Part shown: positions 1 to 64,000 of the stretch, one piece after another
How positions within the stretch are numbered: position 1 is the first letter of the stretch
Layout: each line of letters begins with the position of its first letter
Assembly (NCBI GenBank): GCA_037893245.1
Contig: JBAIAA010000106.1
Location: forward strand, 1,116,001-1,180,000
Reading direction: 5' to 3'
DNA length: 64,000 nt
From: Crossaster papposus
Taxonomy: Eukaryota; Echinodermata; Asteroidea; Velatida; Solasteridae
The notes under the pieces: model-generated
Seen by the model: the letters and a program-made list of their open reading frames with translations, nothing else
Databases searched by the model: none
What the model was told of the DNA's origin: nothing
Program-made: the position numbers and the translations under genes

Positions 1-37
1 GTACATATCCTGAAATTGACATCAGAAGAGATGTTTC

Positions 38-210
38 AACCATTTGCAGTTATCAACAAATGTTACGACCGAAAAATGAAGAAATACATCTTACTTATTT
101 GAAAGTGTAATGGTTCTAGGCATCCAGCAAAATGATTGCGCTAGATACCCTGTAATTGTTCCGAAAAATGTAATAAAAAAATCCTGATTGCCGTACGGTG
201 ATTGCAAAAC
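38..210 (+). repeat. Partial copy of TTAA-flanked miniature element, family A
   Basis: This stretch has the family-A internal landmarks in order: CATTTGCAG near the start, then CTTACTTATTTGAAAGT, GGCATCCAGCAAAATGATTG, and a run like CGCTAGATACCCTGTAATT. The terminal AGGTAGGATACACC is missing or degraded, so this is an old truncated copy. It does not code. Confidence 0.6.
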
Positions 211-212
211 GT

Positions 213-292
213 CGGTGTGCTTCCTAGTACCATCGGCCTGAACCCGCCTCGGATCGAGTTTTGTTAAAAATAGTCCCGCGCCTCAGCTGGTT
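213..292 (-). repeat. Fragment of miniature element, family B
   Basis: The stretch GTGTGCTTCC...CCTGAACCCGCCTCGGATCGAG...GTTAAAAATAGTCCCGC matches the reverse complement of the full family-B copies near 24.7 and 52.4 kb. It ends in CTGGTTAGG, close to the family terminus CTGGTTAA. It is a fragment of a non-autonomous element. Confidence 0.55.
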
Positions 293-1281
293 AGGAAAAT
301 GTTGGCTGAATGCTCAATTGTTTTTACTTCCAGAAACTATTTTTAACCTCAATTTTTTATTCTGGGCCTCTCGGGTGTTCTCCCTTTTTTCTACTGATTG
401 TAACCAAATTTGTTTTCCTTTAAAGCGCTTTTTTCAAAAAGGCGAAACGAACTGTGGTCGTGTGCAAGTCCACAATCTGTAACCTCTTCCCCCATTCTGT
501 TGGCGTCCATTGTTTGATCCACACATATTACATGTTTTAAATTAATAACACCTACACATGTACATGTAATGACAGACACACGAAGAGAGAACAACATATT
601 CCTTGTTGTCTTTGTTGAGATTTGTCCTAAGGCGTTAGTGTGTACACTGGGGAAGGGTTATACCGTACATGTACCGGTACCATAGTTATAGGAACAAAGG
701 GAAACACATGAAGGCTTTGTTTTGTTCTTAACTTCTGTTGAAGTCTCCAACTCCATAGCGTTTTTTCCTTTTTTGGGGTTGACACTGGTAGCTTCCTGAA
801 GACTGTCTTGTGGTGTCTGTACTAAATGTCTGTCGACTTCGCACAAGAAACCATTTGTGTTCACACACAATTGTTTTTGAAGGGGTATACATGTACATGT
901 ATTTTTAATTCATAACAACTTGAGATTCATTGCTATTAGTTTTTCATTTTTACAACCATCTTTAAACGAAACATGTACATGTAATCAGTTTTGTTTGCTT
1001 AAATCAATAAAGTATAATGTTGACAACATTAGGTGGGAAGTTGTGTATATTTTATGTAATAAATGGGGGGAAATAATTTAAAAAAATGTTTGGTCAAACA
1101 ACTCCGCCCCTCGAAGGGAAGCCTCATTAACATAAAACTGTGTGTGGGGTATGACGAGAATAGAGGCAGAGACTTGCCTTTATGTGTGCATTTATACTGA
1201 CTGCGCGCATTGCAATAATTGTGTCCGTTTTTACATGGTTTTTCATTCTGAACCAGGGTAAAAATATAACAGTTTTCGGTC
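293..1281. other. No gene recognised; AT-rich with ACATGTA palindromes
   Basis: Short open frames are present on both strands, but none has a recognisable domain or exon borders. The stretch holds several TACATGTA and ACCGGTAC palindromes (for example near 550, 660, 890 and 970). The segment just before 1282 could be the promoter and 5' untranslated region of the THAP exon. I see no specific promoter element. Confidence 0.4.
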
Positions 1282-1578
1282 ATGCCGACTACATGTAGGT
1301 GTATAGATGCTGGGTGTAGCAAAACTACTAAGGGTGGAGTAAGCCTTCATTTGTTTCCAGCTGATCCTAAATATCGGAGCATTTGGACAGCTAAAGTAAA
1401 GCTTACCAGAGCGAAGTGGCGCAGGCCTAGTGATTTTTCAGTCCTCTGCAGCGACCATTTTGAGCAGTCGTGCTTAGACCTACATGTAGAGCGCCTAGAG
1501 GGACCCCGCCTTCATCCTCGCTCGAGTCAGTGTCTGAATAAGAAATACTGTGATTCGAATAAGACAAATCTGTACTAA
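1282..1578 (+). CDS. THAP domain-containing protein, first exon or fragment
   Basis: The frame opens with MPTTCRCIDAGC and reads as a THAP zinc finger, a C2CH DNA-binding fold. Cys7 and Cys12 form the first metal pair. A conserved Leu-Phe-Pro lies at residues 24-26 and a conserved Trp at 35. The closing pair is Cys56-x2-His59, followed by Phe60, giving the typical LCSDHF ending. A methionine a few residues before the first Cys is normal for this family, which supports the start. THAP domains occur in transcription regulators and in P-element-type transposases; nothing here decides between them. After about residue 66 the frame loses family resemblance and stops at 1578, so the exon probably ends near 1480-1500 or the copy is a relic. 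No downstream exon was found. The domain is clear; the gene model is not. Confidence 0.75.
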   Translation: MPTTCRCIDAGCSKTTKGGVSLHLFPADPKYRSIWTAKVKLTRAKWRRPSDFSVLCSDHFEQSCLDLHVERLEGPRLHPRSSQCLNKKYCDSNKTNLY

Positions 1579-2560
1579 AAACCAAGGAAGAACTTTCACG
1601 ATCGTCCATGTTAAATTCGATTACCGAATATGTACCCTGTACAGCGTGCATGGGATGTGATCGTGTTTGCACAATGTGTGCGTACGTGGCCACGCGAACT
1701 TGTCTCGTAGTCGTACCTAGACGTCGCGTATCAAGAATTTGTCCGGGTTCTGCCTTGGTTTACATTACTCATTTTGAGTAGCTGCAAATTTTTTGTCAAT
1801 TTTTGGACGGCAAATTTCACACTAAACGTACACTAAGACCAGTTTTGCTTTTTATTCACATTTGATACACAAATCTATTAATTTAAAACAACAAATGCGT
1901 AATGAAAATGTTAGACTGCACGTTTCCTTTAATGAGGGTAGCCCAACCAGCAAAAGCTGATTATTAACATAAAAATACATCAAGACAATTAAATATAGAC
2001 AAAAATAAAAATAAAAATAAAAAATAGGTCAAACAGGTCATCTTAAAGACACTTAATAAAGAAATAAATCTGAAACGACCAAATTGCACTAAGACTAACA
2101 ACCTCCATCCCAGCCTGGATGTCACACTATCCAAATCATGACAAAAGACGTATGATATTAAAAGACGATAAAATTGGAGATACCGATATTAAAAAATATG
2201 AGAGCCCCCAACCTCCCCCAATTTACAATTGAAAGAAAATTGCCCATTACACATCTACTCTGGCAAAGCAGAAGGCAGAGTTACACCTAAAATATCAACA
2301 ATTTATTCAAATCTTGTTCTCCTTCAGCAGCTTCCAAAAAGAATAAATAGAACCTGATGAACGAGCAGCAAGAGGAACACCGTTCAAGTAAACAGCAGCT
2401 CTGTAGCTGGTTGAGAGCCTGTCATGTGGCTGGTTTTAATTAACGGCTGATAAAACACTGAGTTTTAAACACTTTTCTCCGGAGTCGCGTTAAATTTGAA
2501 CTCAGGTGTGTGTGAAGTCTGATCCCTTTTACTCTTTTATTGGTTGAACCCATACCTGGT
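1579..2560. other. No gene recognised
   Basis: An antisense acidic, Ser-rich frame (1427-1693, minus) overlaps the start of this stretch and is discussed as a finding. The rest is AT-rich, with an A-rich stretch near 2000-2025 and nothing recognisable. Confidence 0.35.
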
Positions 2561-2562
2561 AC

Positions 2563-2734
2563 AAGCTTAAAACTAAAGTGTTGAATCAACATTATAAGTG
2601 TGCAGTCAGTGACTATACTCTTTAAAAGTTGGAATTCCATACATACAGTAATGGTTGAAATCCCAACTTTTAAAGAGTACCGCTAGTTACTGACTGCAAA
2701 CTTATAATGTTGATTCAACACTTTAGTTTTAAGC
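2563..2734. repeat. Large near-perfect hairpin (foldback element)
   Basis: The left arm, about 2563-2631, contains AGCTTAAAACTAAAGTG, TTGAATCAACATTATAAGT, GCAGTCAGT and CTTTAAAAGTTGG. The right arm, about 2661-2734, is its reverse complement with a few mismatches. The loop is about 30 bases. It is a typical non-coding foldback element and does not code. Confidence 0.85.
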
Positions 2735-3049
2735 GTGTATGTACACTCAACTAGTTACCAAACCAATTAGCATGTGCCAGTACATGTATTTCATTGTCTT
2801 ACATTGTAAATTCACACTTTAGCGGCACTGCTGCGCAGTCTACGGCATGCGTGCGCCAATCTACATGTTAGGAGATTTACATGTACCGGTACGTGTACAA
2901 TGTATCATGACTGAGGCATGCGAGCGAAGACATACCGTACCATAAACATACAATAGCTATAGAGGGGTGTTTCGTAAAATTGTTGAAATAAATCGTTTAA
3001 AATGTATAATTTGTCCTTCACCTCGAGTCACTTTCTACATCCATTAGTT
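2735..3049. other. No gene recognised; palindrome-rich spacer
   Basis: This contains several ACATGTA and ACCGGTAC palindromes (near 2785, 2865 and 2882). It shows no open frame of interest. Confidence 0.35.
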
Positions 3050-3275
3050 TTAAAGGTAGGATACACCATTGGTAATTGCTTGAATTATCATGAATGGGTG
3101 GATTTTGGGGGTTGTTATACATATTTTATAGTAAATTTCTTGTAAATGGCCTGTTCAAAATTTTACAATCATGGATGCTGACAAAAACAAGAAAAACGGC
3201 ATTCGTTTTCAACTGGCGTCAGGCTGTGGTTCTTGTTGTTCTTGTTTTTTTCGCAATCGCTGTCCTACATTAAAT
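3050..3275 (+). repeat. Family A miniature element, 5' part
   Basis: It starts TTAA then AGGTAGGATACACCATT, and continues TTGCTTGAATTATCATGAAT and GGTGGATTTTGGGGGTTGT. Similarity to other copies stops after the TTCGCAATCGCTGTCCT block, so the 3' half is missing. TTAA at the start is the likely target site. Confidence 0.75.
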
Positions 3276-3367
3276 AACTATTCAACATTTTATTTGTTAT
3301 TTTTTAATTTTTTATTTATAACTAAACCATAATACTGCCATCTGTATGGGCTTATGCATGGATGTAG

Positions 3368-3585
3368 TCAAGTCCAGCACAAGTCCCTGCAAGTCCCTGT
3401 AAGTCCCTGCAAGTCCATCACAAGTCCTTCAGTTCCAATACAAATCACAAGCTATTCAAATGAGCTTTGACAAAAGCATTCCTTTGTCATTGTTCAGCCA
3501 GTTACATGTACTTATGACTGGCTGTATGACTGGACTTGTGAAAGAACTTGTGCAAGGACTTGCAGGGACTTGAATACAACTCTGG
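3368..3585. repeat. AAGTCCCTGC direct repeats facing an inverted arm
   Basis: Near 3380-3425 the unit AAGTCCCTGC/T is repeated in tandem. The reverse complement appears at about 3530-3575 (GGACTTGCAGGGACTTG). The pair forms a foldback with about 110 bases between arms. It is non-coding. Confidence 0.7.
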
Positions 3586-3799
3586 GCTTATGTACATGTA
3601 ATACATATTTAATTTAACTGAAAATAAATAAATAAAAAGTAATAAAAATACAAAAGTAATATATTATTTGTTTCCCTCTCGATTTTTTTTTTTTTTAGTT
3701 TAAAGGTAATACTATGTTTCAATTGCCAACATAAAAAAACGAAAAGTAAATTATTCCTGAGAAATCACCCACCTAAATTGTGAATTTTTGTAAATTGTA

Positions 3800-4118
3800 T
3801 TAAAGGTAGGATACACCATTTTCAGATATCAAAAATATTTACTACCAAATTATTAAGAAATTTCTTACTCATTTGAAAGTAAGTGTTGATTCTAGGCATC
3901 CAGCAAAATGATTGCGCTAGATATCCTGTAATTTTTCTGAAAAATTGAATTTTATAATGATGGCGATCGCGAAAAAACTAAGATAACATAAGAATAACTG
4001 CTCGACCCCAGTTAAAAAAACACACGCTGTTAAACGATATTTACTATAAAATACAACCCCCCAAATCTTCTCATTCATGATAATTCAAGCAATGACCAAT
4101 GGTGTATCCTACCTTTAA
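3800..4118 (+). repeat. Family A miniature element with both ends
   Basis: TTAA-AGGTAGGATACACCATT at the left (3800) mirrors AATGGTGTATCCTACCT-TTAA at the right (ending 4118). The interior carries the family landmarks GCATCCAGCAAAATGATTG, GCTAGATATCCTGTAATTTT, GATGGCGATCGCGAAAAAA and a CATTCATGATAATTCAAGC block. Part of the middle is deleted compared with the longest copies. It has no coding capacity, so it is a non-autonomous element. Confidence 0.85.
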
Positions 4119-5090
4119 CTTTAAACGATCGCCGGCCGGCAATCGTTATCAAAACCTGACTATTATCAAACTCTAACCCCAATTTCTTCAATTCGTTCGA
4201 ACCAAATAAGCCTGTAAAATGGGCTTTTTGGGCTACATGTATCCCATCCCATCAACTGTCTGTTTCATGTACTTTTTATCTGTCACGTTGTTGTTGTTGA
4301 ATTTAAATAAATCAAATCAAATCAAAACGAAGGAAGAAACTACATGTAGACTGCAAAAAACTTTTTTTTCCCAGCTTCTACGAATACAATATTTATATAA
4401 AATATGAATCCCCTAACCTATATCCATTTTCGAAAATTCACAGCAAAGGCAATTTGTTTTGACTACCTTTACATGTCAAAAATTGCACCTGGTTGGTGAT
4501 GACGAGTTTGACAAGTTTATTTTTTTATATATTTTGCTTGTCCTACAAGACCAGCTAATATATTGGCCAGGATTATAGAAAATCTCCCCCAGGGCATGAT
4601 CCTCATCAATCACATGATAAGGCTACTGTCATGACTGTTTTTATTCATTTTTCAGTAATTGACCCAAAAAAATAGGGGCTTCAGGAATCCCTATTATGAA
4701 TATCAACTGCAGGCTTTCAATCATTCCAAATGTTCCGACTTTTTCTTATAATAATTTGTTTACCTTGCTTCTACTTTTTTTACATTTTCTAACAAATTCT
4801 AACTTGTCCTTTTTCCCCCAAAACTAAAACTCTGAATATTTTATATAAGTTTTTACATTTTTAACTTGTTACATACATTGTACCGGTACATGTAATGAAA
4901 ATTAATAAATTTGCAAACGACAACAAATGACTTTCTCGCTTCTGTTTATTTATTAAATATTGTTCAAATATTCCTGACAAGCTTGTACATTTGAAAAGTA
5001 CAGCTAAGTTTTGAAAACGCATACCATGTTTAGGAAATTATTAATGTTATTAGATGAGTAAATATGACTTATTTGGGAGAAAAATGTTGT
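4119..5090. other. No gene recognised
   Basis: AT-rich sequence with a short AATC-type repeat (AAATAAATCAAATCAAATC near 4305) and scattered palindromes. No exon-like segment is seen. Confidence 0.35.
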
Positions 5091-5095
5091 TGGAG

Positions 5096-5766
5096 GGTGT
5101 CCACACAAAAAGTACATACCGGTATGTACATGTATTGTACATTTGTATTTTCAAATTCATATTATTGCAAAACTACTGAATGTTTTTGAAAAATACAAAT
5201 GCCTGTTGAAAGGTTAGAATGCCCTCTGTCTAATGGTATAAGGTTCATTATGTCATTGCCATGAATGACTGAACAAACAAGACAGTTATGAAAAGTACTG
5301 AAATCAGCACTGTGACAAGTTGGGATGATAAGGCGGGCAGTGAGAGACATGAGATGAAGATGCCAGCTATGCATCAACAGCCATGTGAAGGGTACATCAC
5401 CTTAAATTTGTCAGGTAAGTGTACCATAAATGAAAGGGATCAGAAAAAATTATTCATCGACCCAGTCATTGCTTTTTCAATGTGTTTAAACCGTAAAATA
5501 ATTTGTCCTTACAAACACCTGCCTGAGCTTTGTCACCCAAGTAAAAACAACTTGTCACAGTGCTGATTTCAGTACGTACACACATGTACTTTTCATAGCT
5601 GTCGTTTTTTTCCAGTCATTCATGGCAATGACATAATGAACCTTATACCATTGGACAGAGGGCATTCTACCCTTTCAACAGACATTTGTAATTTTCAGAA
5701 CCATTCAGTAGTTTTGCAATAATATTTATATTTATAATAGGTATACTTTTTTGTGTGGACACCCTG
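5096..5766. repeat. Foldback element, family D, copy 1
   Basis: The left arm begins TGTCCACACAAAAAGTA (about 5098) and includes GCCCTCTGTCTAATGGTATA, ATTATGTCATTGCCATGAAT and TGAAATCAGCACTGTGACAA. The right arm has the reverse complements (CAGTGCTGATTTCAGTA at about 5559, ATTCATGGCAATGACATAAT, then TTTTTGTGTGGACACC near 5748). The arms are over 200 bases with a middle of about 250. The open frames inside are by-products. A diverged second copy lies near 23.74-24.27 kb. Confidence 0.8.
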
Positions 5767-6846
5767 TATTGGGATGTGTATCCAATGCACTATTTGCGGC
5801 ACCATGCAGTCTGACGCTCACCACGCTGATAATACGAGATACAGCCCATAATTCCATGACGGCTGGAAACTTGCGTATACAGATACCCCAACATTTTTGC
5901 CTCGTCAAATGTTAACAAAGCGTTTTGTTTTTTGGAAACGGTAAGACAATGTCTGTCATTAGGTTGGTTTCCTTTTAACCAGATGTTTGAAACAGGATAG
6001 GTAAACAATCCAAAACATAACATTTTCAGGGATTTTAGGACTTGGTGCCACTTTAACATTGAACGTCAAAACTCTTGTTGGAGAAATTACATGTACCGAT
6101 ATTATTACCTTTACATGTACTTCATGCCCTTTCTTCACATGTAATAGCTGGCTGAGGGCTGACTGAAACATGGATTGGAGGAATCGCGAAGTATAGGCTT
6201 TAAATTTTGGTGCATTTTGTCCATTGCAAATGTTGCTTTTAAGTTTATCCCTTTAAAAGTGTTTTAAGACCATTCTACTGGCATGTACCGTATCTACATG
6301 TAATTGGTCTAACTATTTTGGTCATGGTACAGGAAGGCTTGCATTAATACATGGACATGCATGTACATGTATTTAAACAAAGCCCTGAACAAGAAATAAA
6401 TACATGTACTGGAGCCTATCCAACAAATCATGTGTCAATATGCAGTCAAGATTGATGGCTCTTGTTTGCTCTCAAAGCAAACTTCCTCTAATTTGATCAA
6501 ACATGTTTGGCCACAGGCGGAATTTGTTTACACAATCATTCCTCTTTCTCTCCTTTGTCCCTTCATATTTTTTTGTCCCAAAGTACATACTGGTAGCTTG
6601 GCACAAACTGTTGTCAGGTTTTTAATTCATTTTTGTTTGTGCAGGCCTCTGAAAAACATGCCAGGTTTGGGAAATGACGTATTTCAGTTTGTTTTATCAA
6701 GGATGTTGCAATGTCCCAGACACTGACTTATTCAGCACAAGAGAGCCATCATTGAAGAGGTAAATCATATCAAATTTGATTTTCAAATGAGATATAAAGC
6801 AAATTGGTTCCTTATTTCTTCATTTTTTTCTTCTTCAAATTTACTA
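5767..6846. other. No gene recognised
   Basis: Nothing recognisable. Several ACATGTA palindromes occur, and one block (ACCTTTTAACCAGATGTTTGAAACAGG type, near 5970-6050) recurs in diverged form near 48.5 kb, indicating another dispersed repeat. Confidence 0.35.
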
Positions 6847-6847
6847 C

Positions 6848-7112
6848 ACTGAACAAAAAGATAAACGCGCACAAAAAGATAAACGCGCTCGAAAATATAA
6901 ACGCCCACAAAAATATAAACGCCCCAAAAATGGTTATTTGTCTTGATTTGTAAACAACATTATTTTGTGTCCATCTCTGCCAGTGAGGAATTGCTCACTG
7001 GCAGAGATGGACACAAATGTTGTGTACAAATCAAGACAAATAACAATTTTGGGGGCGTTGATATTTTTGTGCGCGCTTATATATTTGTGGGCGTTTATAT
7101 TTTTGTTCAGTT
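6848..7112. repeat. Long hairpin with repeated AATATAAACGCCC units at both ends
   Basis: The left end is ACTGAACAAAAAGATAAACG, followed by four similar units (…AAACGCGCAC, …AAACGCGCTC, …AAACGCCCAC, …AAACGCCCC). The right end carries the reverse complements and finishes GCGTTTATATTTTTGTTCAG. The centre, about 6965-7018, is a near-perfect palindrome around CTCTGCCAGTGAG/CTCACTGGCAGAG. It is a self-complementary element of about 265 bp. Confidence 0.85.
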
Positions 7113-7639
7113 TAGATTATCTTGTCATACATGTAAGTACATTTGTAAGTCTTCATATTTTCCAACACCATTAATAAATTAATTGCTGCATTGTACTTGT
7201 AAAGTTAAAAACTACAAGACTGTTTTCTCCCACAATTTCTTCAGATGATGCAAACACCTCATTTCATCAAAAATGTAAGTAATATTCATCATAGGATCTT
7301 GCACCAGGGTGGTTGGTTTTTTTCCGTTATTGAACCATGTTATATTTGTATTATACTTGACACAGCCTCCGTCATCTCAAAGACTGTTTTTAAGCCTAGG
7401 AAAAGCATGTTTAACCACAGAAAAAAAGTTGCAAAACCAGCTTTAATTTGTCGGGATTATTTTGACATTGACCGGGCCCAGGCGCGTTTTTCATGATCCT
7501 CGTTATGAGACGGGTTTAGGCTGCTGACAGATATTTCCGGCCTTACTCGTGACGTGTATAAATTTGTAAATCTGTTTTGAGTTCCGGAAAAACTTTGAAT
7601 GCGTACCTACCGGTACATTGTATCCTCCGACACAAACTG
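7113..7639. other. No gene; contains a diverged family-B-like fragment
   Basis: From about 7449 to 7605 the blocks GGGATTATTTTGACATTGAC, CATGATCCTCG, GACAGATATTTCCGGCC and ACTCGTGACGTGT match the family-B variants at 16.62-16.85 kb and 56.22-56.41 kb. The rest shows nothing recognisable. Confidence 0.45.
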
Positions 7640-7902
7640 GTTGAAAGTAGGATACACTTTTGATAATTGCTTGAATTATCCTGATTGGGTGGTTTTTGGG
7701 GGTTGTATTTTATAGTAAATATCAATTAACTGACCTGTCCGAAATCTGAAACGGCATTCATTTTCAACCGGCCTTGGGCAGTAGTTCTTATGTTCTTGTA
7801 TTTTACGTGATCGCCTTCCGGCAAATAAGTAAGATATTTCCTAATAATTTGGTAGTAAACAAATTGTTGATAGCTGCAAATGGTGTATACGACTTTTAAA
7901 TC
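7640..7902 (+). repeat. Family A miniature element, diverged
   Basis: It begins GTAGGATACACTTTTGATAA and ends AATGGTGTATACGACTTTTAA. The interior carries TTGTATTTTATAGTAAATATC, the CTGACCTGTCCGAAATC block and GCGATCGCC-like remnants. The ends are recognisable but mutated. Confidence 0.65.
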
Positions 7903-8064
7903 AGTGACATTGTTTACTTTGCCCCTGCACATGTTGCCTTTTTTTTTCTCGCGGACCTAGCTACATGTACGTGTACCTACATGTACCTAGCGAGCAGGGT
8001 CCAATTTCATGGCACTGTTTAGAACACAATTTTCTGCTATTCAGAACCCCAGTCTATAGCCCTG

Positions 8065-8405
8065 TTCACAGTTAGACAAACTTGGGGTTGATGCAGGGTT
8101 GACAACATGTGGCGTTTCACACTTACATGTAACATTATCAACCTTGCACCGACCCTCCATCAACCCCAAGATCGATTTTAACCCGGGTTGAACTCAACCC
8201 TGCTCCAGACCAGAGTTGAGATTTTCAACCCGGGTGGAAACTCTTTCTTTTGATTCAAAATAGTAACTGATCAAAATATGCTCAGTTTGCACCAATTAAG
8301 CAAGTGTACTGTGAAACAACACACGGTAAATCAACCCGGGGTGGCAGTGGGTTCACCCAGGGTGGCAGTGGGTTCACCCAGGGTTGAGTTCAACCCGGGT
8401 TATGA
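8065..8405. repeat. Cluster of AACCCGGGTT palindromes with inverted and tandem copies
   Basis: AACCCGGGTTGAACTCAACC and near copies recur at about 8195, 8230, 8330 and 8390 in both orientations. A short tandem (GGGTGGCAGTGGGTTCACCC, about twice) lies at 8340-8385. The block TTGGGGTTGATGCAGGG at 8090 is mirrored by CCTCCATCAACCCCAAG at about 8154. This is a compound foldback repeat, not coding. Confidence 0.65.
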
Positions 8406-8725
8406 GGCTGCAGTGTAAAAATTGCTTAACATGTGCGACAGCAGTATCACAACCACACTGTGAAATTGCTTAAAGTTAGCAGATTTTCTGGTACATGTAC
8501 AGTGTTATTACAACTTTTCTGCTGACTGTTATTAAGCAGCGCCCTGAAATTAGGCTCAGAATTCGTTAAATGTAATCTGGGGTAGCTATCGATGCGCCGG
8601 ATCACTGATCGCGACCTGGATCTGCGCGAAACAAACAGGCTCTAAAACTTACCAGTAGTGATTTTTCCCTCCTTGATATTGAGCCCTTGGACTGCATCGA
8701 TCAGCCCCCAAATGTGTCAATGTAT

Positions 8726-8936
8726 AACCAGTTCGCACCGGATGACGTGTATATAAATGCAAAGTTTCCCCCAGATTCAAAACAGATGACGCATAAACAC
8801 GCCACGAGCAAGGCCGGAAATGCGTGGGTGTGCTTCCCGGCACAATTGGCCTTAACCCGCCTCGGATCGAGTTTCGTTAAAAACAATCCCGTCCCTCGGC
8901 TCGGTGATGTTAAAATAATCCCGGAGCGAACTGGTT
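8726..8936 (-). repeat. Family B miniature element
   Basis: The ends are AACCAGTTCGCACCGG on the left and CCGGAGCGAACTGGTT on the right, followed by AA. The interior contains GATGACGTGTATATAAATGC, ACGCATAAACACGCC, AATGCGTGGGTGTGCTTCCC and CCTCGGATCGAGTTTCGTTA, the reverse order of the copies at 24.7 and 52.4 kb. It is non-coding. Confidence 0.85.
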
Positions 8937-10334
8937 AACAAGGCTTTACTCCAATTAACACAGCTTTATTAAGATTTTTTTCAATAAAATTAACGAAAAT
9001 ATCCCGAACTAGGAAAGGATATTTGAAGGGAATTAAAACAAGGGAATGGAGACCAGAGTGGCAATAAAGTTGACCTAAACTGTTGAGGAAACCGAACTAC
9101 GTACATGTATCGGGCCAACAAAATAGGAGCTTCAACGTGTAAAGCGAGAAGTTTTCTTGAAATAATTTGTTTTGACGTTTTCTTTTTTAGTTTTTTATTG
9201 TCACTTTTCTTGAACAATTGAGACAGTCGTGCTACTTTTCATATGTATTTGTAGAATTAGGTTTGAATTTATCATCCATATTTATGGCCGTTTTATACAG
9301 GAAGTTCAGATCTTCGTAAAAAAAAAAGCATAGTCCTATAGAAAACAAAATCATATAGCCGGCGGCTGGCTCGTTGGAGCTCAGAAGTTCAATCGTGACC
9401 TTTGTGCGCAAGACATTCCAGATATCATCATGCTGTGTGTGGGTGCAGTTAATCATGCAGCAAACAAAGAAATGGGCTCGTTTTAATAAGTACATCCCGC
9501 GACAATCTTCAATCTCTCTGATTTGATTGCCACCATTTCCCAGTGGCATATCCCGATCCTTAACCAAGTTATACGATGGGCGCTGTGTTGATGGGATTGT
9601 CTTGGGGTCTTTTGTAACAAATGGACCGTGTTATTATAACATACAGCCAGCCGGCAATCACATATACCGGTATTTCGGAGAGGAAGGGGGGGGGGGGAGA
9701 TTTAAACTGGGTCGGGAGGACTGCTGAAGCAAAACTAATTATCGCTACCAATGTGATTACGGTTACACCAGCAGTCTAGGCGAACCTGTAATGATTATTG
9801 CAGGCCCGTCCAAACGGATTCCCTTCACTGGTCATAATGAAAAACTTCATTGCAGTAATTCTGTCAAGCCTGAGCCGTCTGCCTTTAGTAGTTCATGGAC
9901 ATACATGTGCATGTACACACATTCGCATTTTTGTATCACTGTGGAGACATGGCTTTGTTCTCGTGTACAAAATGGTTAGAAAGTCGAGCACGTTTTTCAA
10001 AATGCTCCCATTTTAACCATACTTTTTTTCCTGGGTTGAAATTTCGACCCAATATACCCTACATGTATATTATACCTTAACCCAAACACTAACCCTAACC
10101 CACATCCTAATCCTAGTTTTTGAGTAATTTAAGTAAAATCCAAAAATCTTTTTCGTGAAATTCCCAGTGGAGACCTATTCATCTATAGAAATTTACCCTC
10201 CGGAGACGTTTTGTCTCCATTGTACACATTGTGTTCATGTCTCCAGAGGGTACCGTATTTCGCACCATGTATGCAGAACCTTGCACCACAAGATTGTCTT
10301 CCATGGCTGTGCGCACCTTGATCTCTTATACAGC
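8937..10334. other. No gene recognised
   Basis: Open frames on both strands (for example 9232-9567, minus) look random. A G-run lies near 9687-9698, and a telomere-like but isolated CCCAAACACTAACCCTAACCC lies near 10080-10100. Nothing else is recognisable. Confidence 0.35.
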
Positions 10335-10645
10335 TAGCACAGAGTACAATTGCAAGTTAACCTTAAAATAGGAAAACCGATTTTCACACTTTTTCACAAA
10401 GTGTGAAATCGATCTTTACACCTTTTCACAAAGTGGGAAACCAGTTTTACACGTTTTAGTGGGAAACCGTTTTCACACAAGTTTCACATCTTTTCTCACA
10501 CAAGTGGCAAATCGATTTTCACAATTTGTAACAAAATGTTCACACACAAGAAAACCCATTGTCACACCTTTTCACAAAGTGGGAATTCGTTTTCGCAATT
10601 TTTCACAAAGTGGGAAACCGTTTTAACAATTTTTTAAAAGTTTCC
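10335..10645. repeat. Family C: TTTCACAAAGTGGGAAACCG imperfect direct repeats
   Basis: A phrase like TTTTCACACCTTTTCACAAA-GTGGGAAACC is repeated about seven times with variation. The left edge has GAGTACAATTGCAAGTTAACC, similar to the terminus of the family-C elements at 11.36-11.53 kb and 35.21-35.40 kb. The right terminus is not clear here. Confidence 0.65.
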
Positions 10646-10742
10646 CATTCCATCAGGCCAAGTAAAAAAAATTACATGTTAATCGTCCCCGCCCGCTCCG
10701 ATTTTGGACGCCGCACCGATTGTTTTGTTATTTCTTATTTCT

Positions 10743-10743
10743 G

Positions 10744-10773
<30 letters not shown>
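10743..10773 (+). repeat. Poly-A run
   Basis: An uninterrupted run of about 30 A residues. It could be a retroposed tail or simple homopolymer expansion. I see no element body before it. Confidence 0.7.
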
Positions 10774-10776
<3 letters not shown>

Positions 10777-11354
10777 CAACCGAACAAATATCAGATCCCT
10801 ATACCTCTCATACATTGTACCTATTTTCAAGTGTATCCTTCATTTTTATTGAGCAATTTCATCACCTTTGAAATAAAAATATAAATCGGATAGTCGTTTT
10901 ATCCCACGTTTATGCAGCTACATTCAAATAACTTCGGAGCAAAAGCAAGATAAGAAGTCTTGAAAAGAATAACTATATGTATAAAATTGGACACAGAAAC
11001 ACACATCGCAATCGCTGTATGCACACAAGGGACCACGCTCTATTTGCGTCACTTGCTATTCACTTGTTATTCAAGCTGTAAAATACTCTTTGTGATATTG
11101 GCAACTTGCTTGACAAGTGAACAGTATGATACAAGTATAAAATCATCTGTTGTTCTACATTGCACCTTAATACATGTAACTTAAACGGCACCATAAACCA
11201 TCTTAAAATATGTTATGGCAGCCATTTTAGACATGGCGGCCATCTTTCAAAAAATAACAAAAAATTTGAAAATAACAAATAAGGGCCTCCCTCACCAACT
11301 TTAGTCAGAACGATCAACATGTTATTTTTGTTACTTGACCTTAACTTATATTGT

Positions 11355-11530
11355 ACAGTGCAATTGAAAGTTAACCTTAGAAATTAGAATGGAAAATTCT
11401 GTACACATTTTGTCACACTTTTTGGAAAATCAATTTTCACACCTTTTCACACAAGCGGGAAACCGAATTTCACAATGTTTCACAAAACTTCCCATTCCCG
11501 TTCGCACCGATAACTTTCAATTGCACTGCA
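11355..11530. repeat. Family C element with terminal inverted repeats
   Basis: The left end CAGTGCAATTGAAAGTTAAC is mirrored by AACTTTCAATTGCACTG at the right end. The interior has the TTTCACACCTTTTCACACAA / GGGAAACCG phrases of the 10.3-kb cluster. It is a small non-coding foldback element. Confidence 0.8.
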
Positions 11531-14110
11531 CGTACATGTATAATGTACATAACGTACATGGGTGCATCATAGTGCAGAACTTTTATGGTGTTAATAAAAG
11601 GCCGACATCAATTAGGTTTCTGTCTGTTCAAACAGCTATGCATGCCAATCTTTACACGTAAGCAGTCGGAATTCTCGAAACTTGACGTACATGTTTGGCA
11701 GTAGCACAAGTTCCCTTGTGCTACAATTTTTGACCTACAAGTTGTGCAACATCCTATGCTGCACAACATTTTAGTTATGACAACTATTTTAACAAAAGTT
11801 GTATATTTGTGTTCGTAAGCCTGTGGTTTGCGCAATAAATTATGTCATAACTTGCACAGTCTATTTTGTGGCGTAGCAACTCAAAGTATCCTATTTTACT
11901 AGCAAATTGTGATTGTCATGGAGCGTCATTGCTCAACTTATCAAGCTTTAAAGACACTTACTTGCAATGTAGCTCTAATGTTTAGAGTAAATAAACTGCT
12001 TGACTTTGAAAAGAATATTTAGAGTTGCTTCATGATGTGTTACCGTTACCAATTGTATGTATACCGGTAACCTGTTGTGAAAAATCAAGGGCTTGGGCAC
12101 AGGAGTGCTAGACTACAACTGTATTTCCCAGAGCTTGGTTGAGGATGGAGCACAAGTGTTGTGAGTACAGAACATGTCAAATGAGGCTCATGATGCTGTT
12201 GGCTTGGGTGAGTATCAATGTACTCAATGTATCACTGAAAGCCTGCACAGGTCCTAACTGTACTTTTATCCTGATTTTACTCAACTTTTGTTCTGTACTC
12301 AAAAGTTTACTTTTGTCCTGATTTTTTTAAAATAATTTTGATCTTTCTATTTTCCTACTTTTTTCATCTGGGTCTGCTTGAAAGTCTGATAACAAATGTC
12401 AAAAAGTAATTCAAACGCCTCACATTTCATCGGATAATCACTACCATTGATGAGGCTGAATGGATACTCCCTCTAGCTTCAAGCAGTGATAATGATATAT
12501 TTAAGGCCAAGATCTGTCATCCTTGGATTACATCAGTGAATTGGTTGCGTTCATGAAGCTGGCGTTAATTTGCTCCACATCAGGCACAGTTGGTGCACAG
12601 GTCGACTGAGTGTGAAATTAACGTTTCCAAATTTGAAAATCATGTTAGATGGAAGCATGTTGTCTGGAGTCAAGTTACACCTTGACCTTGTGACCTTAAA
12701 ATCAAAATTGTCAATGCCATCTTGAAATCACAGTGTACATGTACATGTAGATCATGTACGGTATGTACCGGTAAGTACTACATGTGCATCAATGACGTAC
12801 ATATACAGCGTCCGTCCGTTAAAATAGTGCCCTCTTGTTGCCTACTTCAAGTCCGTCCTTTAAAAAAATTCATAACACAATTCTTATTACACCAAGTTCT
12901 AAAGCAGTACATGTAGTTGTTTTTTCCTTCTACAATGTATATGATTTATTGGGGAAAGACTGCAAATATATAGTGTACGTACTGGTACATATTGTACACT
13001 TGTACAGTTCGTATGGCGTTTTTTATGGTGTAAATCAAGGATTTATTTTGTTCCTCTGGACAATTTCCTTTGTTTGTACCTTTCTTGACGGCTCTCATTG
13101 GTTTTGTACACGAATCTCAATCAAAGGTATCCTCAATTACACAACCAATCTTGTTCACTGACAGTGGCGTAAGGGATGTGCCCTTCACAAAATTGTAGCA
13201 CAAACATGACAATAAGCTTTTCAGAAAATACAAGATTCAAAATGTTGAAGGCCGCATTTTTTGTTCAGTAGTTTACTATTTCGACATGCATGTTCAAAAT
13301 CAACATGTTCGTCATAATTTATCAACAAAATCTCTAATTGAAGTTCAGCAAACAGTAAATGATTTGGATTGGAGAATTTTAACTCTCTTCCCGAATTTTC
13401 GTTTCGACCTTCGCCCATGCAGTTCTGCCTCATTTTGCCTGCGTAACGCCTCATATTTATGGAATTTATTTGTTTGGGTTGAATTGTACAAGCTCCACCA
13501 TTTGTGTTCAACATACTGTACATGTACATGTAGTCCTCCTCTTAGCTTGATTTTTCAGGGATATGCACACAAAGTAGATTAGCTCCCAATCAAGAACCCA
13601 CTACAGGCTAGAGCTAGTCGATCAATGACCAAACAAAAAAGTATCAGTCACAGAAGAACAAAAATGCGTAGCTTTCTGATGAGAAAGTGCAGTACATACG
13701 GTACAATAATATACTGTGACAGTTCCCTCTGGCCAAAATCCCTAGTATTATCATCACTTTGCTATAATTAACAGCTTTTAATGAAATTACATTGCATACA
13801 GTATCCTCGTAGTTTGGGTCATCTGTGCTTTAGTCTTCACTTTAATTTCCTCAGTCCATCCGTCCGTTAATTGCATTCACTTTTAAGTGCTTATTGGCAT
13901 CTGTTCCAGGAGTGTCACAATATACAGCCCCCCCCCCCCCCCCCCCCCTCCCCCCAAAAAAAATTGCAAGTGGAACGTGCCATTTTACTCATTATATGTT
14001 AGTAGGATTTGCTATTGATGTTTGTATGAGCTTCAATATAACTAAATTAGCTTTCAGATGTCATTTGATTTACTTTTTGCTTTTGTCAAAATATGTTTGA
14101 TTAACCACCA
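11531..14110. other. No gene; dispersed-repeat fragment at about 12.1-12.26 kb
   Basis: The blocks AGAGCTTGGTTGAGGATGGA, GAGTACAGAACATGTCAAAT and GAGGCTCATGATGCTGT (12129-12200) recur on the minus strand near 57.28-57.36 kb, so this is a dispersed repeat. A C-run followed by A residues lies at about 13927-13965. Otherwise I see no exon. Confidence 0.4.
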
Positions 14111-14127
14111 GCACTAAAAGTCGAGCG

Positions 14128-14411
14128 TATAACCTGGGTTTTCCCCAGGATATTCTTCTGGGGTTTTCCTCCCACCTCTAAAACTGTACCTTCTTCTCAT
14201 TGTCTTCTCTCTACTGAGGGCCCCAAATGATCAGCTCCTGCTGGATGGGTTTCCCTCATTAAAAACTTCTCTCTAACTGCCCATCTCTGTATGCTGTGCG
14301 CCGTTAGGCTGCCGCTACCATGGTCTTCTCTTAAAAAGATGTAATTGCGCCTTGAGCACTCCACAGAGTGGATTTGGCGCTATATAAGTTACATAATTAT
14401 TATTATATTAT
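14128..14411 (+). repeat. SINE-like 3' segment with GCGCTATATAA and an ATT-rich tail
   Basis: CTGGGTTTTCCCCAGG and GGGTTTTCCTCCCACCTCTAA resemble the middle of the tRNA-derived SINE at 59.55-59.88 kb. The tail GCGCCTTGAGCACTCC…GATTTGGCGCTATATAAGTT, then an ATTATTATTATATTA stretch, is a tail type common in marine invertebrate SINE/LINE elements. The tRNA-like head is not visible. Confidence 0.6.
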
Positions 14412-16615
14412 TACATGTTTTAACCTCTTCATGTACATTGTATGGTACATGTAGCTGCCCTATTCATGTACATGTAGCTGCCCTATTCAATTTCAAGATC
14501 AATTGATACATGTTCCCACCTTTCTGATCTCTTTTTGAAGTCCAATCATGCAGGTGTTGCATGTACACTATGTGTTTTGTCTTCGGATTAGACCTAATAG
14601 TCAAAATAGAAAGTGGCACAACATTGTTATGTTGTACAAGTATATCTCTGGACTGACAATTAACCAAATTCAGATGAAATACAAATCATCTGAAGGCCAA
14701 GTATTGAGTGTGTAGCTTTTTGAAAGCGTGTTCCACTTGCACCATATTTTTCTTAAGGGGGGGAGGGGGGGTGCACACTCTATTGAACAATGAGATATCA
14801 TGGGCATTCATTGTCGCAGCATCAAAGAAAATAGAGCAATGTCTTTATAGGTTTTCATACATAAATTACAGTACAAGTTACAGATGACATCATGTGTACG
14901 GTACATACACATTGTACATGTATGTAGTGTGTACATGGATATTGCATGGAGCAGTACAGGGTAACAGTTAGGGCGTCCCCTCCAAAAAAAATGCAACACT
15001 TTGTATACATGGTTGAGAACCGTATACCTCTAAAATGAAAATTGCCTATTGCCCTAAAGCTTCTGTTATTGTTATTGAAATGTTTTGGTTGATTTCAAAG
15101 TCAAATTTGAACAATTTTGGCAATACTAATTTGGATGCTAAATTACAGATTGTACACCACTCACGTATAAATGTCAACATCCAATTTGCAACATTATGTA
15201 ATAAGACTTGCCTCATTGGGACGACTGTACAATGTACTTGTATCATAATTCAACAGAATTTAGAAGGCAAATGAATTTTATAAATAAACAGGCGAGCTAC
15301 CGGTACATATACATGTATGTACCATGGACATTACAGTTGCTGTAACATCAACCCGACAGGATTGTCGGATATATTAACATTAGGAAAGACAAATACTGTA
15401 AATTGGGTTTTCAAGTTGTTACTCCTGCATGCAGTCAGTCACTATCAGCCAATCACTGCGCAACCAGCTTGCAAGATGTGTGTCACTGCTATCATGCATA
15501 ATGCATGAACCCCCAAAGAACCAATCCTGTACACTGATGTATATTGTACAGTAGATGACAGCTGTACGTACACTACCTACATATCCCCACAAGCTTATAG
15601 TGGCAGCTATATCAGTAGTGGAGTTTCTTCAGCTTGTTACAGTGTGGATGTGTAACAGCTGCGATGTTCCCATCTAGTCCAGCAAATAAATAAAAATCGC
15701 CAATATTGTTTTCACTTTTTCGTGGTTCAACTTGAAGGTGTCGGTGCTTGGAGTGAGTGTGCTCGAATGCTCCAACAAACACTCGCCGGTATAAATCAAT
15801 ACAAAAAGTCTAGCTTCGAACTTTTACAGTTCTGGTTGTATCCAGATTGCGGGAGAAAGACTTGTCAGTGTCTCTAGCTTTTGGAATGACCATTGTCCGT
15901 TGCACAGCATTTTGCGGTTGAAATCTGATCGTGTTTCTATAAAGGTAAGTGAGGAGCAGACCACAGTCCCCCGCTAAACGCCAGGCTCTGACGCAACACT
16001 CAGATAGAATAGATACACTGTTCTAAGAGGGGAAGTAGTGAAAGGCACGCTTAACCTGTAATATTGATGGCAAACGATTGATTTTGTGCCGGCTAGAATT
16101 TCAGCCTTTTTTTTGTTGGCGCATCTAAAGAAAAGGCTCAAATTTCAATGTTTTGAAAGTGGCATTTTGCGGCTAGAATTTACCTGCCATTTGCTGAGAA
16201 AGAGGACAACTTGCAATGTGTGGACAGAGAAATTTGTTTGAAAGTTTGTTGCAGCATTTGAAGCTTAATTAGTGTACATTGTGTAAATGTCAGTATCTTA
16301 ATTAAGGAAGGAAATTACCATTTTCTCAGAGAAGGAACAAATATTATTTTGAAATGGAATTTTGTTTGAAAATGTTTTTGTAGTACCGGTAAGTAAAACT
16401 TAAAGAAATTTAAAAATTGGCTCCGTTTTTTGTAGAAAAATACAAGAATACATTTTTTAACTAAATTATTTATGAAATTTATCTCAATTAGCAGTTTCCT
16501 TTCACTTAAAGGTTTCGTCTTCAATGTACTTTCTGGACCAACAGAAAATTAGTTTGAGCTAAAAATGTCAGAGCGAATTGGGCATGTTGAGAGATTTTAA
16601 TGCTCTTGTGTCCAG
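14412..16615. other. No gene recognised
   Basis: There is a G-rich run at about 14757-14771 and many ACATGTA palindromes. No domain-bearing frame and no clear repeat boundary is seen. Confidence 0.35.
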
Positions 16616-16616
16616 T

Positions 16617-16848
16617 TAATGCCGGGATTATTTTGACATTGATTGGGCCCAGGCGCAGGAATGTTTTTCATGAACCTCGATCCGAGACAGGTTCAGGCCA
16701 GCATCTATGGGTAGCACACCCTGATATTTTCGGCCTCGCTCGCTGCAAGCCGGTCACTGACAGATATTCCCAGCCTTATCCATCATCAGTTTTAAATTTC
16801 AGAAAAAACTTTGCGTGTATGGGACGTCGTCCGACGCAAATTGGTTAA
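16617..16848. repeat. Family B variant, diverged
   Basis: It reads TTAATGCCGGGATTATTTTG at the left and GACGCAAATTGGTTAA at the right. Between them are GGGCCCAGGCGCAGG, CATGAACCTCGATCCGAGAC and CCAGCATCTATGGGTAGC, matching the 7.45-kb and 56.2-kb variants. TTAA at both edges fits the family target site. Confidence 0.65.
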
Positions 16849-19715
16849 CAGTACATGATGTATGGTACATGAACATTCAGCTACTGGTAAATGTTGATTC
16901 TAAGTTTTTATTATCCCAAGTATTGAAAATTACCAAAAAAAGAAAAAAGGATCTGTTTAAACTTACTTTAAAGTCTTACTTTAATTCTACAATATTTAAA
17001 TCTTTGGGTTTTTTTGGGGTGGTGTTTGTGTTTAAAAATTGTAACTTTGTTCGGTCGTTAGTCAATTAGTCTGTATTACGTCAGTATTTTGTGTGCCACG
17101 GCACATTAACCCTAACTCCTTCGGCACAGTATACAGTATGTATCTTTACTACTGTAGATCTGCCCAAATCTACGCGTTTTGTTGGTGACTCCTCAATATA
17201 GAGGTATACTGAATCCATCCAACTTGGCTTACAATCCTCAATCCATCAAAACTTTCCAGTCTTTTAATCTTGAATCCGCCGAAAATCTCCCAAGGGGTAT
17301 GGATTTTGATGGATTCGTGAAGATTAGGGTTAAAACAACACTGGGGAGAGAGCACGTTTACTCCTACCGGTAGCTTTGTCATAAGAGTGGGTACCGGTAT
17401 TTCTCTGCCGTTAAATAGAGCCCCTGCAGTTCTCTGAAATCCAATCTGTTTTCGTCTGACGATTTGCTCTAGAAAATAGGAGACGGGATTTAAAGGTTAA
17501 TGTCTGTGCAACGGATATTGGATACGCATACGCATAGTTTATGTAATTTGGTGCTGGTGTAATTAATTTGACAAAATCAATTGTTAATTGTACACATGGT
17601 ATGATCTGATTACACCATGTAAAATTACACAGTTATACATCGTGTCAAAATGTGTACCATACATGTACAAATGTACATACCGGTAACTGTAAAGTGTAAT
17701 TAATTTTGGAGATTTTGCTAATTAACTCAAATTGTCACATGCAAAATGCGAGTGTTATTGGATTAGGGTTAGGAAGGTTTTGTTTTTTTTAAATTAAGGA
17801 ACTGATCAAACTCCACAATACCACATGTAAATTGTTAAGATACATGTAAATTATTCTTCAGTATTACATACATGTACATGTAGCTCATTTGCTATTGAAA
17901 TTTGTGATGTCCAGCTAGAGGGGATACTGTTTCCGTGCGCAATCTGTGGGGGGAGATTACCGGCGTTATTCAAACCTTTCTTAGATCCGCTACTTGGTTA
18001 AACTTCCAAACAAATGCAATGGCAGCTCCGACTTCCAGATTATTTTGGGAAGAAATTGAAATTGTATTATTTCTGGTTGACCTAAATTTGTACATAAAAT
18101 ACAGTTTGAAGTGAAGTACCGGTATCTATACATGTATTTTCCTTGTGATGTCATAATGCCTTGTACCCCTACACCTTTCTTGTACGCATACACCACTGAA
18201 AAGTATTTGCTGCATCCTTTTCATTGCCCTCACCAGAGACGTGGCCTCTTTTGACCACAACATGTTTGGGGTGAAATGTCCCGACACTTCGGGCACATCC
18301 AAATCTCTGGGCATAGGACAGGGTCCCAGGCGTGGGCTTGAGGATGAAGTACCGGTACATGTACGGATAGCTACCATGTGCAAAGGACTCTCTCCTCATT
18401 TCAAAGTCCTTGTTATAACTTGGGGTAGGATATAGGTGAAAGCTTTTTATTCCCTGTTGAACATGCCCTCGATCTGTCGCTGAACCATCCATGTTCCCCA
18501 GGTTCATGAGATTCCCCCTGCAGGACCTTCAATTTTAAACTCGGGGGAACATTCTTATAAATGCCCAAGCCCTTCTCAAGTTAAGCAATAACAAAAAAAA
18601 CTTGGAAACCATGGTAACGAATGCACAATGAGAAACGCAATTTAGTTAGGGCAAAGAAGCCCGCATTTAATAGTCAATAGGGCGAGAATTGAGGGGGGGG
18701 GGGGGGGGGGGGTAGATGCTTTTGTTTTGTGAGCATCAGCTTGTGCTGTGGGAACACAAAGAATTGAAGGTCGCGATAAGTCATTGGAAAGGTTCTGTAG
18801 TCATTGTCAGTTTTGTTACAAGGCAATCTTCCGCTGTTTGCGCTGATGTGTTCTTACATGTACATGTACAATGTATGTATCTCTTAATCTGTCTTGTCCC
18901 TCCGCCCACCTCCAATTCTTTCCCTGGGGCCTCAAAGGCTAATATTCATAAAAGCCTGCTAGATTAGCAGCCAACTATGCCTTGGCAGCCTGCTACATGT
19001 ACATGTAAATCTGTAGTTTTCTGCTCTGTGGTTACCAACAAATTTTGTATGCATAAAACCTTGTTAGGAATGTTGCCAGCTACATGTAGTTGGCAGCTAG
19101 ATATTTTAAGCACGCAGCTATTATATAGTTCGTCAAATATGGTGATATGATGTTTTGGATGGGTCAAATGACTTTTAGGAGCAGCAGTAAATCTGGCGAT
19201 GTGGAAGGTAAACATGGTAAAGGGAAGAAACGTAAAGCCAATTATATAGTGATGAAAAAACATATTTATAGCACAAAAATGATGAATTGAAGACGTTCTT
19301 GAGAGTAAGCACAAAGACGTGAACACCAATCGCAAGAAGATAGATGGTTGTTTGGGAAGTTATCCTCACAAGAGGGCTAGATTCCCCACAACCAATAGAA
19401 CATTAGGAGACCTAAACAAAATAGGCTCTTACTCAAATCCTTCCTTTAGTCTGAGTGACCCCTCTTCCCTTGAATATTCTTTCATAAACCCACCCACCGC
19501 GCCACACATGTCAGTTCTCATGTGTGCTGCGTGGAGATCATCATTACTGTACATCGATCGTCACACTCCCACACTAAAGTCACAAATTTGAGTGTGGCCA
19601 CAGGCAGAATTTTTTTTTCTGTATCATTTCTGTGACTGAATGTTTAAGATTTTTAAAAGTGGGTAAGATTTTGTACTACACAGAATGTTGGAGTCATAAT
19701 TAATGGGGTCATAAG
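16849..19715. other. No gene recognised
   Basis: There is a G-run at about 18692-18712 and many ACATGTA and ACCGGTA palindromes. Two overlapping minus-strand frames near 18.13-18.51 kb have no recognisable domain and no convincing splice context. Confidence 0.35.
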
Positions 19716-20048
19716 GGAAAATATTTAGGGGAATTGTGGCTTTGATATCAATACATGAACAGGAATTAAATTTGGCACACAGTTTAAAGTATAGAAGAAA
19801 GATATTTGGATGGCCATCACAGTACTGTACAGGTACAGAATGGTATCCATTTTGGAAATTTCGAAATTGCTTGTTACTCTACCTACACATGTCTGTGCAT
19901 GTACAATGCATGTATTATTATTATTTTTAAGGGCAAATCTGCGAAGGCCCTACATACCGGTACATGTATCCAAAAATCTTTCTCATGACTTCGCCAAATT
20001 CCATGCTTGTATCATCAAAGGCACAATTCCATCACCTACACATCTACC
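19716..20048. repeat. Element F, same family as in the DISP intron
   Basis: GGGGAATTGTGGCTTTGATA, ATTTGGCACACAGT, TGGCCATCACAG, AAATTGCTTGTTACTC and ATCATCAAAGGCACAATTCC match, in order, the foldback element at about 41.09-41.37 kb. The two ends (AATTGTG… and …CACAATT) are mutually complementary. Confidence 0.6.
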
Positions 20049-22647
20049 GTAGTACATACCGGGTACACAGGTATTGGTAAAGATTTAAAATTGCTACAAA
20101 AGAAATTTGTTGTAGCACAACCAACTGGTCTCACTCACACACTTAGACAAATTTAGTGGGTTCTTTAATAACATCCAACATACTGTTTACAGAGGAATTA
20201 GGGAAGTCAATTCTCTGAATTGTTCAGATGTAACATTGGACAACACTGTTGCATCTGAGTTTATTCTGCTCTGGTTTTGATAAAGTAGCTCAATACATAT
20301 GACCCCACAGTAATCAAACAAAACAAATGTAATTCACTTCAGACTCCATTTGATGAAAAGTAAGGAAGCTAGACATGCTAGAAAGATGTAACGAAATATG
20401 AAATAGTGGGAGACCATCCATTACATCTGAATTCATTGATTTGTAAGCTACATAACAGCAAAGATGTAAAAGATACTTAAGATATATATTTAAAAAAAAT
20501 GTTTTCTAAACTTCTAAACTCTATTTGTACTTTTTAAGTTTTTATCTCACTAAATTCTCCCACAGTTTAGCCTGGGACACCATCACATTTAGTGACAAAA
20601 CAAAAATATATCACGTATGATGCTGCGTTCCAATCGCGCCATGTTTCTCTAGTCTTATTGTTGCGTCCTTATCGCCTGATAACTCGTGTTCACCACTGGT
20701 GAACTCAAAGTGGAATTTTCTTGTCAAGTTCATGATTTCGCAAACGTCTGAAGTACTCGCGCCTGCGCATTGGTTCAGGTAAGGATCACACACGAGAAAG
20801 TTACAGATACTTGACTCAAAAACATGGAGATATTTACAGTGAAAACTAGAAACACAACGCGATTAGAACGCAGCATATTACCATCATGTTTTATTTCATT
20901 TGAAAGCCTTACTTAATTACTCTCCAAGTTACTACCGGTACCATAATCATCTTTACAGTCATTTTGGTTTAAACAAGAACAATAATTACCTGAACCAAGA
21001 ATGCCAAAATGTGTTCACGTCTCAATTTCATAGAAAGACTCATCTACTGTACATGTACATGTACCGTACTTAATTTGATAGAAAAGTATGCAAATTTGGG
21101 CCGCTTGCTCAATAAATGTGTTTTTGGCCAAAAGATTCTTCTAAAATGAAAATACCAGGTCCTGTGATCTGCCTTGTTGGGTGAAAAGTTTAAAGGAGCT
21201 TCTTTTGTTCAGTCCCTTTTGCTATTCGGGTTTAGTTTCTGATCATGTGATGCCTAGGCTTTAACTCCTGATTGTCACAATCAGACTCCTCATACATGTG
21301 TAGAAAGTCATCTTCCGAGGAAAACTACAGTACAAACTGCATATTCTACACCATCAAGTTAGCGTGCGCGCACAGTGGGCAATGTTGCAAACAAGCGTGC
21401 TTGTTGCTTAAAAGTCATCAAAATACGCCACACTCACAAAAATTAACACCCAAAATGCCAACGTACCGGTACATTGTACATTGCAATCTGTAGGAGGTGA
21501 TATCATTTGAAAGGGGTTTATTGCAATTTCCCTCCATTTTTTAATTTTGTCTCTTCTTTTACTGGTACATGTACTTGTTATTATATTATAGCTTTTCTCC
21601 AATGTTTACCTATTTTTGACACACTTTAAGTTTTTGGCCGATTCTTCTTCATCGCTACCCCATCTGACCACCCACGGCGATTGTAATACAGAAACCAGTC
21701 ACTCTTAGATGACAACCATATCCTGTCCTCCATCGGGCACAGTTCCTAGAGAGTAGAAACAAAATATTTTGGCTCTAGAGGAGATTTTATTTTGTTTGTT
21801 CTATCATCACCAGGTTTCGAGCCGGGTGGGCCCTCGAGCGCCGAAGTGATCTACCCAGGACGAGCTGAAATGAGAGAAAGTAGCGAGATGGCCGTAAGCA
21901 GACAAACGACGCTCTTCATGGTCATTGACTCTAAGGCATCATCATGAAGGTCAGAGATGCGACAGGGGTTAGCCGGGAAGGCCGGAATCGTGCTCTTAGG
22001 CCGTGGGCAAGCAGCCTGCGCCATCGCTGCTGCTTTGGGTGATTATCCTACTCAGTTTGCCTTGTTAAAATATTAGCATTTATTCTCGTGTTACAGTGGT
22101 GTATAGTTCCAAATCCACTCAGGAAGCCCTTGAATTCATGAGTGTTTAACCGTCCCGGTATTTGCTTATACAATTTTTTGTAATGATTAATTGTGAAAAA
22201 CACAAAAACGAAAGAAAAAACTATTAGATCCTTAAAATAAAACAAAAATGTAATAGAATAAATGTTCATGCTTTTTTTTTTTTTTTTGGCATAACAATTG
22301 ACACAGGATTTTGGTTACTTTTTTAATCACATATGTACTCATAAAACGTCCGACTGTACAATGCACACACACAGAATAACTGGGTAATACAAATACATGT
22401 AATATAATAGGTTTTGTGTAAAACATATTGAAGTTGAAAATTGATACATGTAATGGAAAAAATATATATATGTAATTTGTGGAAGAGCATGGCTATACCT
22501 TTGTTCTTAACAATACAATATTTCCATTACATCATACAAATTGAAAATTTGTCGTAGAATTTGTTGAATTAAAGAGGACGGAAAATAAATCTTTTATTCC
22601 ATGTACGTGGAACCTTTATCCTTTGCAATTCTCTCTTTCCATGACAG
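20049..22647. other. No gene recognised; GC-richer island at 21.78-22.04 kb
   Basis: The segment near 21790-22040 is clearly more GC-rich (CCGGGTGGGCCCTCGAGCGC, CGGGGTTAGCCGGG-type text) than its surroundings, with no readable long frame. It may be a repeat or a CpG-rich regulatory island for DISP. Upstream DISP exons encoding the cytoplasmic N-terminus were looked for here and not recognised. Confidence 0.35.
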
Positions 22648-22771
22648 CTATGCACGGCTGATCAGTCAACATCCCAACGTAATCTGCCTGGTCATTCTAG
22701 CTAGCATCACCGTCACTGGCCTGCTGGCTTTTCTTCTCTACGATCTCCCAGATTTTTCAGATCCGGTGGCT
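22648..22771 (+). CDS. DISP1: Dispatched homologue, exon with transmembrane segment 1
   Basis: Dispatched is a 12-transmembrane RND-type transporter that releases cholesterol-modified Hedgehog from producing cells. This 124-nt exon follows an acceptor TTTCCATGACAG and ends at GCT|GTAAGT. It reads SYARLISQHPN, then the hydrophobic first membrane segment, then LLYDLPDFSDPVA. Vertebrate DISP1 has the same order: a YARLI motif, TM1, and LPDFSDP running into GFEPRGT. The exon starts with one base completing a codon and ends in phase 0, which joins the next exon exactly (…DPVA|GFEPRGT…). The cytoplasmic N-terminal exon or exons are not recognised, so the gene is 5'-incomplete here. The symbol is by family resemblance; DISP1 and DISP2 cannot be separated. 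Confidence 0.88.
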
Positions 22772-23034
22772 GTAAGTAGATCTCTTTGAATATTTAGGAA
22801 CTGCCAAATTACGCTCAGAGTTAGGGACAGAAGGACAAATACTGGCCATATCTGTTGTTTGCCACTCAATTTTCTTCTCTATTTTATTTTTATTTAAAAG
22901 CATTTTTGTCAAACGGACAAAGATTGTTTTTGAGTTTGTCATCTGATTATCTGTTATATTTAAAATTTCCCCATCTTTTGACTCTATTCACTCTTCCATC
23001 TCTATGTTAAAGGTCATATGTATTGTACACATAC

Positions 23035-23560
23035 ATTGTACATGTAGTAGTGTACACCATTTGCAAACATCAAAAACAAAAATACCAAATTATTATAAAA
23101 TACCTTACTTGAGTGTAAGTGAATAACACTCTCAAGCATACTGTGAAACCACAGAACATGGTGTGCTGTGTGCTTGTCAAGTAAAGTGGAATTTTGTATC
23201 AATTTCTAACGATTGCCGACCGACAGTCCCTCAAAAAATCTGACTTTTTAAGCACTGCCCCCAATTTGTAATATGGTTACACAGTACATCCTGGAATGGG
23301 TGAAAGCTACATGTACCGGTATCTAGTTTGATTTTCTAACATGATAATTCCATGATGTCTATAAAGTGTTCTGTTTCATCTGAAGGAATCATGGAACCAG
23401 ACTTAAAGAACAGCTTTTTATTTTATTTTATTATCATCATCTATAAACACAAAACTTTAAACTGTTCAGGGTCACATTATTTGCTTTAAAGAAATATTCC
23501 TCTAATTCGTTCATTTTCGAAAATTACAGCAAAAGTAAACATGTACTACCTTTAACTTCC
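23035..23560 (+). repeat. Family E element, relative of family A
   Basis: It starts TGTACACCATTTGCAAACAT and carries GAATAACACTCTCAAGCAT, TGTGCTGTGTGCTTGTCAAG, AAAGTGGAATTTTGTATCA and AACGATTGCCGACCGACAG. Later blocks are GGAATCATGGAACCAGACTT and CTATAAACACAAAACTTTAA, ending …AAATTACAGCAAAAGTAAAC. The same order occurs at 30.68-31.20 kb and, reversed, at 58.9-59.4 kb. Confidence 0.7.
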
Positions 23561-23739
23561 CTCTTTTTTTCATTTGTCCATCTTTCAATCATACATGTAC
23601 ATACTTTATTCTAAAGCTGAAATTTTGATTTGCAAACAAACAATATGTTCGGTGCCTTCTAATTACCCCAAAGGGTAAAGAATATCAAGTTGAAATACAG
23701 TAAAATACAGTTGAAAAAGAGTATACTCATTTTTCTAAT

Positions 23740-24275
23740 TCATATTATCACAAAACTACTTATTATTTCAGAAAAGGAAAAATGTCTGTGGAAAGGGTAG
23801 AATATCTTCTGTCCAATGGTTATAAAGTGAATTATGTCGTTGCCAAAAGTGAACAAATACGTTAACATAAAAGGTACTGTCAACACTGTGCCAAGTTGGG
23901 ATGAAGTAGTTTTCCAGCTATGCATTAACAAAAATGGGGGCCATGTGAAGGGCACAGCACCTTAAATTGGTCACGTAAGTGTACAACAACAAAAAAGGAA
24001 TCAGAAAAATTGATCCATCATATTGTCATATTGTTTCCAGTGTGTTCCAACAGCAAAATTATTTGTTGTTAAAAACACCTGCCTAAGTTCCCGCACTTAA
24101 GTAAACAACTTGTCACAGTGCAGATTTAATTGCCTTTCATAAATGTCTTGTTTGTTCAGTCATCCATGGCAATGATAATGAATCGTATACCATTGAACAG
24201 AGGACATTCTACCCTATCTACAGATATTTGTCCCTTTTTTCTGAAATGTTCAGTACTTTGCGACAATACACTGTT
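23740..24275. repeat. Foldback element, family D, copy 2
   Basis: The left arm carries ATTATCACAAAACTACTTAT, CTTCTGTCCAATGGTTATAA and GTCAACACTGTGCCAAGTT. The right arm has CTTGTCACAGTGCAGATTT, CATCCATGGCAATGATAATG and ACCATTGAACAGAGGACATT. The arrangement is the same as at 5.1-5.77 kb, but more diverged. Confidence 0.75.
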
Positions 24276-24469
24276 CAAGTTTTAAAATTAGTATATATTT
24301 GTTTACAGAACCAAAGAAACGGTTAGTTTTGGGACCATCTGTAGGCCTCTGCGGATTTACATTTTTCTCAAATTTCACACCCGTCATGAAATTAAAGATA
24401 TTAAAACACTATACCATTTAACAAGTCATTTTAATTTCATAACACATTTGCGTTTCCTCTAATTGTCGA

Positions 24470-25160
24470 AAATAGATGGATTAGGGGGTTCATATTTATA
24501 GTAAATATTGTGACGCTGACCTACTTTTTTTAAAGTTTTGTGTTCATGGGCCTACACGCTAGAAAAAACCCAAGAATTTAATTTTATTTTTGTAGTTTGG
24601 TTCCTTGACTTCCTTCAGACAAAACTGAGCAATTTATAGATGTCTGGGGAATCATCTGGTTAGGAAACTAGACTATTTGGCTGGCACCCATTAACCAGTT
24701 CGCGCCGGGATTATTTTAACAACGCCGAGCCGACGGGCGGGATTATTTTTAACGAAACTCGATCCGAAGCGTGTTCAGGCTGATAGTGCCGGGAAGCACA
24801 CCCACGCATTTTCGGCCTTGCGCGCTGCTGACATACATTTCCGAACTTGAACTTGGCGTGTTTATGCGTCATCCGTTTTGAATTTTGGGAAATTTTTGCG
24901 TTTATATACGTCATCCGGCGCGAACTGGTTAAATGTGTAACAGTATTGTAAATAAAATGTGGATTAACTAAATTTTATAAATTGGGAACAATGTTTGAAA
25001 ATAGTCATTGATTTCGAACAATTTCCGGCTGGCAATCATTTGAAATTGATACAAAATTACACTTTTCTTGAAAACCCAGCACACCAGATGCTGTGATTTC
25101 ACAGGATGCTTTAGACTGTTATTCATTTACAGACAATTAAGGTAGTTCAGTATAATTATG
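24470..25160 (-). repeat. Family E element interrupted by a family B element
   Basis: The left part (24480-24690) reads GGGTTCATATTTATAGTAAA, GTGACGCTGACC, AGTTTGGTTCCTTGACTTCC. The right part (24933-25160) continues with GAAAATAGTCATTGATTTCG, CCGGCTGGCAATCATTTGAA, CTTGAAAACCCAGCACACC. This is the order seen uninterrupted at 58.94-59.39 kb. The family-B copy sits between them at a TTAA. Confidence 0.7.
24693..24930 (+). repeat. Family B miniature element, full-length, TTAA-flanked
   Basis: Termini are CCAGTTCGCGCCGG at the left and CCGGCGCGAACTGG at the right: perfect inverted repeats of 14 bases with TTAA immediately outside each end. The interior is GC-richer, with GCCGAGCCGACGGGCGGG, GAAACTCGATCCGAAGCG, CCGGGAAGCACACCCACGC and GCGTTTATATACGTCATC. 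It does not code. TTAA target duplication is typical of piggyBac-type cut-and-paste elements. Confidence 0.9.
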
Positions 25161-28100
25161 TATTTTTGTTTGGGGATGCTTGCAAATGACGTACATGTTT
25201 ACTAGTTTTAAGCAAAGTACAAAATGTTTGCAGTGGACTTGAAAAGTGGACTTGTTTATTTTTCACATTTTTCACGAAAGATTTTCACGTCCTCAGGTCT
25301 CACAGTGAGAGCAGCACATTCTTGTACCACCTACATGTACTGTAGGACCAATTTCATAAAGCATGTAAGCACCAAAATTAGCTTAGCACAAAAAGTCTTG
25401 CTCAGTAAAAACGGGTATACCAGCCGAAACTTCATGTTCTTTTCATGCTAAGCAAAAAACAGCTGAATACCAGTCACAAACAATAAACATCACCGGACAA
25501 TTTGGTTTGTTGCCCTGAAGAATTTTGAAGCTAAGCATTTTTTGTGCTTGCATGTTTTTAATGAAATTGGCCCCAGGACTGAGGAGGTAAAGAATATTCC
25601 CTTTCTCTAGGAAAAATTACACTTTATTCGGGGGAAAACACTAGCCATTTACATGTAAATTTCAGATGGTCCCTTCTCATCAGTTCAGCTCGACAGATAA
25701 AATATCAGACAAATATTGGAACAGGTTACAAATATTGGAACAGATTGGAAGTGTTTGCATTTAAGGTTATGTTTGCTGAACACTACAGTGACAGTAGCAG
25801 GTGATCTTATGATTTCTGTATTGAAATTCTGGTAAAAAAATAAAATAAAACGGGTATCTTTCTGTCTATTTACTGACATGCTTCCTCGTATCACTGTTAG
25901 CTTTTTAATACTCAAACTTACCCCCCTCCCCCCCCCCCCCCCCCCCCTTCCCAAAAAAAATATGCAATTGGCACCAGATACAAAGTTAATAAAAATTGTG
26001 TATACAAAATAAGACAAATTATTTTCTTCATCGACATAAAGCTTAGTATGAACATACATACATGTGTACGGTAGGTACCTGATGTAGATTATTTGAATTA
26101 GATACACAGAATGTACATGTAGCATTACGTCTCTTATCAAGAACCCCCTATTGTTCCTCTTTTGTTTGTACCCTAACTTTTTAGGAAGCTTCCTCCAATA
26201 TGTTTTGTACACGAATTGGAATCGGGGACCTTTTTCCAATAGCGGACCCGATTGTCCTCTATTGTTCTACGTCCACTAGCTATTTCACAAATAACAAACT
26301 CACATACATACGTACACCTCCACACGCCAAACACCAGATGGTTGGGATGCATTACAGAGACACCGCATGGCCAATTTATTAGCCCGAGCCGGAATTAGAA
26401 ACCTGTCTTCAGGCTTCACACTTTGTCGGGATTTGACATTAAAGTCCTGAGGATGGTACAAATGTACAGTACCGGTACATAGGGTAGCGAATTTAGAAAC
26501 ATGTGGGTGTACATGTATGTACATGTACAACCATGTTTGTTTATGGTGTAAAACAAGGATTTCTTCTGTTCCTCTCGATGATTTCCTTTGTTTGTAGCCC
26601 CCAAAAGCCAATTTTACAGGCTTATTTCTTTTGGGGTCCCAACATTAAAGACAAAACAAGAAACAAACAAAATAATTAAATACAAGGAAGACAGATATGC
26701 CTATTCAAAACATGACATGATCAATGTACAGTGAACCCCCCCCCCCCCCCCCCCCCCCCCCCCGTCTTTAAAAAAAAGTATATACATGTATTAATAGAAC
26801 AACATTATGTTAAAATTAAGTTGCATTCCCACAAGTTTATCAAAATGTACACCAAAATTACATATTGAATTAAATGCAAGATCGATAAAAACTATATTGG
26901 TCTGAATACCACATGATATTATTTTTCCCTTTGATCCCAATAACTTCTCTCCAGAGATCTCTAGTATTATTTCCAGCAATCGCACCGGTCATTTTTGTAA
27001 TTTGAATCTTGTCCTTAATTATCCTTTAAAATCCCCCTTTACTGCCTTGTGATAATTATACAAATGTACATATACATGTAGCTCTAGAGATATACGATGC
27101 ATTTCTGCAACAAAGCCATGATGTGGTTGGCCATGTATGCCTTCTAATGGTATGCCACATTAAAGCTTTCCTTCAAATGCTTAACTTTATCTGTCCACAC
27201 AGGAATCTATCAGCTGTCAGAATGTGAAGTTTCTATCCCATAGGGGTTAGATTTGGGAATACATTTAGAAGCATCAATACATACTGTTTAAACGTCACTG
27301 TACAAGTTATTTAGATTATTCACGTGCGCTTTACAGTTAATATTTGTGCAGTGTATTAACCTTTTGTTTTTCCACCTCCTACTTTTGTAAATTGTGGCAC
27401 CACCCTAAAAGAGGCAACATTCTGGAGTTGATATTTTTATCTGATGATGCAGCATTTGGTCAGCTGTCCAAATGTAAAAAGAAAACTAAAATTATTGAAA
27501 TTGGTTTTTGGACAACAATCCCCATACTTTTTAATGCCATGGCTCCGCGTATAAAAGGGTCAGACAAAATGGCATCAAATGGTTTTGAACTTGTTAATGT
27601 ATCCATGTGTGACGTCACCTACCGGTAGTCTTCGCTAGAGATTACAATAATCGATAGTGTGCACGTTGCGTACAATCTGTTTACTCTGTGTGCTGGCACA
27701 GGACACAATTATAGACCAGCTCTCCTACATGTACTCTTACAATCGTCTTTGCAATTAAGGAGGCTACGCAGGATTTTTTAGGGAGCCAATCAGCGATTGC
27801 AGAACGGCGGTTCGCATCACGTACTACGAGACACACCCAATTCTTTTGTGAAACAGCGCCAACTACCTGTACATATGCAAATATGCAATGCAGAACCACG
27901 CTACTGCAGAGTTGTCAATGACTCGACTTGAACTCGAGTCACTTCTTTGGCGACTCAACTTGACTTGGTAAATGACTCGACTCGAGTCATTGCGGGCAAA
28001 TGACTCGACTCGATTCCCTTATCAGAATGACCCAACTCGAGTGAAGGCTAATAAGACTCAAGTTTCCAAAATGTATAATATGGAAAAAGGCTCCAATTTT

Positions 28101-30679
28101 CACCAGAGTCTGAATTTCATACCAAACCGCAGTTCCTGACATTAACAGTTGGGTTCTTGGGTACCCGGTTCTATTGCGCGCCCCTAGTGTGGTATCATTA
28201 TAATTATCACATCCTAAAGTATGTTTGTCAGAGTTGTGGATCTTTCGAAACTTCATTTGGAAAAGATTGTTTACACCTGTCAATATGAAAAAAATATGTT
28301 TTACGTTTTAATTTTGTTTACGTTTATTACACAACCAGACTTTACTCCCTGGCGTATGAAAAATGACACTTATTACACCGTGCATTGATTAATTTGGCCG
28401 TGCTCTGAAATTACTGCAAATATCTACCGTATTTTACCGGCTGCTTTTGAAATTGTAAAGGTGACTTGTTCTAAATAATGATTTATGGACTATTCGTAAC
28501 AACAGGATGTTTGCTCTCAGTTTGTGCACACAAAAAATGTTGAAATAAAATTATAATTAGGAAAAGCCAAAATACACTGTATACTAAAAGTCTATTGGAC
28601 TTGAATGTAAAAAATATTGTTCAAAAGACCAAGGAAAGCCTACAATGTACATGTAGTAAAGCTTGTCAAACATGACAAACATCGCTGGTGTGCAAGCAAA
28701 TAATCTCATGAATAGAAGAACAGACAACCGAGAGCACACACAGCAACATTATTAGATGTAAAGAAAAAAGCTACTGTAACAATTGTGCTGGGGTTACTCT
28801 AAACTTGAATACATGAAGCCAGAGTCCAAGTACCAGTACATGTTTGATGGATTGATGGCCTATCATAAATGATGCACAGCCTCCTTAATTAAAACATTGA
28901 AGGCTGAATTAAGGCTGCTAGATAATATCAGGGGGAAGCCTATTCCAGATGTTTACAGAAACTGGTACGGCAGGAAGCTCATGTCATAGTCCAGCAAGGT
29001 CTATAGGCTCTTCAAAAGCCAGGAGGGAGGGAATACTGTAGAGAGTACGGATGAACTGCTGCAGAGGATCAAAGTGCTTGACGACGGTTGTTAGGAATGA
29101 CGGCTCGTGTTGGAAGAAGACTTTTCAGCGGTGATGGGCATGAATCCAAGTGCATTTTGCAGGCTACGGCACTGACTATATGCCGGTGAGAAACTGGGTT
29201 GAACATTGTATACAGCCTTCTCACCTGGTACAACATTAATGACCAAATAAATGACCAAATTATAACAAAATACTTTACTGGTCTGTTAGGGTATGGCTCC
29301 TGTTGTGCTGACATTTTCAAGTAAAGTGGTATTTTGGTATCGATTTTCAATGCTGGTCAGGCATTGGGAAAAAAAATGACTTTTTTTCAAATACTGCTCT
29401 AAATTGTTCATAGTTAGTTATTCCACATTTCTTTGCAATTGATTACACATCTAGGAAGGGGTAAAACTGATCGCAAATTACATTTTGTAATTATACAAAG
29501 TTGTGTTTTGGATTTTTTTTTTTTTTCAGCATCTACGAACCCAAAACGTCAAATAAGTCAGTGTAACAGTATTTGCTGCAACATGTACATGTACTGGTAC
29601 CTACCGTAATCCCCCAAATCCATTCATTTTTAAAAATTGCAGCAAAAGTAAATATTGTACATGTTGTGTACGTTGTACATTTTCTTCAAGTGTTCATTTA
29701 AACATACACATAACCTCCCCCCCCCCCCCCCCCCTTTCACTAAAAACAAGTATTAAAAAAAAAAATCTGATTTGATGTCATCTTGTTTATTTTATTTCTG
29801 CTAAATTCTACAACCAACCTCCCCCCCCCCCCCCCCCCCCCCCCCCCCCACTTTTTAATAAAATATTCCATTTGGCAAAACAAACTCTAGCACATTTGAT
29901 AAACATCTACAAATCAAACCTTAACTACCGGTAAATGGGATATGTCTTTCAGCTTTCAGCGCTTCGTCAATTTGTTTGGGGGGAATTTTTCTCTCTCTAG
30001 TCTCTTCCCTTCTCCACTCAGTAATCACTTTAGAACATGCCAAACAAGCTGCTAATGTTTTCCAAACAACGACAGAAATAATTTTCCCTATGGCCTGTGG
30101 GGTGATTTCACATTGAATTTGTCTCGACAGCTGTGTATATATGCACATAACCGCGCTTCAGTCAGTGAGCATCCAGTCTGAACGACGTATGCATGCTCAT
30201 AACAAAATAACAAACTTGAAAAGACCCCCCCAGCTCCCCCCTTCCCCCCCCCCCCCCCCCCCCCCCCCTTCACTCCTGTATTCAATATCAAGAGATGTTC
30301 TCAGGATGTCTTTGATTACCTGTGTCCTTCCCTTTGAGGGTTGATAAAGCTGTTGATTTTGCTGGTTTTTTTAAAGGTACATGTAAAGTAGTTCTAGCCT
30401 CCACCTAGTTGTGGGGACAGGTTCTTTTGTTTGGAAAAAGCAGACCAAGTAGTGGGGACATTTTTGAGTCCCCACAGCGCGTTGGGTCTTCAGTAAAGGG
30501 GTTATTAGGTAAAATTGGGTTGGGGTATAATGAAAGGAAATGTAGAAGACAAATAAGGGTGATGTTTAAACAATTTGAATTGTTGAGTGTTCTGAGTTTG
30601 AGTTTAGGGAGATTTCCCTATTAGCACACAAACCCTATGGATTGTCCCCATAACGCAATATACGAAAATAATTGATGTA
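25161..30679. other. Repeat-rich part of the intron; C-runs and a GACTCGAGTCA cluster
   Basis: Pure C-runs lie at about 25921-25947, 26738-26763, 29717-29734, 29821-29849 and 30246-30268. A cluster of GACTCGACTCGAGTCA-type palindromes lies at about 27918-28045. A segment near 26140-26300 shares phrases with 38.66-38.94 kb. A family-E fragment lies near 29160-29660. The 184-codon minus-strand frame at 25685-26239 owes its length to the C-run and is not a gene. Confidence 0.4.
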
Positions 30680-30681
30680 CC

Positions 30682-31205
30682 GTACATACACCATTTGCAA
30701 AAACCAAGACTATACTGATTTATTATTTGACTTTACCTGCATGTACTTGACTTTAAGTGAATAACAGTCTCAAGCATCCTGTGAAAGCACTGCACCTGGT
30801 TTTCAAAAAAAGTAGAAGTGTGTATCATTTTTGACAATTGCCAGCCACCAATCACTGGAAATACCTGACTATTTTCAAACACAGTATTTTATTAAATTTA
30901 GTTAGTCCACAAAATATTTGCAAAACTGTTACATATCCGTGAATTAGGTGCAAGTGAACTACTGGTAGTCTGGTTTCCTAATCTTTTAATTTGTTGACGT
31001 CTATAAATTGCACTGTTTTGTCTATTTAAAAGGAAGTCAAGGAACCAAACTACAAAAAAACGATATTAATGTTAATGGTTTTTCCAGCATCTATGAACAC
31101 AAAACTTTAAAAACAGGTCAGCGTCACAATATTTACTATAAATATGAACCCCCAACCCATCCATTTTGTTAAATTACAGCAAAAGCAAAGGGTGTATACT
31201 GCCTT
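30682..31205 (+). repeat. Family E element, longest uninterrupted copy
   Basis: It starts ACACCATTTGCAAAAACCAA and ends GCAAAGGGTGTATACTGCCTTTAA. Between are GAATAACAGTCTCAAGCATC, ACAATTGCCAGCCACCAATC, GGAAGTCAAGGAACCAAACT, CAGCATCTATGAACACAAAA and CAGGTCAGCGTCACAATATT. Outer ends resemble family A, so the two families probably share a transposase. Confidence 0.7.
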
Positions 31206-31677
31206 TAATTGGAGACGGTTAAAGTTAAAAATAGGCCTGCACTCTAGTCCGTACCATATGTCCCTAACATTCAAAACAACTGTGCCGAGCTGTCTCTGCA
31301 TTTAGCTACATCCTTCCAAGGAACTTGCTTCGTGCCGCAGTGTGCTGAGATGGCCGTGTTATTGAATTTGAGACGAGTCGGGTTGCTGCACTCTGCTTGA
31401 GTTCGGGGTAGAATTGCTAAGAAATTGGGAGAGCGCTTTGGGGCAATTGACATGAACTACACAATGTATTGGAATTTGAACATACACATGTACATGTACT
31501 ACATATCAGGAGATTACTGTAATAATTTTTGAAGGCAAAAACAATTTTTTGTCTCGTCTGAACAAAGTCCCGGAAGAGACTGTGCACATGTATGTAATCT
31601 CTATTTCTGTACACATTTTGTCTTTACAGTACATGTACTTGTACATACAGTACAGTACAATTGAAAGGTAAAGGTAC

Positions 31678-31918
31678 ATGTAGGATACAATTTTACTACC
31701 GAATTGTTAGGAAATATCTTGCTTATTAGAAAGTAAATAATGATTGTAAGCACTCGGGAAAAAGATTGCGCTAGATATCCTGTAATTGTTTTGAAAAATT
31801 AAATGTCCGGGATCGCGAAAAAAACAAGAACAACATAAGAACCACTGCCTGACGCCGGTTGAAAACGAACAATGTTTTGCTTGCTTTTCTCGGCATTCAT
31901 GATTGTACAACTTCGGAC
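31678..31918 (+). repeat. Family A element, 3'-truncated
   Basis: It carries TGTAGGATACAATTTTACTA, GCTAGATATCCTGTAATTGT, GGGATCGCGAAAAAAACAAG and GCATTCATGATTGTACAACT, then CTTCGGACAGGCTAGTTAAA. The final third of the element is absent. Confidence 0.65.
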
Positions 31919-32064
31919 AGGCTAGTTAAACATTCGAGTTGGGTCAAACAGGCTAGGAATTCCGTTTTCCCATTTTTGCACAAAATGTCCCATTCCCATT
32001 CATAGTGTTGAATTGCGCTGTACTGCAGTCTGTCCATTTGTATGTGGCATTTTGCGTTAAAAAG

Positions 32065-32452
32065 TTAAAGGTAGGATACACCATTGGTAATTGCTTGAAT
32101 TATTATGAATGGGTGGATTTGGAGGGGTTGTATTTCATAGTAAATATCATTTAACTGACCTGTCCGAGGTTTTACGGTACAATCATGGATGTCGAGAAAA
32201 GCACGAAAAACAGCATTTGTTTTCAACCGGCGTCGGCAGTTTATTCTTATGTTATTTTTGTTTTGTTCGCGATCGCCGTCCTGCGATCGCGATTTTTTTA
32301 AAATAAAGTTAAATTTTTCGGAATAATTACAGGATATCTAGCGCGATCTTTTCCTTGAGTGCCTACAATCATTATTTACTTTCTAATAAGTAAGATATTT
32401 CTTAATAATTCGGTAGTAAATATTTTTGATTTATGCAAATGGTGTATGTATA
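32065..32452 (-). repeat. Family A element, near full length
   Basis: TTAAAGGTAGGATACACCAT at the left; GCAAATGGTGTATGTATAAA at the right. The interior holds the CTGACCTGTCCGAGG block, CGCGATCGCCGTCCTGCGATCGCG and TTACAGGATATCTAGCGCGA. Orientation is opposite to the copy at 3.8 kb. The right terminus is mutated. Confidence 0.75.
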
Positions 32453-33303
32453 AAGTATTGTAAAAATCGGTCTCATTTAAAAACATGAAGTTCAATTGCA
32501 AGCAAACTGTCATAGATCAATATGGAAACTCCCATGTCATGCTGATATTAAAGGTCACATACTGACGTCAAAGATCATTTGAGGTCAAGTTGTAAAATAG
32601 GGTAATCGCCAAAAAAAGCAAGACTAATTGTTTATGTGGCAGTTTGTGAAATTTTGCTGGGCGAAAATAAAAATTTGATGTTGATTTGCAATGCAGATCA
32701 AGGGAAATTACTCATCAGGATGTATTTGGTTAGAAGTGGAATGGATTGTCAATTTGTTTTTCACCAATAGGTTCCGCCACTGCACACTTAGACAACCAAC
32801 ACGTGCACTTAACTAGAAACGCCACACTGCATGCTGCAACCGTGCACGTCAGTGCTTGTTCATGCTTGTCGAACTTGTGCACACATGTTTAACATTAGTC
32901 CAGACTGTGATTGGTCTAAATGCCATAGGTTGGGGCCTAATGGTCAGCCTATTGGATACATGTACATGTATGCATTCAAGTATTCCTACTTTAACAACTT
33001 TTTCTTGAAATTCTTTCTATAAATACTTAATTGTTATGCCACAACTACTCGAAAACACAAAATCTCAATAAATATTTGTCATAACAGTATTACGTTTGTA
33101 CACAATCGCACAAAGACCGGAAGGGATTGGGGACGCGAGTAATAACTGTACATGCATGTACTTGTACCTCCGAGCGCTTTGAAGCACAAATACTATGTGT
33201 TATGAGCAGTATAAGAACTTGCCATTGAGGCTTATGATGCTTTGAACGAGTATCACTGGAAACTACTTCTGAAAGCCCGCAAAAGTCTTTACATGTATGT
33301 CCT

Positions 33304-34071
33304 TTAAAGGTAGGATACACCATTTGCAGATATCGAAAATATTTACTACCGAATTATTAAGAAAAATCTTACTTATTTGGAAGTAGATAACGACTCTAGG
33401 CATCCAGCAAAATTATTGCGCTAGATATCCTGTAATTATTCCGAAAAATAAAATTTTATAAAACAAAATTTGCGATCGCCGGACGGCGATCGCGAAAAAA
33501 ACAATATTAACTGTCCGGCGCCGGTTGAAAACAAACGCTGTTTTTCGTGATTTTCTCGACATCCGTGATAGTAAAACTTCGGACAGGTTAGTTAAAGGTA
33601 GTATACACCATTGGTCATTGCTTGAATTATCATGAATGAGTAGATTTGGGGGGGTTGTATTTTATAGTAAATATCGTTTAACTGAGCTGTCCGAAGTTTT
33701 AGAATCATGGATGCCGAGAAAAGCACGAAAAACAGCGGGTTTTTTCAACCAGCGTCGAGCAGTTATTCTTATGTTATCTTTGTTTTTTTCACGATCGCCG
33801 TCCGGCGAGCGCGAATTTTTTATTCTAAAATTCTATTTTTCGGAATAATTACAGGATATCTAGCGCAATCCTTTTGCTGGATGCTCAGAATCCACATTTA
33901 CTTTCAGATGAGTAAGATATTTCTTAATAATTTGGTAGTAAATATTTTCGATATCTGCAAATGGTGTATACATGTACTACCTTTAAACAATATTTACTAT
34001 AAAATACAACCCTCCAAATCCACCCATTCAAGATAATTCAAGCATTTACCAATGGTGTATACTACCTTTAA
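33304..34071 (+). repeat. Family A element (outer copy) split by a second copy
   Basis: The outer copy runs from TTAAAGGTAGGATACACC (33304) to TTCGGACAGGTTAG (33591). It resumes at ACAATATTTACTATAAAATA (33987) and ends GGTGTATACTACCTTTAA (34071). Other copies read straight through AGTTAAACGATATTTACT at this point, so the interruption sits exactly at an internal TTAA. The inner copy is listed separately. Confidence 0.85.
33592..33986 (-). mobile_element. Family A element nested inside another family A element
   Basis: TTAA-AGGTAGTATACACCATT at the left and AATGGTGTATACATGTACTACCT-TTAA at the right flank a complete copy in the orientation opposite to its host. The interior has TTATAGTAAATATCGTTTAA, CACGATCGCCGTCCGGCGAGCGCG and CAGGATATCTAGCGCAATCC. 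The host carries a single TTAA at the equivalent place in unoccupied copies, so the TTAA has been duplicated. It has no coding capacity and needs a transposase from elsewhere. Confidence 0.88.
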
Positions 34072-35209
34072 GTTATAATTATTATTAATTTGTTTATTTC
34101 ATGTCTTTCTCGCCACCAGCAGTGGAATTGCCAAGAACATTTACAAATTACAATCATTTAATACTGTACATGTGCAAGTAAAACACTTTAAGAAAGCAAA
34201 CAAATATAATATTGATCATTAAAATTTGAAATCAATCAATTCATTAAACACAAAAAGAAAAACATCAAATAGTGTGAAATTTTTGGAAGTTTGGGAGGAA
34301 ATCCAACTTGCACGTCTGTTCTTGTTTTTTTTGGGGGGGAATTTTGATCTTTCTCAGTGATACACTTTTTTACATGTGGATACACCATGCACTTGTGAGA
34401 TGCACTTGCCTTATGACGCTTTGGTAAAATACATGTACATGTACCGGTACCTTCAAATTACAGTGCCATTCACGGTCGACTTCATGCATCGATTTGTGAA
34501 ATCTGGCATGGTGATTTTTAGTTTCCTTGCCACGAGGCCATATGACACTCGGATAAAAAGGTGAGAAATTCTAGAGAAAAAAAAAATATATATATATTGA
34601 GAAGCTGTAAATTTTAATATCCGACCGATCCCTAGTCTCATTAAGAAACGTGTTACCATCAGTGGCACATCTGGAGAGGGGACGGACTAAATTGATGTTT
34701 AGTTATGAGAGCCAATCAATTGCAATAAGATTGCACCTAATGCAGGGTGCCGGTGATGACACACACACAGGTATCAGACTTCTCACTCAAGGTGCCCGCT
34801 TGACGTCAGTGCTTCTTCCTGGTTTGTTTTTTGTTTTTTCTTCATTTAATCTGATATCAGGATTTCTTGGCTCAAGATTAATTTGTTGTGGACCCGGGGT
34901 AAATATTTACGTAGGAGTGATCTCGGTATCATCAGCGAGAGGCAAATATCTGCAAGTGCCTGATGCGAAGGGGGGGGGGGGGGGGGGGGGTAAACATGAC
35001 GTTGCTAATAAAGTGCACAGGGGTACATAGGTTTGTCATCTGTTGAGGAACGTACAAATGTTTGTTAGTTACTGTGTTTGTTAGTTTGTTTGTAACACAT
35101 TAAATGTCGGTACAGTACAGTGCAAGAGTCCCGCAAAAGTTATGCTTACTGCGGCAGTTTGTAGGCTAAATCTCCATCGTCTCTCTGTGAAAGCATTTCA
35201 ACATGTACA
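34072..35209. other. No gene recognised
   Basis: Contains a G-run at about 34970-34990 and scattered palindromes. An open frame of 126 codons (34650-35030) shows no domain and contains the G-run translation. Confidence 0.35.
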
Positions 35210-35400
35210 AAACAGTGCAGTTGAAAGTTAACACTGCAAACTAGGAATAGGAAATTTTGTGAAAAATTGTCAAAACGGTTTCCCCCTTTCTGAAAATAGT
35301 TTTTCACTTTGGGAACAGTTGCGAAAATCAGGTTCCCACTTGAGAAAAAAATTATGAACAGAATTTCCCGAGTCAAGGTTAACTTTTAACTGCATTGTAC
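35210..35400. repeat. Family C element
   Basis: ACAGTGCAGTTGAAAGTTAAC at the left mirrors GGTTAACTTTTAACTGCATT at the right. The interior carries CAAAACGGTTTCCCCCTTTC and TTCCCACTTGAGAAAA phrases, the complement of the copy at 11.4 kb. Confidence 0.75.
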
Positions 35401-35540
35401 TGTACATGTAAAGTACAATGTACCGGTAGTAGGTTTAAAAAACATATTTAAGTACATGTACCGGTAAAACTGTTTTAATAATGTATTTCTACAATGTTTT
35501 TAAAGATTTTAAAGATTATTTAGATTTAACTTTTATCTGT

Positions 35541-35590
35541 AAGCGCCTTGGAGAATTGTTTTTCGATGGATTGGGTGCTATATAAATATA

Positions 35591-35641
<51 letters not shown>
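35541..35641 (+). repeat. SINE/LINE-type 3' tail with a TTA microsatellite
   Basis: AAGCGCCTTGGAGAATTG, GGATTGGGTGCTATATAAAT, then about 50 bases of (ATT)n. The same tail type is seen at 14.35-14.41 kb. The body upstream is not recognisable. Confidence 0.65.
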
Positions 35642-36639
35642 GCCCCTTTTTGTTAGCTGCTGGTTTCACTTTAGAATTGAGCAAAAATCGACCTGTACAT
35701 TTTATACAATTAAATAATTTTTTGATTTATTCTGCTTGTTTATGATGTCCTCTGAATCAGATGTTTAATAGTTAACATTTTCATTGTTCATTGTGAATAC
35801 CATTACAATAACCAACCGTAACCTTTCCACTGCATACAAAACTGCCTTACCATGCTTACCAGTTTAAGGAGTGCTAAATAAACAAGCTTTAATTTAAAAA
35901 AAAAAAACATATTTATTTCAGAGAGCCCTTAAATCCGGCACTTTTAAAATGGGCATGTTTCTCATCTCTAAATATAAATCTGGCATCGTATTCAAAGAGC
36001 CAGGCACGGCCAACTAGAGAGGAAGAAGTCTATTGATGTGTTGCTAGGCAACCACACACCACCTCTTTCCATCTGAGAGGACAGCTCAGCCCTAGGCTCA
36101 GGAGGAACTGCAATAAATCCCAGTCCAATTTGGACAAAAGGAAAAGGCTTTGGGGAGACTGAAGTGTGCTCTTCGTCCTATTTTTTATTTATTTTTTATT
36201 TTTTATTTTTGACTTGGTGTGTCGCCAGCGTGGGATTTTTGTTTGTCAGTGTCAATTAAGACTTTTCCAAGGAAATGTCTGACAGCCTTGTCAGGGACGA
36301 TCATCACATCGGAGGAAGAGGGGGGGGGGCATTAAAAATGCAGCCAGCTTACCAACTTCATTTCATTTAAAGTCACGAATGGCAGCCACAGCTGAATTGC
36401 ACATGATTTACTATTAAAAGAACAATTAGTTATGCCTCACAGATAATTAGATAAAATTAAATATATAAAATATTCAAAATATTTAAAATGTTTAAAATGT
36501 AAAAATAAAGCACTACTTAAATACCTAAAAAAAGGTTTACATGTTCAAAACGGATTAGAAAGTCAAATCTTTAAATTGGTCAGTTTGTTTCAATGTTTTT
36601 TCAATAAATGATCTACACACTGTACATATAGTTTATCTT

Positions 36640-37030
36640 CTTTGTTTTAAGGTGGGAATCCCAAACCTTTGCAGCATTTTAGGATAACTACTATTATAAC
36701 CACATCCTGCAACTATTCAAAGCGCCCTTTTTTTAATGCTTTCAAAATGGTTAGACTAAGCATTAGCTAATCCTCCATCCCACACTGGAGCGCCCTATTC
36801 AAGAATCGGTCTAATGTAGCTGTTGTAAATAACAAGCAAATCTTGAACGGGTAAACAGTGGTCTTTAAGAACACGAAGCATATACAGTTTTCTACGAGAG
36901 CGTTTAATTAGGTCAGTAATATGGGTCTCCCATTTCAAATTGCTCTGAATTAGTATGCCAATTAGTTTAACTGTTTCCAATGAGTGGTCATTCAGCAGGA
37001 ACTTGTTGGGATAATAGGCGTTATGCATTT
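36640..37030 (-). pseudogene. LINE reverse-transcriptase relic, C-terminal part
   Basis: On the minus strand, about 78 codons read without a stop with the hallmark order of a non-LTR retrotransposon reverse transcriptase thumb: VKLIGILIQSNLKWETHI, then KRSRRKLYMLRVLKDH, then VIYNSYIRPILE. Jockey/CR1-type enzymes have LGV-x-I-x-x-DLKW, LYxLRxLK and YxxYIRPxLEY here. Immediately downstream (below 36795) the frame is broken by stops, though words such as APVWDGGL, NHFESI and a KRAL-like stretch can still be picked out in shifted frames. The fingers, palm and endonuclease are absent. It is a dead 5'-truncated copy in the DISP intron. Confidence 0.8.
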
Positions 37031-38640
37031 ATTGTGTAGGTAATCAACGGGGTTTTTTCTTTCAAAACACAATACAAGTAGTTGAGAAAGAAAAAAATTA
37101 AAGTTTTAAATTATGAACGTTGCAAATATATGTACATGTACAGTATGTAGAAATACAAATAATAAAACAGAGCTCTGTTTCTAAACTTATTTGTTTGCTT
37201 TGTGTTCTTAAGTTGTGTTTAGTATAACAGTATAACAGCCATTAACTGACTAGTTTAAGTGTCCCCAGCAGCACATTTTATGCAACTTCCTACTCTTGTT
37301 AAAAGTTATAAACTATTTGACTATTTCTTTTTGGTTATTTTTTTGTTTTTTTAAAGGGCACTTTTTAAACGGCACTTTTTAAACATTTAAAACAAATTAC
37401 ATGCTTTTTCGGGCGCTGTTGTTGTGAATTTTTGTGATGTCATTTCAGGAAATTCACATTTTTTAAGTGTGAACCAAAAATTTGCTTATTAAAAACATTT
37501 GTGATAAAGTTTGCTCATTGGCTCACTGCCATGTACTGACAAAATAAATCATCAAAGAAAAGAACATAAACAACCAAATATCCACAATTCTAGCTGTAAC
37601 GCGCAAACAAAAATGAAGTGGCGAAACGAAGGTTTTGGGCCATTTGTCACCCTAACAAGCAAAAATACACTGAAGCAAGCAATAAAATAAATCACTTGAT
37701 ACTCCAAATCAACTTCTCGACTCAATTTATAAACTCAACTCTCAAACTTAATGCTTCAGTTTAAATCTTCCAGACAGATCTTGAACTAAAATCTTCCAAA
37801 CAAATCTTCAAATCAAACAAATTAATAAGTTAAGGTGGGCCCACCATAATCATTCGCGAATGAAGCGAATTTCGGTGTAAGGCACCACCGGTCTTGGCCC
37901 GATCGTCCCTTGGACATTAATGCCGTTGAACTCTCCGCAGACCGGGCAGCTCTCCGTCTATATGATCTCCCCCACAGGCTCCGTCTGTGCTTCGGCTTAC
38001 TGTATTTAGGTAGGGTTCTCGTATGGGCCCATCCTGATGTCGGACGCCAAGCTCAAGTGTGCTGATCACGAGCCATCTGAAAATTATAGATTTTCACCAA
38101 TTCTTCCAATTTCTACATTTATAATAATTAAATGCGGCCAACCAGGTTATTAGAAAACCATAAACCGTAAAAAGATTTATCTGTGACTTTATCAGTCAAA
38201 TTTGTTCAAATCTTTCTCAATTCACATCACAAACATGTCAATTTCTTAAACGATGATCAAATCGTACATAGTTCACGACGATATGAATTAATCAATAAGA
38301 CAACTCAAAAAGACCACGAACAACAATCAATAAGACAACGAACAACTCAAAAGCACTATGCGCTAGCTGCAGCATTCAAAACCAGCATTCAAAACCAGCC
38401 GACCAAAGCGCTACTTTGCATATTAATCAAAGCACTTTCTCCTTTCATCCACGCACATATGGAGACTTGTGGGGAAGACCTTTGTTACCCTCTTTTGTTT
38501 CCCTTTGTCCTATTGTAATATTTAACGCTGTGGCGTTTCCACTCTGGGGTAAATAGATTTCTAAGGATTTTCCCTCTGGGGTAAATTTATCCTATTGTCC
38601 TATTGTGTTACCTTCCCCACAGGGCTGCCTGTATACGAGC
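37031..38640. other. No gene; unusual GC-rich block at about 37.83-38.06 kb
   Basis: The block GGTGGGCCCACC…GCACCACCGGTCTTGGCCCG…CTCCGTCTGTGCTTCGGC is far richer in GC than its flanks and has no long frame. The flanking 37.68-37.84 kb and 38.24-38.40 kb hold short imperfect repeats of the CTTCCAAACAAATCTTCAAA and AATAAGACAACG type. It could be part of an LTR or other retroelement. I cannot assign it. Confidence 0.35.
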
Positions 38641-38950
38641 ACCATGTCCTGAACCACATAACGACCGAGGATCCCCTATTGTGTTGTCCTTTATTCCTGT
38701 ACACACACACACACACACACGGTCATGTATAGACCAACAATCGTGGACGGGGCATTGTCCGACCGTCTTCCCTTTTTTGTTTGTACTCTAACGTTTTTCG
38801 GGTGATCGCCATAGGATTTGTACATGAGTTGAGATCGTGGACGTTGTGTCAATCGTGGACCCATTGTTTGCCTCCCAATTCTTTTGTCCGACGACCACGA
38901 TTGCCGGTCAATACAAACGCACACACACTTGGCACGTCATTGGTTGTGGG
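38640..38950. repeat. Dispersed repeat with CA microsatellite
   Basis: A (CA)n run of about 20 bases lies at 38700-38720. Phrases CTTTTTTGTTTGTACTCTAA, GATCGTGGACG and GGACCCATTGTTTG recur in diverged form at 26.14-26.30 kb. TCGTGGAC is itself repeated three times here. Confidence 0.55.
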
Positions 38951-40189
38951 GTACCTCTATTTTTCGACCTTACTTTCCTTCTCTTTTTTTCCTTTGTCTC
39001 CTTAGAAATCATGAAATACATAGCGTTACGAGTGCGGGGTACTTCCATTTCTAAAGACGGGTTCCCGGTACCCCGTAAGTGCCAATCTGTAAACGCACAC
39101 ATACAAACAGGATCATACCATGGCTCATAACAAATCGAAAAAGAACAAAGACAGGTGTTCACATTGACAATTCGTTGTTTACAAAACAAATTAGACTTAA
39201 CAGTCTTGCTATAACATCATTTTACAAAGTTTGGAGAACATAGAACACATACCGGTAGTAAATAAAAAGGAGGAAAGAGAAAAACTTTTTAAAGAAGAGT
39301 CACATCAGTGGTGACACTAGCAATGTTTTGTGTTAAAATAGCTGTACAGGTACTTTTGTACCATTGAGATTTCTGCCGATAACGCAGTTTCTTAGTTTCG
39401 CTCATGAATAAGGATTTTGACATTAGCATAAAAACAAAAAAAGCATCAAAATACCTTTAAAAATGGCAATCAAAAATTAAAATTCAGGTATAAATAGAGT
39501 ATCGGTTTATAAAGATTGCATTGTGTAGGCCCTTTAAAATACTAATCACAAATTGCATTACCTACATGTAGAATGAGTACCCCCAAGCATTTTTTCATTT
39601 TGTCATCGTGCAGGTTCTATTTGCCTTTTTCTTAAGTCCTGATTAAAAGTGTCGGTATCTGTTATTGACTTGCCATGTACATGTACGGTATGTAAGCAGT
39701 GAATTTTGAAAATCTAAAAAGTTTTCTGAATGTACACACAGTATAAACACCGCAGACATTAGGTAATGAAACTGGGGCTTTCAAGAGGTAATTGAATTTA
39801 TAATTCCAGCTACATAATTCGAAATGTAGAAAACAGACAGGGGTGATTACCTCGGGCTGTCTGTCGGGCTGTTGGGCTATTTGTCTGTCTGTTAGCAGGA
39901 TTATGGATACACTACTAGAGGAATTTTAACAGAACTTGATGGGCTACATGTACGGCTTATAGGTCAAGGATGATTCCGTTAAATTTTCAGATTGATCTGG
40001 ATCCCAATGAGGAATATGAATCACTTTAAATTGCAATATTGGAGCGGTGGTCTGCGCTCTAGCGGGTGCTTAGTATGCGTTCCTTCTCAGTTGGGGAAAA
40101 AACACTGGTATCTAACATTGGTATCTAACATGTCGGTATATTTATCATTGTCTTGACTATCTCTTCATTTTTTTCCTCTATTTTGTTAG
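38951..40189. other. No gene recognised; 3' end of the large DISP intron
   Basis: Nothing recognisable until the pyrimidine tract CTCTTCATTTTTTTCCTCTA before the acceptor at 40188-40189. Confidence 0.4.
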
Positions 40190-40568
40190 GGTTTTGAACC
40201 ACGGGGTACGGCCATAAGTCGGCGGTCGGTCACCTGGCAGAACATGCTGGATCAGACTGGAGCCGGCCAGCTTCTCTCGGTCTACCCGGTGTACGGCAGC
40301 CGCCATCCTTACAGCCAGATAAAACACCCCACTGTGCACTCCACCTTACCCAATGCCTCCGTCTCCTCGAGCAAAACAACCTCATCGTCCCTCATGCTGA
40401 CTGCCGTGCCGGACAACATCCGGACTTCCAGAGCCGTGGATGAGATTGATGCTGTCACGTCTGGCGACGATGATGCCAGTAGTAGCAGTTCCGGCAAATG
40501 GCTGGATGACGGAGAGTTACCCTTCGGAGAGGGGGATGTGAATGAGCCGTTTTTCTGTTTCAACCCTT
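40190..40568 (+). CDS. DISP1: Dispatched homologue, first extracellular loop exon (exon A)
   Basis: After the acceptor TTTTGTTAG the exon reads GFEPRGTAISRRSVTWQNML, the Dispatched signature just outside TM1. It continues through LLSVYPVYGSRHPYS and a Ser- and Asp-rich low-complexity part (SGDDDASSSSS), and ends …GDVNEPFFCFNP before CCTT|GTGAGTC. It is 379 nt, starting in phase 0 and ending in phase 1. The segment forms the start of the large first extracellular loop, which is the variable part of the family. The second half (from about 40447) exists again at 42068-42191. The frame stays open past the donor to 40696, but that extension is intronic and is duplicated with the intron. Confidence 0.85.
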
Positions 40569-42063
40569 GTGAGTCAATAGACCCGAGACCTAATGGCCTT
40601 GTTTATGCGCTTTCCTATGGAAGCGAAGTATGGACAGTCTCGCTCATTTGTGCCATAAGAAAGCGTGCATGTAAAAAAATCATGACATCATTATAGGTCT
40701 TAGGCATACTGCACTTTGAGTTATGGAACAATGGAAATGTAGTTTTACCCTTAAAATACTGTACAATTTCACGAAGATTTCACTGAGATGTTATGGTGAA
40801 ACTACATTTCCAATATTCAAGAACTCATAGTGTTGGGTCTTATTTTTGCCATTGTATAACAGTGTGTTTATTTCCTGATAGTTCTCTTAAAAATGTAGAC
40901 TAGTAGAGTACACAAATGTAGTTGCGCAGTTTAGAATAAGAAGGTGGGTTGGGGCAGTTCAGACATTTGCTGGTCTGTTTATTAGAGGAGAAAGCTACAT
41001 GTACATATAAATATATATAATTGACTTTGCACAATGCAACAAGGTCTACTAGCTCAGATCAACTGTTCACTGTTTTAGTGGACAGATAGGGAAATATTTT
41101 GAGGAATTGTGCCTTCGATGATACACGCATGAAACTTGGCACACAGTCAGAGTACCGGTATGTCATAAAAAGATTTTTAGCTTATAGGGCCATCACAGAT
41201 TTGTCCTTTGAAAAAAATATAAGTATAATAACAAGCAATTAAATGGCGCCATTGCTTGTTATTCTGCCTATAATTCTTCAAAAGACAAATATGTAATTGC
41301 CCTATAGCCAGATAATGGGTATCTTTCATGCTTGAATCATCAAAGGCACAATCTCATCACCTATCTTCCCTACTATTTGGAACAACATTAACCTGACAAT
41401 TCTGTGTGGACTTTTTATTTTGTGGGTTTGACAAGGGGGCTTTTAAATCACATACTGATTCTATTTTGGCTTGACTTTTACAGCTAGAGAGTATGCCTGG
41501 ATGGTGTTTGAGCCAATTCACTCTGGTAATCTGCTGACGTTACATGGCCTACAGTCAATGTGCCAGTTGGAAGAAGCCAATGTCCATCAGCATCTGCAGT
41601 TCATGAGGAGCTGTTACACCAACAGGAAGGGGGAATGCTGTCACAGCTGGTCAATCGGAAACTATGTGGCGTTGCTTAACAACCGTTCTAGCTGCGCAAC
41701 AATTACGGCAGCCGATGTGGCAGAAACCCTGGAATTATTGCAAAAATGCTCCCACTTCTATCGCAGTCGGACCTTGCTGCCCGACTGTTGGAAGACCAGG
41801 GACTTGAGACCGTGCCCGACCAACATCCATCGGGACTGCATCCGCTATGACGCCGTCTACTCCATCATGCATTACCTGGCTGATGTGGAGTTTCTGAGCG
41901 AGGAGAAGCCCAACAACATCCGCGTGCAAAATGCCATGGTCATCCTACCGGTGCATGCTGGGAACGACATGCAAGAGGTCTACGAGGACAACTTTCAGGA
42001 CAAGGAAGTAGAAAACTCGGAGGTTAAAGTGACGGGATTGTTCTTCGACTTCAAGTACGATCT
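40443..42063 (+). repeat. Tandem duplication in DISP, unit 1
   Basis: The unit runs from GATTGATGCTGTCACGTCTG in the middle of exon A, through the intron, to TTCGACTTCAAGTACGATCT in the middle of the following exon. The next bases repeat ATTGATGCTGTCACGTCTGG. Spacing between copies is 1621 bases on the exon-A side and 1570 on the exon-B side, so the introns differ by indels. Exonic parts are about 97% identical by eye; introns are more diverged. Confidence 0.9.
41085..41375. repeat. Element F in the DISP intron (copy in unit 1)
   Basis: The left end GATAGGGAAATATTTTGAGG / AATTGTGCCTTCGATGAT is mirrored by ATCATCAAAGGCACAATCTC / ATCACCTATCTTCCCTA at the right. The inner arms contain ATAGGGCCATCACAG and AACAAGCAATTAAATGG. 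A 3'-truncated duplicate lies at about 42730-42965 and a diverged third copy at 19.72-20.05 kb. It is a foldback element, non-coding. Confidence 0.7.
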
Positions 42064-42191
42064 CAAGATTGATGCTGTCACGTCTGGCGACGATGATGAC
42101 AGTAGTAGCAGTCCTGGCAAATTGCCGGATGACGAAGAGTTACCCTTCGGAGAGGGGGATGCGAATGAGCCGTTCTTCTGTTCCAACCCTT
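41484..42191 (+). CDS. DISP1: Dispatched homologue, extra chimeric exon (B1 + A')
   Basis: The acceptor GACTTTTACAG precedes the exon and the donor CCTT|GTGAGTC follows it. It is 708 nt, exactly 236 codons, with phase 1 on both sides. The first 580 nt encode the Cys-rich second part of extracellular loop 1 (REYAWMVFEPIHSGNLL … CCHSWSIGNYVALLNN … DCWKTRDLRPCPTN … GLFFDFKYDL). At 42064-42070 this runs in frame into a second copy of the exon-A end (KIDAVTSGDDDD … DANEPFFCSNP). It differs from the canonical copy in the last exon at seven residues, among them Trp for Arg in REYAR. Inclusion would lengthen the loop by 236 residues; skipping restores the usual order. It could also be a non-functional insertion or an assembly artefact of two haplotypes. 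Confidence 0.75.
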
Positions 42192-43633
42192 GTGAGTCGA
42201 TAGACCCAAATTGTAATGGTTTTGTTTATGCGCTTCCTTATGGGAGCGAAGTGGGAACACCAGACGAAGTATGGACAGTCTCGCTCATTTGTGTCATAAG
42301 AAAGCGTACATGTAAACAAATCATGACATCATTATAGGTCTTAGGCCTACTGCACTACGAGTTATGGAACAATGGAAATGTAGTTTCAGCCTTAAAATAC
42401 TGTGAAAATTCACAGAGATTTCACAGAGATTTCATGGTGTACCTGTACCTACATTTTTATTATTCAAGAACTCGTAGTGTTGGGTCTTATTTTTGCCATT
42501 GTATAACAGTGTGTTATTTCCCTGATAATTCTGTTAAAAATGTAGACTGGTAGAGTAGTTGCGCAGTTTAGAATAAGAAGATGGGTTGGGGCAGTACAGA
42601 CATTTGTTGGTCTGGTTAAAAGAGAGGAGGAAGCTACATATAAATATATACAATTGACTTTGCACAATGCAACAAGGTCTACATTGTACTTCATGTAGCT
42701 CAGATCAACTGTTCACTGTTTTAGTGGACAGATAGGGAAATATTTGGGGAAATGTGCCTTCGATGATATACGCATGAAACTTGGCACGCAGTCAGAGTAT
42801 GTCATGAGATGAGAGATATTTTTAGCTTATAGGGCCATCACAGATTTGTCCTTTGAAAAAATATAAGTATAATAACAAGCAATTAAATGGCTGCCATTGC
42901 TTGTTATTCTGCCTATATTTCATCAAAAGACAAATACGCAATTGCCCTATAGCCAGATAATGGATGAGATACTCCAACTATGTGCCAAATTGTGGGTTTG
43001 ACAAGTGTTTTTTTAAATCACATACTAATTCTATTTTGGTTTGACTTTTACAGCCAGAGAGTATGCCCGGATGGTGTTTGAGCCAATTCACTCTGGTAAT
43101 CTGCTGACGTTACACGGCCTACAGTCAATGTGCCAGTTGGAAGAAGCCAATGTTCGTCAACATTTGCAGTTCATGAGAAGCTGTTACACCAACAAAAAGG
43201 GGGAATGCTGTCACAGCTGGTCAATCGGTAACTATGTGGCGTTGCTTAACAACCGTTCTAGCTGCGCAACAATTACGGCAGCCGATGTGGCAGAAACCCT
43301 GGAATTACTGCAAAAATGCTCCCACTTCTATCGCAGTCGGACCTTGCTGCCCGACTGTTGGAAGACCAGGGACTTGAGACCGTGCCCGACCAACATCCAT
43401 CGGGACTGCATCCGCTATGACGCCGTCTACTCCATCATGCATTACCTGGCTGATGTGGAGTTCCTGAGCGTGGAGAAGCCCAACAACATCCGCGTGCAAA
43501 ATGCCATGGTCATCCTACCAGTGCATGCTGGGAACGACATGCGAGAGGTCTACGAGGACAACTTTCAAGACAAGGAAGTAGAAAACTCGGAGGTTAAAGT
43601 GACGGGATTGTTCTTCGACCTCAAGTACGATAT
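42064..43633 (+). repeat. Tandem duplication in DISP, unit 2
   Basis: The second unit starts at ATTGATGCTGTC, repeats the end of exon A, the intron and the start of exon B, and ends at about TTCGACCTCAAGTACGAT, where the canonical gene continues with ATCTTCGGCGAGCATCTGAC. The intron copy (42192-43053) is shorter than the first (40569-41483), mainly because the 3' end of element F has been lost or replaced. Confidence 0.9.
42730..42965. repeat. Element F in the DISP intron (duplicate, 3'-truncated)
   Basis: It matches the 41.09-kb copy through GCAATTGCCCTATAGCCAGATAATG and then departs, lacking the right-hand terminal arm. The presence in both duplication units shows the element predates the duplication. 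Confidence 0.7.
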
Positions 43634-46058
43634 CTTCGGCGAGCATCTGACGGCCGAGGCTTTGTATCCGTGCCTTGGAGTGGTGATCATTATCTTGCTG
43701 ATGTGGATATACATTGGATCTTTGTTTATCACCGTCATGACAGTGCTGAGTATGGCCATGTCGCTAATCCTTGCATATTTCCTCTACCGTGTGGTCTTTA
43801 GGATTCCCTTCTTTCCATTCATGAACCTGACCACTGTTATCCTCCTGGTGGGCATTGGAGCCGACGACGCGTTTGTCTACTGTGACATCTGGAAGCGTAC
43901 CCGTCTGGACCACGTCAACACCCCTCACGTTCTGGTGGTCTTGGACACACTGCGGCACGCTTCAGTGTCCATGTTCGTCACCAGTCTGACAACAGCGTCC
44001 GCTTTCTTTGCCAACTCCATCAGCAGCATTACCTCCATTAAATGCTTTGGGATTTTTGCAGGGACGACTATACTTGTCAACTGTTTCTTCACCGTTACCT
44101 GGTTGCCTGCTGTTGTCACCATTTACGACCATTACTTCGACGGATTCTCCTCCCACAGAAAGGACACCAGGGAGTACAGAACATACAAATGGAAACACTT
44201 GTGGTGCACTCGCTTCATGTACTACGTGCACAAAATCAAGTATGCTGTGAGTGAATGGTCTCGCATTTTCTTTGACAAGATTTTACCTTGTGTTGTAGTC
44301 AAATTGCGGTACATGTGGCTGCTGACTTTAAGCACACTTACACTGGGTGGATTCATTCTAATCTTCTTAAACCCAAAGCTTCAGTTACCCACTCTCCCCG
44401 AGTTTCAATTGTTCCGCTCGCTGCACCCTTTTGAGCGATACGATTTTATCTACAAAGATATGTTCTGGTTTGAAAAGGTCAACAGCACGGGGTCACAGGT
44501 TTACGCTCACTTGCCTTTGACAATTGTCTGGGGTATTCAGCCTCGAGATAACGGCAATCCCCTGGACCCAGACAACCGTGGCACCATCACATTTGATGAA
44601 ACGTTCAACATTGCGCTGCCGGACTCCCAGCAGTGGCTTATAAAATTCTGTGCCAGGTTGCGCAATCATACTTTCTACTTTCCAACCTCAGGGCTGCAAT
44701 TTAAAAACTGTTTTATAGAGAGCTTTAAAACCTGGATGCAGTCTAGAAGCTGCCTGGACCCCGAAACGGGGAAGAGTCACGAACCATGCTGCCAGAAAAG
44801 CACATTTCCGTATTCTGAAGACGTCTTTAAGAAATGTCTCAAGGAAGCAGTTAGTGTTCTGTACCATGAGTTCCCAGTGGCCTTCACTAAATTCACCCCA
44901 GGACCTCGTTTCAGTGGTCCTAAAGACACAATCGCGGCTGCCATTGTCGAGTTTGACAGCACGCAAACGTTCACCTACTCCTTTGAAAAAATGAAAACAT
45001 TTTGGACCAGATTTGAGGAGTGGGTGATCTCAGAGATGAAAAACGCTCCCCCAGCTATGCAGAATGGCTGGTTCACAAGCTTTTTGGATTTTTACGATCT
45101 GCAGGACAACTTGGCACATGGTACGCCCATTGCTCTAGGCATGTCCATTATCATCTCAACTTGTGTCATGTTTTTGACCACCCAGAATCTTCTAATCAGC
45201 CTCTACGCCATCCTCTCTATCTCCGGCACCATCTGTGTCACCATCGGGGCCTTGGTGCTTCTGGGTTGGCAGCTCAACATTCTGGAATCCGTCATCCTGT
45301 CCGTCGCGGTGGGGCTTTCTGTTGACTTCACGGTCCACTACGGCGTGGCTTACAGTATTGCACCAGAGAAGGACAGGGAGTCGCGGGTGGTGTTCTCTCT
45401 TGGACGCATGGGATCTGCAATCACCATGGCTGCCTTGACCACCTTCGTGGCTGGTGCCTTGATGATGCCATCGGTCATCTTGTCCTACACCCAGATGGGT
45501 ACTTTTCTAATGCTAATTATGTCCATCAGCTGGGTATTCTCAACTTTCTACTTTCAGTCTCTTTGCCGTACCATCGGACCTGAGGGGTCGATGGGGCAGT
45601 TCCTACTCCCTGGCAGTGCCTGCTGTGCTCAGAGAAAGAACACCATCAGAGCGGTTGAGGATTCAGAGGTTATCCATTCTCATTCCTCGGAGATGCCCAG
45701 CTCGGGCGAGTCACATGAACTGGAACCCCTCGGCTCCTTCGCGGCGTCAGATCTGTGCTCGCCCGCACCTACTTGTAGCACCAGTTCCCCGGGCACCTGC
45801 AGCAAATTTTCCTGCCATCTACAAGTTGCTCCGCATTGCCCGCACCACCACCACCACCAGCACCACCAGGTCAGCAGGCACAGGCCCGAGAGTCCACTGG
45901 TCCCAGTCACCAGTGGTGCTCATTCTGAGGTGGTATGGGAGGGAACAAGCGGGTTTGTGACGCGGCTTTACCAGCCAGTGCCTCAGAGTGAGCTATCCTC
46001 GTCGGCTATTCTTCCAAACAGGAACCCAAATATCCCCGACATCTGGGTGAAAATGTGA
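43054..46058 (+). CDS. DISP1: Dispatched homologue, last exon: sterol-sensing domain, RND half 2, C-tail
   Basis: Follows GACTTTTACAG and codes to TGA at 46056-46058 (3005 nt). It starts with the second part of extracellular loop 1 (REYARMVFEP…), rich in Cys. From about 43645 comes the sterol-sensing domain with TM2-TM6; the RND-type charged motif GIGADDAF lies at 43851-43874. Then a linker, TM7, the second large extracellular domain with conserved Cys (ESFKTWMQSRSCLD, EPCCQKS), and the second transmembrane block from about 45115, with the matching AVGLSVDFTVHYG near 45306-45345. A cytoplasmic tail follows from about 45560, Ser/Pro-rich with a His-rich tract near 45840-45870. Joined without the extra exon, the visible protein is 1168 residues; with it, 1404. 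Intact RND aspartates suggest a working Hedgehog-release transporter. Confidence 0.93.
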
Positions 46059-46479
46059 TTTTCCGTGAAATTCTGGAATGTATATATTAATCACGATTTG
46101 AAACATTTTTGGATTAGGCGTATAAGTAAGATTTGCGTTGAGGTCGATCGAGGACTTTCAGGACATGTTTCGTTTATAAATTTGATAGTTGAAATTTGAA
46201 TGGGGAGAAGAACTTTTATAATTACTTTAACAAGGTACATGTACATATTCCTTGGGTTGTTAAGACGTTTGACTTGATTGATTAGACGAATCTATTACAT
46301 CGAATGTACCGGTCCAGAGGCGAAGAAATACATGTAACAGGCATGGTGGTTTAGGGTGGCACAAAGTCCTTATGGGTTACATGTATAGTGCTGTTCATTT
46401 TCAAACAATTTAGTATTCAATTATCCAAAAATGCACTTGCCTGAACGTTTGGCTGCCTTTCTCGCTTATGTTTTTTTGC
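46059..46479 (+). other. DISP 3' untranslated region and downstream spacer
   Basis: Follows the DISP stop. No clear AATAAA signal was picked out close to the stop. Two ACATGTA palindromes are present. Confidence 0.35.
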
Positions 46480-46683
46480 AATCGACAGACGGCGATCGTG
46501 GAAAAAAACTGTCCGACCTCGGTTACAAACGAATGCCATTTTTCTTGCATTTTTTCTAGGCATCCATGATTGTAAAACTTCGAACAGGTCAAATGGTATT
46601 TACTATAAAATACAACCCCCTAAATCCACCTATTCCTGATAATTCAAGCAATTACCAATGGTGTATTGCTCCTTTTAAAGTTG
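46480..46683 (+). repeat. Family A element, right part
   Basis: GACGGCGATCGTGGAAAAAA, CTAGGCATCCATGATTGTAA, CTTCGAACAGGTCAAATGGT, CTATAAAATACAACCCCCTA and a right end ACCAATGGTGTATTGCTCC. The left half is degraded. Confidence 0.7.
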
Positions 46684-47060
46684 TGTTCATAGATGCTGGG
46701 AAAAAAAGTTGTTGTTTGGTTTCTTGACCCTGTATTATTTGTAATGGGGCATTTTATAGATGTCAGGGAATCTTGTCAGGTCAATGATCCAGACTGACTT
46801 ACACCCCTTCATTTGAACGGATTGCAGACAAATTGTAAACTAGTAACAAAATTTGGTAAATTAGGGCAGTTTTAGAAAACAGTCAGTTTTGTACTCAACG
46901 ATAGTCAGACTGACCATACATTTGCCACAGTTGAAAATTTACACACAAAAATTAACTTTTCTTGAAAATTACGAAACACAAGGTATTATGATTTCACAGA
47001 ACCAGTTGAGTAAGGTATTTCATAGTAATTTGGTAGTTTAAATATGTTATATAATTTGCA
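46684..47060 (-). repeat. Family E element fragment
   Basis: GTTGTGTTCATAGATGCTGG, TTTCTTGACC, GTCAGGGAATC and CTTTTCTTGAAAATTACG appear in the reverse order of the 30.7-kb copy, directly abutting the family-A fragment. Confidence 0.55.
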
Positions 47061-47270
47061 AATGTTGTACAGTATGTACACAAATATATTACCAACATGC
47101 GTGTAGAATTACACCTTGCACACACCTACTGGTATACAACGATAGATATACATGTACTTGTAGATAGATATACCATGCCAAATACACAATCATGCATATT
47201 AAACATGATCACGTCTATTCCAATGTGTTTACAATAGCCCTGTTATTACCAGACCTATTTTATGCTTCCG

Positions 47271-48040
47271 TCACACCAAACTAGTTCTCAAAACGTCCTG
47301 CCCGCCATCCTAAAAAAAATCGTAAAACGGGCTGTGCTGGGGGTAGAACGTGTAACTTCGGCCAAATAATGTCATAAATACGATGCTTTAACCCGTCCGC
47401 AGGTATCCAGTTCAGATCGGGTAAAATTACCCGTTCACCACGTGCGGACAACGTTTCCAAACAGTCCAAGCCCATTCGTAGTCAGTTTAAACCCGTTCGG
47501 AACTTGTTCTACCTCGTTCCTAATGCGTCCTAACCCATTCTAACTATTTCTTAACTCGACCACTTCGTTCACAGACAGTTCACCTCGTCCCTAGTGCGTT
47601 CTGAACATAATTGCAATCGCGTCCTGGCCCAACGGCTATAAATACCCAGCGCGTTTTTGCCAGTCCTCATTTTTTTCCAAAGTGGAGTGGATACAGGAAG
47701 ACGAGCCGTGGAAAATCAGCCAGTACTAATACCCGAAGTTCCCGAAGCCCTGTCCCTAGTACATGTACTTAGTAAGATCGATGTACGGCAATTCCGTTTG
47801 TAGTACGTCCATTTTGTTTTAAGTACGTTGTCACCCCGTCTAGTTGCAGAACGGGATGACCGCCGAAAATGTTGAGTAGGCTCAAAGTTCTGGAGCACCC
47901 TTCCCGTCTGAGCCCGTCCATGAAGTTCGTAAAAAGACCGTAAACAGTTGCTACTGTACTGTACGTCCACTCTGTTCGCACACAGTTTGAGCCCGTTCGG
48001 CAACATTTTCAAGAACGTAGTGAGAACTAGTTTGGTGTGA
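47271..48040. mobile_element. 770-bp element with terminal inverted repeats and internal CCCGTTCGG repeats
   Basis: TCACACCAAACTAGTTCTCA at the left is matched by TGAGAACTAGTTTGGTGTGA at the right, a perfect 20-base inverted repeat. Inside, short phrases such as CCCGTTCGGAAC, CCTCGTTCC and CCCGTCTGAGCCCGTCC recur many times. No transposase frame is visible, so it is non-autonomous. The target-site duplication is unclear. Confidence 0.8.
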
Positions 48041-51000
48041 TGGGGGCATGAGGGGAAACAAATTGCCAAACTGTAAAAAGCATGTCACATTTTGTAAATA
48101 AAATTTGTTAATATTTACTTGTATATTTGACCGCTCTTTGGAATTAACTCACAGCAATGCAAGTAACATTTGTATAACTTACTCCACAAACTTTCACTTT
48201 TAATATAAATATAAACCAAATTATGTGTACGTGTATATTTTGTATCTACATTTGAACCACAAAATCATGCTAATAAAAACATATCTGCCAAGTTAAATCA
48301 AATGTCTGAAACAAATGCTGATCATTATAGGGCAAGCCCAATTATAAATTAGGCTGCGTCTGATCAAATCTCTTGTCAGTGGCTATTGTCTGCCATTACA
48401 ATAATGCGTGAGCACGCTTACATTTGTAGATGTACAGTGTAGCTAAACTGCTTAAAGTTGTACTGTGTTCTTTTCTCGGGAGCAGAAAGACATGAGGTTG
48501 TTTCCTTTCAACCATATGTTTGAAATAGGAAAAGTAAACAATCCAAAACATATTTGGGGATTTTAGGGCATAGTGCCACTTTAAAAGATTTTACCCTGAC
48601 ACAAATTTGACTTTATTACTGGTACAAGAGCAGGCTTTAAATTATTTCTACTTTTCAAATTTCTACATTTTCTTTTTTTGAAATTTCTTTTCACTTTCTT
48701 GACTTGCCTCTCAAAAAAACTAAAAACTCATTGAATATTTTTTGTAACAGTGTTGCACACTTAATGAGATGCCATTGTTGGGTAATTATTACTTTTCATT
48801 TCAAATTCATGTAAAAGTTTCGCTTTTGGTATGAAGGTAAGCTTCTATAAAACAATATTGGTTCGATTGTCAAGCCCTAAGATAATAGTTTAGGGCCATT
48901 TGCTCATGTATAAATTGGTGTGTACGTCATAGGTAGAATAAAGTAGACGGTACATAATCACCGACTGCACGCTTCAAGCTAAATTCACAAACCAAGAATA
49001 GTAGGGTGCTATAAATTTTCCGGTGTAAAACAAAGTTTGTGTAAAAATTAATTTAAAGAAAAACCTAGATGGGTAAAATGTCCTACCCTCCATGGTAACA
49101 CTACAGGGCAATGGTTGGGCGAGTTGTGAATTATCAACCCCCCTACTCCACAGCCAATCTGATAGGTATGTAAATATTCTTCTGTATTATGAAGTTTTTG
49201 GTGTTTTTTTGTAAAAGATCTTTAAAAAAAAACTAGATTAACGTTTTTCGATGGTGACATCTTGAAAAATAGCGGGGAAACCAAAATAGAACCTCATAAT
49301 TCTAAATATTAAGAGTGGAAACGAAACTTTTACATAAAATTCAAGTGTCTGGGTTGCCGACCAACTATTCCATGTACTTAAATCACACAATATTGGGCTG
49401 ATCAGGAAAACTGCAACTATACTTCCAAGAGCCCAGCTTATTACAATGCTAATGACATAAGGAGCCTGATGATGAGATTTGCCATATAAAACCCCCCCTC
49501 TTTTGTGTTGACCATTGTGTTCACGGAATCTCCGGAATTTCTTTTAGGTTTCAAGGGGGATGGGTTAGGTTACAATAGTGTTGAGTGCGTATAAAGTATA
49601 GGGATAAGAGGGGGGTACCCCTCTGCCACATATCGTGCTGGGTATAAGATTTGCATGTAGCGCTTAAAAATAAACATATTTACATCCGGCCCGGCGCAGA
49701 AACAACAAAAATATGTTCCCATCAAAATGGTGTATCTTACCTTTAATGAACATTTCAAAAAAATACATCTATAAATAATGACATTCTTTTGTTTTCTTCA
49801 AAATAACAGCAGTAATAATTCCATAGGGAGTTGTGTGTCATTTACATCGTTTTAACTTTAAACATGTAGCTGTAAACAGTTTACTAAGGTGTGCGTAAAC
49901 AATAGACATTCAAAAGCTAATCCGACTTATTTCTCCTTGAAACCAGAGATCTTTGATTTAAAGAACAAACATTTCTGAAATAAAACTAGAGAACTAAAAT
50001 TTCAAGATTTAAAATACTCAACTACAGAACATTAATATAAATTAGTTTAAATTACTAAATGTTTAATTGAGTGTGAGCTGCTTCTCAATTTGGCACAAAA
50101 AATTGACAAAAAGAGTGAATGCTCAGCCCTTAAAAACATATTGCACAATGTTTTCAAATTAGAATACATCACTAGCAACACAAATGAACAATTTTAATTG
50201 GATTAAAGCACAGCTATACTTTTATAGGGTTGCTTGATTATACTATTCCTCCATGATTACACAAATGTTTATTTCAATACCTGCTCACAATCCCTGTGGC
50301 CTCTCGAGCTAAACATGAATTTTTGAAGCCACATTTATTCCAGCAAATGTGAGGTGGGTAGTGCATACACAAGTTATCCATGTTCCAAGAAAGTGCCTGT
50401 ACATGTTAATTAAAGTAAACCAGAATGTAAACAAGATGTACAAGTGTATGTCTGTTTATGCACAAAGTAAGTGAAATCTGTAAACTGTTACATAGAGAAA
50501 ATGGGTACATGTACATTTGTAATTCTGATAATGAAAGACTGCATTTGACATAATAATACTTGGAATTGAAAGCTATTATTTGTGTTCAACTGTAATAACA
50601 TACCTGATCCATACACATGTAAATGTAGTAATTTTACTAAGAATTGCTCAGAAAAATCTAGTTATTTCAGTTACAAATGTGAGAAACTGTACAAAGAATA
50701 CTTTTCTTTCTGAATTATAAAACTACAATTTACACTCGGCCAAATACACACTTTACTTTATGTGTATCGGTATGTACATGTACGCTTGCATGCGACTTTC
50801 ATTTACAAAATGTCATAATTCGTTAAAAATAATCTGAAACTTGTCTTCATATTCTTATAGTCGTGAAACCATTATTCAAATTTAACACCCTCCTTTGACG
50901 TCACACTATTGTTATTTTGCATGAATGGAGCGCTGCATTTTTCAGACCCAGTAGGAGACAGATGTAACAACGTACCGGTATTTAATATAGCAAATTTAGT

Positions 51001-51740
51001 ACGTTCCCTGACCGACATACCAATTTATTGTCAACATTCCTTAACTGGCTTTCGTTTATAAAATAATGAAACATTCTGGGGGGGGTGTTAAGTAGGTTAA
51101 TACACTCAGTAGGCTTCACCCTCTGGCCATTCATCACCCACGAACGGAGCGCTCCTCGCGTATTATCCTACTCAGAAACCACACTTTTCAGAATACATTA
51201 GCAAATACCGATAATTTTGCTTTGACAGGTACATGAACCTTCTCAAACGCTTCGCTGTCAGAATCAAATGGAGACTGAACGATATCTACACACTACACCA
51301 CCTGTGCCCATAATGGCCATTGTTTACACATTAATTTTGGATTACCTTTTTTATACAAACTGTACAAACTACATGCAGTGTGTAACGGAACAGTTTGCTG
51401 AAAGTTGGCATCATAAGCGTAAATTCGAAAGGAAATATTTTTTTTTTGGGGGGTTTCAATGGCGGACAGGCCATCGGAACGTTCAGGATGTATATAGATG
51501 AGCCAGTAACACTTGATCTCAAAGTGGGCTGGCACAGCGGTGAGATTTTTAATTTATTTATTAATAGTAAATGTACGTGCGATGCGGTCCACGGCTGAGT
51601 ATGAGCCGGCCATCCCTCTCTGTTTGTTTCTGTGGGCCAGCAATATTAGATTTTTGACTTTAAAAAAAAAAAAAACATGTAAAAAAAAATAAAAACTTAG
51701 GCAAGTGTGTAGGTCATGCGGCTAAATGTCCCAGGCCCAA
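48041..51740. other. No gene recognised, one exon-like segment
   Basis: A 3.7-kb AT-rich stretch between the convergent genes. A block near 48.50-48.58 kb (CAACCATATGTTTGAAATAGG … GTAAACAATCCAAAACATA) recurs reversed near 5.97-6.05 kb. The exon-like segment at about 51.44-51.54 kb is listed separately. The missing 3' exon of the RMDN gene should lie below 53.68 kb, but I could not see it. Confidence 0.35.
51446..51540 (+). other. Possible isolated exon, unidentified
   Basis: One frame reads GGFNGGQAIGTFRMYIDEP then VTLDLKVGWHSG and meets GTGAG at its end (GGCACAGCG|GTGAG). The balanced composition is unlike the surrounding junk. No acceptor is obvious because the left side is a T-run followed by a G-run. 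It may be a decayed transposon or retrogene fragment. I do not recognise the family. Confidence 0.25.
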
Positions 51741-51750
51741 TTTTTGTTAA

Positions 51751-51832
51751 CCAGTTCGGGGCGGGATTGTGTTCAGGTCAATAGTGCCGGGAAGCACACC
51801 CACACATTTCCGGCCTTGCTCGCTGGTTAATA
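51751..51832 (+). repeat. Family B element, internally deleted
   Basis: It begins TTAACCAGTTCGGGGCGGGA, jumps to GTGTTCAGGTCAATAGTGCC and GGGAAGCACACCCAC, and ends CTCGCTGGTTAA. Both ends keep TTAA, so it is a short deletion derivative. Confidence 0.7.
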
Positions 51833-52082
51833 GATAATGACCCATTTTGGTGGTGAGAAACCACAAAAAGCAGATTGTGAGGCTGTTAACAGTTTAAAAC
51901 AGTTGACCAAAACCTTAAATGGAAATGCATGTTATAGCAGTAGTGTGCAAGTTTGCTTTAGATACACATTTGTGAGGTGTTCTGGCAAAATGAGACAGAA
52001 CTGGGCAGACGAGGAAAGGGGAAAGAGAATAACATTCGTCTTGTTGCACTTCAATAGGTTATGCCTGTTTAAAGTTTACATT

Positions 52083-52239
52083 TGTGACCCAGCACGAGTA
52101 AATGAGACACTTTGCGGCAAAAATAAAAATTGAGATTTTGATTTCATCATTTAAAGCTTGTTTAGCTTTTAATGATGAAATAAAAATTTCAATTTTCATT
52201 TTTGCCGCAAAGTGTCTCATTTACTCGTGCTGGGTCACA
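52083..52239. repeat. Near-perfect 157-bp hairpin
   Basis: TGTGACCCAGCACGAGTAAA at the left is mirrored by TTTACTCGTGCTGGGTCACA at the right. Arms of about 70 bases continue through AATGAGACACTTTGCGGCAA and the AAATTGAGATTTTGATTTC region with few mismatches to a loop around 52155-52170. It does not code. Confidence 0.9.
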
Positions 52240-52428
52240 TTTATGAACCTCAAGGAAAAGGCCCACAAAGGTTAAAATTTGGTATTCGTGAAAATGACAG
52301 AATGCCAAACGGTTTCCATTTTATGTATTTTATGGGCCCTGGGTAAAATCAGTGTTATTCCACATATTTTATACTTTGGACAGTGCCTAGTTCCCCCTTA
52401 TTTCTCCAAAACTCCTCACATTTGTATC

Positions 52429-52663
52429 TTAACCAGTTCGCGCCGGGATTATTTTAACATCGCCGAGCCGACGGGCAGAATTATTTTTAACGAAACTCGA
52501 TCTGAAGCGGGTTCAGGCTGATAGTGCCGGGAAGCACACCCACGCATTTCCGGCCTTGCGCGCTGCTGACATACATTTCCGAACTTGAACTTGGCGTGTT
52601 TATGCGTTTTGAATTTGGGGAAATTTTTGCGTTTATATACGTCATCCGGCGCGAACTGGTTAA
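52429..52663 (+). repeat. Family B element, full-length, TTAA-flanked
   Basis: TTAA-CCAGTTCGCGCCGG at the left and CCGGCGCGAACTGG-TTAA at the right. Nearly identical to the copy at 24.69-24.93 kb, with a small deletion near ATGCGTTTTGAATTTGGGG. High similarity between the two suggests recent activity. Confidence 0.9.
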
Positions 52664-53269
52664 ACAGCGACCACTTTTGTATTGGTTGCCATGGCCGATT
52701 GTCGACTGTGTTACTCCTCATCACATGATATAATGCTGTGTCGGCCAGACAGCTTCTTGCCATTACGTGTACTTTCTAAGGTAAAGCTGAGCCTCTTCTT
52801 TGGACTTCAATTCCTGGGGAAAACAGAGGTACATATTTATGTAGATATATGGAATTACTGTTTGCTAAGAAAGTTGAAACAAATTGTTCTAAGAAGAATA
52901 TTCCACACAAAAGAAAAGGGCTGTTGACCTAAATTAATGTAGTTGGTTTTACAGGAGACAATTATGCCTGTAAAAAGGAATGTGGGATAATCCAGTCCAC
53001 TGTGCCCCAATACAGGTGGGCATCAATAAGTGTGGCTGCATGTTCCAGATGCACATGTCATACCCATGCGCACACGTCAGACTTTTGTGCATGCCGCAGC
53101 CAGGCATGAATCATGGCCTGTGATTCGTCAAAAATCCATTGGGGGCGAGCTTATTTTTTATGATTTTGCTGGATTTTGGCAGTTGCAGAAATGTTCCTAC
53201 CAAGTACTAGTCTGGGTACCAGCAGTAACAATAATAAAGTGTTGTACAATTTTATTAACCTGTTGGGCC
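52664..53269. other. No gene recognised
   Basis: No domain-bearing frame. This is inside the expected 3' part of the RMDN gene, but no exon was recognised. Confidence 0.35.
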
Positions 53270-53458
53270 ACGAGGCAGTCGATATCCATTTTCAATCGAC
53301 CTCGACCCTCTCAGTAAGTTATTTATACTCCTAGGTAGAGAAAGGCAATTGTAGTTAAGTGTCTTGCCCAAGGACACAAACACCAAGTTACTGGCAGGGT
53401 TTGGAAGCCACGCACCATCGTACATGAGTCGACACCACTGGGCCATGGTAACCAATGT
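53270..53458 (-). repeat. tRNA-like SINE, reverse orientation
   Basis: Read on the minus strand it begins GTTACCATGGCCCAGTGGTG (A-box-like), followed by GTGGCTTCCAAACCCTGCC (B-box-like), then TGTCCTTGGGCAAGACACTT and CTACCTAGGAGTATAAAT. The last two phrases are typical of SINEs widespread in marine invertebrates and fish. The tail is not clear. Confidence 0.65.
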
Positions 53459-53678
53459 TTAAAATAGATGAGTAATACAAATGTTATGTGTTCCTGCACG
53501 CCGGCCAATTGGAGTGGAGGTTCGAAATTGTGACGTAATCTCGACCAGAAATGTGGACTTGGCTGTTGATTGGACAATTTGGCTTTCGTGTTTTATACAA
53601 TGGTTACAGAAATGCGATAGAAGGTGGCGCTGAATAGACAGAATACCAGGTCAAGACACAGTCTTGTTTTGCACTTAC

Positions 53679-53759
53679 GTCCGCTGAGCTTCCTGGAATA
53701 TCAAGAGCTGTCCGGAACCACACCACGGCCTTCTTTGTGTCTCGTTTCTGTAGGTAACA
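53679..53759 (-). CDS. RMDN-type TPR protein, exon 7
   Basis: Between an acceptor CATGAACAG and a donor GGAC|GTAAGT, 81 nt read CYLQKRDTKKAVVWFR then TALDIPGSSAD (27 codons, phase 0 both sides). It matches the RMDN C-terminal TPR helix pattern (KCYxxLxxxxxAxxWxxxAxxxP). The visible chain ends here, so a last coding exon must lie further toward 46 kb. The family usually adds 20-40 more residues. Confidence 0.8.
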
Positions 53760-54369
53760 CTGTTCATGGTAAAAATAAATGACTTCAATTCTCTTCCTAA
53801 ACCAAACTCTGATTACAACAGACCAGTTCATGATAAGGCGCCAAAGAAGAGTTTGCTGGAGTACTCGCACAGTCCAACCATTTGCATTTTAATAAGAATC
53901 AATGTACAATAAATTGATGTGCAAACTAAACCTAAAACCGAAACCCACTCAGAAATGACTCGGTTTTTCTATCATTTTAGTTAGGTCGTTTAAGTCATCT
54001 TGTAAAAACCCTGAAATAACCCGAAACAGTTTTAAAATGTACGGTATGTGGTACAATAATTGGGGGATCTCTGTGTCTTTTATGAACTGCCCGTAACACA
54101 GAGCCCCACTTCAGGTCACATTATTATTATAAGGTATGGCTTTTGATTGACATATTCAACAGTTTTCACACAAAACGTTTTTGAAAATAAATCATAAGTT
54201 TGATTTGAATTGGACTTCAACTTTGCGTATATATATATAACAACTTTAACCAAAATGACACATATACAGACAGACTGCATTTTCTTTCTGAACTTCACTT
54301 TCAGGCGAGACAATAAGAGCTGGTGGGATACTGGTTATTACAATTTGGGAGAAGTGTTCCTACATGTAC

Positions 54370-54522
54370 CTTGCCCACATAGAGTGCATTCGTGCTGAAA
54401 AACTGCGACTGCAATTTCTCTGCTTTTAGAAAGTTCTCCAGGGCTTCGTCTATCGTTCCCGACGGTGGCTCGCCATAGAGGGCAGCAGCAGCTTTCCGCA
54501 TAATCCAACTCATCGTGGCTAT
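54370..54522 (-). CDS. RMDN-type TPR protein, exon 6
   Basis: 153 nt, phase 0 both sides, between TTTTCTACCAG and GGCAAG|GTACAT. It reads IATMSWIMRKAAAALYGEPP, then SGTIDEALENFLKAEKLQ, then SQFFSTNALYVGK. In RMDN1/2/3 the same region is a W-x-x-R-x-A…LFxxPPxSTYEEAL-x-x-F-x-KAE pattern followed by FYSKNLLLLGK. Agreement in order and spacing makes this the clearest exon for the family assignment. Confidence 0.9.
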
Positions 54523-54952
54523 CTGGTAGAAAACAACACAACGTTAATACTTTTTGAGATTATTTTTCAGAATCTGAACCCATGGCCTACGAAGTAGACT
54601 ATTTGTCAGATGTGCATTTTTATCGTTAGAAGCAGCAAAAGTGATCAAATTCAAAATTTTAAAAAAGATGTTTGACAACTAAATTTGCTGAATCACAACT
54701 TGAATTGTGGCCTCAATCAGCATTTGGGGTGCGTTCTCATTCAGCCGATTGCAGCTACTCACGTGTCATGCACTGAACAGACCAATAATAGTTACGCGCA
54801 CCATTCGTGGATTACAAACCAACTACTATTAAATGAACATTTCCAAAATTGTGTCTCAGACATATCTTTGGAAATTACCTTTTATTATTTGTTTCAAAAT
54901 GACAGCATGCCAGAAGGAATAATTTCGCAGATAGTTCCATGTCATTAATATA

Positions 54953-55264
54953 TACTCATCACAAAAAGTATCGAGACACTTACAAATGAGCCAATAATTA
55001 ACGGCCCGAAAGGGTATGGATTAATCAAAGCAAATAACCCAGTGCATAACCTCGATTGTTGAGATACGATGTTGCAGAGCGAAGTTATTGTCATTTCAAT
55101 GGTCGTAGGTACAGTTTCAAAAGTGACAATCATTCCTATAGAAGCAGGTTTGCATTATTGTTTTAAATGATCAGGTTCTGCTTCTGCTTCGATTAATCCA
55201 TACCCTTTCGGGCCGTTAATTATTGGCTCATATTTAGGTGTCTCGATTTTTTGTGATGAGTTTA
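54953..55264. repeat. Terminal-inverted-repeat element, about 310 bp
   Basis: The left arm (54953-55028) reads TACTCATCACAAAAAGTATC, GAGACACTTACAAATGAGCC, AATAATTAACGGCCCGAAAG, GGTATGGATTAATC; the right arm (55188-55264) is its reverse complement with few changes. Arms of about 75 bp flank a unique middle of about 160 bp. A TA lies at both outer edges, as in mariner-type elements. It sits in an RMDN intron. Confidence 0.85.
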
Positions 55265-55283
55265 TTTTCAACAAGTAAGCTTT

Positions 55284-55425
55284 TTAACCAGTTCGCTCCG
55301 GATCACGTATATACAAGCAATATTTTTCCTGAATTCAAAACGAATATCGAATAAACACCTCCCGAGCAAGGCCCGATAAAATTGTTTACTATTCATGGAT
55401 GACGCATTAATTCGTCAGGCACAGC
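55284..55425 (-). repeat. Family B fragment
   Basis: TTAACCAGTTCGCTCCGGATCACGTATATAC, then CGAATAAACACCTCCCGAGC. It matches the start of the 8.7-kb copy but lacks the other end. Confidence 0.6.
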
Positions 55426-55479
55426 AGCTTAATACCGCGTAGGACAGGTACCGGTATATGCTGCAAAGGTTTCCTTGGT

Positions 55480-55930
55480 TGTTGCGGTTGACGTGTATTT
55501 ACGCCAAAAGTTACAAGCTAGCACTGTGGAGGACGGGTATACATGACTGACAAGTATGGCATACACACGGTGGACGTGAATACACATGTACGTCGACGTT
55601 GCCAAGCATGCTTCGTTGACGCGGTGGACGTGTATATACGCTATATTGTGGTATCACGCTTCAGTGATTAGGCCTATTCAACCCCCTAGTTCAATTGTCT
55701 CCATTGAATTCATGCAGCCGAGGATTATCAGCTGCGTCCAGTAATTTCTTGACATTCAAATTTCGTAACTATTGTTCCTTAGTCTCCTCCAAAATTCTTG
55801 AAAGGGTGCTTTTTAGCTGGGCTTGCAAATATTTGTATATATTACCGCGTACAATTGTCCCCGACCTGGTGTGTAGTTCCACGGATGACATATACAGTGT
55901 ATATACACGCGTTGGATGTTATGACGGGTA
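55480..55930. repeat. Loose GTGGACGTGTATATACGC direct repeats
   Basis: The phrase GACGTGTATTTACGCC recurs as GTGGACGTGAATACACATG, GTGGACGTGTATATACGC and a diverged form near 55890-55915. Spacing is irregular. The segment is otherwise without recognisable content. Confidence 0.4.
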
Positions 55931-56129
55931 CCGGTTGAGCAATATCACTCCCTGACTGCAGAGAGAAAAAATGCCCTAGGCGACAGAATGTTGGCAAAAA
56001 CAGGTAAATAACGGTGCTAACAAACTAAGTGCTGGCATCTTGTAGTAGTTGCATTATCCAGACAGGAATATTTTATTGAATAAAAAACACATTTTTTTCA
56101 ATGAAAAATAATCCCGCCAGTGGTCTCGG

Positions 56130-56410
56130 TATTCCTGGAAAATACACCCTGCGTGCACTGGTTAACAGCATTTTCGGTTGGTTACTTTTTGGATAGCTCT
56201 GCAAAAAGATACGCTTAAGCTTTGACCATTTAGCGGACTCAGGCGCGGGTTTGTTTTTCACGAACCTCTATTTGATACGGCTTCAGGTCGGCATCTGTGG
56301 GTAAGACACCCTGATATTTTTGGCCTCGTTCGTGACGTGTTTATCTGTCATCTGTTTTGAATTCCAGAAAAACTTTGCGTGTATACATACACGGCATCTG
56401 ACGCAAACTT
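56130..56410. repeat. Family B variant, diverged
   Basis: GACTCAGGCGCGGG, CACGAACCTCTATTTGATAC, CATCTGTGGGTAAGACACCC and AAAACTTTGCGTGTATACAT follow the order of the 16.6-kb variant. The right terminus has lost the CTGG ending. Confidence 0.55.
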
Positions 56411-56607
56411 AAGAACAAGAAAATCCGAGCATGTGCTTATTAAAATCTTAGAGGCCCCCGGTAAATGGTGAAAGCATGGAACCAACTTGTTATTTATATT
56501 AACGGTCATAGAGCAGTTGCTTTGTACAACAACCGGCACAATGTTTTGGCCCTGACTGGGGTCCTTTGTGGGTATACTGGGACCACATAAGACTTGGTTG
56601 GTCTTAC

Positions 56608-56685
56608 CTCGTATATGTACCTGCCATAGTAGTTATACAGATAGGGATCGCTGGGCCGCAACTCTAAAGCCCTTAACATGTGTTC
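56608..56685 (-). CDS. RMDN-type TPR protein, exon 5
   Basis: 78 nt, phase 0 both sides, between TCTCCCAAACAG and ACGAG|GTAAGA. It reads EHMLRALELRPSDPYLYN, then YYGRYIYE. RMDN proteins have EHFEKAIELNPxDPTxxHLLGRWCYEV here, the central TPR-like repeat. It joins exon 4 (…LGYDFK|EHMLRA…) and exon 6 in frame. Confidence 0.88.
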
Positions 56686-56999
56686 CTGTTTGGGAGACAT
56701 CAAAACAGACATTTGTTATAGACATGTTTTCAGGTACAAGTAATGAGACTATAATGAACCCTTAAAGATCAGTTCATACTTCACGCTTTTGCCTTCATGC
56801 ATATCTAATAAGAAGTACCGGTAGGAAAAAAGTAGGAGAAAACACTTTAAAAAAAAGCAGGACAAAAATGACTTTTGAGGACAAAATCAGGATGATAACA
56901 ATAACTATTATGCAAATTCCACATGAATATGATCAAATGCGCATCACTCGAACTACCGGTATACTTCAAACATACTCAAAGAAGGCGCATTATGCAGCC

Positions 57000-57390
57000 G
57001 ATCCAGAAACGCCACGGCAAGCATGATCTCTTTCACGTTAAGTGTACAGAGTGTTTTATTTGCATTACACAACGCACAGGACCTACAGTTTTACGTCCCA
57101 TTCGAAAGACGCGGGCTAAAATAAAGGAGCCCTATCATGTCCCAGACAAGCCACCAACCAGGACAATATGTGGAATGGTCTCCCATCCAACTACTGACCA
57201 TAGTAATTGATGCTCCATTGAGCTAATAACTGTCTGAAAAAGAAAAAAAAAAGACAGGCTTTCAGTAGTAGTTTTCGGTAATACAGCATCATGATCGAGC
57301 CTCATTTGGCATGTTCTGTACTCAACAAATTGGGCTCCATCCTCAACCAAGCTCTTAGAAGTACAGTTGCAGTACTTCTGCAGCCAATTT
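57000..57390 (-). repeat. Dispersed repeat with a 5S-like box C
   Basis: On the minus strand, AAGAGCTTGGTTGAGGATGG, TTGAGTACAGAACATGCCAA and GATCATGATGCTGT match the fragment at 12.13-12.20 kb. Further along, TAGTTGGATGGGAGACCATT contains the 14 bases TTGGATGGGAGACC of the 5S rRNA internal promoter. There is no full 5S gene. It may be part of a pol III-derived SINE. Confidence 0.45.
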
Positions 57391-58159
57391 CACAAACCTT
57401 TTTCAATGGCGCATGTCCCCTTGAACCTTAATTTATTTTTTTGCATAATACTTCAGTTTCATGATAATTTGAGAGTGCGTAAGTCCGCGACCTACAACAA
57501 TAGCCCATGATTTACAAAATCCGGGTGGTTCGTGGACATGTATTATAGCAGCATCTTGGTGAATCCAACTTGGTGATGGATCTTGGCTGGTCGAAAACTC
57601 CCCTGGCAGTTTTGAACTGTTCCAAACTGTTGGGCAGTTGCAGTGCGATCATAACTCAATCGCGCAAAGTCGTAGCGTCATCTCGTAGCCTTCTGTGGCC
57701 TTCCGCAGCCAATGGTAATTAATGTTTTATCACGAATCAAGCTAAGGTCACACTGTAGCGATTTTGTAGCAGTTGTTACAGATTTAAATTTGTACCCGCG
57801 ACAGAATTTCTTTTTAGAGTTACCATACGATTCTGCAGAAAGTTGGACAAAACTATTTTCCAAAAGTGAAAGAACCCAAATATACACAAACAAACAATTG
57901 TTGTGAAGTCCGTCAGGAAATGGCGCAACTACATGTACGCAATTTTGTTGTTGCGTAAGCCTTACACCTAACGTTACTTACACCACTTTCGAAAATGGCG
58001 CAAGCTACGTACTTTTTGTGAAATCGGCTGGTGCCTCCAAAGCCCTTTAATTGAGAGGCGCATAACAGGGACAGAAAAACAAAGAGAACTCCAAATTTAA
58101 TAGAGAATAAAGTCAAATTATTATTGGCTACAGCTAGTCTGTAATATACTGCAGTTGAT

Positions 58160-58458
58160 GGTGACATGGCCTAGTGGTCTGGAACATTGGATTTAAAATA
58201 TGCAGGTAAGACCGCAGGTTAGGGATTCGAACCCAGCCTGGGCTATGACACTTCTACCAATAATATGGGTATAGGCCTCATTGTAGTGGACTAGTTACCC
58301 ATCCCAACTCTAGTCATACAGTGAATAGATCAGATTATCTTGTTTCAGTGTGAGGGGCTGTTTCTTCCACACTTTCCTCTAGTAGCCCACACCTCAAGTG
58401 GCCTTTGGCCTTGTGATGGGCAATTTGCATTATCAAAAATAATATAAAAAATAAAAAT
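58160..58458 (+). repeat. tRNA-derived SINE
   Basis: GGTGACATGGCCTAGTGGTC fits an A box and GGGATTCGAACCCAGCC (near 58222) a B box, spaced as in a tRNA gene. The cloverleaf is not intact and a body of about 200 bases follows, ending GGGCAATTTGCATT and an A/T-rich tail. It is a SINE, not a tRNA gene. Confidence 0.65.
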
Positions 58459-58508
58459 AAGTGCCTAGGAAGGAAAAAAAGTACAATAGCCGGTAGTTAA
58501 AGGTTCAC

Positions 58509-58645
58509 CTTAAAGTCATATCCTAGCTTGATTTTCTCTTGATTGGATACGTAGTCTGTGGCTAAACCAATCAGAAGGCAGAACCACTTGTGAGCATCTG
58601 CATTGTTCTCATCAATGGAAATAGCAGTGAATGCATAGTCTTTAC
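58509..58645 (-). CDS. RMDN-type TPR protein, exon 4
   Basis: 137 nt between TTTGTTTCAG and CTTTAAG|GTGAAC; starts in phase 1, ends in phase 0. It reads GKDYAFTAISIDENNADAHK, then WFCLLIGLATDYVSN, then QEKIKLGYDFK. The AHKW motif is a hallmark of the RMDN family (AAHKWYAI in RMDN1-3), and length and spacing agree. Confidence 0.92.
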
Positions 58646-58934
58646 CTGAAACAAATGCACACATTTTTAGCAATTTCAGACACGGTAAAATGGAGATTGG
58701 AAACAATCTACTTGAGAGTTACCTACACCATTTGCTATTGCTATAATAATTTTATATGGATGGGTTTATAGGGATTCATGTTTTATCCCTAACCCTGCTA
58801 AATGCAACTGAATGCACCAATGGTGAAAAGTTGTTGCACAATACAACATAATCCACTGTGCATGTTGTTGCATTATAGCAGGGTTCTATTTCAGCTGTGT
58901 TGTATTTTGTTGCATTTGTCAGGGCGCTCACATA

Positions 58935-59395
58935 ATACACCTAGGGGGTTAGGATTATAGTCAATATTGTGACGCTGATTTGTTTTGAAGTTTTGTGTTC
59001 ATAGATGCTGGAAAAGCCAAGAAAGCAATGCTGTTCTTGCAGTCTGGTGCCTTGACTTCCTTGACAAAACAGAACAATCTAATTAACGACGTCAGGGAAT
59101 TATCGAGCTAGAAAACCAGACTATAGTTGGCGTGCCACCTATTCATGGATACGGTTCCATATTGCGAAAAAATGTAGACTACCCGGTAGTTATTGGGGCC
59201 AGTGGTTGAAAATAGTCAGGTTTTTCAAACGATTGCCAGCTGGTGATCGTTTGAAATTATACAAAATTCCAGTCTTGAAAACCCAAGCACACCAGGTGCC
59301 ATGATTTTACAGGATTACACAGGAGACTGTTAATTATTCACTTAAAATCAATTAGGGTATTTCATATTATTGCAGCAGTTTGTTTTTTTATGTTT
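58935..59395 (-). repeat. Family E element
   Basis: Reads ATTATAGTCAATATTGTGAC, AGTTTTGTGTTCATAGATGC, CTGGTGCCTTGACTTCC, AACGATTGCCAGCTGGTGAT and GAAAACCCAAGCACACCAGG, the reverse order of the 30.7-kb copy and uninterrupted compared with the copy at 24.5-25.1 kb. Confidence 0.7.
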
Positions 59396-59548
59396 GCAAA
59401 CGTCCAGTGTTCTCCACGAGGGGTTTTAGCAAGGCGAGCCGTCACGCTAAAATGTTGCCGCCCTGCAAAAATGTTCACCGCCTTGCAATTTTGTTCAATA
59501 GATTTTTCCCTATTTTCCGTTGTCTTCACAGTTTATCTATTAAAGTAC

Positions 59549-59875
59549 CGGGTGGCTTGTGTGTAAAGCGCTTGCCTCTCACCAATGTGGCCCAGGTTCG
59601 ATTCCCGGCCGGACCATATGCGAGTAGAGTTGTGCGTTGGTTCTCTCCTGTGCCACGAGGTTTTTTCCAGGTCATCCGGTTTTCCTCCCTCCTAAAAAAT
59701 CAAACACTTTCGATCTCAGGCTGTGCTCCGTAGTCATAATGAGTCGATGTGGCCGGCTGCCATAGGCACCTTTACAGGCCAGCGACTCGACCACGTTGTA
59801 GCCGCGTCCTTCGCAACTCAGCACACCAGCTGCGAGTAAGGATGATTAGCCTCCCCAATTATTATTATTATTATT
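59549..59875 (+). repeat. tRNA-derived SINE with an (ATT)n tail
   Basis: CGGGTGGCTTGTGTGTAAAG carries an A-box-like part and CCAGGTTCGATTCCCGGCC (B box at 59595-59605) a perfect B box. The body (GGTTTTCCTCCCTCCTAAAA, GAGTCGATGTGGCCGGCTGC, CACCAGCTGCGAGTAAGGAT) is followed by about six ATT units. It lies in an RMDN intron on the opposite strand to the gene. A related body segment without the head lies at 14.13 kb. Confidence 0.8.
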
Positions 59876-60850
59876 CTGTGTAACACGAAGAGTTTGCCAG
59901 CATTAATATCCGGCAGTATTGCAGTAACGTTAATCAAAAGATCTGACACAACGTACGCAACATTATGCATTCACATAATACAAATATTCTTTTATATTCT
60001 GTCCATGAAGTTGGGGCAAAAAGTGTGACATAATGGCAAAATTTCAAAATCACTGAATTGTTAATTTGATATAGTGTTAGTTAGTGCAACTATCATACTT
60101 TGTAAAAATAATAAACTTTCTTCCCTTAAGTTGAAATGAAATTAGGGGCGCAAGCCTATTTCAAGGTCGTCATCATCATAAAAATACATACACTACATGG
60201 ACACCATCCTTAGAATTCTCCTACAGGATTTTTTGAAATAGTTCATGCTATTCTCCATTTGTAACTTGCTTTTTGACATACTTTCCAAGACAAACAAAAA
60301 CACCAACGATACAATTCCAAATCAGGGAAACGTAATATCAGGCATTGGATTTTGCAAGATTCAGGCAGTGGTCACCAGTAATTGAAATTTGAGGATTTTT
60401 GCAGGATTCAAGTTATGGATTCGAAAATGGGGTTAAGGTTAGGGTTAAAGTTGTTCCTCTCGTTCATTATCGATTTTGTGTTTGGCCGTGATTCATTCAT
60501 CTTGAGTCCCTATTTAGTGGCAGAGTTGGAAACATTTCCATGCATTTTCAGCTCAAAATGTAAGGCAAAAGTAGCCAGGAAATGCCTCAGATTGCACCAC
60601 AGAGCATATAGAATCAAAAATTTCCTGGGGCCCTTAATTGGGGTCCTGACCACAAGCAAGTGCTTTGCGCACCGTGCTCACAATGTCTGCCGCCCTGATA
60701 AAATGTAGGGCCCTGGAGAGCATCGAGTGTCTTTCTTTATTATTCTCAACAACGCTGATTATTTAATTTCATTTCATTTGAATTCAATACCTGGGGTTGT
60801 TAGATATTACCAGAATGCTGAAAACCTTGCGTGTCTCTCTGTATGAGTAC

Positions 60851-60962
60851 CTTCAAATATTAGTCTCTTCTTGTTTGTGTCGTCCCCATTCTTTGTAGCA
60901 ACATCTGACGCTAGTAAGTGTGCTTTAGCTAGCCTCCACATGAAGTGCACATTATCAGAATA
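60851..60962 (-). CDS. RMDN-type TPR protein, exon 3
   Basis: 112 nt between TTTGTTGACAG and TTGAAG|GTACTC; phase 0 to phase 1. It reads YSDNVHFMWRLAKAHLLASD, then VATKNGDDTNKKRLIFE. The family has Y-x-D-x-V-E-x-L-W-R-L-A-R-A-Y here. It joins exon 2 (…LAKRLQ|YSDNV…) and exon 4 (…LIFE-G|KDYAF…) in frame. Confidence 0.9.
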
Positions 60963-61049
60963 CTGTCAACAAACAACAAATGGTATCAGTGAAACATACT
61001 ACCGGTACACCTGCTAAAACATAAAACACATACACTGTAGTACAATATT

Positions 61050-61670
61050 ACCTTTACTTGCCCCCAAAGTCGTGAAGGACTTTCCCAATACCTCAATATT
61101 TATAACCCTAACAGTTCTCAATCCTCCATAATTAATATGATTTTGCACACACCCTAGGGAGTTAGGGTTAACGACAAATTTCACGACTTGCACCCAAAGT
61201 CGAGAATATTGACATCAATATTCACGACAAATTTCACGACTTTCCCCCCGAAGTCATGAATATAATGAAATCAATATTAACAACAAATTTTACGACTTGC
61301 CCCCAAAGTCAAGAATATCGACGTCAATATTCACGACAAATTTAACGACTTGCCTCCTAAGTCGTGAATATAATGAAGTCAATATTAACAACAAATGTTA
61401 CGACTTGCCCCCAAAGGGGCAAGTCGTGAATATTGACGTCAATATTAATGACTTTGGGGGCAAGTCGTGAAGTTTGTTGTGAATATTGACGTCAATATTC
61501 ACGAATTTAGGGGCCCGTCGTGAACTTTTTATCGTAAATATTGACGTCAATATTAACGAGTTTGGGAGCAAGTTTTGAAGTTTGTCGTGAATATTGACAT
61601 CAATGATATTCTCGACTTTGAGGGCAAGTCGTGAAAATGTTATCGTGAATATTGACGTCAAGTAATACAG
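61050..61670. repeat. Array of direct and inverted ATTGACGTCAATATTCACGA units
   Basis: CGACTTGCCCCCAAAGTCGT and CAATATTCACGACAAATTTC alternate about ten times over 600 bases with period near 62. Orientation flips around the palindrome CGACTTGCCCCCAAAGGGGCAAGTCG centred near 61413. Four exact TGACGTCA octamers lie at 61434, 61487, 61542 and 61653. It lies in the RMDN intron between exons 3 and 2. The antisense frames over it are repeat translations. Confidence 0.85.
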
Positions 61671-61677
61671 GTACTGT

Positions 61678-61985
61678 AGTGTACACCATTTGCAAACATC
61701 AAAAAACAAAACTACTGAATTATTATATAATACCCCGGTACCTTACTTGACGTGAATTCCAGTCTCAAGCATCCGATGTGGTGTGGTGTTCAAGAAAAGT
61801 GGAATTTTAAACGATTGCCGGTCGGCAATAGTTATAAAAATCTACCCCTAATTTATTGAATTCGTCTGAAGGAAGTCAATGAACCAGAATGCAAGAACAG
61901 CACTTTTTTCTTGATTTTTCCAGCTTCTATGAACACAAAACTTTAAACAGGTCAGCGTCACAATATTTACTATATAACCCTAACT
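61678..61985 (+). repeat. Family E element, 3' part shortened
   Basis: GTACACCATTTGCAAACATC, CCAGTCTCAAGCATCCGATG, AACGATTGCCGGTCGGCAAT, AGGAAGTCAATGAACCAGAA and GGTCAGCGTCACAATATTTA in family order, ending near CTATATAACCCTAAC. A short end fragment of the same family (CATCCATTTTCGACAATTAC … GGTGTATACTACC) lies at about 62452-62497. Confidence 0.7.
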
Positions 61986-62525
61986 GTGGTATTTTTAGGG
62001 GACATGTACCGGTACAAAGAAAAGTCAAGCTCACATGGCAGCTCTTTTGCACACGACAATCTACGGCGTATTGTATTTGTCTCGCCAAGACAGGGCACTG
62101 TTTAACAATAACAGTAAACTGTATCAAACACTATTACACTAGCCATCCAGTGTATTTTAGCTAAAAATCCTGCAATACACAGCAATCTGCATCATTTGCC
62201 AAAGTGACAACCCTGCCCAGTGCAGCGAGATCCATCAGGTCAGAAATCTCAGGGTCAAACTGCTTCAGAGTCGATGGTCACCCAACGCAGCAGAATCCAT
62301 CTCTGGCATTGTTCAATGGTTATTGGCTTTCATAGTCTTAGACTGTGGTCGTTATACACTGGTGTTGACAGCTAAATGCATCAAAGTGCACCGGCTGTTT
62401 CTTACCTGATGCACCGCACTGTTTCTTGCAGGGTTAGGGTATCCCCTAACCCATCCATTTTCGACAATTACAGCAAAAGCAAATGGTGTATACTACCATC
62501 AAACATACTACACACATACATGTAC

Positions 62526-62700
62526 CTGTAACCTTTTTGCTAATAACCTGTTGAGTGCTGTTTCCTGTTCCTCGTCTGTGCCCAGGAACATTTTGTCCAT
62601 GTCCCTTAGGAATGCCACAATCTCCAGGTTAGTTTCGCCTTCAAATTCCACCGATTCCTCAGCATCTTTGTACAGAAGAGCTTCAGGGGGTGTGGTGAAC
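62526..62700 (-). CDS. RMDN-type TPR protein, exon 2
   Basis: 175 nt between ACCACTAG and TTACAG|GTACAT; phase 2 to phase 0. It reads FTTPPEALLYKDAEESVEFE, then GETNLEIVAFLRDMDKMFLG, then TDEEQETALNRLLAKRLQ. This is the linker and first helical part before the TPR core; family members have a similar L-x-x-x-D-x-L-…-GT…E-D-K pattern. The first residue is completed by GG from exon 1, giving …AYEG|FTTPP…. Confidence 0.88.
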
Positions 62701-62767
62701 CTAGTGGTGCAAGCAATCAGTCGAACACTGGTAATAAGAGCACTGTTAATACAACATCCTGCTTATG

Positions 62768-63035
62768 TACATACATGACCCAAAATGATTGCGCTAGATA
62801 TCCTGTAAGTGTAATTATTCAAAAAAAATTGATCGCGAAAAAACACAAATAACATAAGATAATTAAACTGCTCGACGCCGGTTGAAAACAAACGCTGTTT
62901 TTCGTGCTTTTCTTGACATCCATGATTGTAAAACTTCGGACAGGTCAGTTAAACGATATTTACTATAAAATACAACCCCCTAAATCCACCTATTCATGAT
63001 AATTCAAGCAATTACCAATGGTGTATACCTTTAAA
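62768..63035 (+). repeat. Family A element, left end missing
   Basis: AAAATGATTGCGCTAGATAT, TGATCGCGAAAAAACACAAA, CTCGACGCCGGTTGAAAACA, TTCGGACAGGTCAGTTAAAC, CTATAAAATACAACCCCCTA and the right end ACCAATGGTGTATACCTTTAA. It lies in intron 1 of the RMDN gene. Confidence 0.8.
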
Positions 63036-63242
63036 GTATGATGCAATTCACCAAATTACCCGCCAGGTCAATACATCTAATTAAAACCCATTCATTAGCG
63101 GCTTTCAGCTCCCTCTGCGAATTCGACCATGGCTAGTCATGACCAGCCAATCACATTGTTTGGCAAAAGTTTGACCAGCCAATCACATTGTTTGGCAAAA
63201 CTTCGTTTTCAATTTCATATTCATCAAATTTAGCAAAATTAC

Positions 63243-63547
63243 CCTTCATATGCTTCTTCAAAGAATTCATCGTCATCGTCTCCGCTGCTGGCGTGTATTG
63301 AGATAAACCCCGAGTTAGTTCTCTTTAATGATGATGAAGCACCTTGTGTTGTAGTCAGTAACTCTCGTAATTCCCGCCACTCTCTCTGAAGTGCCGCAAT
63401 GGCCTCCGTCAACTTGTCCAATCTCGAGTGCACGGGTGTGGATTGAGAACGTCGTAGCCGGGAGGACATAACGGCGCCACCAACACCCACCGCGATTCCC
63501 ATGCCCAAAGCGGGCAAGATTTCTTTGAAATGTAAATTTGAAAACAT
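63243..63547 (-). CDS. RMDN-type outer-mitochondrial-membrane TPR protein, first coding exon
   Basis: RMDN3 (PTPIP51) anchors in the outer mitochondrial membrane and tethers it to the ER through VAP proteins and lipid transfer; RMDN1 and RMDN2 are paralogues. This exon starts at ATG 63547 and ends ATGAAGG|GTAATT (305 nt). Residues 10-27 form a short membrane anchor (ILPALGMGIAVGVGGAV) followed by basic RLRRS, the layout of an N-terminal mitochondrial signal anchor. A coiled-coil-like helix follows (LDKLTEAIAALQREWREL). Near the end lies a Ser/Thr patch and an acidic run into a FFAT-like core (GDDDDEFFEEAYEG), suggesting VAP binding. With exons 2-7 the visible chain is 347 residues; RMDN3 of mammals has about 470 and RMDN2 about 410. 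Assignment to RMDN2 or RMDN3 is open. Confidence 0.87.
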
Positions 63548-63965
63548 GGTGTTTGATCCTAAGACTAGAGTAAATGTACAGTAGAGTTCTAGTTACGCAG
63601 ACAAAGCCATGACCATGTCAAAAACATAAACGTTTACAAGAAGAAAAAAACATACAAGATGCTCGACATACGGCAGTAGACTGGTAGTTTTTCGTGTTAT
63701 TTTGCACTCATGTGATATACCATTGCGACGCCGCGGCGATTACTGATCTTTTTATCTAAAGTTCGTCGTGGAGGGCAGCAGACATTGTCAACATTAGATG
63801 AAGATCAATGGCTACGACTTTGTTTGTTCTGCGCTAGCCTAGGGTGCACTGGCCTAATTCAAGTCCCATTGAAAACAGTGTAAAATCTTTTTCTTTTCAT
63901 TTCTTTTCAATTTTTAGTAGGTTAGCCAATTACATTTTTTAATATTCACACCAAAAGAAACTCAC
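63548..63965 (-). promoter_or_regulatory. Upstream region or first intron of the RMDN gene
   Basis: Non-coding sequence between the RMDN start codon and a possible further upstream exon at the window edge. GACGCCGCGGCGATT near 63728 is a small GC-rich spot. No specific promoter motif is visible. Confidence 0.3.
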
Positions 63966-64000
63966 CTCCCGAAAAGTGATACTTCCCGAGCCTGCAAGCA
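63966..64000 (-). other. Possible upstream exon, cut by the window edge
   Basis: On the minus strand the text AAGTATCACTTTTCGGGAG|GTGAGTTTC has a strong donor consensus. It could be a 5' untranslated exon of the RMDN gene or the end of an exon of the next gene. Only 35 bases are inside the window. Confidence 0.3.

Follow-up and report, generated by a model that had tools for sequence, protein, structure and literature searches.

Dispatched frees Hedgehog signals from cells and is essential in long-range Hedgehog signalling. The window that we analysed, a 64-kb stretch of a contig of the sea star Crossaster papposus, contains a complete dispatched-1-like gene on the plus strand, which consists of five exons including a chimeric one, referred to here as exon C (Table 1). 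The predicted protein comprises 1436 aa with exon C and 1200 aa without it, and translation of the spliced coding sequences revealed internal stops in neither form. These lengths replace the 1404 and 1168 residues given in a preliminary description of the locus, which had overlooked the coding exon at 21944-22038. Two ECD1 bodies are present in the 1436-aa form (residues 201-393 and 437-629) and one in the 1200-aa form, and the 236 extra residues previously placed in extracellular loop 1 indeed belong there.

The earlier identification of the gene as Dispatched was confirmed by a protein search, in which the best matches were sea-star Dispatched-1-like proteins. The closest of these, from Patiria miniata (1192 aa), shares 93% identity across the last exon, followed by the proteins of Acanthaster planci (84%, 1194 aa) and Asterias amurensis (77%, 1189 aa). 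Among PDB sequences, human DISP1 (6xe6) matches best, with 973 bits, and the MMPL, Patched and Sterol-sensing Pfam models score above cut-off. The exon B segments GIGADDAFV and GLSVDFTVHYG align opposite GANNAF and SVNF of the hDisp1-NNN construct; the acidic pair in TM4 (GADD) and the aspartate in TM10 (SVDF) are present where this mutant carries asparagine.

The orthologous Dispatched-1 proteins of P. miniata, A. planci and A. amurensis share ECD1, SSD and TM layout with the Crossaster protein, but their models contain a single ECD1 body each, whereas the Crossaster locus carries an extra one. A check of related species, suggested in the preliminary description, thus finds the protein models of the three other sea stars to be single-copy. 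According to the account in PMC9695228, a single Disp of the Disp1/Disp2 clade was found in invertebrates. The Crossaster assembly contains four further Dispatched-like loci with 38-42% identity and one ECD1 match apiece, which we classify as paralogues.

Table 1. Features of the dispatched locus, in positions of the window.
Feature	Position	Strand	Remarks
dispatched exon 1	21944..22038	+	Start codon; residues 1-32 including a split codon; placed by tblastn with P. miniata, Acanthaster and Asterias Dispatched
dispatched exon 2, encodes TM1	22648..22771	+	
Exon A: post-TM1 helix and disordered loop	40190..40568	+	126 residues plus one base, phase-1 end; tail (40443-40568) belongs to copy 1
Intron, exon A to exon C	40569..41483	+	915 nt; dispersed repeat inside, at about 41080-41376
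Chimeric exon C	41484..42191	+	708 nt, phase 1 at both ends; frame open on both haplotype contigs
Parts of exon C	41486-42064; 42068-42190	+	Second ECD1 body, fused to second exon-A tail
Intron, exon C to exon B	42192..43053	+	862 nt; 11-bp indel at 42408 distinguishes the two haplotypes
Exon B	43054..46058	+	ECD1 body, TM2-12, ECD2, C-terminal tail, stop
Duplicated unit, copy 1	40443..42065	+	Exon A tail, intron, exon B head; period 1623 at 5' end
Duplicated unit, copy 2	42066..43634	+	Exon A tail copy, intron, exon B head to the ECD1/TM2 border
Duplication join	42062..42068	+	CTC/A(A)G ATT; taken as codon-exact, with at most 1 base of filler or 1 substitution

The duplication, its join and the two haplotypes

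Exon C lies within a tandem repeat of a unit of about 1,623 bp, which comprises the exon A tail, the intron and the exon B head. The preliminary description had reported a 1.6-kb repeat with both breakpoints inside exons, and the two copies are in register at 40443 and 42066; their length and identity rule out a repeat by chance. At the join, the sequence TAC GAT CTC AAG ATT GAT leads from exon B, which runs to KYDL, over one codon into exon A, which resumes at IDAV. The frame-keeping junction described earlier (KYDL-K-IDAVTSG) was thereby reproduced, as were the length, the phase-1 borders and the GT/AG sites of exon C. The residue before the join codon is leucine in P. miniata and two other sea stars and isoleucine in the resident exon B, so that CTC would be the ancestral codon and the join codon-exact. 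The join shows no useful microhomology, as would fit an origin by end joining.

Comparison of 234 residues revealed 14 differences between the copies, 7 among the 193 residues of the ECD1 body and 7 among the 41 of the acidic tail. At the nucleotide level, 18 of 579 positions differ in the body (97% identity) and 9 of 123 in the tail (93%). The seven changes and roughly 97% identity stated previously therefore apply to the body but not to the comparison as a whole. In the intron copies, 100 of 824 aligned bases are mismatched (12.1%, with 17 of the 100 in one poorly aligned stretch near the 3' end), and there are 9 indels. Large-scale gene conversion was rejected since silent divergence is alike in the exon B head (dS 0.098), the exon-A tail (dS 0.085) and the intron (0.12); some gene conversion is possible in the middle third of the body, which has 1 silent difference in 46 sites. 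Compared with the ECD1 body of P. miniata, 14 of 193 residues are changed in the constitutive copy and 17 in the extra copy, and 12 of these differences are common to both. The copies are nearer to each other (7 body differences) than to P. miniata, and the duplication would thus most simply postdate the split from that species.

The assembly (1.02 Gb, 1841 contigs) appears to hold both haplotypes, with the window on contig C106 and the locus also on contig C691. We compared 64 kb of C691 with the window, of which 7.3 kb remained unaligned, and found 899 differences in 56,683 aligned bases (1.6%), the highest value among 62 one-kb blocks being 6.4%. C691 carries the identical duplication structure, with both copies and an open frame in exon C, and inside the duplicated stretch 3 SNPs and the 11-bp indel are private to one haplotype. 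Across exons A, C and B, there are 2 SNPs in 4092 coding nt and no amino-acid changes between the contigs; in exons 1 and 2 they differ by a few SNPs. The duplication is thus present on both haplotypes of one sequenced animal. The haplotypes are more than 99.5% alike over about 27-48 kb, which points to recent shared ancestry, so that the two count as one population observation.

Similar copies in an assembly that apparently includes both haplotypes could be an artefact in which the haplotypes were joined head to tail, a merge that the preliminary description itself had named as the finding that would overturn it. This explanation fails on several counts: both haplotype contigs are duplicated and have private differences, and the join is blunt, inside exons and in frame. 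Moreover, allelic mismatch at the duplication is about 0.1-0.2% per kb (0.1-6.4% per kb in the whole window) against 12% between the copies. As the divergence of the copies (12.1% in the intron, dS about 0.10) lies above every allelic block, they are not merged alleles. We also searched the assembly at the DNA level (40 of 2915 candidates scored) and at the protein level (30 of 30); the orthologue turned up on just two contigs, C106 and C691, both of which carry the two ECD1 exons, and no single-copy orthologous locus was seen elsewhere among these candidates. We consider an artefact extremely improbable, and an intragenic tandem duplication of about 1.6 kb is almost certainly present in the genome.

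Predicted fold and setting of the second ECD1 body

A structural model of the exon C product places the ECD1 elements in residues 1-193, where the body blocks have pLDDT values of 65-96, and a disordered tail, whose residues 189-230 fall below 50. All seven Foldseek matches of this model at E <=0.001 are Dispatched structures, the best being murine 7rph with an rmsd of 1.7 over 185 columns. The exon C product is accordingly modelled with an ECD1-like fold. P. miniata Dispatched was modelled poorly at full length (mean pLDDT 54.5), and we used this model only for the order of the ECD1 elements, which comprises a helix (81-96), a low-confidence segment (96-194), the ECD1 body (204-387) and TM2 from 389. 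By this order, the duplicated unit would span the region from the disordered loop to the ECD1/TM2 edge and thus one whole lobe.

For comparison with other Dispatched proteins, we used a homologue set of 120 sequences, listed out of 639 at E <=0.001 and with lengths of 0.55-1.75 times that of the query. A second ECD1 body occurs in none of these 120, all of which are single, consistent with the earlier statement that no such exon is known from described Dispatched genes. With exon C alone as the query, 227 candidates contained no chimeric protein and none at E 0.001. With the 1436-aa query, 7 of 1055 candidates had hits in region 200-436, the best being the single-copy P. miniata protein, and no chimeric protein was apparent, the check for double bodies covering all but P0121-P0123. 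A literature search, covering titles and abstract openings, found no report of a Dispatched ECD1 or exon duplication.

The position of the extra body can be related to the C-loop of human DISP1 (263-285), a flexible segment between ECD1 and ECD2, which, as far as the descriptions in PMC8630017 and PMC5811216 go, needs a furin cut (280/281) for strong Shh binding. By position, the insertion point of the extra lobe would match this loop of vertebrate DISP1, which aligns poorly. Whereas vertebrate DISP1, on these descriptions, has a furin-cut C-loop, the Crossaster loop houses a whole extra ECD1 lobe without RX[KR]R; the loop contains only RTSR, upstream of the duplicated part. The consensus, a feature of the ECD1 C-loop in vertebrates and amphioxus, is found in 100 of 108 delimitable homologues, and the 8 that lack it are all six named echinoderms and two other sequences. 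Since it is absent across the echinoderms sampled, the furin consensus is not a defining feature of echinoderm Dispatched. The idea that proteolysis at two furin sites excises the extra lobe was dropped, since neither RX[KR]R nor RXXR occurs in the duplicated part of the loop.

Signs of constraint on exon C and its predicted splicing

A dN/dS comparison of the two copies, proposed at the outset, gave 7 replacements and 11 silent changes in the ECD1 body (pairwise dN/dS 0.157) and 7 and 2 in the acidic tail (9 differences, dN/dS 0.88); reading the low body value as constraint presupposes that the copies diverged after the duplication. If the duplication arose by unequal exchange between long-diverged alleles, both the divergence and the low dN/dS would be older than the event, and the latter would be obtainable without post-duplication constraint. 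Heterozygosity is high in this genome, where allelic mismatch locally reaches 6.4% per kb, but the copies have diverged more than all 62 one-kb allelic blocks in the window, and they differ from each other by 14 amino acids, more than half as many as distinguish the constitutive copy from P. miniata (24). Such an origin appears improbable to us.

Polarising the replacements by three sea stars assigned 5 body changes to the extra copy and 2 to the constitutive one, and 4 and 1 tail changes, respectively, with 2 ambiguous. Overall, the extra copy has 9 changes versus 3 in the constitutive copy, with 2 ambiguous (exact binomial 0.15). Neutral simulations with the extra-copy branch at 4-6% yielded a median of 16-25 body replacements, with counts of five or below in no more than 0.1% of runs; 1.6-3.5% of the neutral runs left an exon as long as exon C without a stop or frameshift. 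Under a half-relaxed model (pairwise omega 0.5-0.55), P was 0.011-0.068 for the body and 0.06-0.29 for the whole exon. Judged from these values, the ECD1 body of exon C is likely to be under constraint, while relaxation of the exon is still compatible with them. All nine body cysteines and the single N-glycosylation motif are retained in exon C, and the acidic tail appears to evolve almost freely.

Two arginines that are near-invariant among homologues (118 and 117 of 120, listed out of 639) have changed in the extra copy, one to W and one to H, and CpG transitions account for 3 of its 5 body changes, as expected under drift. These losses, together with the free evolution of the tail and a whole-exon test that is not significant against half-relaxed evolution, would suit an exon that is silent or always skipped, that is, a young non-functional duplicate with decay still to come. 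Against this stand the rarity of an open, frameshift-free frame in the neutral simulations, the 5 body replacements where 16-25 are expected and the splice sites, which are intact on both haplotypes; we regard a silent exon as unlikely. Even if the exon is unused, a core developmental gene has here kept a coding duplicate the size of a domain, and one that can be dated. The earlier impression of an open frame without evident decay is correct for the frame itself and for the constrained body, but it does not extend to the two arginines and the tail. A domain that is tethered and partly freed might show such a pattern, with the fold retained and a few conserved surface-type residues lost.

Between -8 and +7, the duplicated donor shows no difference from its original, and among the last 26 intron bases a single one distinguishes the duplicated acceptor from the original acceptor. 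Both introns thus carry duplicated constitutive splice sites, which suggests inclusion of exon C by default, with most or many transcripts encoding the 1436-aa, two-ECD1 Dispatched. The length of exon C is divisible by 3, its phases are symmetric (1-1) and its sites look functional, as is characteristic of a cassette exon. The suggestions that the exon is specially skippable and that the locus makes two proteins nevertheless gained no support, as the splice sites of the exon are near-identical duplicates and nothing marks skipping.

With both borders in phase 1, skipping could restore the ancestral 1200-aa form. Exon C might accordingly be a regulated cassette, with both forms made, as in the preliminary description, and their use differing by tissue or stage. 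The outer sites are intact and skipping would be frame-neutral, and if the ancestral form is still made, this would account for the tolerance of the insertion in an essential transporter while near-invariant sites change in exon C; the duplicated and original splice sites, however, show no difference that favours skipping. We view such regulation as possible but somewhat doubtful, and the same reserve applies to the production of both forms in meaningful amounts. Translation of exon C in some tissue, as far as its sequence allows a judgement, is probable.

Proposed origin and significance

We propose that a break in exon A was joined bluntly to a break in exon B, which would have created the tandem duplication and fused pieces of two exons into a single internal exon, encoding a complete extra ECD1 lobe with a flexible acidic tail. 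The resulting order would be TM1 - helix - loop - extra ECD1 - loop - resident ECD1 - TM2. As the lobe connected to TM2, the resident ECD1 would retain its RND position; the extra lobe would be suspended in the disordered loop as a tethered, partly relaxed domain that probably folds within the full protein and may have an effect on Hedgehog release. Taken together, a real blunt-joined duplication, with an extra ECD1 exon that is included by default and encodes a partly relaxed tethered lobe, is the reading that we favour, with some reservation. It would be a considerably bolder claim that this is a working two-ECD1 Dispatched, in which the extra lobe, set in the loop that vertebrates have to cleave before Hedgehog binds, acts either as an integral gate or as a second lobe for ligand binding, and splicing of exon C switches Hedgehog release between gated and open in a lineage without the furin consensus, and we rate it as rather improbable.

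Tandem duplication of exons or domains is a known kind of change in animal genes; exons 3 and Ab of U2AF1 are reportedly an example. The event described here is likewise intragenic and adds a frame-neutral exon. Unlike in a typical tandem exon duplication, however, the breakpoints lie in two different exons, and the new exon is a fusion that joins one exon's head to the other's tail and spans one whole domain. What appears to be new, judged by the homologues and literature listed, is a Dispatched gene with two ECD1 bodies, exon and domain duplication itself being already known. A natural two-ECD1 Dispatched would test the weight of ECD1/ECD2 geometry and of the C-loop in ligand release. Furthermore, the locus illustrates a clean route by which a partial duplication of a gene can yield an exon that is frame-neutral and as large as a domain, with breaks in two exons, one at the edge of the domain and the other in a disordered loop.

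Furin consensus in the C-loop of Dispatched

In vertebrate Dispatched, furin cuts the C-loop, which lies ahead of the ECD1 body. Among 123 homologues examined (P0001-P0123), this loop could be delimited in all but 15, leaving 108 sequences, mostly from vertebrates, of which 100 carry the RX[KR]R furin consensus within it. The motif was found in none of the six named echinoderms and in neither of two further sequences of this set, all eight of which feature C-loops that appear acidic and serine-rich. Similarly, the corresponding region of the window gene (40190-40568) lacks RX[KR]R, its sole candidate being RTSR. Furin activation may be absent from echinoderm Dispatched or proceed in another mode.

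Surroundings of the duplication

Across 27145-52172, an interval spanning the duplication, divergence between the haplotypes amounts to just ~0.1-0.7% in the majority of one-kb blocks, compared with ~2-5% across much of the remainder. This similarity may reflect either identity by descent or a sweep. A second block of low difference lies at ~1.8-5 kb of the window.

The duplicated intron contains a dispersed repeat that predates the duplication. Its dozens of assembly matches (67-89%) frequently occur on both strands, and it resembles a foldback or MITE element.

Further loci in the assembly

Four Dispatched-like loci (L022-L025), each comprising one long open frame that begins near the ECD1 body, represent additional Dispatched-family genes, which might share the job of the window Dispatched. 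Among the COX1-bearing contigs, C8 is probably a bacterial associate and C1841 probably the mitochondrion.

Repeat and matched loci in the assembly
Feature	Location	Details
Dispersed repeat in duplicated intron	window ~41080-41376, plus second copy	assembly matches
Dispatched-like, L022-L025	C947, C446 (two places), C195	38-42% identity to P. miniata Dispatched-1
COX1, L016, L018, L019	C8 (>5.2 Mb)	no internal TGA
COX1, L017	C1841	13 TGA
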